DNA of 64,000 nucleotides from Bacteroidota bacterium (GTDB lineage Bacteria > Bacteroidota > Bacteroidia > Chitinophagales > Chitinophagaceae), in assembly GCA_030706605.1 (NCBI GenBank), contig JAUZOE010000017.1:1-64000 (forward strand), given 5' to 3'. The notes below the pieces were generated by a model. That model saw only the letters and a program-made list of their open reading frames with translations. It was not told where the DNA came from and ran no database searches. The position numbers and the translations under genes were made by a program. This document shows, piece after piece, positions 1 to 64,000 of the stretch (positions within the stretch are counted from its first letter, which is position 1; every line of letters begins with the position of its first letter).

Positions 1-817
1 CATTAAAGCTTGTGGCTGTTGAGATGTAAATTTCGGCTTCTGTTGCATTTCTTATTCCCAACGTACTGTCACTTTTCAGAAGGCTGCCGTCACTATTTTT
101 AATTTTAAATAAGGAGGTAAACCTTATGCCCTTGTGTTCATCAAACAACAACTTTGGCATCCTTCCGCCCTTGAAATCATAAGGAGCATATCCCCTTGCC
201 TGCAGCATATGATTGGAGACAGCAACCTTGTATTTCAGCAAGCTTTCAAATCTCAGGTCAAAATTCAATGCTCCCTTTTGACTGGCTTTAAGCTTTATCA
301 CCATAACCTGGTCAGGGTATGAAATAAAGTATTCCCGGGTATATGTAGTTCCGTTTATTTTATAACTCACTTTAGAAACAGCATCACTAATGTTCAATTC
401 ACGGTAATATTTTTCAGGTATACCGCTTTGTTTATAGTCAATTAAAAGTGTTCCAAGCGGTTCGTACGACTGTGAAAAGGGCCCCTGGAGTTTTTTATTT
501 AGCGAGTCTGCCAACCTGTAGTTTTCATTCCTGAGTGCTTCTCTTACAGCAGGAAGATTCTTATAGGTTTCCGTATTCACATTTTCATCTACAGGCTCCC
601 CGGACCACAATGTGGCATCATTCAGATAAATAGTATCAGTATCTATCCCACCAAAAACCGAGGCTCCCATTTTACCGTTCCCGAGCACCATACTTTCCTG
701 AAAATTTTCTGCAGGCTGTTTATACCATAAAGTATTATCGGATTGGGAAAAAGCAACTTGTCCAAATAATAACATACAAAAGAAAGTAACTATTTTAATT
801 AGGATGTTTATATTCAT
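1..817 (-). CDS. GH95 family glycoside hydrolase, 3' end cut by window edge
   Basis: Open reading frame running off the left edge, so only about the first 270 residues are visible. After a signal peptide ending near VAFSQ it shows the N-terminal GH95 pattern: LWYKQPAENF, then MVLGNGKMGASVFGG, then LNDATLWSGEP, then SYEPLGTLLIDY. GH95 enzymes are alpha-L-fucosidases or alpha-L-galactosidases acting on 1,2-linked terminal sugars; the catalytic region lies beyond the window. The start at 817 has a GGAAAG sequence a few bases upstream; an in-frame ATG at 829 would add four residues (MERY). It is the most distal visible gene of the polysaccharide locus, and the locus may continue to the left. Family call is from recognised motifs; which of the two activities it has cannot be told here. 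Confidence 0.85.
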   Translation of the reverse strand, partial: MNINILIKIVTFFCMLLFGQVAFSQSDNTLWYKQPAENFQESMVLGNGKMGASVFGGIDTDTIYLNDATLWSGEPVDENVNTETYKNLPAVREALRNENYRLADSLNKKLQGPFSQSYEPLGTLLIDYKQSGIPEKYYRELNISDAVSKVSYKINGTTYTREYFISYPDQVMVIKLKASQKGALNFDLRFESLLKYKVAVSNHMLQARGYAPYDFKGGRMPKLLFDEHKGIRFTSLFKIKNSDGSLLKSDSTLGIRNATEAEIYISTATSFN

Positions 818-889
818 ATATCTTTCCATCGTTTAATATTTTTAGGTTAAAAATATTATTCCAGCATTTTAGTACTTGTGCTTATTTTT

Positions 890-2794
890 TCATTTATGCA
901 AAGGATTCAAATACCCCTTTTCAATGAAAGACATAAAAGTTAACAAAGCGCCCCAATGATAAAACCCATCAGCACTCCCTACATCATCACCCTGTCCGGT
1001 TGTCCCGTTATAATTTTCATAAATGGAGCCGTCTTCATTCCACGATTTCATTAGTAAAGCCTTCGATTTATCAACCATTACCTTTTGAGCTTGGGGTAGT
1101 TTGTAATTTTGCATCCCAAGAAAAACCAAAAAATTCATCGGAGCCCAAATCCGTCCTCTCCAATAATCATTGTCCCTAAAAGCAGGATCATCCCGTGCAA
1201 TAGAAGGCATTATATATGTTCCGTAAAATTCATTGGGATTAAAGAAGTGCTTAGTCATCATGATTTCTGCCTGCTTTTGTGTGCATACTTTTGCCAGCAT
1301 AGGGTAGAAGTTAGTGGGAGATAGGCGATATGATTTTTCCCCGTTATCAAGCCGTTTATTAAGAAATATTCCGGTACTGTCATCCCATAAATTTTTTAAT
1401 TTTTCACCATATTCTGCTGAACGTTCCCTAAGCTCTTTTTCATCTGCCTTTTTACCCATGATATCTGCTATTGTTGCCAGGGAATTGCAATCCATTACAT
1501 AAAAGCTCATAAGTCCAACATCAGCATATTCCATTTTCCCGCTTTGCTTATTAAAGGGAACATCGTCGTACATAGGCGAATTATCCAATCCAGATTCATA
1601 TTTAGCTCCCTGCATCGTATTGATACTATTATCAGGATGGTATAAATTTTCCGGCACTTTATCAGAGCCCCAGGCAAGATAGCCGTCCACATCCCGGTGT
1701 TTTGGCCACCAGCGATTCCATGTAAGTAATTCGTTGTACACTTCTTCTAAAAACCATTTCTCCCGGTACCGGTTGTAAATAGCCAATATAACGGTGCTGC
1801 CTATAGGCGGTTGGGAGCGATCCCAGGATGAATAATCAAAAGGCGCCTCGAAGTTAGGAATAAACCCTGAAGGAGTAATTGCTTTTGTAATCTCAATAGC
1901 ATTAGCATACGCAAGATCCTTATCAAAAAGAGAAAGCATATAACTTGCGAAATAAGTATCCCAATCAAACAAAACAAATCCGCCCCAGCCCTTGCTCCAG
2001 TTCCTGCTCACTGGCGAAATAACACGATGGTTCGGAGCATCGTAAATGGTATTCCAGGCAAGAATAGTTTGCATGGCTTTAAAGGGTTGTGCCAGATCTC
2101 CATATTGAGCCACCCTCTTTTCCTGTTCATCTCTTTTTCCCCTGATAATATTTTTGATTTCATCCAGGGTTCTTTCTTTGCCCGTATAGATACCAACTTC
2201 CTTTTTAAGTGAAACAATTAAAAACGGATCCGTACTGGTTACATACGCATCTTTAACCCGCTGCCCTGTTGTTCCAACTGAAATGTTACGCGACGGGAAT
2301 TCCCCAATAATGGTATTATCCTTTCTGCCAATAACGCCATTACTTCCCCATAGCAATCCCGCTTCAATGACCAGTTGGTTTTTCGATACCTGTTTGGGTG
2401 AAACGAGTATCAATTCGTCATTACCATCGGTAGCGCTCTGGACTTCATAAACCTCATTCATATACGTAAGCTCAAGACTTGTATAACTGCCATCATCGGC
2501 ACGCAATCCAAGGCTCACCTTTTCCGGCCTTTTGGCAAATTTGGAAGTCTTCAATATTTCTTTTAAATAGCTATCATTCCCTGGCAAGGAGATACACAGA
2601 TTTATTGAAAATCCTTGAGGCAAAAGGACATGCGACATCTCACTGTTGTTGTACCAGGTATTCCAACCCTTACCCAGGTTTTCCTGGAGTTCCCGATATT
2701 CTTTTGTCCTAATATTCCGCGAAACTGTTTGAGCATTTGTCCAACACTCTATCAGCATTAACAGGGATATTATCAAAAAAAGTTTTTTCATCAT
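890..2794 (-). CDS. GH63-like (MGH1-type) secreted glucosidase
   Basis: 634 residues with a signal peptide (ends near WTNA-QT). The C-terminal two thirds look like an (alpha/alpha)6 barrel of the GH63/trehalase type: LFDWDTYFASY at about 276-286, ESGLDNSPMYDD at about 400-411, whose Asp404 aligns with the general acid of GH63, DYWRGRIWAPMNFL near 555, and a final GSADGFYHWGAL segment. Family members remove alpha-linked glucose or glucose-like residues from oligosaccharides. The N-terminal 230 residues are beta-rich and probably form the usual accessory domain. It lies 131 bases after a GH27 gene and 70 bases before the GH95 gene, so it is probably in the same long transcript. The exact substrate is unknown; a trehalase-like role is less likely in this setting. 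Confidence 0.78.
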   Translation of the reverse strand: MMKKLFLIISLLMLIECWTNAQTVSRNIRTKEYRELQENLGKGWNTWYNNSEMSHVLLPQGFSINLCISLPGNDSYLKEILKTSKFAKRPEKVSLGLRADDGSYTSLELTYMNEVYEVQSATDGNDELILVSPKQVSKNQLVIEAGLLWGSNGVIGRKDNTIIGEFPSRNISVGTTGQRVKDAYVTSTDPFLIVSLKKEVGIYTGKERTLDEIKNIIRGKRDEQEKRVAQYGDLAQPFKAMQTILAWNTIYDAPNHRVISPVSRNWSKGWGGFVLFDWDTYFASYMLSLFDKDLAYANAIEITKAITPSGFIPNFEAPFDYSSWDRSQPPIGSTVILAIYNRYREKWFLEEVYNELLTWNRWWPKHRDVDGYLAWGSDKVPENLYHPDNSINTMQGAKYESGLDNSPMYDDVPFNKQSGKMEYADVGLMSFYVMDCNSLATIADIMGKKADEKELRERSAEYGEKLKNLWDDSTGIFLNKRLDNGEKSYRLSPTNFYPMLAKVCTQKQAEIMMTKHFFNPNEFYGTYIMPSIARDDPAFRDNDYWRGRIWAPMNFLVFLGMQNYKLPQAQKVMVDKSKALLMKSWNEDGSIYENYNGTTGQGDDVGSADGFYHWGALLTFMSFIEKGYLNPLHK

Positions 2795-2925
2795 TTTATC
2801 ATTTAAATAACTTGAATAGTGGTTTTTATTATAGCCGGGTATCGAAAAAGAAAAATCAATCGCTTTTGTTGTTTTTTAAATTTGTGCGCTGGTCAAATTT
2901 TTTTTATAATATTACCCCCAAATAT

Positions 2926-4941
2926 CTATTGAACATGAAACATCCTAAGCAAAACAACTCCATGATAACGGATATCAGTTTTATATGATCCATTAAATAC
3001 ACCTAAATCTTTTTGCCTCCATAGATCTCTCAATTTCCATTTTCCTTCTAAACCCACTTTACGAAAATCGAATACAAATGATTTTGGTTTTTCATTGCCC
3101 CAGCGGAAATAAGATTGCGGCGTGATGCCGTAATCGTCAGTATTAAACAATCCCACTGCATACGATCCATCTTCCATTGGCTTTACCCACATCTGCACTC
3201 CATTTTCGTCTGCTAATAATCTCGCAGGTTTACCAAGAGGATCCTGGTTAACCTCTATCACTTCATCATTGGAAAGCAAATTCAATGTAAAAGTATCAAG
3301 ATCATCAAGACGGCATCCTATAAGCATTGGTGCTGCCAGCAAACTGTATATACTGATATGGCTATATTGTTCATCCGGAGTTAACCGTGTGGGATGAAGT
3401 TTTGCACCGGTTGCAATATTCCCTACAATCATCATATCCGGATCATTCCAATGACCGGGGCCACCATAAGGTCCCCATTTATCTAATGTGAACGCCAGCA
3501 TATAAAGATCGTTCCAGCTATCTCTTATATCCGGTCCTGTACGATACATATTTGATACACGAATCCAATCTTTTACTTTTTCAAACGGAGCATTGTTGGA
3601 CAAACTAAAGACAATATCTCTTCCTGATTGCTTTAATTCATCCTGCATTCGTTCTGCTGAAGTAACATCAATGCGCCAGTCATATTTTAGAAAATCAAAA
3701 CCCCATTCGGCCATTTGTTTCGCATCATTTTTTTCAAACCTGTATTTTCCTATATGCATGTAAGGCTGATGATCGACCTTAATTAAGTTATGTGTTTCTC
3801 CTCCATGAGGAAATTCGGACGAACCTCCCACATAACTGCCATAGCTGGAAATATAAGGTGTGGAATAAATTCCAGCTTTTAATCCCAGTGAATGAATTTC
3901 ATCCACCATTGCCTTAATATTGCTGAAGTTTTCATTTGGTTGAAGCGCATCCAAAGGGCCCCCTCTTCTTCCCTGCCAGCTATCATCTATGTTAATATAG
4001 CTCCAGCCATGATTTCGTAAACCTGTTGTTACCATTGCATGAGCAGAAGCCATTACGTTTTCTTTATTTAAGTGTCCTGCCAATGCATTCCATCCGTTCC
4101 AGCCAAGAGGAGGAGTAAGCGCAATAGTATCGCCAATTTTTATAGTTAAAATCGTTTTGGCTTCGCCAAAAACATTTTTTGCTATAAGGGTAACAAAATA
4201 ATCACCTCTGCGATTAACCTTTCCAGTTATGATTCCTGTTTTGGGGTCAACGGAAAGCCCTCCTGGCAAATTTTCTGCTGAAAAATACATTGGGCGTTTA
4301 CCGGTTGCCGCAATAGTATAAAGAAAAGGATTGCCCGGTGTGGCGCCAAATACTTTTGCTGAATTGATCCGGGGTGGTTTTGGCGGAGGCGGTGTCAGGA
4401 TATATCTTTTTCCATTATTGGAAAGATGCTCCGGCAGATGATAGCCGTACATTTCCAGTTGCGCATTAGCCCAATCGCAATAGGTTCTTTTATTTCGGAT
4501 GCCACCAATTGGATCAATAACCAACAGACCAAGTTCTGCAATTCCGTTAAGGTCAACATCTACTTTTTGTGGCGCATCTCCGACTTTCATTTCCCTACTT
4601 TCAAAAAGAATTTTTCTATCACCGATAACATAAAACTTAATGGGGATATCCTTATTACCTTTGTCATCTGCTCCCACCATCGCTGTAAACCGCTTAGCCT
4701 GTTTATCAAGGTAAAAAGTAAGAATACATACAGATTGAGCCCCCACTCCCCTTTTATAAGAAAGTCCGTTTATGCTGATAGGATCGTGACTATAATTTGT
4801 TTTTACCTGCACGGGGCGGATACTTGCAGAAAAAGTTTGGACATCCAGGTCATCCAGCCAAACCTTATTAGTTTTCTGTGAAAAACCAGCTATTGGAATT
4901 AATAAAAGTAGCACCGTAACTACATGTGACAATTTATACAT
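2926..4941 (-). CDS. GH27 family glycosidase with NPCBM and Ig-like domains (copy A)
   Basis: 671 residues. Order of parts: signal peptide 1-22; NPCBM carbohydrate-binding domain about 26-167 (starts VWLDDLDV); a putative Ig domain about 190-270 (PGGLSVDPKTGIITGKV); GH27 (beta/alpha)8 catalytic domain from about 276 (TPPLGWNGWN) to the end. Catalytic residues by alignment with GH27: nucleophile Asp421 in FLKYDW, acid/base Asp471 in RTGPDIRDSW; the galactose-binding pair IDD is at 318-320 and GPGHWNDPDMM at 494-504. GH27 enzymes are retaining alpha-galactosidases, alpha-N-acetylgalactosaminidases or beta-L-arabinopyranosidases. The residue after the nucleophile is Trp rather than the usual Asn or Gly, so specificity may differ. 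It is followed directly by a same-architecture paralogue upstream, ten bases away. Confidence 0.92.
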   Translation of the reverse strand: MYKLSHVVTVLLLLIPIAGFSQKTNKVWLDDLDVQTFSASIRPVQVKTNYSHDPISINGLSYKRGVGAQSVCILTFYLDKQAKRFTAMVGADDKGNKDIPIKFYVIGDRKILFESREMKVGDAPQKVDVDLNGIAELGLLVIDPIGGIRNKRTYCDWANAQLEMYGYHLPEHLSNNGKRYILTPPPPKPPRINSAKVFGATPGNPFLYTIAATGKRPMYFSAENLPGGLSVDPKTGIITGKVNRRGDYFVTLIAKNVFGEAKTILTIKIGDTIALTPPLGWNGWNALAGHLNKENVMASAHAMVTTGLRNHGWSYINIDDSWQGRRGGPLDALQPNENFSNIKAMVDEIHSLGLKAGIYSTPYISSYGSYVGGSSEFPHGGETHNLIKVDHQPYMHIGKYRFEKNDAKQMAEWGFDFLKYDWRIDVTSAERMQDELKQSGRDIVFSLSNNAPFEKVKDWIRVSNMYRTGPDIRDSWNDLYMLAFTLDKWGPYGGPGHWNDPDMMIVGNIATGAKLHPTRLTPDEQYSHISIYSLLAAPMLIGCRLDDLDTFTLNLLSNDEVIEVNQDPLGKPARLLADENGVQMWVKPMEDGSYAVGLFNTDDYGITPQSYFRWGNEKPKSFVFDFRKVGLEGKWKLRDLWRQKDLGVFNGSYKTDIRYHGVVLLRMFHVQ

Positions 4942-4951
4942 ATCTTTTTTT

Positions 4952-6955
4952 TTATTTTATCGAAAACATACGTAGCATAACAACCCCGTGATGACGAATA
5001 TATGTTTTATAAATTCCGTCAAATTCCCCCAAATCCTTTTGCTTCCAAACATCCCGAAGTTTCCATTTTCCTTTTAATCCAATATTATTGAAGTCAAATT
5101 CAAATGATCTTGCTTTTTCATCTCCCCAATGAAAATACGATTGCGGCGTTGCACCATATCCATCTATGTTAAATAATCCTACTGCATAGGATCCATCATG
5201 CAATGGTTTAAGCCAGACCTGCACATCATTTTCATCCAATAATAACCTGGCAGGTTTGCCCAACGGATCCTGGTCGACTGCAATTACTTCATCATTAGAA
5301 AGTAAATTCAATGTAAATGCATCGAGCTTTTCAATAGGGCAGCCAATAATAAGAGGTGCCGACAACAAACTGAAAATACTGACATGGCTGTATTGTTCAT
5401 CAGGTGTGAGCCTTGTGGGATGAAGTTTGGATCCGGTGGTAACATTACCAAGGATCAACATATCGGGATCGTTCCAATGGCCGGGACCAGCATAAGGCGC
5501 CCATTTATCAATGGTAAAAGCAGAGACATACAGACTTAACCAGCTATCCCTGATATCAGGACCGGTACGCCATGCATTGGCAATACGTTCCCAATCCTTC
5601 GCCAAAGCAAAAGGCGCAGAATTAGATAAGCTATAAAAAATATCCCTGCCGGAATGCCTTAAAGCTTCCGACATTCTCTCTGCGGAAGACAATTCTATAT
5701 GCCAGTCATATTTCAGATAATCTACCCCCCAATCTGCCATTTGCAGTGCATCATTTTTTTCAAAACGATATTTACCGATGTATCGGTATGCACGTTTGTT
5801 CTCTCTTATAGAATCAGGATAGGCGCCGTCTTTAAAATTAGAAGAACCGCCAACATAACCTGCATAACTTGAAATCCACGGTGTAGAGTACACGCCAAAT
5901 TTTAGACCTTTGGAATGTATATAATCAATCATCGTTTTAAAGCGGGGAAATTTATCATTAGGCTGAATAGCGTGGTACTTTCCGCCTCTTAGCCCCTGCC
6001 AGGCATCATCTACATTGATGTAAGTCCAGCCATGATTACTTAGGCCGGAAGACACCATAGCGTTTGCCGAAGCGATTACTTTATCTTTGTCAATATTCTT
6101 TGCCCATGAGTTCCAACCATTCCAGCCTATAGGTGGGGTAAGTGCAATGGTATCACCGATCTTTATAATTAGCTGTTTTGCAGTTCTACCCATCTTGTTA
6201 AAAGCTTCCATTGTTAACACATAAGTTCCTCTTTTATTAACTACTCCTGTTATAATTCCCGTGACAGGATCAAGAGAAAGGCCTTTGGGTAATTTTTTTA
6301 CAGTGAACTGCATAGGACGTTCACCTGTTGCAGCGATAGTATAAAAAAACGGATTTCCTGGGGTAGCACCAAATATAGACGCAGAGTTGATCCTGGGAAA
6401 TTTAGCAGGTTGTGGTGTTAAAATATACTTTTTGCCATCATTAGGCATTGGTTTCGGTATTGCGTTATCCTGCATTTCAAATTGCGCATTCACCCAGTCA
6501 GAATATACTCTTCTTGCACCCGAGTCAGAAATAGTGACCAGTAAACCTAATCGCTTAATCCCCCTAAGATCGATATTCACGTTTTCAGACACATCGCCCG
6601 GTTTCATATTCCCGCTCTCAAATAGAATTTTTCTATCCCCAATCACATAAAATTTAGATGAAGTCACCTTGTTTCCTTTATCATCCGCGCCTACTACTGC
6701 TATAAATTTATTTGCCTTACCATCAAGAAAAAAAGAAAGAACACTTAATGATTGTACGCCAATGCCCCGGTTATAATAAATACCCTGCAATTTGATAGAA
6801 TCACCACCAGCATTGGTTTTTACGGACACCCCTGGTATTCCTTCAGAAAAGGAAGATATATGCATATCATCTAACCATACATGATTAACCGACTGCGCAC
6901 GAAGCCCGGAAATTACAGAAAGGAAAATGAAAGAGATAATAAGTGGCTTTATCAC
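4952..6955 (-). CDS. GH27 family glycosidase with NPCBM and Ig-like domains (copy B)
   Basis: 667 residues with the same layout as its neighbour: signal peptide 1-21, NPCBM about 26-162, Ig-like about 189-267, GH27 domain from about 273. Predicted nucleophile Asp417 (YLKYDW) and acid/base Asp467 (WRTGPDIRD). The two copies are alike throughout and probably arose by tandem duplication, with the main insert-like difference around residues 378-392 (DSIRENKRAY), a loop near the active site. The start is GTG at 6953-6955: a stop codon lies seven codons upstream with no ATG between, and the signal peptide begins right at this codon. It sits 10 bases before copy A and 29 bases after an alpha/beta hydrolase, so translation may be coupled. 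Likely removes a galactose-type side group. Confidence 0.92.
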   Translation of the reverse strand: MIKPLIISFIFLSVISGLRAQSVNHVWLDDMHISSFSEGIPGVSVKTNAGGDSIKLQGIYYNRGIGVQSLSVLSFFLDGKANKFIAVVGADDKGNKVTSSKFYVIGDRKILFESGNMKPGDVSENVNIDLRGIKRLGLLVTISDSGARRVYSDWVNAQFEMQDNAIPKPMPNDGKKYILTPQPAKFPRINSASIFGATPGNPFFYTIAATGERPMQFTVKKLPKGLSLDPVTGIITGVVNKRGTYVLTMEAFNKMGRTAKQLIIKIGDTIALTPPIGWNGWNSWAKNIDKDKVIASANAMVSSGLSNHGWTYINVDDAWQGLRGGKYHAIQPNDKFPRFKTMIDYIHSKGLKFGVYSTPWISSYAGYVGGSSNFKDGAYPDSIRENKRAYRYIGKYRFEKNDALQMADWGVDYLKYDWHIELSSAERMSEALRHSGRDIFYSLSNSAPFALAKDWERIANAWRTGPDIRDSWLSLYVSAFTIDKWAPYAGPGHWNDPDMLILGNVTTGSKLHPTRLTPDEQYSHVSIFSLLSAPLIIGCPIEKLDAFTLNLLSNDEVIAVDQDPLGKPARLLLDENDVQVWLKPLHDGSYAVGLFNIDGYGATPQSYFHWGDEKARSFEFDFNNIGLKGKWKLRDVWKQKDLGEFDGIYKTYIRHHGVVMLRMFSIK

Positions 6956-6984
6956 ATTAGTCGTTTTAAAATTTCATTCAAATT

Positions 6985-7851
6985 TTATAAAATATAATTC
7001 TTCCGCTCTTTATATGGTTCGTTAAAAAAATCATCTACCTTCTTAATAAACTCATCTGTATGTTCTCTCATAGTTCCATGGCCTGAATTAGGAACCACCC
7101 ACAAATAGGCCCTAGGAATGTGATGATAAATCTGCAGGGCATGTTCTACCTTAAACATGTCATGATCGCCACTAATAACAAGAGCTGGGCACCGGATAGC
7201 CTGCAATGCTTCGAATGGAATATCAGGCTGCCTCCAATCCAGCATTTTTACTTTCCAATGATTTTTTTCGTTTTCGGTTGCGAATGTTTTGTTTATATTT
7301 TCATCATAAAATTTCTTTTCATTTAGCCATGATGAATGAACGACGGCTATGCCTGTAGAATCCGGAACAAGGTCAGCACCTGTTTCTGCCAACTTAATCA
7401 CTTTATCCGGGTGTCGCATAGCGAGCACCAATGCAACGATGCCCCCGTCGCTGGTACCAAGCACATAAGCTGAGTCGATATGCATTGCATCCAATAAGGC
7501 CGTCTCATCATCCGCTATCATTTCAAAACTTAAAGAGTCGCCGGTATCAACAGACTTTCCCTGGGCCCTGCTATCAGCAATAATTACCCGGTAATTCTTA
7601 GAAAAATAAGGAATAACTTGTTTAAAAGATTGGCCGGAACCGCCATTGCCATGAATCATGAGCAAAGGCATTCCTTTTCCATATTCTTCTGCATAAATTT
7701 TTATCCCCCTGATATTATAATACCTCCCCACCTCAGGATTATTGCCATAAGGTATCGTTACAGTATCAACCATTCCTGAATTGGCAGCCTGGCCAAATAC
7801 ACCGGCTGAAATAAGCAATATAAAAAATAAATTAATCGTGCTTGTCATCAT
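6985..7851 (-). CDS. secreted alpha/beta hydrolase (twin copy A)
   Basis: 288 residues with a signal peptide (cleavage near GVFG-QA). Typical alpha/beta hydrolase signatures are visible: oxyanion segment MIHGNGGSG at 65-73, nucleophile elbow GTSDGG with Ser134, an acid in GDHDMF near 229-234, and the histidine in SGHGTM near 256-261. A RAQGKS motif near 95-100 is shared with many alpha/beta hydrolases that act on small substrates. The downstream neighbour is a GH27 enzyme and the upstream neighbour is a close paralogue. In this locus an esterase acting on acyl groups of a glycan is plausible, but the substrate cannot be read from sequence. Confidence 0.88.
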   Translation of the reverse strand: MMTSTINLFFILLISAGVFGQAANSGMVDTVTIPYGNNPEVGRYYNIRGIKIYAEEYGKGMPLLMIHGNGGSGQSFKQVIPYFSKNYRVIIADSRAQGKSVDTGDSLSFEMIADDETALLDAMHIDSAYVLGTSDGGIVALVLAMRHPDKVIKLAETGADLVPDSTGIAVVHSSWLNEKKFYDENINKTFATENEKNHWKVKMLDWRQPDIPFEALQAIRCPALVISGDHDMFKVEHALQIYHHIPRAYLWVVPNSGHGTMREHTDEFIKKVDDFFNEPYKERKNYIL

Positions 7852-7895
7852 TTTTGGTATTATTGTTTTTAATATTGTTCTTTTAAAACATCATT

Positions 7896-8747
7896 TTATC
7901 TTTCCCTGAAAGGAGTTCTGAAAAAATTATCTACCAGCCTGTTAAAATCGTCTGAATGTTCATGCAATGTACCATGTCCAGAATCAGGAACAATCCACAG
8001 GTAAGCTCTTGGAATATGTTGATAGATCTGCATAGGGTGTTCTATCTTGAACATATCATGATCGCCTCCAATAATCAACGCCGGACATTTAATGGAGTGT
8101 AAAGCCGACAATGGGATATTGGGCTGCATCCAATCCAGCATCCTCACCTTCCAATGATTTTTTTCTTCCGGCGTAGTGAAGGTTTTATCTTTATTTTCTT
8201 CATAATATTTTTTTTCTCTTGCCCATGATCGGGGAACAATTGCTATCCCGGTAGAATCAGGAACGAGGTCTGCCCCGCTCTCTGCCAGTTTAATCACTTT
8301 ATCGGGATGACGCATGGCTAATGCCAAGGCAACAATTCCTCCATCGCTCCACCCGATCACATAAGCCGAATCAATATGCATTGCATCGAACAAAGCGGCC
8401 TCATCATCAGCAATCATTTCAAAACTAAGTGAATCTCCTGAGTCAACAGACTTTCCCTGTGCACGGCTATCGGCTATGATTACCCTGTAATGTTTTTCAA
8501 AATAAGGTATATTCTTTTTAAAAGCTTTGCCAGACCCGCCATTACCATGAATCATAAGAAGCGGTGCCCCATTTCCATATTCTTCTGCATATATTTTAAT
8601 GCCTCTTACTTTATAATATTTTCCTGCTGCGGGATTGTCCCCATAAGGAACAATAGTAGTGTCAGCTGAACTTTGAGGATAAGATTGGCTAAATCCAACT
8701 GCGGAAATACATAACACAAAAAAAAGATTAATAGACTTCTTTATCAT
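7896..8747 (-). CDS. secreted alpha/beta hydrolase (twin copy B)
   Basis: 283 residues, signal peptide ending near GFSQS. It matches the neighbouring hydrolase along its whole length, including MIHGNGGSG at 65-73 and IADSRAQGKSVD; the nucleophile elbow is GWSDGG (Ser134) instead of GTSDGG. Acid in GGDHDMF and histidine in SGHGTL complete the triad. The gap to the other copy is 44 bases. Tandem duplication is the simplest explanation; the elbow difference next to the nucleophile suggests the copies may prefer different acyl or leaving groups. Role as a carbohydrate esterase is inference from the setting. Confidence 0.88.
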   Translation of the reverse strand: MIKKSINLFFVLCISAVGFSQSYPQSSADTTIVPYGDNPAAGKYYKVRGIKIYAEEYGNGAPLLMIHGNGGSGKAFKKNIPYFEKHYRVIIADSRAQGKSVDSGDSLSFEMIADDEAALFDAMHIDSAYVIGWSDGGIVALALAMRHPDKVIKLAESGADLVPDSTGIAIVPRSWAREKKYYEENKDKTFTTPEEKNHWKVRMLDWMQPNIPLSALHSIKCPALIIGGDHDMFKIEHPMQIYQHIPRAYLWIVPDSGHGTLHEHSDDFNRLVDNFFRTPFRER

Positions 8748-8793
8748 TGGTTTTAAATTTTATATAACTATTAAGAATACACTATTTCATAAA

Positions 8794-10338
8794 TTATAAC
8801 GACTGATGAACTGCCAGTTTTATATGCCTATCTTTTAATCCGCTGCTATTCTGAATGGTAAAATCATCTACTTTATGCAAAACAAAAGCAGGCACTCCCT
8901 GCATTTTCTGAACTTTAATATACCGGAAATTTGCATCTTTTACATCATTCAAAATAAATGGGGGACGAAAATCATCATTTAAAAAGCTGACACTAACATC
9001 ATGCATAACGACATTTTTTACATGCCTGATAAAAAAGCCATAAGCGGGAATGATTCCAAATTTATTGGGATCAGGATACCTTTTTTCAAACTCCGGCACA
9101 TTCACTTCAGCCAGTTCCTTAGTACCGCCTCCTTTATAATAAATATGGATATCGCTCATTTCCAGGTTTTCAATTTCATGCCCGGGAATCCCGCTGATGA
9201 TGGAAGCCGAACTGTCATCCATAGCATTTGCATTATACACATTTACATTACTAATAAAAATCCTCCTGCATTTTCCTATTGCCAGGCTATCGGGTGCCCG
9301 CATCCTGGCACCCAGGCGGATAAAAAACGGAGAATTGGTAATATCCCGCATGGTGATATTGCTCACAGTTATATCTTCAAGTAAAGCTCCATCTACAGAT
9401 TCTAATGCCAGTCCACGACAATGATCAAATACGCAATTAGAAATCGCAATATTCTGGAAACCGCCATTTGACTCTGTGCCCATTTTTATTCTGCCGGTAG
9501 GCGCTTTTCTATAGTCTTTTTTGTAAGTCCCATCCAATACACTTCCCTCAAAGTAGCCACTTACGATACAATTAGTAATTGTCACATTTTTGGTGGGCCT
9601 TGCATAGCCAAGCGCAAAAGAACTCTTCAGGCAAATGCCGTCATCTGAAGGTGAATTGACAGTGCAATTTGAAATGTGAACCCACTGGCAACAGTCGATA
9701 TCCATTCCATCGCGGTTAGTATCCATCATTACATTATCAATGTTCAAATGATCAACACCGGTTGCCAATATACCAAACCATCCGCCATGTTTTATAGTAA
9801 CATCACGTATAATTACATTACGGCATAATAACAAAGCAATCGATTTATTGGCATAATTACTTCCTCCCTTCTTTTCGCCCCCCAGTAAACCCTTTCCCCA
9901 AATCATACCACTGCCCAAAATGGATATATCATGCAAATTTTCTCCCCAGATAAGGCTGTTATGAAAATGGCTATGACCCAAATCCTGGTACTTATCATTA
10001 ATAGCTGGTTCAAGTTTATCATACTCTGATGAGTCTTCTGCAGGAGCTGCAATAATAGTTGCCCCCCGGTCAATATATAAAGTGATATTATTTTCCAGAT
10101 GAATAGAGCCAGTCAGGTAATTCCCTGCAGAGAAATAAACAGTACCTCCGCCTAGAGCCGAAACCGCTTCAATAGTGGAATTAATTGCTTTTGTATCTAA
10201 AGTAGTTCCGTCTCCTTTTGCTCCATAATCTTTTACATTGTAAAATGTAATTTTACTAAGCTGCGCTGCATTTACAGTTAATGAAATAGCTATCAGTAAA
10301 AGAAGATTTACTACTTTCCATTTTTTTAATAATTTCAT
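8794..10338 (-). CDS. GH28 family polygalacturonase-like enzyme (copy A)
   Basis: 514 residues with a signal peptide (to about TVNA-A). The protein is a right-handed beta-helix of the pectinase kind: it opens with VKDYGAKGDG at 35-44, has TNRDGMDID near 207-215 in place of the NTD motif, SDDGICLKS at 231-239 with the catalytic Asp pair 232/233, and GRIKMGTES near 282-290 for the RIK motif. GH28 enzymes hydrolyse alpha-linked galacturonate in homogalacturonan or rhamnogalacturonan, with inversion. The tail carries a long C-terminal beta-helical part. It shares only family-level features with the GH28 at 17075-18667, so the two probably attack different linkages. Neighbours are an alpha/beta hydrolase and an unrecognised secreted protein. 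Confidence 0.92.
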   Translation of the reverse strand: MKLLKKWKVVNLLLLIAISLTVNAAQLSKITFYNVKDYGAKGDGTTLDTKAINSTIEAVSALGGGTVYFSAGNYLTGSIHLENNITLYIDRGATIIAAPAEDSSEYDKLEPAINDKYQDLGHSHFHNSLIWGENLHDISILGSGMIWGKGLLGGEKKGGSNYANKSIALLLCRNVIIRDVTIKHGGWFGILATGVDHLNIDNVMMDTNRDGMDIDCCQWVHISNCTVNSPSDDGICLKSSFALGYARPTKNVTITNCIVSGYFEGSVLDGTYKKDYRKAPTGRIKMGTESNGGFQNIAISNCVFDHCRGLALESVDGALLEDITVSNITMRDITNSPFFIRLGARMRAPDSLAIGKCRRIFISNVNVYNANAMDDSSASIISGIPGHEIENLEMSDIHIYYKGGGTKELAEVNVPEFEKRYPDPNKFGIIPAYGFFIRHVKNVVMHDVSVSFLNDDFRPPFILNDVKDANFRYIKVQKMQGVPAFVLHKVDDFTIQNSSGLKDRHIKLAVHQSL

Positions 10339-10387
10339 TTGCTTATTTTTTAAAAGTTACAAAATATTCTGAACCGGATCGTGGATT

Positions 10388-12556
10388 CTATTTACCCTGG
10401 AATATTTTTATTGATTTTGTTGGATCGGCAATAGTTACATTCATCTTCTCATTTTGGACAGAAATAAAAATATCAGCAAACTTACTCAAATGCAGTATTT
10501 CTTTACCATTCCTTGAAAGTGATAAAAAGCCTGTTGCAGCAAGTTTTTGCAGGTTTCCTCCAGCGTTTACTTTAATGGCGGCTAATCCTTTGTAAATACC
10601 ATTAAAGGTATTGCCATGATCAGTGAAAGAGAAAGTCACCGGGGTGTCTTTTTGTAATGATTCAATACTGGTGAAAGTGTATACTCCTTCTCCATTAGGA
10701 ACACCATCAATAAGATTATTTTTCGGCACACCCAGTTTCTTTACATTATCCAAAGAGAAAGAGGTAGCCACAGCTTTGCTTTCAATATTTTTCCATGTAT
10801 TGGTAATATCATTACCATAATAGTCATTGGTAAAATTTCCTTCCACCAATAACTTTCCTCCTTTATTTACATATTGTTGAAAAAATTTTGTAGTGCTTTT
10901 TTTTGAATACTGAGGATCAAGAAAAATAACAGCATCAAATGTATATCCATGGAGAACGGGCTTGCCATCAGTATTTAATTTTAAACGCCCATCTTCTATT
11001 TCATCCGTTGGAATTGCTGCATTCAAATAGCCATTTTTCCATAATTGAATTGATTTTTGTTCCATTCCAAGTTTGTCATTAATATCATACAGTCCTCTAT
11101 CAGCTTTATTGGGATACCAATTATACATAGCCTCCATGCCATACACCACAAGTAATTTAATGGCAGGAAAAGGTGGATTAAAACGATTTAGCAACCTGGC
11201 ACAGTTCTCCACTTTATTAATTTTTTCCAGCGCCGCAGGTTTATCAATAGAAACACCCCACCCTTGTACATCATTGGCAGCATGATAATGCGTACGAACT
11301 CCATAACGCAGGTCATACAACGCTTTTGTCCATATTCTTTCAAGGCTTTTATTATAATACATATTATACATCGCATTCTCTCTATTGGACATTCCTATCC
11401 CTATCTGAATAGGTGTCGAAGTTTCTTCATCCGTATGGCCATAATCTCTTTTTATATTCCACCAACTCACACCGGTTTGCCATACCTCATCTCCATCAAG
11501 ATTGTTGTGAAAGGTATCGTGTAAACCAATAAAAGTATTTTTGCCATACATCTTCTTACCAAGATCATACATTGCAGCTTCTATTTTTAATGTAGCAGTT
11601 CTTAAAAGACTCATATATTCATTGATGGCTTTAATACGAACAGAAGGTTTTCCTTCAGGAGCATAGCGCATGTCAAAAAGCACGCGGCTCATATCCATAC
11701 CCGTTGTAGCTTTCATTCTTTTAGCCATCGCAATTGAATATAACCGTTCTCTAAATGTATCATGGTTTTTTTTAAGTACTGGTTCTCTTGCAATCAATAG
11801 ATTTTTGTATTCATCCAAACCTATCCCATCGAATGGAATATCAGCATAAGCCTTGAAAGCATTCAATATCATTGATTTGGCCTGTCCAGAAAAATTGCTG
11901 CAATAATTATAATAATGCTGGGTAAGAATATAGGCTGTATAGCCTTTCAGTTTATTACCTGCATTTATAGTTACTTTTACTTCTGTTTTGCTTGTATCAG
12001 CTTTTGCAAGATTCGTTATATCCTTTAATGTTGAAGGATCGTAGAATCCTTCTGAAGTTTTTTTAAAAGCATATACTTTAAACAATTCACTTTTAATAAG
12101 CCCACTCATATTTCGTGCACCCTTTGCTGTGACCCTATAATTTGCGTGGCCATTTTCATTCAATACTACCTCTTCTTCCTGCATCAGGCGATCCGTATTC
12201 TCAACACGGGTACCAAAGTCTCTTTTCCATATTTGCAATCCTATTTTTAAACCTTTTTGATGCGCATAAGCAACGAGATCTTTGAAAATCGGGTGCATTG
12301 TTTTAGAGTCGTAAAAGTTACAACCATTCCGTTCTGTAAGAAAGATCAATGTGTACTTGCTATACCTGGCAAAGCTGTCAATCTTTCCTTTATAAGCCGA
12401 TTTAGACATCATATTGCTGGCAAAGAACCAATAGGCAACTTCAGGATGATTAATGTTTTGGAAAGAATTTACATAGTTAACTTTCATCTCCTGCGCATAA
12501 TTTCCCGAGTGGAAAATTATTAAAAATGAAATCATCAAGATCAGCTTCTTTTTCAT
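10388..12556 (-). CDS. unrecognised secreted protein, probable (beta/alpha)8-barrel glycosidase (copy A)
   Basis: 722 residues with a signal peptide ending near NYAQ. I do not recognise a named family. The N-terminal 450 residues read like a (beta/alpha)8 barrel: strand-like segments end in YWFF, TLIFLTERNG, GLKIGLQIW, PFDGIGLDEY (243-250), FIGLHDTFHN and a Trp-rich VSWWNIKRDYGHTDEE. Glu249 of GLDEY, after a probable fourth strand, is the best acid/base candidate. From about 450 on there is a Rossmann-like part (LLVVYGMEAMYNW, FDAVIFLDPQY, KGGKLLVEGN) similar in layout to the amidotransferase-like domain that follows the barrel in some GH families, then a beta-rich tail. A full-length paralogue of equal size is at 18687-20855. 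Being secreted and inside the locus, it is most likely a glycosidase of unknown type. Confidence 0.7.
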   Translation of the reverse strand: MKKKLILMISFLIIFHSGNYAQEMKVNYVNSFQNINHPEVAYWFFASNMMSKSAYKGKIDSFARYSKYTLIFLTERNGCNFYDSKTMHPIFKDLVAYAHQKGLKIGLQIWKRDFGTRVENTDRLMQEEEVVLNENGHANYRVTAKGARNMSGLIKSELFKVYAFKKTSEGFYDPSTLKDITNLAKADTSKTEVKVTINAGNKLKGYTAYILTQHYYNYCSNFSGQAKSMILNAFKAYADIPFDGIGLDEYKNLLIAREPVLKKNHDTFRERLYSIAMAKRMKATTGMDMSRVLFDMRYAPEGKPSVRIKAINEYMSLLRTATLKIEAAMYDLGKKMYGKNTFIGLHDTFHNNLDGDEVWQTGVSWWNIKRDYGHTDEETSTPIQIGIGMSNRENAMYNMYYNKSLERIWTKALYDLRYGVRTHYHAANDVQGWGVSIDKPAALEKINKVENCARLLNRFNPPFPAIKLLVVYGMEAMYNWYPNKADRGLYDINDKLGMEQKSIQLWKNGYLNAAIPTDEIEDGRLKLNTDGKPVLHGYTFDAVIFLDPQYSKKSTTKFFQQYVNKGGKLLVEGNFTNDYYGNDITNTWKNIESKAVATSFSLDNVKKLGVPKNNLIDGVPNGEGVYTFTSIESLQKDTPVTFSFTDHGNTFNGIYKGLAAIKVNAGGNLQKLAATGFLSLSRNGKEILHLSKFADIFISVQNEKMNVTIADPTKSIKIFQGK

Positions 12557-12635
12557 TTTGATTTTTTATTCTGAATATTTAATTTTTATAGATTATTAAT
12601 CGAAAAGGATCGAACCTTACCAATATTTTTGTCAC

Positions 12636-12673
12636 CTATCTCCTGCTTCCAAGAACATCGCTTTGGGAGATAG
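12636..12673. repeat. inverted repeat, 8-base arms
   Basis: CTATCTCC at 12636-12643 is repeated inverted as GGAGATAG at 12666-12673 with a 22-base loop. It lies in the gap between the esterase gene and the unrecognised protein gene. No T-run follows on either strand, so it may be an RNA stability element or part of the leader of the downstream gene. Confidence 0.4.
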
Positions 12674-12681
12674 CTTCAGGA

Positions 12682-12708
12682 AAAAGACTGTCCCCTGTCT
12701 TTTATTTC
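12682..12708 (-). terminator. possible intrinsic terminator after the esterase gene
   Basis: On the minus strand AAAAGAC and GTCTTTT form a 7-base stem (12697-12703 with 12682-12688) around an 8-base loop, ending in a T-run. It lies about 70 bases after the esterase stop. If used, it would divide the locus into an upstream and a downstream part. Confidence 0.45.
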
Positions 12709-12769
12709 TTTTAAAAGCTAAATCAATTTTTTATTGCTGATTTACCCTATAAAGAAATTTAACTATTTT

Positions 12770-14293
12770 CTATTTACTCTTTTCATCTACTCTTTCTCTT
12801 ATCAAAGTAAGTACACCTTTATCACTCCATTCCTGCATATGACCGGCCATTGCGGTAAATATTATTTTTGCGTCAGACTTTGGATTGGTGGTGGTATCTA
12901 AAAATGCTTTCAGAAACCTTGTGGCCACATTAGAATAAATTCGGTCCATATCACCCGTCCATACCCAAATCTTTCCCTGAAGCCTGGGCCCCAATATTGC
13001 CCAATTTTTTTCCAATACTTTTTTTAGATCATACTTCTCCCATTGTTTGGCAATTAAATGATCTATTTTACCCGTAAAAGGATCAAAGAGTAATGAAGGA
13101 AGACCGTCTTGCCCCCGGGGGCTCCAGGCAGCATTATAAGCACCAAATTGCCCGCCGGAAAGCATGTAATTACCCGTTTTACTTCCAAGGTTTTCGGCCT
13201 CAATCCTGTCTTTTATTGTTCTTTTAATATCTCCATATATGGTACGGTCAGAAGGAGTTAAATATCCAAACCTGTTATAAAAAATGGATTCGTCTTTATA
13301 TATGTTAGTGAGGCCAAAATGTTCAAAATCAACAGGGTCCGGACTATAAGACCAACACCCATCAAAAAAATCAGGATAGAAAATCTGTAATCCTAAGGCC
13401 ACCCAGCCACCTGTTGAATACCCTGTAAGGAAGCGCATGTTGGTTTTCGAATTGTAGTGAACCAGTTTTTCAACTTCAGGTATCAGTTCCTCTGTCAGGG
13501 CTTTTCCACAAGGACCATTGTTATCCGAATCTACCTGGTACGTGTCCCCATAGGGTCCTCGAGAATCTAGGAATACATAGATAATCTGTGGGCCGGCTTT
13601 TGAAAACCACCAATCAGAGAATGGCTTGTTATTCAAAACCTCGTTCACTTGGTTATATCGTCCATTCAACCCGGCAGCCCTGTAACAAATAGGATAGGAT
13701 TTGCCAGGATGATCAAAATATCCGGATGGAAGCAGGATGGAAGCCCTCAGGTAACGGGCTCTGCCAAAGAACTCAGAGAGATATTTGCTCCGGATAACAA
13801 CCGTTTTTACAAATTTATTATTTACAATTTTGTAAGGCTGAATGACATTTTTTAGTGTAAGTGCAACTTCGGTATTAGTGGGAAATTCGAAGGAATCTAC
13901 ATCACTATTCAGGTTTCCGGGCACATTTTCTCCCGCATCATCCGGGTTCTGTTTATAAATTACCTGGCAATAATATTTTTCTGCTGTATACCCTTTTAGC
14001 TCTTCCAACCCACGACTCATAACATTTCTATTTTTTGTATCAATGGTAAAAGCGGAGGATGGATCCCAATTTGCAGGGGTGACTCCAATTGAAATTCCTG
14101 GGCGATCCTGAATTTCACTTTTCAAATGAAGTATCAATCTTCCTCCTTTAAGAAAAGAATCTTTCACCATGGGTGAAACTGAAATTTTTACTTTCAAAGG
14201 AGGAATCTTCTGTGCGCTGGTATGTATGCCTATGAGACATAAGGTAAGGAACAGAAAAATGGAAATATTGCAAGCCGATAATTTTCCTTTCAT
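12770..14293 (-). CDS. secreted esterase of the esterase D / feruloyl esterase fold
   Basis: 507 residues, signal peptide to about TSAQ. Residues 30-165 form an Ig-like or beta-sandwich N-terminal part (VKISVSPMVKDSF...). The remainder is an alpha/beta hydrolase of the putative-esterase type: YLRASILLPSGYF at 181-193, QIIYVFLDSRGPYGDTYQVDS near 236-256, nucleophile elbow GYSTGGW with Ser293, and a GHMQEW segment near the end holding the probable catalytic His. A WTGDMDRIYS segment near 450 could hold the acid. Such proteins deacylate sugars or cleave ferulate-type esters. It precedes the gap with the terminator-like hairpin and follows the GH3 gene by 187 bases. Confidence 0.78.
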   Translation of the reverse strand: MKGKLSACNISIFLFLTLCLIGIHTSAQKIPPLKVKISVSPMVKDSFLKGGRLILHLKSEIQDRPGISIGVTPANWDPSSAFTIDTKNRNVMSRGLEELKGYTAEKYYCQVIYKQNPDDAGENVPGNLNSDVDSFEFPTNTEVALTLKNVIQPYKIVNNKFVKTVVIRSKYLSEFFGRARYLRASILLPSGYFDHPGKSYPICYRAAGLNGRYNQVNEVLNNKPFSDWWFSKAGPQIIYVFLDSRGPYGDTYQVDSDNNGPCGKALTEELIPEVEKLVHYNSKTNMRFLTGYSTGGWVALGLQIFYPDFFDGCWSYSPDPVDFEHFGLTNIYKDESIFYNRFGYLTPSDRTIYGDIKRTIKDRIEAENLGSKTGNYMLSGGQFGAYNAAWSPRGQDGLPSLLFDPFTGKIDHLIAKQWEKYDLKKVLEKNWAILGPRLQGKIWVWTGDMDRIYSNVATRFLKAFLDTTTNPKSDAKIIFTAMAGHMQEWSDKGVLTLIRERVDEKSK

Positions 14294-14480
14294 TAAATTT
14301 TTTTTAATAACATTTTGATCTATTTTAAAAATTACAGAAGCTGTTCACTCAACATTTCTTTCGAATTCTCCTCATAGCTATTCTGATCATTACTGATTCT
14401 GAATTACCTTAAAGTATCCTAAACTTTGTATCCAGCAAAATTTATTGATTGAAGTGTTTGAAATAGTATTTGTTTTATTA

Positions 14481-17057
14481 TCATAATTCAAGCTTTTGCT
14501 TTAATCGTATATCCTCTGATGATGCCCCAACCATAATATCATAAGTACCTTTTGGAGTAATAAACTTATCCTGCTTTTCATCCCAATAATTGAGTTGTGA
14601 TTTTTCAATCTCTACTTGCACGGAAACTGTTTTACCATGCAGGACGTAGACACGGTCAAATCCTTTTAGTTGTTTTATCGGAGTAGGAATATCAAGATCA
14701 GGAAGCTTCACATAGACTTGCGTTACTTCATCACCATCTGTCTTGCCCACATTTTTAACTGTATAGCTCACCTGGAGTTTTGAGCCAATATCTTTCACCT
14801 GCAGATTACTGTAGGTGAAAGTTGTGTAGCTTAGCCCATACCCGAATGGATACAGTGGTTTCCCCTTATAATATTGATAGGTTCTTCCTTTTGTAATGTC
14901 ATAATCATCCATAGATGGCAAATCATCCAGGCTACGGTAGAAGGTGAGTGGTAATCTTCCTGCCGGATTATAGTCCCCGAAAAGCACTTCAGCTACTGCA
15001 GTGCCACCTTCCTGCCCGGGATACCAGGCATCCAGTATTGCGGGAATACTATCATTGATCCAATTTATTGCGATGGAATTACCGGATTCAAGAACAACTA
15101 TCGTATTTGGATTAGCCCGGTATATTTCTTTTATAAATTCTTCCTGATCTTTTGATAAACGTATACTTTCACCATCCTGGCCTTCCCGCTGAAAGTCATA
15201 ATTGACCGCCAAAACAGCTACGGTCATATCGCAATTTTTTGCACTTTGAACAGCTCCCTTAAATAAGTCTGTAAAGTTTTTTTGTTCATCAGGGCCTTTC
15301 CAAAAAAGCTTTGCTGTTGCTTTCCGGGCATGATTAAAATTATCTACCTCTATGTTGTATTCATTGCCAGCTTCCAAAGTTGTTTCAGCGACGTCTGTTA
15401 TAAGTGATTTGTTTCTCCAGGAATCAATAAGTGTCTTTCCGTTAATAATTAACCGGGAGCCATCATGGGCTAATAAACCAAAACTATATTTTCCGGAAAT
15501 AGAGGGTTTGATCTTGCCCACCCACCGAACAGAAAAAGGACTATTCGGAATAAATGGATCGGGAGCCTGGTTGGAAGGATCAAAATTGATATTGCTTTCC
15601 CTCCTTATTTTGGGTTTACCATCTAAATCCATATTAGTATAATATTCAGCCCGCAACCCGTCAGGAAAGAAATCTTTCGAAATAAGTTGAAATCCTTCCA
15701 ATCCATTTACAGGCTTCCATGGAGCATATACAATTTTCACTTTCTTACCTACCCTGTTTTGAATTCCTTCCAGAAGAGAAACCGGTTTACCTGCAGGCAT
15801 ACCACTGTAGGCGCCAAATTCTGTATTGGCTGCATTAATGCCAACCACCGCAATTGATTTGATTCTCTTTAAATTGACCGGCAGCGTATGGTTTTTATTT
15901 TTTAGCAATACGATACTTTCCTTTGCTGCTTCCAAAGCCAATGCTTTATGTTCTGCATCACCAATAACAGAAGGTAAAATTTTATTGTATGGATTTTCTT
16001 TAGAATTGTCAAATAAGCCAAGTTCCATTCTAGCCCGTAATATCCTGTAAGCCGCTGTATCAATATCAGTCTCGGAAACCATTCCTGATTTGTATGCATT
16101 CATCAGTGGTTGAGTATAGATATCGTCACCACACTCTAAATCCAGGCCAGCCTTAATCGAAACCATTGCAGCCAGTTCCTTTGTCTTTACATAATGATGG
16201 CCATCGATAAGATGATCAGGGGCGCCACAATCAGAAACCACATATCCTTTGAATCCCCATTCATCGCGAAGCACTTTTGTTAACAGCCAGGTATTCGCAG
16301 TACAGGGAACTCCATTAACTGCATTGTATGATGACATAATAGCGGCAGCTTTCCCTTCCTGTATACAGGCCTTAAATGCGGGGAAATAATATTCCCGTAG
16401 TGACCTCATTGGAACTAAAGCATTATTTGAATAGCGATCACGTTCTTTATTATAAGCAACAAAATGCTTTGGCGTGGCTACCACTTTAAGGTACTTAGGA
16501 TCATCTCCCTGTAATCCTTTCACAAATTGAACACCCAGCACCGAAGACAAGTAGGGATCTTCTCCATATGTCTCCCCTGTGCGACCCCAGCGCTGATCAC
16601 GTGCCATGTTGACGACAGGCGACCAAAAAGTAAGCAGATCGTTAAATGGCTCCTTTTGTTTTTTCCCCTGCTCCAATTCATTCCATCGGCCTCTTGCCTC
16701 ATCTGATATAGCGGTAGCTATTTTAAATTGAAGTCCCGGATTCCACATGCTTGCCAAACCGATAGCTTGTGGAAATACAGTAAACTTTCCCGGACGCACT
16801 ACGCCATGTAATGCTTCATTTCCATGATAATATTTATCAATGTTCAGGCGGGGTATACCGGGTGAACTGGCGATAAGGAGGCTAACCTTTTCTTCAACTG
16901 TAAGCCTGTTAAGGAGATCATTGATGCGTTCATTTTGTGATGCATTTTCATCAAGATATAAAGGTGAAGACTGACCGAAAACCTGATTTAAAAATAAAGT
17001 CGACAGGAAAACTAAAAGAACTTTCCTAAAGAAACAAGTATAGTTTCTAATCTCCAA
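14481..17057 (-). CDS. GH3 family beta-glycosidase with PA14 insertion
   Basis: 858 residues. Signal peptide 1-29 (ends VFGQ); GH3 N-terminal barrel with GRTGETYGEDPYL at 158-170, KHFVAYNKE near 197-205 and VVSDCGA with nucleophile Asp276; GH3 C-terminal domain interrupted by a PA14 domain at about 465-590 (GLRAEYYTN...DGSRLIING...AKLFWKGP); then REGQDGESI with likely acid/base Glu630, and a fibronectin-III-like end. This layout is usual for beta-glucosidases and beta-xylosidases that cut exo-type residues. The start is TTG at 17055-17057: an in-frame stop lies two codons upstream and no ATG occurs before the signal peptide. It lies 17 bases after a GH28 gene and so is probably co-transcribed. 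Confidence 0.93.
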   Translation of the reverse strand: MEIRNYTCFFRKVLLVFLSTLFLNQVFGQSSPLYLDENASQNERINDLLNRLTVEEKVSLLIASSPGIPRLNIDKYYHGNEALHGVVRPGKFTVFPQAIGLASMWNPGLQFKIATAISDEARGRWNELEQGKKQKEPFNDLLTFWSPVVNMARDQRWGRTGETYGEDPYLSSVLGVQFVKGLQGDDPKYLKVVATPKHFVAYNKERDRYSNNALVPMRSLREYYFPAFKACIQEGKAAAIMSSYNAVNGVPCTANTWLLTKVLRDEWGFKGYVVSDCGAPDHLIDGHHYVKTKELAAMVSIKAGLDLECGDDIYTQPLMNAYKSGMVSETDIDTAAYRILRARMELGLFDNSKENPYNKILPSVIGDAEHKALALEAAKESIVLLKNKNHTLPVNLKRIKSIAVVGINAANTEFGAYSGMPAGKPVSLLEGIQNRVGKKVKIVYAPWKPVNGLEGFQLISKDFFPDGLRAEYYTNMDLDGKPKIRRESNINFDPSNQAPDPFIPNSPFSVRWVGKIKPSISGKYSFGLLAHDGSRLIINGKTLIDSWRNKSLITDVAETTLEAGNEYNIEVDNFNHARKATAKLFWKGPDEQKNFTDLFKGAVQSAKNCDMTVAVLAVNYDFQREGQDGESIRLSKDQEEFIKEIYRANPNTIVVLESGNSIAINWINDSIPAILDAWYPGQEGGTAVAEVLFGDYNPAGRLPLTFYRSLDDLPSMDDYDITKGRTYQYYKGKPLYPFGYGLSYTTFTYSNLQVKDIGSKLQVSYTVKNVGKTDGDEVTQVYVKLPDLDIPTPIKQLKGFDRVYVLHGKTVSVQVEIEKSQLNYWDEKQDKFITPKGTYDIMVGASSEDIRLKQKLEL

Positions 17058-17074
17058 AATTTATAATTTAGATT

Positions 17075-18667
17075 TTATTTATAATTCGTTTTCATAATAC
17101 CCTGGGTCTCACTTACAGGCATATCGATATTTTTAATTACTATATCAGAGGTGTTATTAAAAAGTACAACAGGCATATCTTTAGCCGTAGGGATATCCAC
17201 TCCATTCATTTCAACTCCTTTTACATCATCAAAAACAAAAGCAGGCCTAAAATCACTCTCAAGATATTTTACGGTAATATTTTTGAACTTTATACCTTTT
17301 GCATGGCGCACATAAAATCCCCACGCAGGCAACTCTCCAAACATGGAAAACTCAGGGTACTGTGACGCATTTTCAGGAATTGACGTAATAGAATCCAACG
17401 GAATGTAAGCAATATCTTTACTGGCTCTTCCGCCATAAGTAATTTCAATATTTTCGAGGGTAACATCCTCAACAGGGTATCCGGGGATGCCAACAATAGA
17501 AGAAGGAACGAGATTATACGGCAACCAGGGATGACCAAAAATGTGATAACTCCCGGGGCGTTTGGGCATCTTATCTATACCTGGACGAATATGGTCAGGT
17601 GGGCCTTCAGTTGGATATCCCTGGTCTGGTTTATAAAGCGGAACATCCACTTTTACGTTGGCTATATAAACACCTTTGAGTGTACCCACCTTACCATTTT
17701 TATTCCTTTGGCCCCGGCGAATAAAAATAGCATTGCCGGTATTCCTGGCAAGAATATTTTGAATATCAATATTTTCCAGGTCACCCCCATCCACACATTC
17801 GATAGCAATTGCAGAACGGTAGGTATCAAAAATATTCAGGTTGCGAACCTTGATATTTTTAAAGCCGCCCCCTGACGCAGTGCCCAGCTTAAAAGCGCTT
17901 GCACTTGACCGTATGGTACAGCTATCCACAAATATATTTTCGCAATAAAAGTTTGGATTCCCGGATTTAAGGCAAATGCCATCATCAGCAGAATTAATAA
18001 AACAGTTTTTAATTATTACGTTTTTAGAATCCGTTACATCTAACCCATCGTTATTCCAGTAAGCGGTACTTTGCACTTTAATGCCTTCAATGGTAAGGTT
18101 GTTACACTCTGTATAATTTTGAACCCAGGCTGATGAATTTTTAAGTGTAATACCAGAAATGTGCACATCCGTGCAATTATCAATTGAAAGGATAAATGTC
18201 CTTTCACCTTCGCCAGGTCTCTTTACTAACCAGGTGGAGTCTTTATGATTTATTTCGCCACTTCTCAATTTTTTAAAAATATCCAACAACAGTTCATGTG
18301 CCTGGCCATCAATAATTCCCGGCCCCGTAATAGAAATATTTTTTTGGCTCTTTGCCTCAATCAGTCCGCCCCGTTCACCTGTGTACTCGTTTCTATCCGT
18401 GGGACCAAGTAAACAAGCTCCCTGTTCTAAATGCAAATCTACTCCTGACTTCAAAAAAATAGTACCGGTCATAAAATTGCCCAGCGGAACAATTACCCTC
18501 CCCCCTCCTTTGGCAGCAACCACGTCTATGGCCTTTTGAATGTACCTGGCATTATTTGTTATCCCATCTGCAAGAGCTCCATATGATGTGATTCTCGTAT
18601 CATTATTATTAGTAAATCCTGTCAATAAATAAAGTGACAGGATTGCGCTCAACCAGGTGGTTTTCAT
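17075..18667 (-). CDS. GH28 family polygalacturonase-like enzyme (copy B)
   Basis: 530 residues, short signal peptide (to about FTNN). Beta-helix with pectinase signatures: ITSYGALADG at 26-35, NNDGLDVTD near 205-213, ADDGICLKSG at 227-236 with the Asp pair 228/229, and FKLGTASGGG near 259-268 in place of the RIK-type motif (Lys260 remains). The absence of the usual Arg before that Lys suggests an exo-acting or unusual galacturonidase. It lies 19 bases after the second unrecognised 722-residue protein and 17 before the GH3 gene. Cleaves alpha-galacturonate linkages by family knowledge; exact linkage unknown. Confidence 0.9.
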   Translation of the reverse strand: MKTTWLSAILSLYLLTGFTNNNDTRITSYGALADGITNNARYIQKAIDVVAAKGGGRVIVPLGNFMTGTIFLKSGVDLHLEQGACLLGPTDRNEYTGERGGLIEAKSQKNISITGPGIIDGQAHELLLDIFKKLRSGEINHKDSTWLVKRPGEGERTFILSIDNCTDVHISGITLKNSSAWVQNYTECNNLTIEGIKVQSTAYWNNDGLDVTDSKNVIIKNCFINSADDGICLKSGNPNFYCENIFVDSCTIRSSASAFKLGTASGGGFKNIKVRNLNIFDTYRSAIAIECVDGGDLENIDIQNILARNTGNAIFIRRGQRNKNGKVGTLKGVYIANVKVDVPLYKPDQGYPTEGPPDHIRPGIDKMPKRPGSYHIFGHPWLPYNLVPSSIVGIPGYPVEDVTLENIEITYGGRASKDIAYIPLDSITSIPENASQYPEFSMFGELPAWGFYVRHAKGIKFKNITVKYLESDFRPAFVFDDVKGVEMNGVDIPTAKDMPVVLFNNTSDIVIKNIDMPVSETQGIMKTNYK

Positions 18668-18686
18668 TATTATTTCTTTTTAAAAG

Positions 18687-20855
18687 TTAATCGGCTAATT
18701 TATCTATTAATGGTTGTATGCTATGTGTACTATCTTTTACAATCACATTTACTTTACCATTTTGCCGGGTAATAAACACATTAACCGGATCTTTAAAACC
18801 AAGAATTACTTTCCCGTTTTTACTTAATTCTTTAAATCCGTTGGCAGCAAATTTTTTCAGGCCACTTTTTTTATCCGCACTTATAATCGCTAATCCTTTA
18901 TAACTGCCTGAATAAGTATCACCATCTATATCTACCGAAAATGTAGTATCGCTACCAGCTATGAGAGAATTGAAATTCGTAAAAACATAGGAACCATCTT
19001 CATTTTTACAGCCATCAGGCAACTTGTTTTTTTGAAGGCCAAGCTCAGAAAGATTTCCTATTGAATAACCTCTAACAGTTGCTTTATTATAAATCGCCTT
19101 AAATCTTTTTGAAATTTCATTAGCATTGAAATCATGATCAGCATTTCCTTCTATCATTAACTTGCCGCCTTTGCTTTCATATTCTTCCATGAATTTAAGT
19201 TCTGATTCTTTGGCATATTGAGGATTGAGATACAATACCGCATCAAACGTATGCCCATTCATTACAGGTTTACCATCCTTTCCAATCTTTAAAATATTAT
19301 GCTCAATGAGATCAGAAGGAACCAATGCATTGAGATAGCCCGCATTCCATATATCCACAGCTTTAGCTTCAATACCTTGCTTATCATTAATATCATAAAC
19401 ACCTCTGTCTGCTTCATTTGGATACCAGTTTTCAAGAGCTTCCATTCCAAAAATCACTAATAAATTTATTTTAGGCAGTAATGGATTGAACTTATTTAAA
19501 AGCCGGGAACAATTTTCCACTTTATTGATTTCTGCGATGGCCACAGGATCGAGGAGATCAGAACGATTCACACGCTTATCGTTCATGGCATGATAATGTG
19601 TACGCACGCCATATCTCAAATCTGATAAGGCCTTTTCCTGGACTACAGAAAACACGATATTATAAAATTGATTATACATCGCATTCTCTGTGTGTGCCAT
19701 GGCAACGCCCATCTGAGTAGGCAGAAAAGTCTTTTCATCTGTCTGTCCGTAAGCACGTGGCAAAAGCCACCACGAAATGCCATTGGCCCATATTTCATCA
19801 TTGATTAAACTATTGTGATAAGTATCATGTATCCCATTAAAAATTGCTTCCCCATAAACTTTGCGTGAATAATCATACACTGCTTTTTCTACTCTCAAAG
19901 CTCCGCCACGCATAAAATCCATATATTGATTAATGGCCTTCATTCTTACTTCCGGTTTTCCTTCAGGCGCATAACGGCCATCAAACAAAGTTTTCACCAA
20001 AGAGTTTCCGGTTGCTTTTTTATATGCTTCTGCCATTGCATTTGAATACCATCTGCCCCTGAAAGGATTAGCAGAAGTTAAATCAAATATTCTTTCAACA
20101 AATTTATTTCCGTATTCATCTAACGCAACTCCATCAAAAGGAATATCGGAATATTTATTCATGGCTTCTTTAAACCCGTTAATTTCAACATCGCCCCACA
20201 TACTGCTCTGGCTGCAATATTCCTGGGTCATCACACACGCTGTTAATCCTCTCTCCAATGCTCCTCCATTGATTTTTATTTCGACTGTAGTCTTATCAGG
20301 TAAAGATGTTTCACATTTCGCGGTTATATCTTTTAAAGTAGCGGGATCATAAAAGCCATCGGAAGTTTTCTTAAAAGCATACACTTTGAATAAATCTGTT
20401 TTCAGCAAACGATCGGGGAACCGGATAAATTTTGCTTTAGCGGTATAAAAAGCATTTCCGGATTGATCTAATTGAACTTCATTCTCAACAATCATTCTTT
20501 GTACTCCGGCAATAGATTTATCATTATAATTTCCCCAAAGCTGTAAACCTATTTTCAATCCATGCTGGTGAGCCATTGCTACTATTTTTTGAAAAGCAGG
20601 GTGCATGGTTTTGTAATCGTAAAAGTTGGCGCCTGCACGTGCCGTTAAGAATACCAAAGTATAAGGACATTGATGGATTATCGAATCCAATTCCTCAACA
20701 TATTGTCCATTGTTTAAAAGGTCTGGCGATATAAACCAATAACCTATTTCAGGATGATTTTCATCAGCAAATTTTGTCACATGTTTTATTGACTGTGACA
20801 CTGAAAAATAAAAATTTAAAACCAGTAATAAAAATGAGATTGCAATTCTTTTCAT
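18687..20855 (-). CDS. unrecognised secreted protein, probable (beta/alpha)8-barrel glycosidase (copy B)
   Basis: 722 residues, signal peptide to about SVSQ. It is a full-length paralogue of the protein at 10388-12556 and has the same length. Shared blocks include NHPE..YWF, YDYKTMHPAF (copy A: YDSKTMHPIF), HGLKIGLQLW, IPFDGVALDEYGN (Glu247 is the equivalent of Glu249), RYAPEGKP, DLRYGVRTHYHA, and the C-terminal NWYPNEADRGVYDIND. I do not recognise a named family. The invariant DEY and the conserved Trp and His residues in the barrel part suggest both copies are catalytic. It follows the GH92 gene after 49 bases. It probably acts in the periplasm or at the surface on an oligosaccharide from the same glycan. 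Confidence 0.7.
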   Translation of the reverse strand: MKRIAISFLLLVLNFYFSVSQSIKHVTKFADENHPEIGYWFISPDLLNNGQYVEELDSIIHQCPYTLVFLTARAGANFYDYKTMHPAFQKIVAMAHQHGLKIGLQLWGNYNDKSIAGVQRMIVENEVQLDQSGNAFYTAKAKFIRFPDRLLKTDLFKVYAFKKTSDGFYDPATLKDITAKCETSLPDKTTVEIKINGGALERGLTACVMTQEYCSQSSMWGDVEINGFKEAMNKYSDIPFDGVALDEYGNKFVERIFDLTSANPFRGRWYSNAMAEAYKKATGNSLVKTLFDGRYAPEGKPEVRMKAINQYMDFMRGGALRVEKAVYDYSRKVYGEAIFNGIHDTYHNSLINDEIWANGISWWLLPRAYGQTDEKTFLPTQMGVAMAHTENAMYNQFYNIVFSVVQEKALSDLRYGVRTHYHAMNDKRVNRSDLLDPVAIAEINKVENCSRLLNKFNPLLPKINLLVIFGMEALENWYPNEADRGVYDINDKQGIEAKAVDIWNAGYLNALVPSDLIEHNILKIGKDGKPVMNGHTFDAVLYLNPQYAKESELKFMEEYESKGGKLMIEGNADHDFNANEISKRFKAIYNKATVRGYSIGNLSELGLQKNKLPDGCKNEDGSYVFTNFNSLIAGSDTTFSVDIDGDTYSGSYKGLAIISADKKSGLKKFAANGFKELSKNGKVILGFKDPVNVFITRQNGKVNVIVKDSTHSIQPLIDKLAD

Positions 20856-20904
20856 GAACGAATTTTTTTTAATAAGAATAATAGAACTTAATAACTTTCG
20901 AAGA

Positions 20905-23289
20905 TTACTCTGACGACATAGATGGAGGGGCCATTTTCGGATTACTTCCCCATGATTTATTGGGCGTTTTTCCCATTTGTAAAACTAATTTTCCACCTTT
21001 TACCAGTTCTTCATGATAAATCCAGGGTTTATTAAAAGGATGACCATTTAATTGAGCTGATTGAATATAGAAATCATTCAACCCATTATTTTTTGTTTCA
21101 ATTATGAATTGTTTGCCCGGATAGTATTTTGGATTTAGATGGATAATTATTCTACTAAAAACAGGGCTGCATATTTCATAATAAGGTTTTTCAGAAGTAC
21201 CTCCGTTTGTTGAAAAAATACCCATTCTTAATAAGACAGACAAAGTCCCCATTAACCCCTGGTCTTCATCACCTCCATATCCCTTCTGAGGTGAAATGCC
21301 ACTATAAACAGAATCAATAAGTTGTCTTGTCCAATATTGAGTAAGCCATGGAGCACCTGAGAAATTGAACAGGAATGGCGTTTCCATACAAGGCTGGTTA
21401 CCATAATTAATATAAACCCGCCTTTCACGTTTTTGCTCCTCTTTATTTTTTGCACTTCCTGAAACAAAGCCATGAGATCGTGCTTTTTCAAAAGATTCAT
21501 TCAGTTTATTTGTAAAATTGTCAGCGCCGCCCATCAAGCCAATTAACCCTTTTACATCATGCGGAACAAACCATGTATATTGAGCGGCATTCCCTTCCTC
21601 CCATCCATTTTCATAACGGAGAATATCAACGGGCTGCTCCCAATTACCTTCCCTGTTTTTCAACCACATCCAACCTATTTCCTTATCAAAAAGGTTTTTA
21701 TAATTCTGTGCCCTTCTACTAAAAAGATTATAATCATCTTTCTTTCCTAAGGCTTTTGCCATTTGAGACATTGCATAGTCCTGGTAAGCATACTCTAAAG
21801 TTTGCGCCCCGCCATCCTGGTGATAACCATATCTTTTTTCTGAAAGAGGAAAAGGAACATAACCATCCTTAATATAATATTCAATGCCGCCACCGATGCT
21901 TGTATTAAATTCATAGCCGGTTTTGCTCATCATTCCTCCAGGAAAATGATCTTTCCTCATTCCTGCGTATGCCTTTGTTATATCAAATCCGCGAATGCCT
22001 TTCATATAGGCACTTACAATAAAAGGGGTGGTAGTAGCTCCTGTCATCACATAAGTATAGTTACCTCCTGATGGCCCCCGGGGAATCAATCCTCCATCAT
22101 CGTACATTGACAACAGGGAATTGATAAACGATTCTGTTACCTCCGGATATACTAAATCCCAAAGCGTATTCAATGACCATTGAGCCCCCCAAAAAGAATC
22201 CGAATTATATTCATTGAATTTTGGCTTTCCATTTTTATCCAATGGAATTTGCCTTACAACAGGATTGGGACCTGTGTTATCAATATAAGTTCCGCTATAA
22301 TCACTTACTATTCTTCTTCCTTGCAGTGCATGCCATAGATCTGTATAAAATCTTCTTCTCTCAACTAATGTCCCTCCTTCCACATCTATCCTGCTTAAAT
22401 ATTGATTCCATACAGAACGGGATTCTTTCACTACACGATCAAAATTCCAGTGAGGCAATTCTCTATTAAGGTTATTTCTTGCCTGCGCAATGCTAACATA
22501 AGAAATAGCTACCTTCATTAATCTTACATCATTTTTAGTAGTAGTAAAATTTACAAAAGCGCCTGTATGTTCTCCTCGAATAACATTTTTTACAGGAATA
22601 ATTTTACCGTCTTTCCAACCTCCAAAAGTTTGAAATGGCTTATCAAATTCTACAACAAAATAAACAGTTAACGGTTTTGGCCGCCGCGGTGTAGCCGACA
22701 TTACCACCTGGCCTTCCAATTGAGTGTTACTAATTTTCCGCGTAACCGCACTATCTGTTTTGGAGGACCCCAGATCGGTCGTAAAATCAAAAAGAATATG
22801 GCTTTCATTGGATTTGGGAAAAGTGTAGCGATGAAACCCTACACGATCAGTGGAAGTTAATTCCGCCGTAATATGGTAATCTTTCAAAACTATTTTATGA
22901 TATCCGGGTTGGGCAATTTCATCTTTATGAGAATAAGAAGAACCGTATTTGTCTGGTCCTAATTGCCCTTTAAAGTTACCTGTTGTAGGTAATACCGGTA
23001 TACCTGAAAGTTCCCAGCCATGGATATGACTAAAACACTTTATGGTGTCTTCATTATAACGATAACCACTACCCCAGGTTCCGTTCAACACCATATCGGG
23101 GCTTAAATTAACCATTCCAAAAGGCCTACATGCTGAACTAAAGAAGAAAAACCGGGAATTAGCCGCATCCACCATTGGCTCCACGAGATCAACTTTTTCC
23201 ATTTTGGAAATATGATGGTCTTGTGAATACAAAAAAGAAACTTTAAGCAAGACTATTCCTGTTAAAATAAAAATCTTTCTAAAATTCAT
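20905..23289 (-). CDS. GH92 family alpha-mannosidase-like protein
   Basis: 794 residues, signal peptide to about LYSQ. GH92 features: VEPMVDAANSRFF..RPFGMVNLSPDMV at about 35-66, a SHIHGWE segment, WGAQWSLNTLWDL, KGYGGDEDQGLMG near 690 (the equivalent of the NEDxGQMS motif), and the terminal jelly-roll-like part. GH92 enzymes are calcium-dependent exo alpha-mannosidases that invert configuration. The N-terminal signature deviates from the usual GTGGHGH pattern, so it may be a divergent subfamily with another specificity. It is the first gene after the susD terminator, 119 bases downstream of susD. Confidence 0.85.
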   Translation of the reverse strand: MNFRKIFILTGIVLLKVSFLYSQDHHISKMEKVDLVEPMVDAANSRFFFFSSACRPFGMVNLSPDMVLNGTWGSGYRYNEDTIKCFSHIHGWELSGIPVLPTTGNFKGQLGPDKYGSSYSHKDEIAQPGYHKIVLKDYHITAELTSTDRVGFHRYTFPKSNESHILFDFTTDLGSSKTDSAVTRKISNTQLEGQVVMSATPRRPKPLTVYFVVEFDKPFQTFGGWKDGKIIPVKNVIRGEHTGAFVNFTTTKNDVRLMKVAISYVSIAQARNNLNRELPHWNFDRVVKESRSVWNQYLSRIDVEGGTLVERRRFYTDLWHALQGRRIVSDYSGTYIDNTGPNPVVRQIPLDKNGKPKFNEYNSDSFWGAQWSLNTLWDLVYPEVTESFINSLLSMYDDGGLIPRGPSGGNYTYVMTGATTTPFIVSAYMKGIRGFDITKAYAGMRKDHFPGGMMSKTGYEFNTSIGGGIEYYIKDGYVPFPLSEKRYGYHQDGGAQTLEYAYQDYAMSQMAKALGKKDDYNLFSRRAQNYKNLFDKEIGWMWLKNREGNWEQPVDILRYENGWEEGNAAQYTWFVPHDVKGLIGLMGGADNFTNKLNESFEKARSHGFVSGSAKNKEEQKRERRVYINYGNQPCMETPFLFNFSGAPWLTQYWTRQLIDSVYSGISPQKGYGGDEDQGLMGTLSVLLRMGIFSTNGGTSEKPYYEICSPVFSRIIIHLNPKYYPGKQFIIETKNNGLNDFYIQSAQLNGHPFNKPWIYHEELVKGGKLVLQMGKTPNKSWGSNPKMAPPSMSSE

Positions 23290-23341
23290 CAGATGGATTT
23301 GAAGTATTCGTTATTTTTTAAAAGTCTATATTCTCTTTATG

Positions 23342-23395
23342 AAAAAGGGTTTATATAATAATAGCCAACCACATTATCATATAAACCCTTTTTTT
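23342..23395 (-). terminator. strong hairpin terminator between susD and the enzyme genes
   Basis: A perfect 15-base stem, AAAAAGGGTTTATAT at 23342-23356 against its inverse at 23379-23393, with a 22-base loop and runs of A and T at both ends. It lies 16 bases after the susD stop. It can work on the minus strand by the T-run after the second arm. In this setting it would lower the level of the downstream enzyme transcript relative to susC and susD. Confidence 0.8.
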
Positions 23396-23408
23396 AAAGA
23401 ACTAAAAA

Positions 23409-25316
23409 TTAATACCCGGGATTTTGCTCTATCCGAGGATTAGAATTATCCAACATTCCCTGTGGTATTGGTCTTAAATAATCATGAGCGTCTATTAAAG
23501 GAGTTCCATTTTGTCCATAGGCAATCCATGGATTATACTTTTCACCACGTGAAATTAAAGTACCTGTACGTTTTAAATCATACCATCTTTCATTTCCTTC
23601 ACCCAACAACTCTCTTGCTCTTTCATCAAGGATCATATCAATAGAAATATTACCGGGAGTAGCCCTATAACCGGCAGTAGAAAGATCAGCAACATCTCCG
23701 GGATTAGCAGCACATTGAGGATCCATACCTGCATTAGATCCTAATGCTCTATCCAAAACAATATTGTAATAAACGTCCGCTCCACCCAATTGAGCCCCGG
23801 TAGCGCCTTTTACAATGGCTTCAGCGGCCATCAGGTAGACTTCTGCGGAACGAAATAATGGATCGTTAAATGTAGAATAACCGTCACCGTAGTCTAATTT
23901 TGGCTGCCAAAATTTCCAGAACATTGGAGCGCCCCAGGCTAATACATCAACAACTGGTTTTGAACCTACATATCCTAATCCAATATACTCATCGGCATTT
24001 ATTACTGAATAATTTTTAGTACCTCCGGGTATATCCACCCCTCTTTCAGCCACTGTAGTTGCAGGATTATTCCACGCTCTTGCAACAGCAGTAGTATCAT
24101 TTACATTATAATTAAGCGTAATGTTTTGCGGATTCGGAAAATTATTGGCTAGTGAAATGCTACCTGTAGTAGTAGCGTAACTTACACTATTAAAAGTCCC
24201 TTTATATCGAACATCCATATTGGGATCAAACAGTCGATAGGCTGCCCAGGTACAAATTTGAGTAGGCAGGAACCTATTATAAGTACCTGTTCTGGGCTGC
24301 TGAGCAGTATTACTCGGTCCGTTTCCAAACATTTCATGCATATTATTACCAATTGTTTTGTTACCTACACTTGGATCTCCATAGTAAGCAGATGGATTTG
24401 CATATTGAACTGCAAAAATTACTTCCTTGCTATGATTAGCAATAGCAACTGAAGAAGTTGCAGTTGCTGTTTCAAGATTTGGATTGGTATTGTGTATAGG
24501 CCATAAATTATTCCAGTTAGATTCTAAGGGATATTTACCCGAAGCAATGATCTGGTCACAAAGTTGAAGGGCACTGGTAAAATCAGCAGCTGAACCTCCT
24601 AAGGAATTATTGAAGTTCCATCCACGGGTTAAATAAACACGTGCCAATAAAAATTTGGCGGCGCCCTGTGTTGCCCTTCCAACATCAGTTGCGTCAACCG
24701 GCAAAGTCGTCACACATTCATTAAGGTCTTTTATGATTTGAGTATAAATATCTTTTGATGGCGTTTTGGTTACTACCAAGCTGGCTTTAGTGGTTTCCGT
24801 TAAAGGCATAGGAATATCGCCCCATTGTTGAACAGCCCAGAAATAACAGAGAGAACGCAAAAACTTGGCTTCACATACCCTGACATTTTTCACGGCATCA
24901 GGTTCATCGGTAATTGCAGGCGCCCTGCTTACTACGGTATTACACCTGTTGATTTCATTGTATAACATATCCCAAAGTGTTTGAAGTTCTCCTGCAGAAG
25001 CATTTAACCTGATATCATATTGGTCATATGGGCTGCCCTGTGGATTAGGTTGATTATAATAAATACCTCCCCAGCCACCTGCTGCAAATACGTCAGTACC
25101 CACAAATTCTAACACTCTTTGTTGGGTAATATCTCTTAGCAAAGGATAACATGACGTAACCAGGCTTTCAAAACCTGCAGCATCCACATAGTAATTATCA
25201 GTAGTTTGGTTGGAAGGATTATATTCCTTGAGGAAACTTTTTTTACAACTCATTCCCAAAACACAAATCAATAAGATGTATATCGAAATGAGTTTTATAT
25301 TTTTAAAATTATTCAT
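23409..25316 (-). CDS. SusD/RagB family outer-membrane glycan-binding lipoprotein
   Basis: 635 residues. Lipoprotein signal with Cys24 in VLGMSCKKS, followed by the SusD start pattern (YNPSNQTTDNYYVDAAGFESLVTSCYPLLR). Helical repeats of the SusD-like N-terminal domain (FLRSLCYFWAVQQWGDIPM), then the RagB/SusD C-terminal part (FWKFWQPKLDYGDG, FRSAEVYLMAAEAIVKG, ILDERARELLGEGNERWYDLKRTGTL) and a final NPGY. It binds the glycan at the surface and forms the lid of the SusC channel. It sits 32 bases after susC. No SusE/F-type binding protein follows; the next genes are enzymes. Confidence 0.96.
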   Translation of the reverse strand: MNNFKNIKLISIYILLICVLGMSCKKSFLKEYNPSNQTTDNYYVDAAGFESLVTSCYPLLRDITQQRVLEFVGTDVFAAGGWGGIYYNQPNPQGSPYDQYDIRLNASAGELQTLWDMLYNEINRCNTVVSRAPAITDEPDAVKNVRVCEAKFLRSLCYFWAVQQWGDIPMPLTETTKASLVVTKTPSKDIYTQIIKDLNECVTTLPVDATDVGRATQGAAKFLLARVYLTRGWNFNNSLGGSAADFTSALQLCDQIIASGKYPLESNWNNLWPIHNTNPNLETATATSSVAIANHSKEVIFAVQYANPSAYYGDPSVGNKTIGNNMHEMFGNGPSNTAQQPRTGTYNRFLPTQICTWAAYRLFDPNMDVRYKGTFNSVSYATTTGSISLANNFPNPQNITLNYNVNDTTAVARAWNNPATTVAERGVDIPGGTKNYSVINADEYIGLGYVGSKPVVDVLAWGAPMFWKFWQPKLDYGDGYSTFNDPLFRSAEVYLMAAEAIVKGATGAQLGGADVYYNIVLDRALGSNAGMDPQCAANPGDVADLSTAGYRATPGNISIDMILDERARELLGEGNERWYDLKRTGTLISRGEKYNPWIAYGQNGTPLIDAHDYLRPIPQGMLDNSNPRIEQNPGY

Positions 25317-25348
25317 AAAATTTATTTTAAAAGTGATATTTTATTTGT

Positions 25349-28300
25349 TTAGAATCCAAGATTTAAACCAAATGTGTAAATGGTGAATGGTACATCATCA
25401 CGATAAGTATTGGAATTATATTCAGGATCCAAGCTTTTATATTTCGTAAAGACAAATGGGTTGGTTACCTGTAGGTAAACCCTTAGTCTGTCAATACCCC
25501 ATTGATCTAACTTAGGTTTCGGCAAGGTATATCCTGCTGTTATATCTGACACTCTTAAAAAACTGGCATCTTGGTATGCTAATGCATTTCTATATGGCTG
25601 TGAAATTCCAACGCCATACATGGTGTTTGATGGATTATTCCTGGTCCAGTAGTCCAATACTATGTGTTCGTAACGTGTATTGGTATAATCTGCCATTGTA
25701 CCACCCCCAAATAAACCATTCTGGAATAATGATCCATTACGGTAATATAATAAGAAGGAAAGGTCAAAATCTTTATAAGTAAAATAATTAGTCATGCCCA
25801 TGATGTAATTAGGTAATTGGGTACCAAGTACCTGCCTGTCATCTTTACCTGTAGAAGTTGAAATAGCCTTATCCCCATTGGTATCTACCACTCTTACTTG
25901 CCCTGGAAGTTGATGATAAACAGCCGCCTGAACGCTATCAGCTATTTGCCATATTCCATCAGCTTTATAATCATAGTAGGATTTTACAGGCTTTCCAACA
26001 AAAAGGTTATTACCAATAATAGCATCTACTCCATTGGCTAAAGCCTCAATTCTGTTGATATTTTTGGAAAAATTATAACTTGTGGTCCAGGTAAAGTTCT
26101 TGGTAACGATATTCTGAGAGTTTAAAAGTAACTCAATGCCTTTGTTTGAAATTTTCCCAACATTTGCAGTTACAATATTAAACCCTGTTGATGTAGGCAA
26201 ATTCTCCTGCAAGATCAAATCCTTTGTATTCTTTTTATAAAGTTCAATAGTTCCAGTGATCCTGTTATTTAAAACACCGAAGTCTAATCCAAGGTTAAAT
26301 TCTTCACTTCTTTCCCACTTCAAATCTGAATTACCTAAATTACCCGGAGCAAATCCATTACCCACTGACTGGTCATAACTATAAATTGTATTCAAGATTT
26401 GCGCCTGTGTGCTATAAGGCGATACATTGGCATTACCCACCTGCCCGTAACTTAAACGTAATTTTAAGTTAGAGATAATTTTTGATCCCGAAAGAAATTT
26501 TTCATCACTAACACGCCATGCAAAAGCCCCGGATGGAAAGAATGCCCATTTATTTCCATTAGCCAATTGCGATGCACCATCACCACGGCCGGTTAATGTA
26601 ATCAGGTATTTATCATTGAAAGAATAGTTAATCCTACCCATATAGGATTCTAAAGTATTTTGCTGGTAACTGCTGCTTACCCCTGTTACATTTGAAAGTC
26701 CAGCGGTCCCCAAATTATACCAGACAGAAGCATAAGGCAGGTTTTGAACGCTGATAGAATAAGATTCGGCTATACTTTTATACGCACTTTGCAGGGCAGT
26801 AACACTAAGTTTATGTTTACCTTGAGTATAATCGTATGTTAATTGATTATCCAGGGTATAACTGGCCATATCCTGAGTTGAATAAGTAGCTCTTGGCAGA
26901 TTTACATTTTTACGATCTTTAGTATGAGTACCGCGATAATCTCCGTTACGTGTATCAATAATAGATGCAGAAATAGAAGACTTAAATTTCAGGCCTTTCA
27001 TCAAAGTGATTTCTGCAAATGCATTCCCCATTTGATTGGCAGCTTTGGTTTCATATTGATAATTGGCAGGATTGGCTTCAACCAATGGATTCAAAACCTG
27101 GTTATCTTTAATTCCCATCCACACGGCATATCCATTCCATGGACCAGCAGAGAGGTCATAACCATCGCCAGGATTAACTAATTGGTTATAATATATAACT
27201 CCCGTAGGGCGAACACGAAATGCAGACCGCAACGCTTCAAAGGATCCTGTAGGATTATCATTATAGTTCATATAAGCCGTAAATCCCAATCTAAGAAAAT
27301 GATTAATCCTGCTATCGATAGCTCCGTTAAAACTATACTTCTTCCAGGTACTATTGGGAATATTCCCATCTTCCTGTGTATAATTTCCAGAAAGACGATA
27401 GGTAGTTCCGGAACTACCACCGCTAAGGGCAACTGTGGTACCCGTTTGGATACCCGGCTTTGTTAATGCGGTAACCCAGTTTACAGACTTACCATTATTG
27501 ATTTGATTGAGCTCATTAGTGGAGAAAGTTGCAGGAGAACCGTTATTCAAAATAATATCAGTGTACTCGCTTTTGTAAAACTGCTGTGCAGTTTGCATTT
27601 GAGGCAAATGAGAAGGAGTCTTTTGCCCGATATAAGTATCAAGCGTTAATTTAGCTTTTCCACTTTGTCCTTTCTTTGAAGTAATAATTACAACACCGTT
27701 TGCCCCCCTTGATCCATAAATCGCTGTTGAAGAAGCATCTTTTAAGATATCAATACTTTGTATATCGGCAGGGTTAATATCCCGTAACCTTCCGCCAACA
27801 ACCCCATCTATTACGACGAGAGGCTCAGTAACACCTGTAATGGTACTTTCACCACGAATATCAATACTAAAGTCTTTTCCAGGTTCGTTACTTGCTTTTG
27901 TAATAACAACCCCAGGAACCTGGCCTTGCATAGCAAGCGTTGCATCCGCAGGATTCGCTCTTACGACATTGGATGAGCTGATAGTACCTACGGCACCAGT
28001 CAAATCTTTTCGTCTAACGGCACCGTAACCAATAACTACCACATCGCTAAGTTGGTTAACTTCCTGAACAAGTTTTACCGTAATTGAAGTTTGATTTCCC
28101 AGGTCAACCTGCTGGTCAGTATAACCTGTATGTGATATATCTAATTTAACTCTTCCCTTTGTGGGAACATCCAGGTTAAATCTTCCATTTTGATCCGTAA
28201 GAGTACCATGACTCGTTCCACTTTCCATGACACTAACATCTGTTAAAGGACTCCCCGTCTTGTCATCAAGCACCTGACCTGATATCTTCCTGGTTTGCGC

Positions 28301-28357
28301 ACTGACTGTGGATATAAAAAACCAGAGCAGCACTGAAAGCATTAAAAATTTTTTCAT
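25349..28357 (-). CDS. SusC/RagA family TonB-dependent outer-membrane transporter
   Basis: 1002 residues. Signal peptide (to about VSAQ), a carboxypeptidase-regulatory-like domain at about 23-100 (KISGQVLDDKTGSPLTDVSV), the TonB-dependent plug from about 105 (SDVVVIGYGAVRRKDLTGAVGTI, then the SusC hallmark SIDILKDASSTAIYGSRGANGVVIITSK-type block) and a beta-barrel ending in a terminal Phe (FGLNLGF). It imports oligosaccharide with its SusD partner. A Bacteroidota-type promoter and a LacI-type palindrome lie directly upstream, so it is the first gene of the long transcript. No hybrid two-component or ECF/anti-sigma regulator is nearby. Confidence 0.97.
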   Translation of the reverse strand: MKKFLMLSVLLWFFISTVSAQTRKISGQVLDDKTGSPLTDVSVMESGTSHGTLTDQNGRFNLDVPTKGRVKLDISHTGYTDQQVDLGNQTSITVKLVQEVNQLSDVVVIGYGAVRRKDLTGAVGTISSSNVVRANPADATLAMQGQVPGVVITKASNEPGKDFSIDIRGESTITGVTEPLVVIDGVVGGRLRDINPADIQSIDILKDASSTAIYGSRGANGVVIITSKKGQSGKAKLTLDTYIGQKTPSHLPQMQTAQQFYKSEYTDIILNNGSPATFSTNELNQINNGKSVNWVTALTKPGIQTGTTVALSGGSSGTTYRLSGNYTQEDGNIPNSTWKKYSFNGAIDSRINHFLRLGFTAYMNYNDNPTGSFEALRSAFRVRPTGVIYYNQLVNPGDGYDLSAGPWNGYAVWMGIKDNQVLNPLVEANPANYQYETKAANQMGNAFAEITLMKGLKFKSSISASIIDTRNGDYRGTHTKDRKNVNLPRATYSTQDMASYTLDNQLTYDYTQGKHKLSVTALQSAYKSIAESYSISVQNLPYASVWYNLGTAGLSNVTGVSSSYQQNTLESYMGRINYSFNDKYLITLTGRGDGASQLANGNKWAFFPSGAFAWRVSDEKFLSGSKIISNLKLRLSYGQVGNANVSPYSTQAQILNTIYSYDQSVGNGFAPGNLGNSDLKWERSEEFNLGLDFGVLNNRITGTIELYKKNTKDLILQENLPTSTGFNIVTANVGKISNKGIELLLNSQNIVTKNFTWTTSYNFSKNINRIEALANGVDAIIGNNLFVGKPVKSYYDYKADGIWQIADSVQAAVYHQLPGQVRVVDTNGDKAISTSTGKDDRQVLGTQLPNYIMGMTNYFTYKDFDLSFLLYYRNGSLFQNGLFGGGTMADYTNTRYEHIVLDYWTRNNPSNTMYGVGISQPYRNALAYQDASFLRVSDITAGYTLPKPKLDQWGIDRLRVYLQVTNPFVFTKYKSLDPEYNSNTYRDDVPFTIYTFGLNLGF

Positions 28358-28433
28358 AAAAAGTTTTTTTGTTTGGAAAATTGCAATACGTTTTGGTGAT
28401 TATAAAGCAATCATAATGATAAATTCACCGGAA

Positions 28434-28463
28434 CAAACTTATATTTTTCAATACAAAATCAAA
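28434..28463 (-). promoter_or_regulatory. susC promoter (Bacteroidota type)
   Basis: On the minus strand TTTG (28460-28463), 18 bases, then TAAGTTTG (28434-28441). This fits the Bacteroidota consensus TTTG / TAnnTTTG, with spacing one base short. Transcription would start near 28427, leaving a leader of about 70 bases before the susC ATG. Confidence 0.7.
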
Positions 28464-28474
28464 GATTAAATTAC

Positions 28475-28486
28475 GCAAACGTTTGC
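28475..28486. promoter_or_regulatory. LacI-type operator upstream of susC
   Basis: Perfect 12-base palindrome GCAAACGTTTGC. Its centre lies about 53 bases upstream of the predicted transcription start, beyond the -33 element. It shares the AAACGTTT core with the two palindromes near the LacI-family gene, so that protein is the likely ligand. Confidence 0.7.
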
Positions 28487-28532
28487 ACTTAATTCATAGT
28501 CAAAAACTTGAAATATTGTAATATTTGACTAG

Positions 28533-29348
28533 TTAAATGCAGCTATTAATATTAAAGCCACCGTCAACGTTTATCGTAGCCCCGGTTACAAACTTCGATG
28601 CATTACTCAATAACCAGACAAGTATTCCTTTTAATTCATGAGGCTCTCCAAAACGTTTAAACGGAGTATGACGGAGAATCTCAATTCCCCGTTGCGTATT
28701 AATTCCATTTGATTCCATAAATAATGTTCTATTTTCTTTGGTTAAAAAAAAACCCGGAACAATTGCATTCATTTTTATAGCATCCCCATACCTGCGGCTT
28801 AATTCAATCGCAAACCATTTGGTAAATATCTCAACTGAAGCTTTAGCCATACTATAGCCTAAAACTTTACTAACAACCTGATTGGCAGCAATTGAAGAAA
28901 TATTTACAATACTCCCTTCGCCGTGGTGAGCAATTGCGTCTCCAAAAATTTGCGTTGGCAAAATAGTACCCCATAAATTCAAATCCATCACTTTTTTCAA
29001 CCCTCCCATGTTTAAATTAAAAATGTCCTGATGAGACTCCACAGTTCCTTCCTGCATATTGCCCCCGGCAGCATTTACCAATCCATCAATTTTGCCGTAA
29101 CTGTCTAATAGCATTTTTTTTGCATTGACCAAATCATTCTTATTAGTAACATCAGCACAAAGAGCGATCGCTTTTCCTCCTTCTCGATTTATTTTTGTGG
29201 CTCTTTCCTCTGCTATTTTACGATTTCTCCCCAATATACCAACAGTGCCTCCCGCTTCAGCTATTCCATCTATAAATGAATTCCCCAAAAAACCAGTACC
29301 ACCTGTAATTACAATAACTTTCTCTTTCAGTGAGAATAAATGATTCAT
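28533..29348 (-). CDS. SDR oxidoreductase, D-mannonate/fructuronate reductase type
   Basis: 271 residues, no signal peptide, cytoplasmic. Short-chain dehydrogenase with cofactor loop TGGTGFLG at 15-22, LGRN at 39-42 (Arg41 hints at NADP use), NAAGGN at 92-97, Ser151/152, and YSMAK with Tyr165 and Lys169. The opening LKEKVIVITGGTGFLG, the NAAGGN motif and the length match the short-chain type of D-mannonate oxidoreductase used in galacturonate and glucuronate breakdown (tagaturonate/fructuronate reductase step). That function is an assignment by resemblance. It is separated from susC by 175 bases that hold the susC promoter and operator, and has its own upstream palindrome at 29629. It would connect the GH28 enzymes to central metabolism. 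Confidence 0.78.
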   Translation of the reverse strand: MNHLFSLKEKVIVITGGTGFLGNSFIDGIAEAGGTVGILGRNRKIAEERATKINREGGKAIALCADVTNKNDLVNAKKMLLDSYGKIDGLVNAAGGNMQEGTVESHQDIFNLNMGGLKKVMDLNLWGTILPTQIFGDAIAHHGEGSIVNISSIAANQVVSKVLGYSMAKASVEIFTKWFAIELSRRYGDAIKMNAIVPGFFLTKENRTLFMESNGINTQRGIEILRHTPFKRFGEPHELKGILVWLLSNASKFVTGATINVDGGFNINSCI

Positions 29349-29872
29349 TATGTTACGATTTAGAATAATAAAATCTTAAAAAATTGCAACTTAATTCATG
29401 TTCCAAATTACACAACTGATAAAAATATAATAGATTTATACCACCCCCTTAATTACACAGGTCGTAAACCACACAAAGTAGAATTCAAAATTTAGTTTTT
29501 AAGCTAACTTTAAAATTGGATTTCTCACATAATTCACAATTAATTTCAAATTACTTCAGCAAGGTCATATGCTTTATGAATTTGACATAAAGTTTTTAAA
29601 TTTTTTATTGCCAATAGACATATTTTTACGAAAACGTTTTCGAAAATAGTTGCATATGTGCCGATTCAGAACTAAAATTATGAAAATGAGGCCCTATGAT
29701 TAGGCAAAGTTTTGTTACAATCTCAGTCTTGTTAGAGGTATATTTTATTTTATGAAACAGAGTAAAATAACTGGCTGTAATATGGATTTATAAAAAAATA
29801 AAGGAATAAACTTTCCTTATCTTCCTAATAACTTCTTATAAATTTAAGCCTGTAGTTGATTTTATTCAATTC
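29349..29872. other. non-coding gap with one operator
   Basis: 524 bases between the reductase start and the LacI-family gene stop, very AT-rich. I see no open reading frame with coding character. The only clear element is the palindrome at 29629-29642. No matching promoter element for the reductase could be assigned with confidence. Confidence 0.6.
29629..29642. promoter_or_regulatory. LacI-type operator upstream of the SDR gene
   Basis: Perfect 14-base palindrome CGAAAACGTTTTCG. It is 281 bases upstream of the reductase start and 230 bases past the LacI-family stop. It is identical to the palindrome at 31074-31087. Confidence 0.75.
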
Positions 29873-30883
29873 TTATATTGCCGTACTTCCTCTTGGAATC
29901 AATGTCGATTTTAAGATTATTTTTTCATGGACATTCATCATATTTTTCTTTTCCAGGTACCGGAATAATTGCAGGGCAGCTTGTTTACCTATTTCAAAGG
30001 CAGGTTGAGTTATAGTAGTAAGACTGGGATTAAGAAGGGAAGAAATTTCGAGGTTAGAAAAACTGATAATTTTCAATTGTTTGGGAATATTGATATTAAG
30101 CCTTTGGCAAACATTATAAGTGGCTATAGCTAATTTCTCAACAGAAGCAAATACTCCATCGGGCTTTTCAGCCCCAGAGAGAACCCTAACAATTTGTTCT
30201 TCATTAGCAGCAATATTATTAGTAAAACGCATTATCAGACGCTCATCAATACTTATATTATGTTTTACCAATGCTGCAATATACCCCTGCATTCTTTTAT
30301 TAGAATTAGACAGATACCTCGACAAATCCAGGTAGGCAATTTTTTTACATCCACGCTGAATTAAGTGTTCAGTCGCATTAAAGCCTCCTTCAAAATCATC
30401 TGTTGTGATGGAACTACTTTCAATAGCTTCACATATTCTATCAAAAAAAACCAGCGGAACTTCTTTCTTTTTAAGCTCTATCAAATGATCATAATTATTG
30501 GTTTCTGCAGAAATAGACATCAACATTCCATCTATTCTGCCATTTTGCAGATGGCTGGCAAATCCAATCTCTTTCTTAATATTTTCATGCGTAAGATAGA
30601 TAAGCACATGGTATTCTTTTTCCTGAGCCACATATTCTATTCCATTTATGGCAAGGGCAAAAAAATTATTGGTTATTTCAGGAATTACTACAGCAATGGT
30701 CTTGCTTTTGTGTTTCCGCAGACTACTGGCATAAGGGTTAGGCTGATAATTTAATTTTGCTGCCATCTCCTTCACCCGTAGTTTCGTTTTATCACTAATT
30801 TCATAACTATCCCGCAAGGCACGTGAAATAGTGCTAATAGATAAATTGAGATTCTTGGCAAGCGTTTTAATATCTACACTCAT
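29873..30883 (-). CDS. LacI family transcriptional regulator
   Basis: 336 residues. N-terminal LacI helix-turn-helix at about 4-25 (IKTLAKNLNLSISTISRALRD) and hinge helix PNPYASSLRK near 53-62, then a periplasmic-binding-protein-like sensor domain from about 63 (KTIAVVIPEITNNFF) with a C-terminal DNA-independent effector cleft. It is likely to bind a sugar or sugar acid released by the locus. Identical palindromes occur on both sides of the gene (29629 and 31074) and a related one before susC, so it probably controls the polysaccharide locus and itself. Regulation of such a locus by a LacI protein rather than a hybrid sensor or sigma/anti-sigma pair is less common in Bacteroidota. Confidence 0.95.
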   Translation of the reverse strand: MSVDIKTLAKNLNLSISTISRALRDSYEISDKTKLRVKEMAAKLNYQPNPYASSLRKHKSKTIAVVIPEITNNFFALAINGIEYVAQEKEYHVLIYLTHENIKKEIGFASHLQNGRIDGMLMSISAETNNYDHLIELKKKEVPLVFFDRICEAIESSSITTDDFEGGFNATEHLIQRGCKKIAYLDLSRYLSNSNKRMQGYIAALVKHNISIDERLIMRFTNNIAANEEQIVRVLSGAEKPDGVFASVEKLAIATYNVCQRLNINIPKQLKIISFSNLEISSLLNPSLTTITQPAFEIGKQAALQLFRYLEKKNMMNVHEKIILKSTLIPRGSTAI

Positions 30884-30917
30884 ATCAGCTATTTATTTAA
30901 ATTAGTAAAACTTATTG

Positions 30918-30970
30918 CGATTGCAATAGGTTTCTGTTTAATCCAGAATGGATAAATTCTATTGTAATCG
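30918..30970. repeat. inverted repeat in the leader of the LacI-family gene
   Basis: CGATTGCAATAG at 30918-30929 is repeated inverted as CTATTGTAATCG at 30959-30970, 11 of 12 positions matching, spaced by 29 bases. It lies 35-87 bases upstream of the start codon. It could be a second regulator site or an RNA hairpin. Confidence 0.45.
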
Positions 30971-31073
30971 TATTTTTAATACTACAATCATATTTGTGTA
31001 AATAAAAATCGTCTTTAATTCATTTCAATATTACAAGAATATAAACATAGAAAAACTTAATGACATAAATTTA

Positions 31074-31087
31074 CGAAAACGTTTTCG
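31074..31087. promoter_or_regulatory. LacI-type operator upstream of the LacI-family gene
   Basis: Perfect 14-base palindrome CGAAAACGTTTTCG, 191 bases upstream of the regulator start. Identical to the site at 29629-29642, which suggests autoregulation. Confidence 0.75.
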
Positions 31088-31524
31088 CAAATAAAAGACG
31101 AAAAGAAATATCCAAACAAATATTGAGTTAAGATTTGAAAGTTAGCTCTAAGATAAAAGCGCTAATATATTGTGTAAAATTTGGCAACCAGTCTTTTACA
31201 AAATACACATATACAATAAGTTATAAAATAATCTATACCAATATTCTATTTGAATTAAAAGTGTAAGTGCCATAATAACTCTTTGAATTTCCGAATTTTT
31301 TACATTAATACTATCGATGGTATATTTAAAATAGTCGGGAAGGGGCAACCGACCCCCATTGTGCTCAACTATTCCTAAGTTCTATTTTTTATCAGCCCTG
31401 TCTGATAAAAAGATAATATAAACAGAACGTAGAAAGACTTTTATAGGTAAATAATTATTTTTCTTTTGCAATACAATTCTTTTATTAGCAGAATATCCTG
31501 AAATAAAAAAAAGAAAAGTATGGA

Positions 31525-32382
31525 TCAATCGAGGCCAAATGTATTTTCCATTGCTTTCATCATTCCTTTGGTAGACCATTGGCCCGGGACGATCATCCTG
31601 CGGATGGTGTATAAAGGTTCTGTAGGATCGCGTTTAGTTGATAAACTAAACGCCATTTTATAGCCGGCCTTTTTTAATTCAGGAAAAGCTGCCTTGTTCC
31701 AAAGTCCAAAAGGATAAGCAAAATATTTAGCAGATTTTCCGGTAATTTCTTCTACTTTTTTCTTAGGTAATACCAATTGCTTTTCCCAGTCATCGCCCTG
31801 GTATTTAGTTACCATGTGATGATCCCATGTGTGAGCCTCCACAGCATTTCCTTCATCAGACAATTGCTTTAATTGCTCTTTAGTCATATAATGTGGACGA
31901 TTAATCGAAACAGTCATAATAAAGAACACACCCTTAAAACCATATTTTCCCATTTCCTTAGCACCAATTGTAAATTGATCTTCATCAGTATCATCAAATG
32001 TAAGCATTACTGGTTTTGCAGGAAGTGCCGTTCCATGAACCAGGTAATTATACAATTGGTCGGGCAGGATTGTTTCATAACCGCTGTCCTTAAGCGCCTT
32101 CATATGCTCTGCAAATTGTTCCGGTGAAACTGAATAAGTTTTCATCATTTCACCATCCCCCGGCTGGGGTTCCCGAATATGATGATAGCATAATACAGGC
32201 ACTTGCTTTTTAGCAAGCATAGTTGCCAGATCAGCAACAGGACCATCTGCAACAGAGTCCTGGGTAACAGTTTTTGAAGAGATTGCATTTGATGAATCAT
32301 CTTCTTTTTTTGTTGCGGAATTTGAAGAACACGCGGCTATAAAGCACAATAAGAAAATGAAGACAATAATATTCTTTTTCAT
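31525..32382 (-). CDS. polysaccharide deacetylase (CE4) lipoprotein
   Basis: 285 residues. Lipoprotein signal with Cys18 (FIAACSS), a low-complexity linker to about 50, then a NodB/CE4 domain from about 60. The first motif LTFDDTD holds Asp130 and Asp131; the second is HTWDHH at 184-189, giving the metal-binding histidines. CE4 enzymes remove acetyl groups from N-acetylglucosamine-type polymers such as peptidoglycan, chitin or exopolysaccharide. It is anchored in the envelope by lipidation. The gene is 18 bases downstream of an unknown lipoprotein gene, so the two are probably one operon. The exact polymer is unknown. Confidence 0.9.
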   Translation of the reverse strand: MKKNIIVFIFLLCFIAACSSNSATKKEDDSSNAISSKTVTQDSVADGPVADLATMLAKKQVPVLCYHHIREPQPGDGEMMKTYSVSPEQFAEHMKALKDSGYETILPDQLYNYLVHGTALPAKPVMLTFDDTDEDQFTIGAKEMGKYGFKGVFFIMTVSINRPHYMTKEQLKQLSDEGNAVEAHTWDHHMVTKYQGDDWEKQLVLPKKKVEEITGKSAKYFAYPFGLWNKAAFPELKKAGYKMAFSLSTKRDPTEPLYTIRRMIVPGQWSTKGMMKAMENTFGLD

Positions 32383-32400
32383 ATATATAGTACTACAAAA

Positions 32401-33438
32401 TTATTGGTATTGAATGTAAATTGGTTTGGGAACAAATTTTAATAATTCCTGCGGAGTATACAATTGGTCACTACCAGTCTTGGTATCATTTTTATAAAAT
32501 AATTTAAATCCTGAAAATTCTACAGGCTCTCTATAAACATAACGGAGATAACTGGATCGTTTTAAAGTTTTATCACCCCAGCCATCCATATCAATGACGA
32601 CCTGCACTTCAGGCACTTTTTTAATTTGCTTGTAATTGGTAAGCATTCCTTGTGTAAAACGATGTACTACTAATATTTTCGGAGGCAGATTATACTTTTT
32701 TACTGTTTTGACAAGAAAATCGATAGCATCATTCACATCATCAGCACTAAAAGTTCCGATTTTTGTACCAGGAACGTTCCCTCCTTTCATGGAAAATTCA
32801 GGATCAATTCCCAAATGAACCTGAGGCAATTTTAAAAATTTTTCTAACGGAGGCACTTCTTCTCTTACTGTACTATGCCCCACCTGGATATCTAAGAAAA
32901 CCAACCCATTAATTTCCTTTGCCCAATTAATGATCGTATCTATTTGATGAGCCGGCATGCGCAATCTGTGTTTATTATCTTTCCCGGGAGATCCCTGGGC
33001 TGTAACAGCTACGTAATGTAAAGCAGGAATTACAGGAAGAGAAGGATCGGCAGCCTGCCATTTAGCCACTTCACCTTTCAATTTTTTCAACATTTCATTT
33101 TTGGGCAATTCTCCTAAAATGCCCATTTTTTTAGAATACAAATTCCCATAAAAAGCAACGATCCTGTTAAAAGGTAAAACGGCACCTTCTAAAGGATATG
33201 GTGCCTTTACCGGCCACAAGCCTGTAGTATCGTGATTTGCCAAATTATGTATCAGCCTGTTGTACTTGGCAGTATCAAGTTTTATTTGATCATATACATT
33301 TGGAACTTTCTCACTTTTTTTACCGTCAGAATCAGAAGAAATTTTTTCCGCAGAAGATGAGGCATTATTGCAACCTGTACAAAAGATAAATGAAGAAGCA
33401 ATCAAGGTAACTAAAACCGGGTAGCGATTTGTTTTCAT
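32401..33438 (-). CDS. lipoprotein of unknown function, partner of the deacetylase
   Basis: 345 residues with a lipoprotein signal (probable lipidated Cys23 in FCTGCNN) and a Ser/Lys-rich linker. I do not recognise a named domain. The body resembles a (beta/alpha) barrel: strand-like segments LPVIPALHYVAV, GLVFLDIQVG, VHLGIDPEFSM, KILVVHRF, VQVVIDMDGWGD, and a closing PKPIYIQYQ. The motif GHSTVREE near 196-203 and the acidic DPEFSM and DMDGWGD are candidates for a metal or sugar site. It precedes the deacetylase gene closely and may act on the same polymer. Confidence 0.72.
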   Translation of the reverse strand: MKTNRYPVLVTLIASSFIFCTGCNNASSSAEKISSDSDGKKSEKVPNVYDQIKLDTAKYNRLIHNLANHDTTGLWPVKAPYPLEGAVLPFNRIVAFYGNLYSKKMGILGELPKNEMLKKLKGEVAKWQAADPSLPVIPALHYVAVTAQGSPGKDNKHRLRMPAHQIDTIINWAKEINGLVFLDIQVGHSTVREEVPPLEKFLKLPQVHLGIDPEFSMKGGNVPGTKIGTFSADDVNDAIDFLVKTVKKYNLPPKILVVHRFTQGMLTNYKQIKKVPEVQVVIDMDGWGDKTLKRSSYLRYVYREPVEFSGFKLFYKNDTKTGSDQLYTPQELLKFVPKPIYIQYQ

Positions 33439-33554
33439 ATATGCGAAGATATCTTAAAAAGTATTTCACAAAATGTTCTTTTGCAAGATTCTTTCAAAGT
33501 TTATGGCAATTAAATTAGAATTTACGATTTTGGTTAAAGAAAAGGAATTAGAAT

Positions 33555-33986
33555 TTATTTCGAATTTATATAACTATCCAGGTGAGCAATAGTTTGCTGT
33601 TGCGAAATAATTGTTTCGCTTACGACATCACTTATAGAAATAATTCCTTTCAACTCTTTCTTCTCAAAAACCGGCAGGTAACGGATGTTATTATCTGAAA
33701 GAAGTTCCATACAGTGCTCCACGGTATCGTCAGGTTTTAAATCGGGAAAATCAGAAGTCATAATTTCACTTACTTTAGTATTGGTAGAGTTTTTCCCTTT
33801 TAAAACTACTTTACGGGAATAATCTCTTTCGGTAATAATACCCAGGAATTTTTTATCCTGCATTACAACGACAGAACCAATGTTATTTTCTGCCATTACT
33901 TTTAAAGCATCCAACACAGAAGTATCAGGTAAAACAGAAATGGCTCTTGAGCCTTTCCGGAAAAGAATGTTGCTGATTTTATTCAT
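33555..33986 (-). CDS. CBS domain pair protein
   Basis: 143 residues from the ATG at 33986 (MNKISNILFRKG). Two CBS domains in tandem: about 10-65 (SVLPDTSVLDALKVMAENNIGSVVVM...GIITERDYSRKVV) and about 78-135 (IMTSDFPDLKPDDTVEHCMELL...YLPVFEKKELKGIISISDVV). Such stand-alone pairs bind adenosine nucleotides and often regulate other proteins. A longer reading frame reaches 34025 but its first 13 residues lack the usual features and the start chosen matches the typical N-terminus. It is divergent from the small protein at 34169. Confidence 0.9.
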   Translation of the reverse strand: MNKISNILFRKGSRAISVLPDTSVLDALKVMAENNIGSVVVMQDKKFLGIITERDYSRKVVLKGKNSTNTKVSEIMTSDFPDLKPDDTVEHCMELLSDNNIRYLPVFEKKELKGIISISDVVSETIISQQQTIAHLDSYINSK

Positions 33987-34055
33987 ATCTAAAAGTTGAA
34001 ATTGTAATTTACGAAAAGAAAACACACTAACAAAATATCAAATTACAATAAATAC

Positions 34056-34086
34056 TTGCTATTTTAAATTAAACATACTACTTTTG
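34056..34086 (+). promoter_or_regulatory. promoter of the 35-residue membrane protein
   Basis: TTG (34056-34058), 20 bases, TACTTTTG (34079-34086), matching the Bacteroidota promoter consensus exactly at the -7 element. Predicted transcription start is near 34093, giving a leader of about 76 bases. Confidence 0.65.
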
Positions 34087-34168
34087 TACTAATCCTGTCT
34101 CTCAGAAATATTTTTTTCCAATTCCTTTCAAATTCCTGCTAATATTTATTCACTTAAAACTGTAGGTT

Positions 34169-34276
34169 ATGAAAAAAATTTACTCTGTAGAATTCGCTGA
34201 CACATTAGTCGCAATCGGTATTATCTTAGGCTTTTTTGCATTAATGGCTGGTATAGCATTATTGACAGGCATGTAA
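34169..34276 (+). CDS. 35-residue single-span membrane protein
   Basis: A small reading frame starting MKKIYSVEFADT and followed by a hydrophobic stretch of about 22 residues (VAIGIILGFFALMAGIALLTG). It has its own promoter upstream and a strong terminator downstream, which supports a real mono-cistronic gene. A short charged and aromatic N-terminus before one membrane helix suggests an inner-membrane microprotein. No similarity to a known family is recognised. It is not followed by an amino acid operon, so a leader peptide is unlikely. Confidence 0.72.
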   Translation: MKKIYSVEFADTLVAIGIILGFFALMAGIALLTGM

Positions 34277-34300
34277 AGATATTCTGGAAAATGAATTTCA

Positions 34301-34329
34301 AAAGGCACAAGTTACTCGTGCCTTTTTTT
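34301..34329 (+). terminator. intrinsic terminator after the 35-residue protein
   Basis: AAAGGCAC (34301-34308) pairs with GTGCCTTT (34318-34325) around a 9-base loop and is followed by a T-run to 34329. It lies 24 bases after the stop codon. Confidence 0.88.
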
Positions 34330-34459
34330 AATTTCAGTTATTAGTTATCATTACAAAAATGATCCTTTTATGGAAAAAAAATAAAATTTCCGATTTTTAG
34401 TCCCATAATATCAAACTTCAGATACATCCCCATCATTTTGTAATTTTATAAAAAAAATC

Positions 34460-34648
34460 ATGGAACATAAGAAAATATTAGAAGACCTTAATAAGCAATC
34501 GCTCGAAAAAATTGATGCCTATCTCCAATCAAAAGGCACTATGAATAAGGAGCACCATGAAAAAATAAATGAAGCCAAGAAAAAATGGCAAAATTCATGG
34601 AGCGACTTTATGGATGTTCTTATGTTTTTGGAAAGAATTGAATTGTAA
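34460..34648 (+). CDS. 62-residue charged helical protein, unknown
   Basis: Starts MEHKKILEDLNKQSLEKIDAY and is rich in Lys, Glu and Asn, with amphipathic helical spacing through the C-terminal NSWSDFMDVLMFLERIEL. No known domain recognised. It is downstream of the microprotein terminator and upstream of a large inverted repeat that ends transcription on both strands. The start is the first ATG in frame. Composition like a real gene, but evidence is moderate. Confidence 0.6.
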   Translation: MEHKKILEDLNKQSLEKIDAYLQSKGTMNKEHHEKINEAKKKWQNSWSDFMDVLMFLERIEL

Positions 34649-34680
34649 GTTCATCAATCTTATTCAAGTATTATTTCTAT

Positions 34681-34727
34681 TAATTTATCACCATTTATTT
34701 TCCTAAAAAATAAATGGTGATAAATTA
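34681..34727. terminator. 21-base perfect inverted repeat between convergent genes
   Basis: Positions 34681-34701 are perfectly complementary to 34707-34727 with a 5-base loop (CCTAA). It is AT-rich and lies between the convergent genes ending at 34648 (+) and 34761 (-). It most likely acts as a shared terminator or RNA end protector. Confidence 0.65.
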
Positions 34728-34760
34728 TGCTTAATGATAAATGTGAAAAAAATCGAAAAT

Positions 34761-35594
34761 TTAATTCAATTTCATTTCAAATAATTTGGGCCAATCCTTA
34801 CCTGTTATATATAATTTCTTTGTAGCACTATCATAGGCAATTCCATTAAGAACTGCGCCATCGCTAACCTTAACTCCGGGATCATATTGAGACAACAAAC
34901 CTTGTAAGTGCAAAACACCCGTCACGTGACCATTTGATGTATCAATTTTTTCTATATCATCCGTAAGCCAGCGGTTGGCATATACTGAGCCATCAATTAA
35001 TTCAAGTTCATTAAGGCTGTCTACTTCTCCCCGATTATTAACAACAGTAAGAATCTTATTTATTTTCATCTCTTTTCTGTTTTCATCCGGCTGTACAAAA
35101 AATAATTTTGAAGATCCGTCACTAATTATAATCTGGTTACCGTCATTGGTAGCGCCCCACCCTTGCCGACTCCAATTAAAAGTACTAATCGGGTGTGTTA
35201 TGTCATTAAGACTGTAGACAAATATTTTATTACTTTGCCAGGTAAGTTGATAAATTTTATTTTTAAAGATAGTAATGCCCTCTCCGAAAACAGAACTATC
35301 AGGAATCTTATATTCTTTTTCAACTTTTCCTGTTTTAATATCAACAATGCGTAAGCTGGATTGCTTATACTCGCCTGTGCCTTCATACAATTTTCCCTTA
35401 TAAAATTCAAGACCTTGTGTGAATGCTTGCGGATCATGAGGATAAACTGCATCTACTGAAAACATAATAGGGGCAGGAGCTTCAATGTTGTTTGATTTCG
35501 GAACCGGGAGAGAAGAATCATAATCCGAACCAGAATTATTATTACACGAAATCAGCAGGAAAAGAATAGCAATAAAAAGTAACTTATTAATCAT
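34761..35594 (-). CDS. glutaminyl-peptide cyclotransferase, lipoprotein
   Basis: 277 residues. Lipoprotein signal (LLISCNNN, Cys17) and a beta-propeller of the plant/bacterial glutamine cyclotransferase family: PHDPQAFTQGLEFY at about 53-66, LYEGTGEYKQSSLR near 70-83, FGEGITIFKNKIYQLTWQSNK near 105-125, and ANRWLTDDIEKID, ending with the GVLNGIAYD-like repeat. The family turns N-terminal glutamine into pyroglutamate on exported proteins. The enzyme would face the periplasm or cell surface. It is divergent from the M43 protease at 35890. Confidence 0.93.
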   Translation of the reverse strand: MINKLLFIAILFLLISCNNNSGSDYDSSLPVPKSNNIEAPAPIMFSVDAVYPHDPQAFTQGLEFYKGKLYEGTGEYKQSSLRIVDIKTGKVEKEYKIPDSSVFGEGITIFKNKIYQLTWQSNKIFVYSLNDITHPISTFNWSRQGWGATNDGNQIIISDGSSKLFFVQPDENRKEMKINKILTVVNNRGEVDSLNELELIDGSVYANRWLTDDIEKIDTSNGHVTGVLHLQGLLSQYDPGVKVSDGAVLNGIAYDSATKKLYITGKDWPKLFEMKLN

Positions 35595-35889
35595 TTTTTA
35601 GTTTTAGAATTGTAAAAATAGCAAACCAAAAGTTTATGCATGTTAACTACTTTATAAAAAACATTGCATAAAATTTCCACGTGTCAATTATTTTATCGTT
35701 ATTTGTGTTCTTAAACCTCTGTTACCAAAAATAACACACTATTACCTATTGTTATTTTTAGGTACAAAACACGGGTTATATTGATTCCTCAATGTATTTT
35801 CATTATCCCATGTATTAATTATCACGCTAGGCCTATGTAATCCCGCTAATGTTGGTTCGCTCAAAATTGGGTTTAATAACTGGGAATAC

Positions 35890-37149
35890 ATGAAAATTAC
35901 TTTTACATTCTTTTTGCTATTTTTTGCTTTTTGTGCCAAAGCTCAGCGTTGTGCCACTTCTGAATATTCGAGGCTTCATCCGGTAACCTTAATGCGCCCA
36001 TCAGGTGCTGGCGTTTCATCAACTAAAACTGCCGGCCGCGATACACTAAATAATGAAGTGATTATCATACCTGTTGTAATTCATATATTATATAATACAA
36101 ATGATCAAAATATCAGCGACAAGCAGGTCCTTTCCCAAATTACTTCATTAAATAATGATTATAGAAGACTTAATACTGATACTGTAAATACTCCCGCACC
36201 TTTTAAGAGTATAGCGGCAGACACGAGAATTGTTTTTTGTCTTGCAAAAGTAGATCCGGAAGGAAATTACACTACCGGAATCATTCGCAAATACACTCAC
36301 GAATCTAATTTTCTTTCAGATGACGCCATGAAGTTTTCCTCAAGCGGAGGGGATGATGGATGGGACGCTTCCAGGTATTTAAATATTTGGGTTTGTAATC
36401 TCTTTGGCCGCACTTTGGGTTATTCCACATTGCCAGGATGCCCGGCAGAAAGAGATGGCATTGTTATAAAATATAATGCTTTTGGCACTACCGGTTTAAT
36501 AACTGCTCCCTATAATAAAGGAAGAACTACAACTCATGAAATAGGCCACTGGCTTGGACTACGGCATTTGTGGGGTGATGCCAATTGTGGTGATGACGGA
36601 ATTGCAGATACACCACCCCAGGAAACTAGCAACAGTTATTGCCCTGTTTTTCCACACCTTTCTTCTTGTTCAATCAATAGTTATGGCGATATGTTCATGG
36701 ACTATATGGATTTTACCGATGATGCATGTATGAATATGTTTACCCAGGGACAAAAATCTGAAATGCGCAGTTTATTTGCTTTAGGAAATGCCAGAAATTC
36801 ATTTCTCAATTCTTCAGTATGTGATAGTTCAAATGCTCAGGGAGGCCCCTTACCTTCAACACCACCTAAAGACAGTATAACTATTTCGGCTCCACTTACC
36901 ATCACTACTTATCCAAATCCATTTTACAGTGATTTAACCGTTGCTGCTTCGGATGAGTCTGCAGTTATAGGCAAAGTTTTAAAATTATACAACATCACCG
37001 GTAAATTAATTACAAGCAGGATACTTCAATCGCAAAAAACAGTTCTTCATATAGGAGAACTTCCTTCAGGTATATATTTCATAAAAATTGAAGGAAATAA
37101 AAGCCCTCTAGTTTACAAGCTAATCAAGCAGTCAGGAGTTTCCAGATAA
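35890..37149 (+). CDS. M43 family zinc metalloprotease secreted by the type IX system
   Basis: 419 residues. Signal peptide to about AKAQ. Metzincin zinc motif HEIGHWLGLRH at 216-226 (His216, Glu217, His220, His226) and a downstream MDYMDF Met-turn. The C-terminal 80 residues form a type A sorting domain (TTYPNPFYSDLTV, then LYNITGKLI, LPSGIYFIKI), which marks the protein for T9SS export and attachment or release. M43 proteases cleave extracellular proteins or process envelope proteins. The starting ATG has the signal peptide immediately behind it. The spacer with the cyclotransferase gene is 295 bases with no obvious consensus promoter. Confidence 0.93.
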   Translation: MKITFTFFLLFFAFCAKAQRCATSEYSRLHPVTLMRPSGAGVSSTKTAGRDTLNNEVIIIPVVIHILYNTNDQNISDKQVLSQITSLNNDYRRLNTDTVNTPAPFKSIAADTRIVFCLAKVDPEGNYTTGIIRKYTHESNFLSDDAMKFSSSGGDDGWDASRYLNIWVCNLFGRTLGYSTLPGCPAERDGIVIKYNAFGTTGLITAPYNKGRTTTHEIGHWLGLRHLWGDANCGDDGIADTPPQETSNSYCPVFPHLSSCSINSYGDMFMDYMDFTDDACMNMFTQGQKSEMRSLFALGNARNSFLNSSVCDSSNAQGGPLPSTPPKDSITISAPLTITTYPNPFYSDLTVAASDESAVIGKVLKLYNITGKLITSRILQSQKTVLHIGELPSGIYFIKIEGNKSPLVYKLIKQSGVSR

Positions 37150-37205
37150 AATGGGCATATGCCCGAATGTCCTTAGATAGGTTTTAGCAAAGTATTTTAA
37201 AATAG

Positions 37206-37238
37206 TTTAAGCATTTTTTAAAACCTTTAATAGCTTTG
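37206..37238 (+). promoter_or_regulatory. promoter of the MsrB gene
   Basis: TTTA (37206-37209), 21 bases, then TAGCTTTG (37231-37238). The -7 element fits TAnnTTTG; the -33 element deviates in one base. Predicted start near 37245, 22 bases before the ATG. Confidence 0.6.
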
Positions 37239-37266
37239 TTACGTTTATAATGCAAAACTTATTACC

Positions 37267-37809
37267 ATGAAAAAGATAATTTATCTGTTGGGCATTATAG
37301 TATGCTCTTTAATTACCAATTGTTCTCAATCGCAAACCAGTCAAAATATAAAAAATTATCCTTCGCCTGAAATTGTACCTAACCATGATAATTTTCCGAT
37401 AAAATTGTCTGATGCTACATGGAAACAAAAATTAACACCTGCTCAATATTTTATTCTACGTCAACGTGGAACGGAAAGGCCATTTTCCGGTAAATATGAT
37501 CATTTTTACAAAAAGGGAACATATTATTCTGCAGCATCGTTGCAACCTATATTTAGTTCAGAAACTAAATTTAATTCTGGCACAGGATGGCCAAGTTTTT
37601 ATGCACCAATTAATAAAGATGCTGTTAAATTGGTCAAAGACGAATCTGAAGGAATGATAAGGCTGGAAGTAGTTGATTCTAAAACGGGCTCTCATCTGGG
37701 GCATGTATTTGACGATGGCCCTCCTCCTACTCATAAAAGATATTGTCTGGATTCGGATGCATTAATTTTTGTTCCGGAAGGAGGGAAAGCTCCCACCAGC
37801 TCAAAGTGA
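37267..37809 (+). CDS. msrB: peptide-methionine (R)-S-oxide reductase, lipoprotein form
   Basis: 180 residues. Lipoprotein signal with Cys19 (SLITNCS) places it in the envelope. SelR/MsrB domain about 46-170: TEKRPF-like RGTERPFSG, FNSGTGWPSF at 102-111, GSHLGHVFDDGPP at 141-153, RYCLDSDAL with catalytic Cys160. The CxxC pairs that bind structural zinc are missing (SAAS in the first position), so it is the zinc-free type. It reduces methionine-R-sulfoxide, here probably on exported proteins. Its own promoter lies just upstream. Confidence 0.95.
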   Translation: MKKIIYLLGIIVCSLITNCSQSQTSQNIKNYPSPEIVPNHDNFPIKLSDATWKQKLTPAQYFILRQRGTERPFSGKYDHFYKKGTYYSAASLQPIFSSETKFNSGTGWPSFYAPINKDAVKLVKDESEGMIRLEVVDSKTGSHLGHVFDDGPPPTHKRYCLDSDALIFVPEGGKAPTSSK

Positions 37810-37890
37810 AAATAAATTATACTGATTATGTTTTACTGGTTCAAAAACTGATCACAAAAATGATGCTACAAGGGAGTAATAAAATCAATA

Positions 37891-38805
37891 ATGAATCACT
37901 TTGAAAATATCCGGCATAGCATCAATCATGAATTTCCTTTGTTTCATATCACCAGCATAAAAAAAATTGGTGAAGGTGATAACAACAAAGCATTTTTAAT
38001 AAATCAAAATTATATTTTCAGGTTTCCTAAAAGAAAAGAAGTAGAAAAAACACTGACAAAAGAAATTGGATTATTGCCTAAAATCAGGAATCAATTCAAT
38101 CTTGAAATTCCTGATTTTAGCTTTATATCAAAAGATATGAACTTTGTCGGCTACAAAAGTATCAGGGGGGAATTTTTAACCCCTGCAATTTATTATTCAC
38201 TAACGAATGAACTTCAATTACAAATTCAAGTAGCTCTTTCTGAATTCCTTTCAAAATTGCATGCTACCAACTTATCAATGATAAAAGAATGCAATCTGGA
38301 AATAGTGAACCTGGAAGAAGAATATTCAGATGATTTCAAAAACATTCAGCAATTAATTTTCCCCTACATCCACCGGCATCAATGTCTGTTGATCGATCAA
38401 TTTTTTACAACTTATCTTGGCAATCCCGAAAACTTTGAATACACGCCTGCGCTCATTCATAACGATTTTAGCACTGACCATATATTATATGAAATATCAA
38501 CTAAAAAAATAAATGGAATAATTGACTTTGGTGATTCAGCAATTGGAGACCCTTACTATGATTTTAAGTATTTACTGGATAGTTTCGGGGCCAGTTTTAT
38601 TGAAGATATATTCAGGTTTTATCAACACGCCAACCAAAAAATTAATTGGAGAAAATTATATTTCTTTTCACTGGCCAATAAATTGCAAATTATTGTAGAA
38701 AGCATAAAAGATAAAGATAAATATGCAGCAAAGGATGCATACCGTAATTTAGAAAAATGGATGCATCACTATGAAAATAAAGATCTATATCTTTTTGAAA
38801 ATTAA
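37891..38805 (+). CDS. aminoglycoside phosphotransferase-like kinase
   Basis: 304 residues, no signal peptide. Phosphotransferase fold: GEGDNNKAFLI glycine loop near 27-37, FRFPKRKEVE with Lys near 47, catalytic loop IHNDFSTDH with Asp192 near 188-197, and metal-binding IIDFGDSAIGDPYYDF at 210-225. It belongs with the APH(2'')-like small-molecule kinases, but the true substrate may be a sugar, amino sugar or antibiotic. Start is the first ATG after the MsrB gene, 81 bases away; the next gene is convergent. Function in resistance is unproven. Confidence 0.85.
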   Translation: MNHFENIRHSINHEFPLFHITSIKKIGEGDNNKAFLINQNYIFRFPKRKEVEKTLTKEIGLLPKIRNQFNLEIPDFSFISKDMNFVGYKSIRGEFLTPAIYYSLTNELQLQIQVALSEFLSKLHATNLSMIKECNLEIVNLEEEYSDDFKNIQQLIFPYIHRHQCLLIDQFFTTYLGNPENFEYTPALIHNDFSTDHILYEISTKKINGIIDFGDSAIGDPYYDFKYLLDSFGASFIEDIFRFYQHANQKINWRKLYFFSLANKLQIIVESIKDKDKYAAKDAYRNLEKWMHHYENKDLYLFEN

Positions 38806-38823
38806 ATACGGTTTAATCATACA

Positions 38824-40383
38824 TTATCTTTTCGGATGCAATTTTCTTCCGGCCACATATTTTTCCCTGATGATTTCATAGATCGGCTTATCATATATTT
38901 TGCTCTCTAACCACGAAATAATATCCAGGTAAGAAAAAGCTCTTTCTTCAAACTTACTGGATTCAAATTGCTTGATGGTATTCAATAATTTCTCAAATTC
39001 AGGTTTTAGTTTTCTTGCCGATAAATAAAATGATTTACGCAGGAATTTAAAAATTTCTTCTTCAACAAGGCTCAGGTTCTGCATCTTCGACATAAAACGA
39101 TACACAGATTTGATAAGATATTCGAGCAATTGAAAATTGCCTAATTCATAATGGGCAATCAGGTGAAGCAATCTGGCATAGCATTGCAAATCACTTCTGA
39201 GCGATACTTTCCAGTTGATTATTTTATTCAGATAATCGATTGCATTATTATAATCACCCGCGCCAAAATAAAGTGACGCAATTTTATAATAAAAAATCAG
39301 CGTGCGATGTTGATCCAAATAAAGTTCATATTTCTTAAGCTGGTAAGTAATTTCGTCTACTATTTTTAATCCTGACTGGAAAGTGCCTTCTAAAAAATGA
39401 CGATTAATCTTTGATATGTAGAGATAAACAAAAACCTGGATTTTATTATTATCGTTGAGTTTTACAATATCCGATTTGCCAAAATCCTCCAGAACTGAAA
39501 GTGTCTTTTCAAATGCCAGGTAATTTCTTAAAGTAAAATGCGCATTTAATAAATTATGCAACCCTTTTATATAATTACCTGTTTCAATTTTAATCATGAA
39601 AGGTTCATCCGTAAATAAATCTACCCATTTTTGGGTATGCCGGTAATACATCAAAAAGTCCTGTCGTATGAATTCATACCAGCAATAACTCTGGTGATAA
39701 TAAAGTTTTTCATAAAACCCTTGAGGGTATTTAATTTCTTCTGTAAAATGCTGTTGAAAATAATCTACTACTTCCTTTTCATCAGCCATATTTCTTGCGA
39801 GACCATTCTTTATATACCAACCATAAAGCTGGAGTGCAAGATTGGAAAGCTTCGATTCCCTGGCAAGGCGTCTATTAGTGTCATCAGTTTCTCCAGTCAA
39901 AATATCAGCCCTATCCTGTATACTTCGCGTAATATGCAAAGTCTCTATTTTTTTTTCAATGACCAACACCTCTGTCAGAAAAATAACCTGGTTATTCGAT
40001 TTCGCTGTTTCTTTTATCTTTTCAAGTATTTTCAGGCTTTGGTGATATAGCCCTTTATTGTATAGAATAATAGCAAAATCGAGTTGTTCATGCAGTTGGA
40101 TATCAATATTTTCATTGCTTTCCAGAAGCCGTAAACTTCCCAGTATTTGTTTATATAGATGCGCTTTGATATTAGGAAGCTGCTGCCTTTTTATTGAGGC
40201 AGTTTTGGTGATTAGCGCGTTTTCATCATACACAGACATCTTATCAATCGCGTCAAACAATTGTACTACCTTAAGATCATTGTTGGATGAATTTCTCTGA
40301 ACGTATAGTTTAAAATTTCTCTTTTCAGACTTTTGAAGAGAATGAATCAATTGAAATAATGAATCTGTTGACCTGTTGGGCAT
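38824..40383 (-). CDS. helical repeat protein of unknown function
   Basis: 519 residues from the ATG at 40383. I do not recognise a specific family, but the alternation of helices with TPR-like spacing (LYNKGLYHQSLKILEKIKETA, LYFGAGDYNNAIDYLNKIINW, IKSVYRFMSKM) indicates an alpha-solenoid. No signal peptide. A longer frame reaches 40464, but its extra 27 residues contain a Cys and Phe-rich segment and a possible promoter element, so the shorter start is favoured. Divergent from leuA, the two starts are 174 bases apart. Confidence 0.72.
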   Translation of the reverse strand: MPNRSTDSLFQLIHSLQKSEKRNFKLYVQRNSSNNDLKVVQLFDAIDKMSVYDENALITKTASIKRQQLPNIKAHLYKQILGSLRLLESNENIDIQLHEQLDFAIILYNKGLYHQSLKILEKIKETAKSNNQVIFLTEVLVIEKKIETLHITRSIQDRADILTGETDDTNRRLARESKLSNLALQLYGWYIKNGLARNMADEKEVVDYFQQHFTEEIKYPQGFYEKLYYHQSYCWYEFIRQDFLMYYRHTQKWVDLFTDEPFMIKIETGNYIKGLHNLLNAHFTLRNYLAFEKTLSVLEDFGKSDIVKLNDNNKIQVFVYLYISKINRHFLEGTFQSGLKIVDEITYQLKKYELYLDQHRTLIFYYKIASLYFGAGDYNNAIDYLNKIINWKVSLRSDLQCYARLLHLIAHYELGNFQLLEYLIKSVYRFMSKMQNLSLVEEEIFKFLRKSFYLSARKLKPEFEKLLNTIKQFESSKFEERAFSYLDIISWLESKIYDKPIYEIIREKYVAGRKLHPKR

Positions 40384-40426
40384 CGTAATTAATTTAAACA
40401 CAATAGCAGTGGTATCAATGCTTTCA

Positions 40427-40434
40427 CAAAAATA
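40427..40434 (-). promoter_or_regulatory. candidate -7 element for the helical repeat gene
   Basis: On the minus strand TATTTTTG matches TAnnTTTG. No good -33 element at 19-21 bases. If real, it supports the start at 40383. Confidence 0.3.
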
Positions 40435-40557
40435 CCCTCTACTTTGGAAGTGTAAATTTCCCACATTTTATTCACAAAGCGTTAGTAAAATCGATTACTT
40501 TCGAAGGTATAAAAAAACAATAACTCTCTATTTACCTTTTTCTTTTAAATTAATGCT

Positions 40558-41727
40558 ATGGATAAGATTATAATTTTTGATACTACTTTACGCGATGGAG
40601 AACAAGTTCCAGGGTGTAAATTAAATACCAATGAAAAAATTGAACTGGCATTAGAACTGGAAAGTCTTGGAGTAGATGTTATTGAAGCCGGTTTTCCCAT
40701 ATCAAGCCCCGGAGATTTTTCTTCAGTGATGGAAATTTCAAAAAGCATTACCAATGCCACCGTTTGTGCTTTATCACGTGCGGTAGAAAAAGACATTGAC
40801 GTTGCCGGACAAGCTTTAAAATATGCAAAGCGACCCCGCATACATACTGGCATAGGTACTTCTGATTTTCATATAAAGAGTAAATTCAATTCTAATCGTG
40901 AAGATATTTTAGCGCGTGCCATGCAATGTATAAAATGGGCCAGGAAGTATACGGATGATATAGAATTCTATGCAGAAGATGCGGGAAGAACAGATAATGA
41001 ATACCTGGCCAAAGTAGTGGAAGCCGTCATAAAAGCGGGTGCTACTACAGTTAATATCCCGGATACTACCGGCTATTGTTTACCCCATCAATACGGCGAA
41101 AAAATTGCTTTCCTCAAAAATAATGTAAGCAATATCGACAAGGCTGTTATCTCCTGTCATTGCCATAATGATTTAGGACTTGCTACCGCCAATTCTATTT
41201 CGGGCATCATAAACGGTGCAAGACAAATTGAATGTACAATTAACGGACTGGGTGAAAGAGCAGGAAACACTTCTTTAGAAGAAGTAGTGATGATTATTAA
41301 ACAACACAAAAATTTAGGTTTTTATACTAATATTGATGCTACAAAATTGTACCCATTAAGCAGATTGGTTTCTGACACAATGCGTATGCCGGTTCAACCT
41401 AATAAAGCAATTGTAGGTAGCAACGCATTTTCACATTCATCAGGAATACACCAGGACGGTTTTTTGAAAAATACATTGACTTATGAAATAATAAATCCTG
41501 AAGAAGTAGGCGCTGACAGTTCCAGGATAGTGCTAACAGCAAGAAGTGGACGAAGTGCTTTGGCTTATCGTTTCCAAAAACTTGGTTATGAATTCAACAG
41601 GAATGATGTAGATATTTTATATGATCGTTTTTTGAAAATAGCGGATCATAAAAAAGAAATTGAAGATGAAGATCTTTCAGAAATAGCTGAAGCCTACCAA
41701 CAAAAAACAGTCAGCTACTCTAAATAA
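40558..41727 (+). CDS. leuA: 2-isopropylmalate synthase, short form without the regulatory domain
   Basis: 389 residues. HMGL-type barrel with [12 protein letters not shown] at 8-19, FPISSPGDF near 45-53, [13 protein letters not shown] near 202-214 and a helical subdomain to the end (SGIHQDGF near 298-305). It joins acetyl-CoA and 2-oxoisovalerate, the first step of leucine synthesis. Typical enzymes of about 500 residues add a C-terminal allosteric domain; this one stops before it. It is therefore probably not feedback-inhibited by leucine through that domain. Homocitrate or citramalate synthase is possible, but the adjacent leuB and ilv genes favour LeuA. It is 78 bases before leuB. Confidence 0.85.
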
Positions 41728-41804
41728 TTGAAATTTCAAATTCAACAGGAATGTGTAAATTATTAAAGAAAAATCTGAAAATATATTAGCGTAATACCCA
41801 ACCC

Positions 41805-42920
41805 ATGATAAAGAATATTGCTGTAATACCAGGAGACGGCATTGGACCTGAAGTTACCCGTGAAACTATTAAAGTGCTGAATGCTGTAGCATTAAAATTT
41901 CATCACCAGTTTAATTTCACTGAATGCCTAATGGGTGCTGTAGCCATTGACAACGCGGGAGATCCTCTGCCACAGAATACTATTGACACCTGTCTTAAAA
42001 GTGATGCTGTTTTGCTGGGAGCCATCGGGCATCCCAAATATGACAACGACTCTAATATAACAGTCCGTCCGTTAGATGGCTTACTACGATTGAGGAAAGA
42101 ATTACAATTATTTGCAAATATCAGGCCGCTGACAACTTACAAATCTTTACACCATTTGTCTCCGATAAAAGATAACCAATTAAACGGTGTTGATTTTGTC
42201 ATTTATCGTGAATTAACCGGGGGAATTTATTTTGGAAAAAAGGAAATGAATGAAGAAGGTACTCAGGCATCTGATCTTTGTATTTATCAAAAATTTGAAA
42301 TTGAGCGAATTGCAAAATTAGCCTTTGCTGCCGCGCAAAAAAGAAGAAACAAATTAACCCTTATTGATAAAGCGAATGTACTGATCACATCAAGTCTATG
42401 GAGAAAGACAGTCCAGGAAATAGCTATCGGTTATCCTGAAGTGAAAGTGGATTATCTCTATGTAGATAATGCCGCCAAGCAATTAATTATTAATCCAAAA
42501 CAGTTTGATGTCATTCTTACAGAAAATATGTTTGGAGATATCCTGAGTGATGAAGCCACAGCATTAAGCGGTTCATTAGGCTTATTGCCATCGTCTTCCA
42601 TTGGAGAAAAGAATGCTCTTTTTGAACCGATTCATGGTTCGTATCCCCAGGCTGCCGGAAAAGATATTGCCAATCCTATTGGTTCCATTTTATCCGGAGC
42701 TTTAATGATGGAACACTTTGGATTATTTGAAGAAGCAAAATCCATTAAAGATGCTGTAGAATGGACGCTGGCTCATGGTTTTGTAACAAAAGATATTGAT
42801 TCAATAAACTCATATTTCACTTCTACGATTGGTGAATTGATTAGTGATTATATCAGTAATGATATGCCTCAAAATTTGAATACCATTAACATGGCTTTCG
42901 GTCAGGCAACAATAATTTAA
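41805..42920 (+). CDS. leuB: 3-isopropylmalate dehydrogenase
   Basis: 371 residues. Isocitrate/isopropylmalate dehydrogenase family: PGDGIGPEVTRE at 9-20, GAIGHPKYD near 72-80, RKELQLFANIRP near 96-107, VIYRELTGGIYFGKK near 131-145, and FGDILSDEATALSGSLGLLPS near 244-264. It oxidises and decarboxylates 3-isopropylmalate with NAD in the cytoplasm. The isomerase genes leuC and leuD that act before it are not in the window. 59 bases separate its stop from the leader peptide of the ilv operon. Confidence 0.95.
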   Translation: MIKNIAVIPGDGIGPEVTRETIKVLNAVALKFHHQFNFTECLMGAVAIDNAGDPLPQNTIDTCLKSDAVLLGAIGHPKYDNDSNITVRPLDGLLRLRKELQLFANIRPLTTYKSLHHLSPIKDNQLNGVDFVIYRELTGGIYFGKKEMNEEGTQASDLCIYQKFEIERIAKLAFAAAQKRRNKLTLIDKANVLITSSLWRKTVQEIAIGYPEVKVDYLYVDNAAKQLIINPKQFDVILTENMFGDILSDEATALSGSLGLLPSSSIGEKNALFEPIHGSYPQAAGKDIANPIGSILSGALMMEHFGLFEEAKSIKDAVEWTLAHGFVTKDIDSINSYFTSTIGELISDYISNDMPQNLNTINMAFGQATII

Positions 42921-42930
42921 TAAAAAGTTC

Positions 42931-42961
42931 TTTGTTTTTTAAAAGGAGTACACTAAGTTTG
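42931..42961 (+). promoter_or_regulatory. promoter of the ilv operon leader
   Basis: TTTG (42931-42934), 19 bases, TAAGTTTG (42954-42961). It is a full match to the Bacteroidota consensus. The start is expected near 42968, and the leader peptide ATG follows at 42980. Confidence 0.82.
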
Positions 42962-42979
42962 CTATTCAATTATTCACCA

Positions 42980-43084
42980 ATGTTGAAAGGCAAATTTAGT
43001 AATGACATCAAAAATATTTCAGCAATACTGATTGCTGTCATAGTCATTATTACATCCTTTGAAGGAGGTGGAATTACTATTTAA
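42980..43084 (+). CDS. ilv leader peptide (34 residues)
   Basis: A short frame beginning MLKGKFSNDIKNIS and continuing AILIAVIVIITSFEGGG, then ITI and a stop at 43082-43084. Nine of the 34 residues are Ile, plus Leu and Val: the run ILIAVIVII at 43024-43050 supplies the three amino acids made by the operon behind it. The frame starts 12 bases after the predicted transcription start and ends before an intrinsic terminator. This is the hallmark of a translated attenuator leader. It probably has no function as a protein. Confidence 0.85.
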   Translation: MLKGKFSNDIKNISAILIAVIVIITSFEGGGITI

Positions 43085-43136
43085 AAAAATTAATTATTCA
43101 AAAATAGCCCCGCCTCCAAAAGAAGCGGGGTTTTTT
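43020..43136 (+). terminator. ilv attenuator: pause hairpin, antiterminator and terminator
   Basis: Three structures in one leader. Hairpin 1: CAGCAAT (43020-43026) with ATTGCTG (43031-43037), inside the Ile/Leu codons. Antiterminator: GGAGGTGG (43064-43071) with CCGCCTCC (43110-43117), extended by CTTT (43057-43060) with AAAG (43119-43122). Terminator: CCCCGC (43108-43113) with GCGGGG (43125-43130), followed by six T. Antiterminator and terminator share bases 43110-43113, so only one can form. Ribosomes stalling at 43024-43050 leave the antiterminator arm free; ribosomes reaching the stop at 43084 cover it. Confidence 0.85.
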
Positions 43137-43163
43137 ATTGTAAACCCTTTTCAAACAAAAATT

Positions 43164-44060
43164 ATGTATTACAACGACAACACTTTTATTTATTGGCAGG
43201 GAGAAATCGTAAAAGCCAGTGAGACTAAGACTGATCTGTATGGTCAAACCCTTCACTATGGTTATGGTGTTTTTGAAGGTATCCGGTCTTATAAAACAGC
43301 CTCCGGTATTACAAAAATTTTTAAAGAAGTGGAACATTTTGAAAGATTACAAAAATCTGCTGAAGCTTTGAATCTTCCCTATACATGGGCAGCCGATCAA
43401 TTAATAAAAGCAAGCTATGAAGTTTTAATCCGTAATAATTTGCAAGACGCTTATATCAGGCCATTGGTTTATGCTCCTGCTAATATGAGTTTCAATCCCA
43501 ATAAAGAATCTTTTATCGTAATTGAAGCATGGGAAATGCAACCTTTTCTGGGAGAAAAACTGTTAAGCGTTATGACATCTTCTTTTCAGCGTCCCAACCC
43601 GAAAGCATTTAAAATTGAAGCAAAGGCAACAGGCCATTATGTAAATTCCATCCTTGCCAGCCAGGAAGCAAAAGCAAACGGGTTTGACGAAGCATTACTA
43701 AAAGATATAAATGGAAATATTGCGGAAGGGCCCGGCGCTAATATTTTCATAGAAAAAGAAGGAGTTCTTTATACTCCCCAACCAGGCAGTATTCTTCCCG
43801 GAATCACCAGGGCTGCTGTTTTGGAAATATGTAAAAAACTGAACATTTCTGTTATTGAAAAAGAAATTTCACCAAAGGAAATGCAAGAAGCAGATAGTGC
43901 TTTCTTCTGCGGAACTGCTGCAGAAATCATAGGAATCGCCTCTCTTGATAAAGTCGCTTTCACAAAACCATGGAACGAAACACACGGGGCTAAAATTCAA
44001 AAAGCATATAAAGACCTCGTAACAGAAAAGAGTACACTAAAAGTATTTCAACCTGCATAA
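43164..44060 (+). CDS. ilvE: branched-chain amino acid aminotransferase
   Basis: 298 residues from the ATG at 43164 (MYYNDNTFIYWQGEIV). Class IV PLP fold: HYGYGVFEGIRSY at 31-43, EAKATGHYVNSILA with PLP Lys154, GNIAEGPGANIF near 185-196, and PGSILPGITRAAVLE near 207-221. It makes Leu, Ile and Val from their keto acids. A reading frame extends upstream to a TTG at 43059, but that part crosses the attenuator terminator and cannot be protein; it should be trimmed. It is the first structural gene behind the attenuator, with ilvD 39 bases after it. Confidence 0.95.
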   Translation: MYYNDNTFIYWQGEIVKASETKTDLYGQTLHYGYGVFEGIRSYKTASGITKIFKEVEHFERLQKSAEALNLPYTWAADQLIKASYEVLIRNNLQDAYIRPLVYAPANMSFNPNKESFIVIEAWEMQPFLGEKLLSVMTSSFQRPNPKAFKIEAKATGHYVNSILASQEAKANGFDEALLKDINGNIAEGPGANIFIEKEGVLYTPQPGSILPGITRAAVLEICKKLNISVIEKEISPKEMQEADSAFFCGTAAEIIGIASLDKVAFTKPWNETHGAKIQKAYKDLVTEKSTLKVFQPA

Positions 44061-44099
44061 ATAGATTTATATTAATAACTATTCCGATAAAACTAAAAA

Positions 44100-45806
44100 A
44101 TGAGTAACGATTCCAAAAATTTAGACGAATTAAATAAATACAGTAAAACACTTACCCAGGATGAAACACAACCCGGCGCGCAGGCTATGTATTATGCCAT
44201 AGGTTTCAAAGAAGAAGATTTTAATAAAGCACAGGTTGGAATCGTAAGTATGGGCTGGGATGGCAACCCCTGCAACATGCATTTAAATGACCTTGCAACT
44301 GATGTAAAGAAAAGTGTGAATGCCGTGGATGGCTTATTGGGGTTACGTTTCTACACGATAGGTGTAAGTGATGGCATCAGCATGGGAACAGATGGAATGC
44401 GTTTTAGTTTGGTAAGTCGTGACTTAATCGCAGACAGTATCGAAACAAATGCCAGTTCACAATATTATGATGCCATCGTTGCTATTCCTGGTTGTGATAA
44501 AAATATGCCGGGATCAATAATGGCAATGGGAAGATTGAACCGTCCGTCCATTATGTTGTATGGTGGCACTATTGCCCCCGGGCATTATAAAGGAGAAGAC
44601 CTAAACATTGTATCTGCTTTTGAAGCATTGGGCCAAAAAATTGCGGGCAATTTAGATGAAGCTGATTTTAAAGGAATCGTTCGCCATTCATGTCCTGGAG
44701 CAGGCGCTTGCGGAGGCATGTACACTGCCAATACGATGGCGAGCGCGATTGAAGCTTTAGGAATGAGTTTGCCCTATTCGTCCAGCAACCCTGCGTTGAG
44801 CGAAGACAAGGAGAAAGAATGCGCAGCTATTGGCGCAGCAATAAAAAATATATTGCAAAAAGATATCAAACCAAAAGATATCATGACGCGCAAAGCATTT
44901 GACAATGCAATAACGGTTGTAATAGTTCTTGGTGGAAGCACCAATGCAGTATTGCATTTGATTGCTATGGCAAAAAGTGTTGACATACAATTATCTCCTG
45001 ATGATTTTCAAAGTATTAGTAATAAAATTCCGATGCTCGCTGATTTTAAACCCAGCGGAAAATATTTAATGGAAGATTTGCACAAGCACGGAGGTGTACC
45101 GGCTGTGATGAAATATTTATTAAACAAAGGTTTACTTCATGGCGATTGCATAACAGTAACAGGAAAAACAATTGCAGAGAATATAAAAGAGGCCCCTGAT
45201 TTGGATTTCGAAAAACAGGATATTATTCACCCATTAGAAAATCCGATTAAAGCCACAGGGCATTTGCAAATATTATATGGCAATCTTGCTGAAAAAGGAA
45301 GTGTTGCAAAAATTACAGGAAAAGAAGGTACCCGTTTCGAAGGCACCGCAAGAGTATTTGAAGGTGAAAAACATTTGATAGAGGGACTGGAAAGCGGGCG
45401 TGTTCATGCCGGAGATGTAGTAGTGATAAGAAACATCGGGCCTAAAGGTGCACCGGGAATGCCGGAAATGCTGAAACCAACAGGAGCCATTATCGGCGCT
45501 GGTTTGGGTAAGTCAGTTGCGTTAATTACTGATGGAAGGTTTAGTGGCGGTACACATGGATTTGTCGTCGGACACATCACTCCTGAAGCATTTGAAGGCG
45601 GATTATTAGGATTGGTAGAAGACAATGATATTATTGAAATAGATGCGGCGAAAAACACATTGAACTTAAAAGTAAGTGAAAAAGAAATTGCCAAACGAAA
45701 AGCCGCATGGAAACAACCTGCCTCAAAAGCCACAAAAGGAGTTTTATATAAATACGCAAAGTTTGTAAAAAATGCAAGTGAGGGATGTGTGACGGATGAG
45801 GAATAA
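44100..45806 (+). CDS. ilvD: dihydroxy-acid dehydratase
   Basis: 568 residues. IlvD/Edd family: GNPCNMHL with Cys58, GCDKNMPGS with Cys132 and [14 protein letters not shown] with Cys204; these three bind the iron-sulfur cluster. C-terminal [19 protein letters not shown] near 480-498. It dehydrates 2,3-dihydroxy acids, the third step for Val and Ile. Cytoplasmic. The gene lies 39 bases after ilvE and 42 before ilvB, in one tight operon. Confidence 0.97.
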
Positions 45807-45848
45807 ATAGGGTTTAAAAATTAGTATTAAAAATTAAAAATCGTTATT

Positions 45849-47594
45849 ATGAATACACTTGAATTAGAAGAAGAAAAAAAAGTAAAAACATCTTCTCCAA
45901 AATCAGAAAACATTACCGGCAGTAAAGCACTTCTGGAAATTTTCCTGGCTGAAAAAGTGGAAACTATCTTTGGTTATCCGGGCGGAGCCATAATGCCTAT
46001 TTATGACGCATTGTACGATTACCAGGAAAAAATAAATCACATTTTAGTGCGCCATGAACAAGGAGGCATTCATGCTGCACAGGGATATGCAAGAACTTCA
46101 GGCCGGGTAGGTGTGGTATTCGCTACCAGCGGGCCGGGCGCTACTAACCTCGTAACAGGTTTGGCCGATGCAATGATAGACAGTACTCCCCTGGTTTGTA
46201 TTACCGGGCAGGTATTCGCACATCTCTTAGGTACCGACGCATTCCAGGAAACAGATGTGATCAACATGACAACACCTGTTACCAAATGGAATTACCAGAT
46301 AACAGATGCAACTGAAATTCCTTCTGTTTTAGCTAAGGCATTTTACATTGCCAAAAGTGGCAGGCCGGGACCGGTATTAATTGATATTACCAAAAATGCA
46401 CAATTACAAAAATTCGACTTCGAAGGATATACAAAATGCACTCATATACGTAGCTACCGCCCTAAACCCATCGTAAGGCCAGAATATATTAAAGAGGCTG
46501 CTAAACTGATCAATGAGGCTAAAAAGCCTTTTGTAATTTTTGGACAGGGAATAATTTTGGGCAAAGCAGAAAAAGAATTTAAAGCATTTATTGAAAAAGG
46601 TAACCTGCCTGCAGCCTGGACTGTTCTCGGATTAAGTGCTCTCCCAACTGATCATCCGCTGAACGTAGGAATGCTTGGCATGCATGGAAATTATGGCCCC
46701 AACGTTTTGACAAATGATTGTGACGTATTAATTGCTGTAGGTATGCGTTTCGATGATCGGGTTACAGGAAGACTGGATAAATATGCCAAACAGGCAAAAA
46801 TAATCCATCTTGATATTGACCCATCCGAGATTGATAAAAATGTAAAAACAACAGTGGCTGTATGGGGAGATTGCAAAGAAACCCTTCCATTACTAAACGA
46901 ACTGATTGAACAAAAAAAACATACACAGTGGTTACAGAAATTTGAAGAATATAAACAAAAAGAAATTGAAAGTTGCATAAAAAAAGACTTATATCCTACT
47001 TCAGAACAGTTAAGTATGGGAGAGGTAGTTAATGCGCTTAACGACTTAACAGGTGGCAACGCAGTTATTGTTACAGATGTAGGTCAACACCAGATGGTTG
47101 GGTGTCGTTATGCAAAATTTAACCAATCCAAAAGCAATGTTACTTCGGGCGGCTTAGGCACTATGGGTTTTGCTTTGCCGGCAGCCATCGGTGCAAAATT
47201 TGGCGCACCTGAAAGAACGGTAGTGGCAATAATAGGTGATGGAGGTTTTCAAATGACATTGCAGGAATTAGGCACTATTATGCAAAATAACGTCAATGTA
47301 AAAATAATCATTCTCAATAATAGTTACCTGGGCATGGTACGCCAATGGCAGGAATTATTTAACGAAAGAAGATATTCTTTTACCAACATTGAAAGCCCTG
47401 ATTTTGTAGCGTTAGCAAATTCTTATCATATAAAAAGTCAGAAAGTTACCGACAGGGATGTATTAAAAAATGTATTAAAAGAAATGCTGGACCACCAGGG
47501 CGCCTATTTACTGGAAGTAATAGTAGCTAAAGAAGATAATGTCTTTCCTATGGTTCCGCAAGGGTGCAGTGTTTCTGAAATACGTTTAGCTTAA
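45849..47594 (+). CDS. ilvB: acetolactate synthase, large (catalytic) subunit
   Basis: 581 residues. TPP enzyme with FGYPGGAIMPIYDAL near 41-55, Glu70 in VRHEQGG which activates TPP, YARTSGRVGVVFATSGPGATN, central domain GMRFDDRVTGRL near 297-308, and TPP-binding GDGGFQMT...NNSYLGMV near 458-488. It condenses pyruvate with pyruvate or 2-oxobutyrate. The N-terminus (LELEEEKKVKTSSPKSE) is an added charged tail. The regulatory subunit gene follows after 39 bases. Confidence 0.96.
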   Translation: MNTLELEEEKKVKTSSPKSENITGSKALLEIFLAEKVETIFGYPGGAIMPIYDALYDYQEKINHILVRHEQGGIHAAQGYARTSGRVGVVFATSGPGATNLVTGLADAMIDSTPLVCITGQVFAHLLGTDAFQETDVINMTTPVTKWNYQITDATEIPSVLAKAFYIAKSGRPGPVLIDITKNAQLQKFDFEGYTKCTHIRSYRPKPIVRPEYIKEAAKLINEAKKPFVIFGQGIILGKAEKEFKAFIEKGNLPAAWTVLGLSALPTDHPLNVGMLGMHGNYGPNVLTNDCDVLIAVGMRFDDRVTGRLDKYAKQAKIIHLDIDPSEIDKNVKTTVAVWGDCKETLPLLNELIEQKKHTQWLQKFEEYKQKEIESCIKKDLYPTSEQLSMGEVVNALNDLTGGNAVIVTDVGQHQMVGCRYAKFNQSKSNVTSGGLGTMGFALPAAIGAKFGAPERTVVAIIGDGGFQMTLQELGTIMQNNVNVKIIILNNSYLGMVRQWQELFNERRYSFTNIESPDFVALANSYHIKSQKVTDRDVLKNVLKEMLDHQGAYLLEVIVAKEDNVFPMVPQGCSVSEIRLA

Positions 47595-47633
47595 AAACAA
47601 TTCCTTTAACGGGAATTCAATAAAATTTCAAAT

Positions 47634-48272
47634 ATGAACAATCAACAAAAGAAAGAGGCCCCTGCTGACACTATACAAGCACCAGGTAAGCAGGAGTATA
47701 CTATTACAGCCTATACAGAAAACCAGATTGGTATCCTCAACCGGATTTCTATTATTTTTTCTCGTAGAAAAATTAATATACAAAGTTTGAATACTTCTCC
47801 TTCTGAAGTGCCCGGCATTCATCGGTTTAATATAGTGATTGATGAAACTGAAGAAGTAGTAAAAAAACTGGCGCGCCAGATTGAGAAACAGGTAGATGTT
47901 TTAAAGGCATACTATAACACCAATGATGAGATTATCTGGCAGGAAATGAGTTTATATAAAATACCTACAGATGCTATTACTGAAAAAGTAAAAGTAGAAA
48001 GATTGCTAAGAGAATTTGGCGCCAGGGCGGTTGCTATTCGCAAAGATTACACGGTATTTGAAACTACCGGCCACCGTGAAGAAACAGATAAACTTATTAA
48101 ATTCCTGGAACCATTTGGGTTAATTGAATTTGTAAGAAGTGCGAGAGTCGCTATTATAAAGGACAGCAACGGTTTTCATGAAAAAGTAAAGGAATTCGAA
48201 AGAAGAGAACCCGGTGAAGAAGTAGTGGAAAATGAATATTTAGATAAACAGGAAGAAGTATTCAGTATGTAA
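47634..48272 (+). CDS. ilvN: acetolactate synthase, small (regulatory) subunit
   Basis: 212 residues. An ACT domain at about 20-95 (YTITAYTENQIGILNRISIIFSRRKINIQSL) and a C-terminal small-subunit domain (TEKVKVERLLREFGARAVAIRKDYTVFETTGHREETDKLIKFLEPFGLIEFVRSARVAI). It is longer than the about 160-residue proteobacterial forms, with an acidic tail at 185-212. It gives the large subunit sensitivity to valine-type feedback. 188 bases separate it from ilvC, with no recognised promoter between. Confidence 0.95.
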   Translation: MNNQQKKEAPADTIQAPGKQEYTITAYTENQIGILNRISIIFSRRKINIQSLNTSPSEVPGIHRFNIVIDETEEVVKKLARQIEKQVDVLKAYYNTNDEIIWQEMSLYKIPTDAITEKVKVERLLREFGARAVAIRKDYTVFETTGHREETDKLIKFLEPFGLIEFVRSARVAIIKDSNGFHEKVKEFERREPGEEVVENEYLDKQEEVFSM

Positions 48273-48460
48273 CCTCAACTCTACGTTGAAAGAAGTTAAG
48301 AAATTCTGACTACAAAAATATCATAATTAGGGATAGAAATGTAATACTAAATTTAAAGATGATAATATAAAAATAGAGTATCACAAAAAGTATAATTGAA
48401 AATAACAGACTTTTACAAACAAAATAAACAGAACTTAAAACTTTAAACAAAAATTAAAAC

Positions 48461-49519
48461 ATGGCAACATTAAATTTTGCAGGTACGCAGGAAAACGTAG
48501 TAACAAGGGAAGAATTCCCATTATCAAAAGCGCAGGAAATTCTCAAGGATGAAGTAGTAGCTGTTATCGGGTATGGTGTACAAGGTCCGGGGCAGGCGCT
48601 CAATCAAAAAGATAATGGTATCAACGTAATAGTAGGACAAAGAAAAAATTCAAAGAGTTGGGATAAAGCCGTAAGTGATGGTTTCGTAGAAGGACAGACT
48701 TTATTTGAAATAGAAGAAGCACTGGCAAAAGGAACCATCATTTGTTATTTACTAAGCGATGCTGCGCAAATTGCTTTGTGGCCAACAGTAAAAAAACATT
48801 TAACTCCGGGCAAAGCGCTATATTTTTCTCATGGCTTTGGAATTACTTATAATGACCAAACCGGCATCGTTCCTCCAAAAGATGTGGATGTATTTTTAGT
48901 AGCTCCTAAAGGTTCCGGTACTTCATTACGCAGAATGTTTTTACAGGGGCGTGGACTCAACAGCAGTTATGCCATTTTCCAGGATGCTACCGGCAAAGCA
49001 TTTGAAAGAGTAGTTTCTCTTGGTATTGCTATAGGTTCAGGTTATCTATTTGAAACCAATTTTAAGAAAGAAGTTTATAGTGATCTTACAGGTGAGCGTG
49101 GTACCTTGATGGGTGCTATACAGGGAATTTTTGCCGCACAGTTTGAAGTACTTCGTAAAAATGGCCACTCCCCTTCTGAAGCATTTAATGAAACTGTAGA
49201 AGAACTCACCCAATCATTAATGCCGCTCGTTGCTGAAAACGGGATGGACTGGATGTATGCCAACTGTTCTACAACTGCGCAACGCGGTGCATTGGATTGG
49301 TGGAAAAAATTCCGTGATGCTACCTTACCGGTATTCTCAGATTTATATGAAAGTGTTGCTACCGGCAAAGAGGCTGCCCTTTCTATAGAAAGCAATAGCA
49401 AACCTGATTACAGGGTAAAATTAGAAGCTGAGTTGAAAGAACTTAGAGATAGTGAATTATGGCAGGCCGGAAAAACGGTTCGCAGCTTAAGGCCCGAAAA
49501 TCAGCCTTCAAAAGTTTAG
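48461..49519 (+). CDS. ilvC: ketol-acid reductoisomerase
   Basis: 352 residues, class I size range. NADPH site GYGVQGPGQALN near 37-48, HGFGITYNDQ near 126-135, PKGSGTSLRR near 149-158, and metal-binding EAFNETVEELTQSLMPL near 243-259 with the acidic ligands, then YANCSTTAQRGALDWWKKF. It reduces and rearranges acetolactate and acetohydroxybutyrate. The N-terminal segment (MATLNFAGTQENVVTREEFPLSKAQEIL) is family-typical for Bacteroidota. It lies between ilvN and ilvA in the same direction. Confidence 0.96.
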   Translation: MATLNFAGTQENVVTREEFPLSKAQEILKDEVVAVIGYGVQGPGQALNQKDNGINVIVGQRKNSKSWDKAVSDGFVEGQTLFEIEEALAKGTIICYLLSDAAQIALWPTVKKHLTPGKALYFSHGFGITYNDQTGIVPPKDVDVFLVAPKGSGTSLRRMFLQGRGLNSSYAIFQDATGKAFERVVSLGIAIGSGYLFETNFKKEVYSDLTGERGTLMGAIQGIFAAQFEVLRKNGHSPSEAFNETVEELTQSLMPLVAENGMDWMYANCSTTAQRGALDWWKKFRDATLPVFSDLYESVATGKEAALSIESNSKPDYRVKLEAELKELRDSELWQAGKTVRSLRPENQPSKV

Positions 49520-49526
49520 GTAAACA

Positions 49527-49560
49527 AATCAGTATAGCCCTATCAGTGGCTATACTGATT
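49527..49560 (+). repeat. 13-base perfect hairpin between ilvC and ilvA
   Basis: AATCAGTATAGCC (49527-49539) and its inverse (49548-49560), loop of 8 bases. It follows the ilvC stop by 8 bases and ends 13 before the ilvA start. No T-run follows, so it is an RNA processing or stability structure, or a weak terminator, rather than a clear intrinsic terminator. Confidence 0.7.
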
Positions 49561-49573
49561 AAAAATAAGAGTT

Positions 49574-50896
49574 ATGAATGAGTTTTTATCGTTAAATCAA
49601 TCTTTACAAAACTCTTCAGAAAATGAAGCTACCAATTTCCAGACAGGAGTTGGTAGCTTTTTAGTTCCTGAAGGTATTCTCTCTGCTTCTAAAAAACTGA
49701 AAGATGTCATTAACAGGACACCCCTCATATACAATCTTAATTTATCAAAAAAATACCAATGCAATGTCTATCTCAAACGAGAAGACTTGCAAATTGTACG
49801 TTCTTATAAATTAAGAGGAGCTTACAATATGATGAGTAGTTTGTCTGCAGAACAACTTCAGCAAGGTGTAGTATGCGCCAGTGCCGGGAATCATGCACAG
49901 GGCTTTGCCTATTCCTGCAAAAAATTAAATTGTAAAGGCATTGTGTTTATGCCGGTGATCACCCCGAGGCAAAAAGTGAACCAGACAAAAATGTTTGGTG
50001 AAAATTATATAGAAATAATACTTACCGGAGATTCATTTGAAGAATGCGCAGAGGTAGCAAAACAATATACCCGGGAAAATAATAAAATATTTATCCCACC
50101 TTTTGATAATTATAAAATTATAGAGGGGCAGGCAACAGTGGGCCTTGAAATTCTCGAAGACCAGCCGAAAGTTGATTTACTTTTTGTGCCTGTTGGTGGC
50201 GGAGGGTTGGCCGCTGGCATAGGCACTTATTTTAAATTTTTTTCTCCGCAAACCCGAATCATCGGAGTAGAACCAGTAGGTGCGCCTTCCATGTCAGAAG
50301 CATTTAAAGCAGGACACCCTGTTACTTTAAGCCATATCGATCATTTTGTAGATGGAGCATCAGTAAACAGGGTTGGCGATATTACTTATTCAATCTGCAA
50401 AGAGGTGCTTACTGAAATGCATTTAGTTCCGGAAGGAAAAGTTTGTACCACTATTTTAAAATTATACAATGAAGATGCGATAGTAGCTGAACCTGCAGGA
50501 GCTCTTTCTATTGCTGCCTTAGATGATTATAGCGAAGAAATTAAAGGTAAGAATATTGTATGTGTACTCAGTGGTGGCAATAATGACATTGACCGCATGC
50601 AGGAGATTAAGGAGCGATCTTTGCAATATGAAGGGTTAAAACATTATTTCCTGATCCGCTTTGTTCAAAAGCCGGGAGCATTAAAACAATTTGTAAATGA
50701 AGTTCTGGGACCAACAGACGATATAGCCCGGTTTGAATATATAAAGAAACACAACAAAGAATCCGGCCCCGCATTAGTGGGCATTGAACTAAGATCAAAA
50801 AAAGACTATGATGCATTATTGAATAATTTTCATTTATTCAATATCAACTATACCGAGTTGAAAAAAAACGATGACGCATTTGGATACTTAGTTTAA
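49574..50896 (+). CDS. ilvA: threonine ammonia-lyase (threonine deaminase)
   Basis: 440 residues. Fold type II PLP enzyme: LKREDLQIVRSYKLRGAYNMM with PLP Lys79, ASAGNHAQGFAYSCKKL near 101-117, PVGGGGLAAGIGTYF near 212-226, SGGNNDIDR near 334-342, and one C-terminal ACT-like regulatory domain of about 85 residues (HYFLIRFVQKPGALKQFVNEVLGP). It makes 2-oxobutyrate for isoleucine. One regulatory domain rather than two suggests the short biosynthetic form. Last gene of the operon; a 288-base gap follows with no clear terminator. Confidence 0.95.
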   Translation: MNEFLSLNQSLQNSSENEATNFQTGVGSFLVPEGILSASKKLKDVINRTPLIYNLNLSKKYQCNVYLKREDLQIVRSYKLRGAYNMMSSLSAEQLQQGVVCASAGNHAQGFAYSCKKLNCKGIVFMPVITPRQKVNQTKMFGENYIEIILTGDSFEECAEVAKQYTRENNKIFIPPFDNYKIIEGQATVGLEILEDQPKVDLLFVPVGGGGLAAGIGTYFKFFSPQTRIIGVEPVGAPSMSEAFKAGHPVTLSHIDHFVDGASVNRVGDITYSICKEVLTEMHLVPEGKVCTTILKLYNEDAIVAEPAGALSIAALDDYSEEIKGKNIVCVLSGGNNDIDRMQEIKERSLQYEGLKHYFLIRFVQKPGALKQFVNEVLGPTDDIARFEYIKKHNKESGPALVGIELRSKKDYDALLNNFHLFNINYTELKKNDDAFGYLV

Positions 50897-51184
50897 AATA
50901 AAAATTACAGACATCCATTTTTATTTTAAATACCCCTTTGACAATAGGCCATTACTGGCTTTTACAATAATAGATAAAAAAATATTGCTTATATAATGCT
51001 ACAAATCAATTGATTGAAATTAAAATAGTAAAAAAATAAATGAGAATTATACCTTTAATGTTATAACTTTATAAATCTCTTATCGATTTTTACGATTTGA
51101 CAAAAATCAAATAAAATTTCGTGACAAGACCCAAATTAAACCATTAGCTCTTAAGGCTATATTTAAGACTGAAATAGTTATTTT

Positions 51185-51826
51185 ATGCCTGATATTTTAA
51201 TTGTTGATGACCACTCCATTGTAAGGACAGGATTAAAAATGGTGATTGAGAACTACCTTCCTCATTGTAAAACTGAGGAAGCAACAGATGGAGACTCAGC
51301 CTTTGAAAAAATAAAGAAACATAATTTTGACCTTATTATTATGGATGTAAACATGCCCAATACTGACTCATTTGGCATAGTCAATACCATCCTTTCATTT
51401 AGACCCGAAGCAAAGATCATTATGTTCAGCATGAATTCAGAAGATATTTATGCAAAAAGATATTTAAAAATCGGAGCCATGGGATATTTGAGAAAAGATG
51501 CGCCTGCAAGCGAAATAAGAAAAGCGATTGAAACTGTATTGGATAACAAAAGATATATAAGTGCTGAATTGAGTCAAAAATTATTAGTTGATTTACAATC
51601 TAACCGCAATTCAGAAAATCCATTTGACCGTTTGTCACCCAGGGAATTTGAAATTGTTCAACATCTTACTACAGGAGAGTCTGTTGCCGAAATATCTAAA
51701 AAACTTAATCTTCATACTTCAACAGTAGGTACACATAAAGCAAGGATTTTTGAGAAATTACAATGCCATAATATTATAGATATTAACAAACTTGCCAAAC
51801 TTCACAACATCATTTTCCCGTCATAA
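51185..51826 (+). CDS. LuxR/NarL-type response regulator (orphan)
   Basis: 213 residues. Receiver domain 1-120 with acidic Asp8/Asp9 (IVDDHS), phosphorylation Asp54 (IIMDVNMPN), Ser in MFSMNS and Lys in YLRKDAP. A GerE helix-turn-helix is at about 145-205 (FDRLSPREFEIVQHLTTGESVAEISKKLNLHTSTVGTHKARIFEKL). No sensor kinase is next to it. The 288-base gap before it is AT-rich with nothing clear. Targets unknown. Confidence 0.95.
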   Translation: MPDILIVDDHSIVRTGLKMVIENYLPHCKTEEATDGDSAFEKIKKHNFDLIIMDVNMPNTDSFGIVNTILSFRPEAKIIMFSMNSEDIYAKRYLKIGAMGYLRKDAPASEIRKAIETVLDNKRYISAELSQKLLVDLQSNRNSENPFDRLSPREFEIVQHLTTGESVAEISKKLNLHTSTVGTHKARIFEKLQCHNIIDINKLAKLHNIIFPS

Positions 51827-52045
51827 CAATACTTTTCTACATTTTTGATGAAATTAGAAAATATTAACGAATGCCATTTTTTAATAAAAAATTGATTACC
51901 AGTTGTTTTATGTAGTCAAGTTCCTCCTCTTTCAATTGTAAATTACCGTTGGGCATCATTATCTAAATATCTGCCAATCCGCCACTACAAAGGAATCCAT
52001 TCATTTATTGACCTATTCAGGACTCTAAAATACCTTACAAATTGG

Positions 52046-52077
52046 TTTGTTCTCAATTTTTAGTAGCTATAATTTTG
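52046..52077 (+). promoter_or_regulatory. promoter of the MFS transporter gene
   Basis: TTTG (52046-52049), 20 bases, TAATTTTG (52070-52077), a full match to the consensus. Transcription would begin near 52084, which places the ATG at 52122 as the first usable start. Confidence 0.75.
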
Positions 52078-52121
52078 CATTTAATTTAAAGTGGTGTAAG
52101 AATATTAAAACGCAAACCCTG

Positions 52122-53360
52122 ATGAATTCAAGAAATATAATGCTTTTTAAGCGTGTTAGATTGGTAATACAACCAATTAATTCTACCGATCTTGCAGTCT
52201 CATACTATAATCGGACTGCTTTGTTAAGAATATATCGTATTGCCACCAGTACTTTTTTCTTTATTGCCGGGTTTACATTTGCCACCTGGGCAAGTCGTAT
52301 ACCCGAAATCCAAGGCAAATTACATTTAACTGATGGCGGTTTGGGAGCTGTGTTGTTTGCTTTGCCCGTTGGCCTAATGGTCAGCCTGCCCCTATCAGGC
52401 TGGCTTGTTTCCAGGTATGGAAGCAGGCAAATGGTTATTCTAGGAGCACTAGTCTATCCGTTAATTTTACTTTTTCTTGCTTTGTCGTCATCCGTTCTCC
52501 AATTAACGATAGCCTTATTTATATTTGGGATAACAGACAACCTTCTTAATATCGCAATGAATACACAGGCGGTAGGTGTAGAAACATTATATGGAAGATC
52601 TGTAATGGCTTCATTTCATGGTTTATGGAGTATTGGTGGTTTCAGTGGTGCAATCGTCGGTACCTTTTTTATTTCTTCAGGTATCTCTCCGCTAATTCAT
52701 TTTTTAGTTATTTGTATAATAACCGGGATACTTGTTTTGGCTGCCAATAAATTCACCCTGCCTCATGATGAAGGAAAAAGGCAGGCACAACCTATATGGA
52801 TAAAACCTGACCAAAAAATTTTATTACTGGGCCTCATTGCATTTTGTTGCATGGTATGTGAAGGAGCTATGGTAGACTGGAGCGGTGTATATTTTAAGAA
52901 AATTGTACAGGCACCTGTTTCCTATATTACTATTGGTTATGTTGCTTTTACAGGGACTATGGCTTTGGGCAGATTCCTGGGAGATGGCCTGGTAACAAGA
53001 TTTGGGATAAAAAGAATATTGCAAATGAGTGGTGCTGTTATTTCTACTGGCTTATTAATTGCCATCATATTCCCTTATTTAGTAACGGCAACTGTAGGTT
53101 TTTTTCTTGTTGGTTTTGGAGTTTCTTCAGTTGTGCCAATCGTATATGGATTAGCAGGCAAATCAACTACCATGTCAGCGAGTACGGCTTTGGCAGCAGT
53201 GTCCACAATAGGTTTTCTTGGATTCTTAATTGGGCCTCCTGTCATAGGATTTATTGCCCAGGCGGTCAATTTGCGTTGGTCATTTACCCTTATTGCTTTG
53301 TTGGGTTTTGGCACCACCCTATTAGCCGGCAAACTAAAAAAGAACAATATTATTCAATAA
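52122..53360 (+). CDS. MFS transporter, YbjJ-like
   Basis: 412 residues from the ATG at 52122; the reading frame extends upstream to a TTG at 52047 but that lies inside the promoter. Twelve hydrophobic segments, first near 45-65. MFS signatures: FATWASRIPEIQGKLHLTDGGLGAVLFALPVG in the first helices, GWLVSRYGSRQM in loop 2-3, DNLLNIAMNTQAV near 145, FHGLWSIGGFSGAIVG, and a GRFLGDGLVTRFGIKR repeat of the loop motif in the second half. Similar to the YbjJ/sugar-efflux group; substrate unknown. Confidence 0.88.
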   Translation: MNSRNIMLFKRVRLVIQPINSTDLAVSYYNRTALLRIYRIATSTFFFIAGFTFATWASRIPEIQGKLHLTDGGLGAVLFALPVGLMVSLPLSGWLVSRYGSRQMVILGALVYPLILLFLALSSSVLQLTIALFIFGITDNLLNIAMNTQAVGVETLYGRSVMASFHGLWSIGGFSGAIVGTFFISSGISPLIHFLVICIITGILVLAANKFTLPHDEGKRQAQPIWIKPDQKILLLGLIAFCCMVCEGAMVDWSGVYFKKIVQAPVSYITIGYVAFTGTMALGRFLGDGLVTRFGIKRILQMSGAVISTGLLIAIIFPYLVTATVGFFLVGFGVSSVVPIVYGLAGKSTTMSASTALAAVSTIGFLGFLIGPPVIGFIAQAVNLRWSFTLIALLGFGTTLLAGKLKKNNIIQ

Positions 53361-53377
53361 TATTAATAAACTATTTC

Positions 53378-53629
53378 ATGAAACATAAATTAAAAAAGAA
53401 TAAAAGCAGGCACCAGGAGAGACGGAAGAAAAGTATTTTTTTAATACCTGCCATGAACCATGCAAAATATAATATCAATCATGCGCACAAGGAATTAAAA
53501 GAAGGATTTGTAGCCTGGCCTGAAAGCGGATTACCGCATGTTGATAAAGATAAGAAATCAGAAGGACGCTCCAGGAGCGGTGGATACGTAGCATATCCCG
53601 TATCTAAAGAATCTGTAGTAAATGGATAA
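53378..53629 (+). CDS. 83-residue basic protein, unknown
   Basis: Starts MKHKLKKNKSRHQERRKKS and is strongly basic at the N-terminus, followed by PAMNHAKYNINHAHKELKEGFVAWPESGLPHV and a Ser/Gly-rich end. No domain recognised. It begins 17 bases after the MFS stop, so it may be co-transcribed. A frame starting at 53276 overlaps the MFS gene and is not likely to be the protein. Confidence 0.6.
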   Translation: MKHKLKKNKSRHQERRKKSIFLIPAMNHAKYNINHAHKELKEGFVAWPESGLPHVDKDKKSEGRSRSGGYVAYPVSKESVVNG

Positions 53630-53661
53630 CCAAAATCTATCATGCGTGACATTGATGTTGG

Positions 53662-54117
53662 TTAATCTGCAAAGACTTCGGTATAATAAATGCGCCCCTG
53701 GCTGTCTTTTGCAACCCCGATACCGGTGTATTGATACTGTCCCAGCATATTACGCCGATGGCCTGGTGAGCTTTCCCACATGGTGATCACTTCCTTACCC
53801 GATGTAGCGCCATATGCCACATTTTCGGCAAAACTATGCATGTCTTTGATCTCTTTTTGGGCTACCGCATTTCTTTCCTCAAAACCATCGTGCCCAAACC
53901 CCACACGACCACTTGCCATGTCTTCGCTATGTTTTTGAGCAAGTACATTCAAATCTTTTCGGATAACTAATTTTGCTAGCCCTTCCGATTTTCTGAATTG
54001 ATTGGTTTCGGTAAAAACTTCCTGGACCAGACCTTTGTTGTCATTTGAAAAAAAAGAACTAAGACCTATAAAAAAGAATAAAATAAGTACAAGGGCGAAT
54101 AAAAAATTACGTTTCAT
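53662..54117 (-). CDS. CAP/SCP domain secreted protein
   Basis: 151 residues. N-terminal hydrophobic segment (FLFALVLILFFFIGLSSFF) as signal or anchor. CAP domain from about 32: EVFTETNQFRKSEGLAKLVIRKDLNVLAQKHSEDMASGRVGFGHDGFEER, FAENVAYGATSGKEVITMWESSPGHRRNMLGQYQYTGIGVAKD. The His and Glu cavity residues (GHDGFEER, AENVA, SPGHRRNML) are present. Extracellular or periplasmic; exact role unknown. Convergent with the 83-residue gene. Confidence 0.92.
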   Translation of the reverse strand: MKRNFLFALVLILFFFIGLSSFFSNDNKGLVQEVFTETNQFRKSEGLAKLVIRKDLNVLAQKHSEDMASGRVGFGHDGFEERNAVAQKEIKDMHSFAENVAYGATSGKEVITMWESSPGHRRNMLGQYQYTGIGVAKDSQGRIYYTEVFAD

Positions 54118-54321
54118 TTATGTGCGGATATATTGGTTTTAGATGCAAGTTTTGTACCAAAGATTAAATGACTAAATTGCTCTAATGATTAGTTGCAAAA
54201 AAGAAAAGGCTCATTCATTATCTAAATTGTGAATACCAGAAGAAATCTCTGACCAATCTTTTATTTATACTCAAAGAAATTTATCTTTCATTTTCTTTTT
54301 CAAATCTAAATTCTCAGAAAG

Positions 54322-54735
54322 ATGTTTACAAACAAAACCTGGCACCAGGTATACCAGGAAAAATTAACTGTTGGCCAACGACTTGCAGATAGAGTAGCTC
54401 ATAGTATGGGTTCTTGGGCTTTTATTATTATACAGACTGTTTTCGTAGTGATATGGATGGCAATCAATGTCGTTGGTTTTATGTATCACTGGGATGTGTA
54501 CCCGTTTATTTTGCTGAACCTGCTTTTTTCCACGCAGGCTGCTTATGCAGCGCCAATCATCATGATGTCGCAAAACAGGCAAAATGAAAGAGACAGGATG
54601 GAAGCGCAGAAAGATTATGAGACCAATACTGAAGCCAAGAGGGAAATAGAGGCATTGCAGCTTAAGTTAAATTCAATTGAAGTTGATAAGTTAGATAAAA
54701 TAATTCTTTTGCTGGAAGAATTGAAAAAACAATAA
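54322..54735 (+). CDS. DUF1003 family membrane protein
   Basis: 137 residues. Two transmembrane helices (MGSWAFIIIQTVFVVIWMAINVVGF and FILLNLLFSTQAAYAAPIIMMSQ) and a conserved QNRQNERDRMEAQKDYETN loop, then a coiled-coil-like tail (EAKREIEALQLKLNSIEVDKLDKIILLLEELKKQ). Matches the DUF1003 pattern. Inner-membrane location expected; function unknown. Confidence 0.92.
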   Translation: MFTNKTWHQVYQEKLTVGQRLADRVAHSMGSWAFIIIQTVFVVIWMAINVVGFMYHWDVYPFILLNLLFSTQAAYAAPIIMMSQNRQNERDRMEAQKDYETNTEAKREIEALQLKLNSIEVDKLDKIILLLEELKKQ

Positions 54736-54852
54736 AGTGTTCTTTCTTATTCAATCATTTAGTAAATCTTATTTTTATACTTAATTGAAATTTACTGGCA
54801 CTAATTATACTGAAACTTTTAATTATTTTATTATTAAAAGTGTAAACCAAAA

Positions 54853-55395
54853 ATGTTTATGAAACAATCGCTGATCCTTAGCTTAATATGCATCGTACTT
54901 TTTAGTTGTAACAATCAACCTGAATCTTCTTCTCCAGAAACATCCAACTCTGCCAAAAAAGATACTATAGCATACCCTTTTACGCCCAAATATTCTTTGA
55001 ACTGGCAACCAGGTGACGAAAAAAATGCATTACTTGTTTTGGATTGCCTGAAGAAATATGTTGCCGGTGACATCAAGGGTTGTATGTCTTATATGGCCGA
55101 TTCAGTTGAGTTTATTGCCGATCGCTTTCATTTCATTGGAAGTAGAGACAGCCTTGAAAGCTTCATTGCTGCCTTGCGAAATGCATCCACTTCTGTCTCC
55201 AAGAATTTTGACACCTGGATTACTACTTATTATCCCGAAACAAATGAAACCTGGGTCACTTTATGGTATACGGAAGTAATGACTGACAAAAAAGGAAAAA
55301 CAGATTCAATCTATTATACTGATGACGTGATGTTAAAAAACGGGAAGATTGGTATATATGATGAGAAGCAGCGGCAATTCCCGTTCCGGAAATGA
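54853..55395 (+). CDS. lipoprotein with NTF2/SnoaL-like fold
   Basis: 180 residues. Lipoprotein signal (MKQSLILSLICIVLFSCNNQ, Cys19 by the start given). The body after a Ser-rich linker (YSLNWQPGDEKNALLVLDCLKKYVAGDIKGCMSYMADSVEFIADRFHFIGSRDSLESFIAALR) looks like a small NTF2-like alpha/beta barrel, with the DSVEFIADRFHFIGSRD strand pair. Two ATGs lie at 54853 and 54859; the second may be the true start. Role unknown. Confidence 0.72.
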   Translation: MFMKQSLILSLICIVLFSCNNQPESSSPETSNSAKKDTIAYPFTPKYSLNWQPGDEKNALLVLDCLKKYVAGDIKGCMSYMADSVEFIADRFHFIGSRDSLESFIAALRNASTSVSKNFDTWITTYYPETNETWVTLWYTEVMTDKKGKTDSIYYTDDVMLKNGKIGIYDEKQRQFPFRK

Positions 55396-55458
55396 AATAG
55401 AAATCTTATACCTAAAAAAATCTGTCAGATAATTACTTGCGCTAAAACTGCCTCTCAT

Positions 55459-55989
55459 CTACCATCCAACATAATCAGGAGGCTTAATTCCATTAAGTCT
55501 TAAATAAACAATAATTTGCCCCTGGTGATGGGTTTGATGATCGCTAAGAAGGTTAATGATCTGTAATTTATTCATCGGCCCCGCAAAGAAAGAAACAGTA
55601 TCGGCAAGGTCGTTCGCATCAAAATGTTGTAATACATCAATGGCAAAATCATAGGTTTTATCTAATGCTAACAGGATATCTTTTTTATTAGTAAGTTTTG
55701 CATCTTCTTTTGAAAAAGGGTTTTGACGGGTACTGAGATATGAAGAACATAACCATCCCATATTGGAAGCAATGTGCAGCAATTGACCTCCAAAACTCAT
55801 TTCCACAGGATTGGCTTTGAATGAATATTTATCTTCAGGCATCAGGGATGCCATTTCCATTGTATATTGCTTTGCATGTTTCAGTTTTAAAATGGCAGCA
55901 TCTAAGAAAAGAGCCTCCGTTTTTTGAGCCTGCGCAGCAAAACTGAAAAGTAATAATGGCCCCAGGCTTTTGAGGAATAAAAATTTCAT
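55459..55989 (-). CDS. secreted DinB superfamily protein
   Basis: 176 residues with a signal peptide (to about AAQAQ). Four-helix DinB fold with metal-type histidines: LLHIASNMG (His72), and DHQTHHQGQIIVYLRLNGI (His151, His154, His155). The family includes bacillithiol- or mycothiol-dependent transferases; a secreted form is common in Bacteroidota with unknown role. It lies 147 bases downstream of the TonB-receptor stop, past a terminator. A TAnnTTTG-type element on the minus strand occurs at 56006-56013 but without a matching -33 site. Confidence 0.88.
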   Translation of the reverse strand: MKFLFLKSLGPLLLFSFAAQAQKTEALFLDAAILKLKHAKQYTMEMASLMPEDKYSFKANPVEMSFGGQLLHIASNMGWLCSSYLSTRQNPFSKEDAKLTNKKDILLALDKTYDFAIDVLQHFDANDLADTVSFFAGPMNKLQIINLLSDHQTHHQGQIIVYLRLNGIKPPDYVGW

Positions 55990-56058
55990 TGTATTTTTTA
56001 TTCAACAAAAATAGACATATCCTGCAGGATATACCCTAAAAATAAAAAGATTTGATTA

Positions 56059-56093
56059 AAATAAAAACAGGACAGGCTTACAAACACCTGTCC
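56059..56093 (-). terminator. intrinsic terminator after the TonB-dependent receptor
   Basis: On the minus strand GGACAGG (56093-56087) pairs with CCTGTCC (56076-56070) around a 10-base loop, followed by TGTTTTTATTTT. It lies 44 bases after the receptor stop. Confidence 0.8.
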
Positions 56094-56136
56094 CCTTTGG
56101 GTTCGTTACGCTGATAACAACGCGTATGCATTACAT

Positions 56137-58590
56137 TTATTTTTTAAAATCAAACGGGATATTGATCTTGAAACCAATATTCCTTCCCATTTCATATACG
56201 CCGGTTCTTCCCGTCGCATTATTGGGATCACCATATTTAAGGCGGCTCATATTACTCTGGTAAGCTACATTGGCAATGTTGCGGGCATAAATATTGACAG
56301 AGAAAAGCGTTTTACCTTTTGAAGTAATATCGGCCCCCACACCAATGTTAAGTAGTGTGTAAGCAGGCGTTACGGTTTCGTCGCCAAACTTATAATATAT
56401 TTTATCCTGCTTAAAACAATGTTCTACATCAAAGCGTGCAGAAAGGTTAGCAAAAGTATTTCCCGCTTTCTTTGACAGGAACTCTACTCCAGAGACTAAT
56501 TTATAAGGCGGTGTATAGGGCAGGTATTTAGTTGAATCAGATTGCTTCTTTTGGATTGCGTTAATCACTGAAAAAGTATTATCAAAATGAAACCAGGTTG
56601 CATTTTGGGGATGGATATGTAAAGTCAGTTCACCGCCACTTAATACAGCATCGCCCGATATATATTTAAAAGTAGGCCCGTCACTTGCCGCCATTACATC
56701 GGTGCGTATAGAGTCGCCGCCCAAAACACTGGCTAGCTTTACCGGGAAAATATAATTTTTAATATTGTTATCAAATACCGTCAGCTCTGCAGAAATATCT
56801 TTCGTATTTACGCCAAGCGTTATATCAGTCTGCCAGCTATGCTCAGGCTTCAATGAAGGATCGCCTATTTCATAAAATGGAGTACCGTCATGTATACCGT
56901 TGCTACCACTTTCTGCTATATTGGGCGCCCTGAAAGCCCTGGAGAAATTAATTTTTCCGTAGAGCGCCCGTGTAAAATCATATGTAACGCCTATACTTCC
57001 CGAGATACCTGAAAAGTCAGAATGGTAAGCTGTAAAGCGATGCACTGCTTCCGAAGTGCCTGGTGGAACTTTGATGCCACTGCTGTCGAGGAAAAGATCA
57101 TCTCCATGAAGAGTTCGGTTATCAAAGCGCAGCCCTCCTGCAATAGAAAGTTTGTAATACGTTTTTTTAGCTACTGCAAATGCACCTATGTCAAAAAGAT
57201 GGTAGGCAGGGACTAAAAGCAACATACCCCTGTTTTGCGAAGACTGCTGCATTCCGTTGGCCCCAACCGAAAGATCAAAATGATTCTTTTGAGCCATTGT
57301 GTAGCGCACATCGTAGTTAAGGGTGTTTAAAAAATAATAGATGTTGTACACATTGCCCAAGGTGGCATCATTGGCTTCCTGGCGCTGGTTTTGCTGAAAA
57401 CCAATGCGCACGCCAAGGCGCCCTGTGCCTATGGCAAAACTATTATCCCATACCACTTTGTAATGACGCACATGCTGATGAATGATTAAATCATGTGAGT
57501 ACGATTTCAATTCCGACTCAGGAACTATTACCACACTGTCGCTGCCGTCCGATGCCATTACATGCCTGTTAAACTGACCCGTTATTTCATCGCGACCGCC
57601 TTCTACTATGCCTAGTTTTAAATCAAAACTACTCAGGATAATTCTTGAATAACCCCAATCGCGGTTGATACCAATACTTCCTTTTAAATTATTTTCTCCA
57701 TAGCCTGAATTAAAAACATAGCCGTCATATTTATTTTTGAACGCATGTCCATCTGTGTAAGTATAACGGGCATCGTAAGTGATACCATTGGTGTTGCCGG
57801 CAATATCAGCAGAACCGCCATACATACCATTATTGGTTTGATAGAGTCCCTGTATATTTCCTTTCAACTGTCCTTCAGGAAGTGTGGGCGCCGAAATCAT
57901 ATTGATCACACCGGCCATTGCATCTGAGCCATAACTAAGGCTGGCGGGGCCGCGCATAATTTCTACTTTATTTACGGTGTAAGGATCTATCTCTATCCCG
58001 AACTCGTCCCCAAACTGTTGCCCTTCCTGGCGAATACCATCATTCACCACTACTACACGATTGTAGCCCAGCCCCCTTATCACGGGTTTCGAAATGGCAG
58101 GACCTTCTGTGATTTGTGAAACGCCAGGTGAATTCCTGAGAGCATCTATAATATTATCAGATAGGGTTTCAGTAAAAGCATTTTGCGAAACAATGCTCAC
58201 CGGTGCAGGATTGGTCTTTTCCTCTGTCGCCGACGGTACTCCCGTCACCACCACTTCAGGTGATTCTAAAGACGACTCATGCAATACAAAATTGACCGTT
58301 GAATGGCCTTTTACAGTAATCTCTTTAGTTTGAGAAGCATAGCCTACAAAACTTACTTCCACCAGGTAAGTTCCGTTGGGAATATTTTTTATTTCATAGC
58401 GGCCATCGGGTTGTGTAACCGCTCCCAATTTAATGTCCGGAATGTAAACAGAAGCACCACTAAGAGCTTCATGGCGACTGCGTTCCGTGATTTTTCCGCT
58501 GAGAGATACCTGGCCCATGGCCACCAGTTGAATACCGGAAAGCAGAGAGCATAAAAACAGGCATCTCTTGGTATTATTGATTGCTTTCAT
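56137..58590 (-). CDS. TonB-dependent receptor with carboxypeptidase-like N-terminal domain
   Basis: 817 residues. Signal peptide (ends near MGQ), carboxypeptidase-regulatory domain about 28-108 (VSLSGKITERSRHEALSGASVYIPDI), plug domain with VVVTGVPSATEEKTNPAPVSIVSQNAF near 112-138 and DALRNSPGVSQITEGPAISKPVIRGLGYNRVVVVNDGIRQEGQQFGDEF, then a beta-barrel ending in FDFKK. Substrate unknown; it is unrelated to the polysaccharide locus. It is 110 bases after the start-less gene at 58701. No SusD partner is near, so it is a single-protein transporter of a siderophore, metal or vitamin type. Confidence 0.9.
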   Translation of the reverse strand: MKAINNTKRCLFLCSLLSGIQLVAMGQVSLSGKITERSRHEALSGASVYIPDIKLGAVTQPDGRYEIKNIPNGTYLVEVSFVGYASQTKEITVKGHSTVNFVLHESSLESPEVVVTGVPSATEEKTNPAPVSIVSQNAFTETLSDNIIDALRNSPGVSQITEGPAISKPVIRGLGYNRVVVVNDGIRQEGQQFGDEFGIEIDPYTVNKVEIMRGPASLSYGSDAMAGVINMISAPTLPEGQLKGNIQGLYQTNNGMYGGSADIAGNTNGITYDARYTYTDGHAFKNKYDGYVFNSGYGENNLKGSIGINRDWGYSRIILSSFDLKLGIVEGGRDEITGQFNRHVMASDGSDSVVIVPESELKSYSHDLIIHQHVRHYKVVWDNSFAIGTGRLGVRIGFQQNQRQEANDATLGNVYNIYYFLNTLNYDVRYTMAQKNHFDLSVGANGMQQSSQNRGMLLLVPAYHLFDIGAFAVAKKTYYKLSIAGGLRFDNRTLHGDDLFLDSSGIKVPPGTSEAVHRFTAYHSDFSGISGSIGVTYDFTRALYGKINFSRAFRAPNIAESGSNGIHDGTPFYEIGDPSLKPEHSWQTDITLGVNTKDISAELTVFDNNIKNYIFPVKLASVLGGDSIRTDVMAASDGPTFKYISGDAVLSGGELTLHIHPQNATWFHFDNTFSVINAIQKKQSDSTKYLPYTPPYKLVSGVEFLSKKAGNTFANLSARFDVEHCFKQDKIYYKFGDETVTPAYTLLNIGVGADITSKGKTLFSVNIYARNIANVAYQSNMSRLKYGDPNNATGRTGVYEMGRNIGFKINIPFDFKK

Positions 58591-58700
58591 TATTTAAAAT
58601 TGGTACTTTGATAAAATGTGACATGCATTCATTACATGCCAACAAACTCTCCTACTTCATATCATAAACAGGAAGTGCATTGAAAACGTTGTAAACAAAA

Positions 58701-59240
58701 TCAGGACAATAAAGAATCTGGAGGCGGAACGAAAATAATTTTTAACGGTGATGCATACAGGAAGCAATCATTGATAGTTTTTATATCAGTACTGCTATGC
58801 AAGTATGAAAGAGCCGGTGAAACAGGCAGTTTTTCCATCCTGAAATATTTGGCAAGTTCAGGGCGGGTGGTTTTGCCGGGCAAAGGATTATCGGGAGAAT
58901 TGTTTTTCCCCCAGTCGGCCAGGTCCTTTACATCCTTGTCTTCCTCTTGATCGTGCAGTGCATAATATAGCGTAACTCCATTACGGATTTCAGTCTTTAC
59001 AATGTCATATAGTTTACCATCCGCCAATATTTCTCTTTTACCAACCAGTTGAAAGCCCCGTGTGTCCGATGAAAATACAGTAAGAGAAGCGGCAGGCAGG
59101 TTATCATCATCGGCAAAGACATCTGCCCTTATTTTACAAAGCTGTATCTGTCCCCAATAGAAAAAAAACAGTCCGAAGGAATTGAACCCGAGTAAAAAAA
59201 TGAGGAATATGGAAATGGTCTTTTTGATAACAGCTAAAAT
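58701..59240 (-). CDS. secreted or anchored hypothetical protein without a canonical start
   Basis: The coding frame runs open from an in-frame stop at 59259-59261 to the stop at 58701, but no ATG, GTG or TTG lies between the upstream stop and the hydrophobic N-terminus. Reading back from the conserved body gives AVIKKTISIFLIFLLGFNSF-type hydrophobic sequence, so the true start is probably the ATT at 59238-59240 (179 residues). Using TTG at 59027 would discard the hydrophobic segment and the QLVGKREILADG part. The body ends PLKIIFVPPPDSLLS. No known family. It is upstream of the TonB receptor and may be in one operon with it. A sequence error or a small deletion is the alternative. Confidence 0.55.
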   Translation of the reverse strand: MLAVIKKTISIFLIFLLGFNSFGLFFFYWGQIQLCKIRADVFADDDNLPAASLTVFSSDTRGFQLVGKREILADGKLYDIVKTEIRNGVTLYYALHDQEEDKDVKDLADWGKNNSPDNPLPGKTTRPELAKYFRMEKLPVSPALSYLHSSTDIKTINDCFLYASPLKIIFVPPPDSLLS

Positions 59241-59340
59241 ACTAAATAATAATAAGGTGTATCATGTCAATTCCCTCTACCAACTGCTCATGGTTGATTA
59301 GAGTTTAAAAAAGAGTATCACCTTTGACAGAAAAGGAAAG

Positions 59341-60570
59341 CTATTTTTTTAATAATTCTTCTTCATCCAGGCGCTTCAATTCCAGTTTAAACCATATCCT
59401 TGTCATCGCAACAATGATTACAAAAAAAATGCAAAAGATAAGCCCCATGTAAAATAAGAAGGATAATTTTCCGAAGAAAAAAGTAATCAATAAAATACAA
59501 AGACCTGATGAGATAATGAGAAGCCGCATGATTTTTCCGGATGCATTATATTCTTTAGGGTAATGAAGATGAAGGCTAATGGCCCAAATGCTCAAAAGAA
59601 AGACAAAAAGGCTTACCCCAAATAATTCTTTTAAAAATAAAGGAGCAGCCGGAAAGCTATCAATATTTTTGATCAACATTGAAAAAATGGCGCCTATTAT
59701 TCCGAGAGAAGCCAGTGCTGGTATGTAAAGCATAGACATAATCTGTCCCCTTATAAAACCACTCTTAATTTCCCTGTCTGCAATGAGCGAAAAAAATATC
59801 CACCACAAAGCAAAGACAATTAATATGCCCATACCGAAGCCTTCCCAAACATGAGCATTCAAATCCGCCGCATCACTTGCCCCATTGATAACCCCAAGGA
59901 TGGCTTCACCAAAAACTATAATGGTGAATAAACCCAGCCGCTCTGCCATGCTGGGGGAAAGATTTAAATTCAAATTTCTTTTACCGAAATGGAAAGCTGC
60001 AAAAAAAGGCGGGAGGTAATTAAATACCAGGGCAAGCCCGAACAGTATTCTCTTATAAGGCTGGGAAACATACAGCGTAATAAAAATCAGGCTGAGCGCT
60101 ATCAAATAGCAAAATGTATAAGGGCGGTTGAGTTTCCTGTGATTTTTATCATAAATGCCCACGCTCCACCACAGGTAAGTAATGTAGAACTGTAAAAATA
60201 TAAGAGCGATGGTACCCCGGTTAACAAAAAGTTCAGGCGGCCCACTCATAGTTACGGCCAATGCAGCAACCGCCATCATTTGCCAAAGGGTCATAAACCG
60301 GGTACGTATTCCCAGCGAGCCATGCAGATCGTGATACATGCTTCCGTTGATCCATCCCCAAAAAATCATCAGGAAAAGCAAAAAATAATCAACAATTCCC
60401 TCTGTGCAAGGGTTGGTAGCCAGGTGATGAGTAATCCGTGAAATAACGATCACATAAACCAGGTCGTAAAAAAGTTCCAGCCAGCTGATCTTTCTCTCTT
60501 CAATGCTGGTAGAAAATTTTCGTGGTGGTCCCCACCAGATGTTGTGTTTTCTGCCGGTATAATTATTCAT
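59341..60570 (-). CDS. low temperature requirement A (LtrA) family membrane protein
   Basis: 409 residues, about ten hydrophobic segments. Family signature near the N-terminus: GPPRKFSTSIEERKISWLELFYDLVYVIVISRITHHL (15-52 region), followed by MIFWGWINGSMYHD and AERLGLFTIIVFGEAILGV near 205-223. LtrA proteins are multi-span inner-membrane proteins of unknown biochemical role, first linked to growth at low temperature in Listeria. It is divergent from yccF-like gene at 60775 and has a promoter-like element in between. Confidence 0.92.
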   Translation of the reverse strand: MNNYTGRKHNIWWGPPRKFSTSIEERKISWLELFYDLVYVIVISRITHHLATNPCTEGIVDYFLLFLMIFWGWINGSMYHDLHGSLGIRTRFMTLWQMMAVAALAVTMSGPPELFVNRGTIALIFLQFYITYLWWSVGIYDKNHRKLNRPYTFCYLIALSLIFITLYVSQPYKRILFGLALVFNYLPPFFAAFHFGKRNLNLNLSPSMAERLGLFTIIVFGEAILGVINGASDAADLNAHVWEGFGMGILIVFALWWIFFSLIADREIKSGFIRGQIMSMLYIPALASLGIIGAIFSMLIKNIDSFPAAPLFLKELFGVSLFVFLLSIWAISLHLHYPKEYNASGKIMRLLIISSGLCILLITFFFGKLSFLFYMGLIFCIFFVIIVAMTRIWFKLELKRLDEEELLKK

Positions 60571-60601
60571 TAAAGTAAAATAATATGATAACTTATAAAG
60601 A

Positions 60602-60609
60602 CAAATGTA
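60602..60609 (-). promoter_or_regulatory. candidate -7 element for the LtrA gene
   Basis: On the minus strand TACATTTG fits TAnnTTTG, 32 bases upstream of the start. No matching -33 element at the usual distance. Confidence 0.4.
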
Positions 60610-60774
60610 TTTATTTTACTTCCACTAATAATGGGCAAAAAGAAATTAATCATCCTGAACTAATGCCGGTAACTATAATCAGAAGATTAAATTTTCAAGG
60701 AAATTAAAAAGGAAGCATAAAACACATAATCTGTCTTTTATGTATCTTCATCCGGCAGTATAAAATCTTTTCAA

Positions 60775-61143
60775 TTGAATACTATTGGTAATCTTATCTG
60801 GCTCATCTTTGGTGGCTTTTTTGCCGCTCTTGGTTATTTTTTCGGTGGCATTATTTTGTGCATCACTGTGGTGGGCATACCCTGGGGCCTGCAATGTTTT
60901 AAGCTAGCAGGGCTGGTATTGTGGCCTTTTGGTAAAGAAGTAATTAGCAGTTCATCAAATACGGGTTGCCTCTCCACACTTTTTAATATTATATGGTTGG
61001 TATGTGGTGGATTATATACGGCATTGGTGCATGTATTCTTTGGCTTGTTGCTCACCATTACTATCATTGGCATTCCCTTTGCACGCCAGCATTTCAAGCT
61101 GATAGAAATTTCGATGATGCCTTTTGGAAAAACAATCCGGTGA
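60775..61143 (+). CDS. YccF domain membrane protein
   Basis: 122 residues. Two copies of the YccF motif: LIWLIFGGFFAALGYFFGGIILCITVVGIPWGLQCFKLAGLVLWPFGKEV and FNIIWLVCGGLYTALVHVFFGLLLTITIIGIPFARQHFKLIEISMMPFGKTI. Hydrophobic throughout, inner membrane. The start is TTG at 60775; no ATG lies upstream in frame that fits the family N-terminus (NTIGNLIWLIFGG). Function unknown. Confidence 0.9.
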   Translation: MNTIGNLIWLIFGGFFAALGYFFGGIILCITVVGIPWGLQCFKLAGLVLWPFGKEVISSSSNTGCLSTLFNIIWLVCGGLYTALVHVFFGLLLTITIIGIPFARQHFKLIEISMMPFGKTIR

Positions 61144-61188
61144 TCTTTTTTACCAAAGATTTCCCTTAAAAATACAGCTTAATCTTTT

Positions 61189-61220
61189 AAAAAAACTACT
61201 GCAATCGATGATTGCAGTAG
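61189..61220 (-). terminator. intrinsic terminator of the His/Asp-rich lipoprotein gene
   Basis: CTACTGCAATC (61196-61206) pairs perfectly with GATTGCAGTAG (61210-61220) around a 3-base loop; on the minus strand seven T follow. It lies 40 bases after the stop of the small gene at 61261. Confidence 0.85.
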
Positions 61221-61260
61221 CACATGTGAATCGAGAAAGTAGCCTTTTCTAAATATGATC

Positions 61261-61416
61261 TTAATATCGGTCATGGTCACGATAATGATCATGATCATGA
61301 TCGTGCTGGTAATGATGATAATGTGGACGTTCGTAACTTCTTTCATAATAACAACCGCTTACTGCAAACCCCAACACAACTGCCAGGGTAACAAAAAACA
61401 GGGACATTTTTTTCAT
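61261..61416 (-). CDS. 51-residue His/Asp/Tyr-rich lipoprotein
   Basis: A short reading frame starting MKKMSLFFVTLAVVLGFAVSGC, a classical lipoprotein signal with Cys22. The 29 residues after it consist mainly of His, Asp, Tyr and Arg, including three successive His-Asp pairs, and contain no hydrophobic core. This is an envelope-anchored peptide with the composition of a metal-binding tail. A strong terminator follows on the same strand, which supports it as a real gene. No named family. It lies between the YccF gene and the AI-2E family gene, in the opposite direction. Confidence 0.75.
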   Translation of the reverse strand: MKKMSLFFVTLAVVLGFAVSGCYYERSYERPHYHHYQHDHDHDHYRDHDRY

Positions 61417-61689
61417 AAAATAGTTTTTTGATTTTCTTAAAATGTTTTTTCATTGCTAGGACGGAATTAGCCATTTTAAGTTTACAGGAAAAATGCTGAA
61501 TTTTGGTAACATGCTGTTAAAACAATCCGGCACAGCAGTCCGCGTCATAAGGAGCGTGACATGAAACCCTGCCAGGACACAAAACTTTTCTTCAATTATT
61601 AATAATCCTTCGTAAAACTTCTCCTTATATTTTAATTTTCATTTCCTTTACACTTCTTTTAATTAATTAAACAGTTAAGGGGAAATTAA

Positions 61690-62814
61690 ATGACTTTGCC
61701 TAAATTAAATCAGCAGCCTTTTTATTTTAAACTGGCAATGGTGCTTTTAGCTATTATTGCAACTGGCTACCTGAGTATTTTAGGCAAAGAAGTATTGAGT
61801 CCTCTTTTATTTGGCTTGTTATTTTCAATATTGCTTCTGCCCATAGCCAGGTTCTTTGAGAGAAAAATGAAATTACACCGAAGTGCTGCCTCAGCTTTTT
61901 CAGTTTTGATAATGCTCATCATTATTGCAGGCGTCATCTTTCTTGTAGGTTCACAAATCTCCCGAATTTCAGCAGACCTTCCGATTTTGAAACAGCAGGT
62001 TATTGCTTCGCTTCATAATTTCCAGGTATGGATATCTGCAAAATTTGATGTGAATGTAGAAAAACAAATGGCCTATGTAAATTCAGCAACCTCGAAACTT
62101 GAAACTGCATCTCCTAATGTAATTGGAGCCACAGTACTTTCTCTCTCTTCTTATTTATTGTTTCTTGTTTTTGTAATCCTGGATACCTTTTTCTTACTTT
62201 TTTACAGGAGCAGGCTTCTTCAATTTCTTGTAGAGGTTTTTGGAGAAAAAAATACAAATACAGTTCATGATATTGTAGCAACCGTACAATCTATTATCAG
62301 GAAATATATTATAGGTCTTTTGATTGAAATGAGTACTGTGGCTATTGTATGTTGCAGTGTTTTCCTTTTCATTGGCATTAAGTATGCCATCCTGCTGGGA
62401 TTGATTACTGCACTGTTTAATATTGTTCCATACATAGGGATATTTACAGCATTATTCTTAAATATAATTATCACTTTTGCATCAACGGCCATTACAACCA
62501 AAGTGTTACTGGTAGTAATAACGGTTGTATCCATGCACCTTATAGACAGCAATGTATTGCTTCCGCTGATTGTTGGCTCCAAAGTAAGGATCAATGCTTT
62601 TATTACCCTTTTAGGTGTCGTCGTTGGAGAAATGATTTGGGGTATCCCGGGTATGTTTCTCTCAATACCTGTAATTGCCATTGCCAAAATTATTTTTGAC
62701 AGAATTGAAAGTCTTCATCCCTGGGGGCATTTATTAGGCGACGAAAAATTTGAAAGTAGATCTATTACCCATATTAATAAGACAAAAAAGAGAAAATCCA
62801 TTAGTGATTCTTAA
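61690..62814 (+). CDS. AI-2E family transporter
   Basis: 374 residues. Membrane segments in the order of the AI-2E exporter / PerM family: LAMVLLAIIATGYLSIL, LLFGLLFSILLLPIARFFERK, AFSVLIMLIIIAGVIFLVG, then a soluble loop and a C-terminal block of helices including LIDSNVLLPLIVGSKVRINAFITLLGVVVGEMIWGIPGMFLSIPVIAI, the family hallmark. Exports or senses a small molecule or acts in ion exchange; the exact role is unknown. Terminal basic tail HINKTKKRKS. No promoter found in the gap before it. Confidence 0.93.
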   Translation: MTLPKLNQQPFYFKLAMVLLAIIATGYLSILGKEVLSPLLFGLLFSILLLPIARFFERKMKLHRSAASAFSVLIMLIIIAGVIFLVGSQISRISADLPILKQQVIASLHNFQVWISAKFDVNVEKQMAYVNSATSKLETASPNVIGATVLSLSSYLLFLVFVILDTFFLLFYRSRLLQFLVEVFGEKNTNTVHDIVATVQSIIRKYIIGLLIEMSTVAIVCCSVFLFIGIKYAILLGLITALFNIVPYIGIFTALFLNIIITFASTAITTKVLLVVITVVSMHLIDSNVLLPLIVGSKVRINAFITLLGVVVGEMIWGIPGMFLSIPVIAIAKIIFDRIESLHPWGHLLGDEKFESRSITHINKTKKRKSISDS

Positions 62815-62949
62815 CTCATTTCCACCAACACGTTTACGTGCAGGCATACTTTACGCTTTTATTCTTACTACCGTGGCATAGCTTTTATAATAAGGACAGG
62901 CAGACGCGTGTCATAAAATCCCACCGTGACGGAATCAATCATAATAAGT

Positions 62950-62978
62950 AAAAAAGGGCTGTGTTACCACAAGCCCTT
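62950..62978 (-). terminator. intrinsic terminator after the small barrel protein
   Basis: AAGGGCT (62954-62960) and AGCCCTT (62972-62978) form the stem; the minus strand ends in a T-run of six. It lies 26 bases after the stop of the gene at 63005. Confidence 0.8.
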
Positions 62979-63004
62979 GATATTTTTCTTTTATCAGTAA
63001 TCTT

Positions 63005-63274
63005 TTACTTCTTCTGTAGAATAGTAACCTCTGGTTTGCTGATAACCCCGGCAGCTTGCATATCAGCAGCCAGTTGCGGGTTTTGCATAAAAGACTGCAT
63101 GGCCTCCATACTGGCAATCTCACCTATCATTGTCACTTTGTTGGGATTGTCTACCGAAGTGTAGACTGCATCCATCTTTATACCCGACGCAGTGCGCAAA
63201 GGCTCTCCGGCTTCATATACTTTCCGCCATGGTTCATAATCTTTTACTTCATGAGTTAAAATTACTGTTAACAT
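63005..63274 (-). CDS. dimeric alpha-beta barrel protein
   Basis: 89 residues. Pattern of the antibiotic-biosynthesis-monooxygenase-like fold: MLTVILTHEVKDYEPWRKVYEAGEPLRTASGI, VYTSVDNPNKVTMIGEIASMEAMQSFMQNPQLAADMQAAGVISKPEVTIL. The members bind small molecules or haem, or work as oxygenases, with few known roles. The protein is cytoplasmic. Its gene ends in a clear terminator. Confidence 0.8.
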   Translation of the reverse strand: MLTVILTHEVKDYEPWRKVYEAGEPLRTASGIKMDAVYTSVDNPNKVTMIGEIASMEAMQSFMQNPQLAADMQAAGVISKPEVTILQKK

Positions 63275-63559
63275 ATTTTTGATTTTTTTTGTGAGCAGCT
63301 AATTTAATAAAAATAAAAAATAATGCTCTGTTAATTTACCGTTTATCATATTAAACACATTACTATCCCGGAATGTGTTTCTAAAATCGCTTATTCATTA
63401 CTGTCATATAAATTTTATAACACTCACTAAGATTTCATGATGAAAGCTAAGCAGCAAGTCCATTCGCACGAAACGCTTAACCCGCATGTAACCAAAAAGG
63501 GAGATATTACTTTAAGGAACACCAACACATTCATAAGTGTCATTTAAGAAATCATATTT

Positions 63560-64000
63560 TCATGAGGCTAACCATTTATCAAACCATTTGAATGCTTCTT
63601 CCTGCATCTTCTTATCAAACTTATGCGGACCCGGATAATAAGAACATTTGTAACGATCTCCTGCATTTGCTTTTGTATAGATCTCATTCAATATTTTATC
63701 AGCCTGTTTCATTTCCGGCAAGGTATATAATGAATCCTCATTATTATCTAAAATGAGTGTGGGAAGAGGTGCCCGCAAACCCAATATTTCCGGAAAATCC
63801 AATTCATTTGGTAACAGGGGAACATAGACCATCCAGGTATGCTTAATTGACTTATTCAAAATAAAATCTTTCCAGGTGGTCATGAAGCCTACTGATATCG
63901 CACATTTTATTCTTGGATCAAGCCCTCCCATAAAGTCAGTTCGTATGCCACCTCCCGATAATCCTCCGCAGCCGACCCGGTTTGCATCTACATCATCACG
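63560..64000 (-). CDS. alpha/beta hydrolase, N-terminus cut by window edge
   Basis: The frame runs off the right edge. Visible are VGCGGLSGGG, a GxSxG-type nucleophile elbow, then GIRTDFMGGLDPRIKCAISVGFMTTW, LPTLILDNNEDSLYTLPEMKQADKIL (the probable acid region) and GPHKFDKKMQEEAFKWFDKWLAS (the likely catalytic His near HKF). This is the dienelactone-hydrolase or acetyl-xylan-esterase-like arrangement; secreted forms are common in Bacteroidota. The start lies beyond 64000. A start inside at 63931 would lose the nucleophile elbow. Confidence 0.8.
   Translation of the reverse strand, partial: RDDVDANRVGCGGLSGGGIRTDFMGGLDPRIKCAISVGFMTTWKDFILNKSIKHTWMVYVPLLPNELDFPEILGLRAPLPTLILDNNEDSLYTLPEMKQADKILNEIYTKANAGDRYKCSYYPGPHKFDKKMQEEAFKWFDKWLAS

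Follow-up and report, generated by a model that had tools for sequence, protein, structure and literature searches.

The window analyzed here is a 64,000-nt stretch of a 4.27-Mb Chitinophagaceae genome. It contains the gene order leuA-leuB-ilvE-ilvD-ilvB-ilvN-ilvC-ilvA, assigned with NCBIfam profiles, and a putative transcription attenuator occupies the interval between leuB and ilvE, its first downstream gene (Table 1). No obvious leader was seen by eye upstream of leuA. Any read-through of a leuAB transcript would meet the attenuator as well.

Table 1 Genes and parts of the putative attenuator at the ilv locus of the window
Feature	Coordinates	Strand	Basis
leuA	40558-41727	+	NF002086 over cut-off
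leuB	41805-42920	+	TIGR00169 over cut-off
Promoter: TTTG 42931-42934 (-33 type), 19 nt, TAAGTTTG 42954-42961 (-7 type)	42931-42961	+	Sequence
Strand 1, candidate protector: UUCACC just 5' of the leader ATG, partner GGUGGA 43067-43072	42973-42978	+	Minimum-energy fold; region covaries with strand 2 in relatives
Putative leader peptide ORF, 34 codons and TAA, MLKGKFSNDIKNISAILIAVIVIITSFEGGGITI; ATG at 42980, TAA ends at 43084	42980-43084	+	Sequence; counterparts in 98 leaders
Regulatory codon run ILIAVIVII	43025-43051	+	Sequence; coding constraint in relatives
Strand 2, antiterminator 5' strand: GGAGGTGG (RNA GGAGGUGG)	43064-43071	+	Fold, conservation, covariation, comparison with control terminators
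Strand 3, antiterminator 3' strand: CCGCCTCC (RNA CCGCCUCC), overlaps 5' arm of terminator	43110-43117	+	Fold, covariation
Intrinsic terminator: stem 43106-43113 with 43125-43132, six T 43131-43136	43106-43136	+	Fold, covariation
ilvE; ATG at 43164	43164-44060	+	TIGR01122 over cut-off
ilvD	44100-45806	+	TIGR00110 over cut-off
ilvB	45849-47594	+	TIGR00118 over cut-off
ilvN	47634-48272	+	TIGR00119 over cut-off
ilvC	48461-49519	+	TIGR00465 over cut-off
ilvA	49574-50896	+	TIGR02079 over cut-off

The Bacteroidota-type promoter proposed in the initial annotation of this DNA is present by sequence, with a TTTG that we take to be the -33 form. For the -7 box, TAnnTTTG is given in PMC9723704, and the T, A, T, and T of this box (42954, 42955, 42958, and 42959) were invariant across 26 aligned leaders. 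We infer a transcription start near 42967. A simple scan for sigma-70 sites predicted 4 where 4.1 were expected, and these were rejected as chance. No Shine-Dalgarno sequence was found ahead of the leader ATG in the window. The 34-codon frame with its ILIAVIVII run was confirmed, although the run had been placed one base too early (43024-43050).

The whole leader RNA was strongly structured, with a folding z of -5.17 relative to shuffles. The predicted antiterminator of the window comprises 8 outer and 6 inner pairs (-15.5 kcal/mol, z -3.07, matched by 1 of 200 shuffles), and the terminator folds at -16.1 kcal/mol (z -3.89, matched by 0 of 200 shuffles). The terminator had been described as 43108-43113 paired with 43125-43130 and six T; it was found with the slightly longer stem given in Table 1. 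In the case of the antiterminator, proposed as 43057-43071 with 43110-43122, the core 43064-43071 with 43110-43117 was predicted, but the wider pairing (43057 with 43122) was not. As claimed, bases 43110-43113 are common to both structures, which makes them mutually exclusive. A simple scan reported the terminator hairpin on the minus strand only; the probable cause is a C-A mismatch on the plus strand that appears as G-T on the minus strand.

A search with the IlvE protein yielded 30 loci, 25 of which carried a corresponding leader and terminator; among these, L024 has an unclear start codon, and L013 and L015 have terminators identified by eye. The other five (L010, L017, L023, L029, and L030) had no leader or terminator in the 420 nt inspected. 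A covariance model was made from 26 leader sequences. Run against 296 genomes of the phylum, it gave 20 at E ≤0.01, 7 of those in Chitinophagaceae (window's genome included), and it had a match in 142 of 244 Chitinophagaceae genomes, spread over 64 of 98 genera. We inspected 95 matched loci, consisting of the 30 best and 60 weaker ones from the family search and 5 from the phylum search. An ilvE or ilvD match lay within the fetched stretch at 82 of them, and these included every inspected match at E ≤7.9e-6 with the sole exception of L045. Of the remaining 13 loci, seven are leaders with a pheA-type gene behind them (L189, L191, L200, L201, L202, L205, and L206), and in L198 a Tyr leader precedes a gene of the phenylalanine hydroxylase type. 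L203 and L204 look like chance matches, and L193 and L195 come from the same genus as L189. The locus L045 is an orphan ilv leader with terminator in genome G033, with no ilv gene behind it; the gene that follows resembles, as judged by eye, the window gene at 38824-40464.

Among 88 Chitinophagaceae genomes examined, 65 contained ilvD, and a leader at ilv genes was found in 50 of these 65 compared to 0 of the 23 genomes without ilvD, one of which (G348) carries just the Tyr leader of L198. The 15 ilvD genomes lacking a leader at ilv genes comprised 13 with no match and 2 with matches elsewhere, located before a pheA-type gene (G007) or being the orphan (G033). In 48 of the 50 leader genomes, ilvD started 59-1774 nt downstream on the same strand; in the other two (G333 and G361), ilvE was behind the leader. 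The element is common in Chitinophagaceae. At a lax threshold, the model found no second ilv leader in the window's genome (next best E 0.17, chance by appearance); the same search missed the Phe, His, and Trp leaders of this genome, which were found via the upstream stretches of their genes. Outside the family, a candidate leader was present in 21 of 60 ilvD-upstream stretches, three of which (L099, L118, and L129) were dropped as unconvincing, and 0 of 5 such stretches from family f2 of the same order had a candidate. The 18 kept stretches hold 21 leaders, with strand 2 complementary to the terminator arm (shuffle p ≤0.05) in 17 of the 21. In three genomes outside the family (L106, L107, and L135), a tandem pair of Ile/Val leaders, both followed by a separate terminator, lies 1.0-1.3 kb upstream of ilvD.

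For comparison among relatives, 7 of 113 leader loci were removed, namely the orphan L045 and L200-L205 (pheA leaders or chance matches), together with 8 duplicates, leaving 98 non-redundant leaders. The promoter, codon run, strand 2, and terminator were the conserved parts of the alignment. In the terminator, 98.7% of cells were paired, and 56 cells were changed on both sides compared to 6.5 in shuffles (none of 500 reached this value) and 0-19 in slid versions, so that the covariation anticipated for this stem in the initial annotation was clearly positive. The result for the antiterminator was also positive but modest. Here, 89.7% of cells were paired (51-71% in slid versions), rising to 95.3% in the core helix, and the covariation score was 0.106 compared to 0.083 in shuffles (0 of 500 reached it) and 0.018-0.068 in slid versions. 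Eleven cells were changed on both sides compared to 2.3 in shuffles (again 0 of 500); however, slid antiterminators had 7-23 such cells and were not exceeded by this count, the lone lower value being that of slide +3 (3 cells), and the number of pairs with a double-sided change, 3, was reached by 92 of 500 shuffles. We therefore regard the predicted antiterminator as strongly conserved, with covariation that is real but modest. In one compensatory group (L169, L174, L183, and L187), the terminator arm CCACTTCC replaces CCGCCTCC, and three of the four have the strand 2 GGAAGTGG.

A blind comparison scored the region 62-20 nt before each terminator for complementarity to the terminator arm. A z of -2.5 or lower was obtained for 85 of the 98 leaders compared to 10 of 95 control terminators, and for 5 of 38 control terminators when a stricter control stem score was applied; these control sets exclude 133 (95-set) and 86 (38-set) terminators accompanied on either strand by an Ile/Val/Leu-rich ORF. 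Two runs with stricter filters retained 84 and 81 of the 98 leaders at this level, but just 3 control terminators each.

Counterparts of the leader ORF were found in all 98 leaders, 94 of them with an ATG start. The last nine codons of the run are 94.9% Ile/Val/Leu (Ile 54%, Val 37%, Leu 4%). Because Ile and Val make up most of the run, the attenuator should mainly sense these two amino acids; leucine, included in the sensing originally proposed, contributes little to the codons. Conservation of the branched-chain run itself was strongly positive: 95.7% of 3043 single-base differences between run codons (pairs not independent) remained Ile/Val/Leu, compared to 53.4% expected. These differences fell mostly in the third codon position (377, 43, and 2623 for positions 1, 2, and 3). 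The pattern was absent just past the stop codon (425, 457, and 522), and the part of the ORF ahead of the run showed little coding pattern (221, 146, and 221). This distribution points to strong coding constraint on the Ile/Val codons of a putatively translated ORF. The distance from the run end to strand 2 had a median of 11 nt with quartiles of 10-11 (98 leaders; the search started at the run end), and that between strand 2 and the last base of the stop codon a median of 5 nt with quartiles of 1 to 8.75, strand 2 encoding the Gly-rich end of the peptide. The footprint of a ribosome extends about 12 nt 3' of the codon being read (PMC4833913); with this spacing, a ribosome in the run would leave strand 2 free, and a ribosome at the stop would cover it.

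A leader ORF, cognate codons, mutually exclusive antiterminator and terminator, conservation, fixed spacing, and a place before ilv genes are features of the sequence itself. According to the NCBIfam gene names, and to the matches at ilvE or ilvD in relatives, the amino acids presumably sensed are the products of the downstream operon. We consider it very probable that the element is a ribosome-mediated (trp-type) transcription attenuator of ilvEDBNCA that senses charged Ile-tRNA and Val-tRNA; the classical attenuation reading of the initial annotation is in this way supported by stems, codon run, and geometry in relatives. RNA polymerase would start near 42967 and a ribosome at 42980. When Ile or Val is short, the ribosome would stall within 43025-43051, with its leading edge no further than about 43063, so that strand 2 would be free to pair with strand 3 ahead of synthesis of the terminator 3' arm, and transcription would enter ilvE. 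When both are sufficient, the ribosome would reach the stop at 43084 and cover strand 2, the terminator would form, and an RNA of about 170 nt would be released. In the least certain step, if no ribosome has started, strand 2 could pair with the start region (strand 1), favoring termination.

Constrained folds were computed for these states, with the strand 1 start region also masked in those with a stalled ribosome. Before the 3' arm exists, the antiterminator formed in 89 of 98 leaders with a stalled ribosome and in 96 of 98 without a ribosome. Once the full terminator was present, the antiterminator persisted in 4 of 98 with the ribosome stalled; since the complete terminator outcompetes it, the switch must be kinetic. 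With the ribosome at the stop, strand 2 was unpaired in 97 of 98, largely a consequence of the mask.

The identity of the upstream strand was examined separately. For 67 of 98 leaders, the fold predicted for the free RNA had strand 2 paired mostly with the 5' UTR. Compared with its own shuffles, the start region did not pair unusually well with strand 2 (mean z -0.31; z ≤-1.5 in 17 of 98 leaders); the composition of this region is itself biased, and the protector claim is therefore carried by a matched test, in which each start region was paired with its own strand-2 region or with those of other leaders. For 57 representatives of <70% identity, the regions -14 to 0 and -8 to +6 gave z values of -5.3 and -6.0, compared to |z| ≤2.6 in the other 17 test positions (14 nt each, -44 to +78) and -7.55 for the terminator arm as positive control. 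With 32 representatives of <62% identity, the corresponding values were -3.9 and -4.3, with the control at -5.77 and the other positions at ≤2.2. As the other positions share the same ancestry, this argues against relatedness as the cause of the start-region signal. Pairing of strand 2 was also stronger with leader start regions (mean -7.77 kcal/mol) than with the starts of the downstream ilv genes (-2.99 kcal/mol, n=95).

The protector is energetically weaker than the antiterminator, which wins in the 96 of 98 folds without ribosome and 3' arm, and any part it plays in untranslated RNA would accordingly be kinetic; full-length folds combined protector and terminator in 72 of 98 leaders. In the window, 46 nt separate strand 1 from the run downstream of it. 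A stalled ribosome would therefore leave strand 1 exposed, but a following ribosome at the start codon could cover it. The initial annotation had instead placed a hairpin in the run codons. This hairpin is present in the window (z -2.58 relative to codon-order shuffles) but weaker in general (mean z -1.31, 98 leaders), and as an upstream strand it is weakly supported. The best-supported candidate is thus the leader start region, not the hairpin. Its apparent covariation with strand 2 is new here, and it is the most original and the least proven part of this proposal.

Similar arrangements were found at other amino acid genes. Outside the window, its genome carries MTFAKANTGFYFSYYFRNSPGCLC before a pheA-type gene (PF00800; Phe/Tyr leader, L213), MKQTIHIHHHHLLPIGKPC before hisG (His leader, L225), and MKINNTYNSWWHTIS before a trpE-type gene (PF04715; Trp leader, L226). 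Each is followed by a terminator-like hairpin, identified by script for pheA and by eye for hisG and trpE. A pheA-type gene was present in 30 of 40 Chitinophagaceae genomes, and a Phe/Tyr leader (at least 4 Phe/Tyr in 8 codons) with terminator was found at 29 of the 30 pheA loci, window's genome included, and was not found at L248. In the matched test, strand 1 of the pheA leaders fell inside the ORF, with the strongest signal at +10 to +24 (z -5.2) and a second, weaker one at +58 to +72 (z -3.1; relatives not thinned in either case). Phe/Tyr leaders preceded prephenate-dehydratase genes at L189, L191, L200-L202, L205, L206, and L227-L255. A PF00351 (phenylalanine hydroxylase) match occurred in 10 of 60 Chitinophagaceae genomes, and 5 of 9 loci read (L223 and L224 left out) had a Tyr-rich leader upstream of the gene, with a hairpin and T run recognized by eye. 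These leaders before phenylalanine-hydroxylase-type genes (L216, L217, L220, L221, and L222, e.g. MQQNRNIQAVYYYYYSQRYCLE) are candidates for a Tyr-sensing attenuator acting on the conversion of Phe to Tyr. His-rich leaders were seen outside the family at L060, L058, and L050, the latter two read by eye on the reverse strand; L060 (MKNFNNTYHHHHHSNALGVRR) precedes, by eye, a hisG-like protein.

Other explanations of the ilv element were weighed against this evidence. The hairpin might be the ordinary terminator of a leuAB transcript, followed by the ilvE operon, with the short ORF incidental. The end of leuB at 42920, just upstream, and the terminator-like appearance of the hairpin on the minus strand fit this reading, but the promoter-like sequence after leuB, the coding constraint on the codon run, and a complementarity to the terminator arm far more frequent than at control terminators render it very improbable. 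Marginally less probable still is a metabolite riboswitch, T-box, or protein-bound leader in which the ORF is passive. A strongly structured leader RNA (z -5.17) would be expected of such an element; however, it is the promoter, the codon run, strand 2, and the terminator that are conserved in the alignment, and a search of 4227 Rfam families, T-box among them, gave zero matches at gathering score. A permissive Rfam search returned 11 matches, all under the gathering score of their own family, such as Thr_leader (26.5 vs 55 bits) and PyrR (28.4 vs 54).

To an equally slight degree, we credit the possibility that the hydrophobic 34-residue peptide is a functional small membrane protein and that the RNA features serve its own mRNA. 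The hydrophobic core and the corresponding ORF in 98 leaders are compatible with this; against it, the Gly-rich end is encoded by strand 2, the leaders of other families preserve the codon type and not the peptide sequence, and each of the Phe/Tyr, His, and Trp leaders stands ahead of a gene from the matching pathway. The trp-type attenuator of ilvEDBNCA remains by far our preferred explanation.

The enteric ilv, his, phe, and trp leaders are trp-type attenuators. A survey by Vitreschak (2004) reportedly touches on attenuators of this type, and one by Lopatovskaya (2010) is said to survey attenuators and may cover Bacteroidota. The element described here resembles the enteric leaders in its leader peptide with cognate codons, its alternative antiterminator and terminator, and the biosynthetic operon behind them. 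It differs from them in its Bacteroidota-type promoter, in the lack of a Shine-Dalgarno sequence before the window leader ATG, in a candidate protector at the leader start region, and in an unrelated sequence (no Rfam match).

Attenuation was taken in the initial annotation to be little described in this group, but strong clues for leader-peptide attenuation before amino acid operons are already given for Flavobacterium psychrophilum, with pheA and hisG elements named (PMC9723704). Those attenuators are of the same phylum, precede amino acid operons as 5' elements of pheA and hisG, and likewise have no Rfam match; the main text of that paper makes no mention of ilv, and its attenuation section contains no covariation or spacing analysis. 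As leader attenuation has been inferred there, the ilv element adds a well-documented case of a kind known in the phylum. Short ORFs reminiscent of such leaders are reported for Bacteroides thetaiotaomicron (PMC7366714). The ilv element is not named in the available portions of PMC2965389 and PMC8632094, and no description of this ilv element was apparent by title or abstract opening among the matches listed, mostly open-access literature. The ilvB leaders of Actinobacteria (PMC1262725, PMC10272879, PMC11857589) are similar in having an Ile/Val/Leu codon run and a terminator before ilvB, but they belong to another phylum, and their codons overlap the terminator hairpin (PMC1262725). Altering the codons of an ilvB leader of similar appearance was without effect in Streptomyces coelicolor (PMC1262725), which counts against an attenuator reading.

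A broader proposal, to which we give even odds, has two parts. In Chitinophagaceae, strand 1 of the ilv attenuator would be the leader's own translation-start region, and the switch would be set by leader initiation and not by stalling alone. Bacteroidia would, in addition, possess a broad repertoire of such attenuators (for Ile/Val, Phe/Tyr, His, Trp, and, ahead of phenylalanine hydroxylase, Tyr), some of them tandem, in a phylum that largely starts translation without Shine-Dalgarno pairing. For classical attenuation, ribosome and polymerase must be closely coupled, and translation of the leader must start promptly; to our knowledge, such coupling has been little studied in Bacteroidota. A family-wide attenuator with narrow spacing between codons and antiterminator and with a start-region strand would offer a direct way to test coupling in this phylum. 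It also represents an RNA element that Rfam lacks, and it points the way to amino acid gene regulators in many uncultured genomes.
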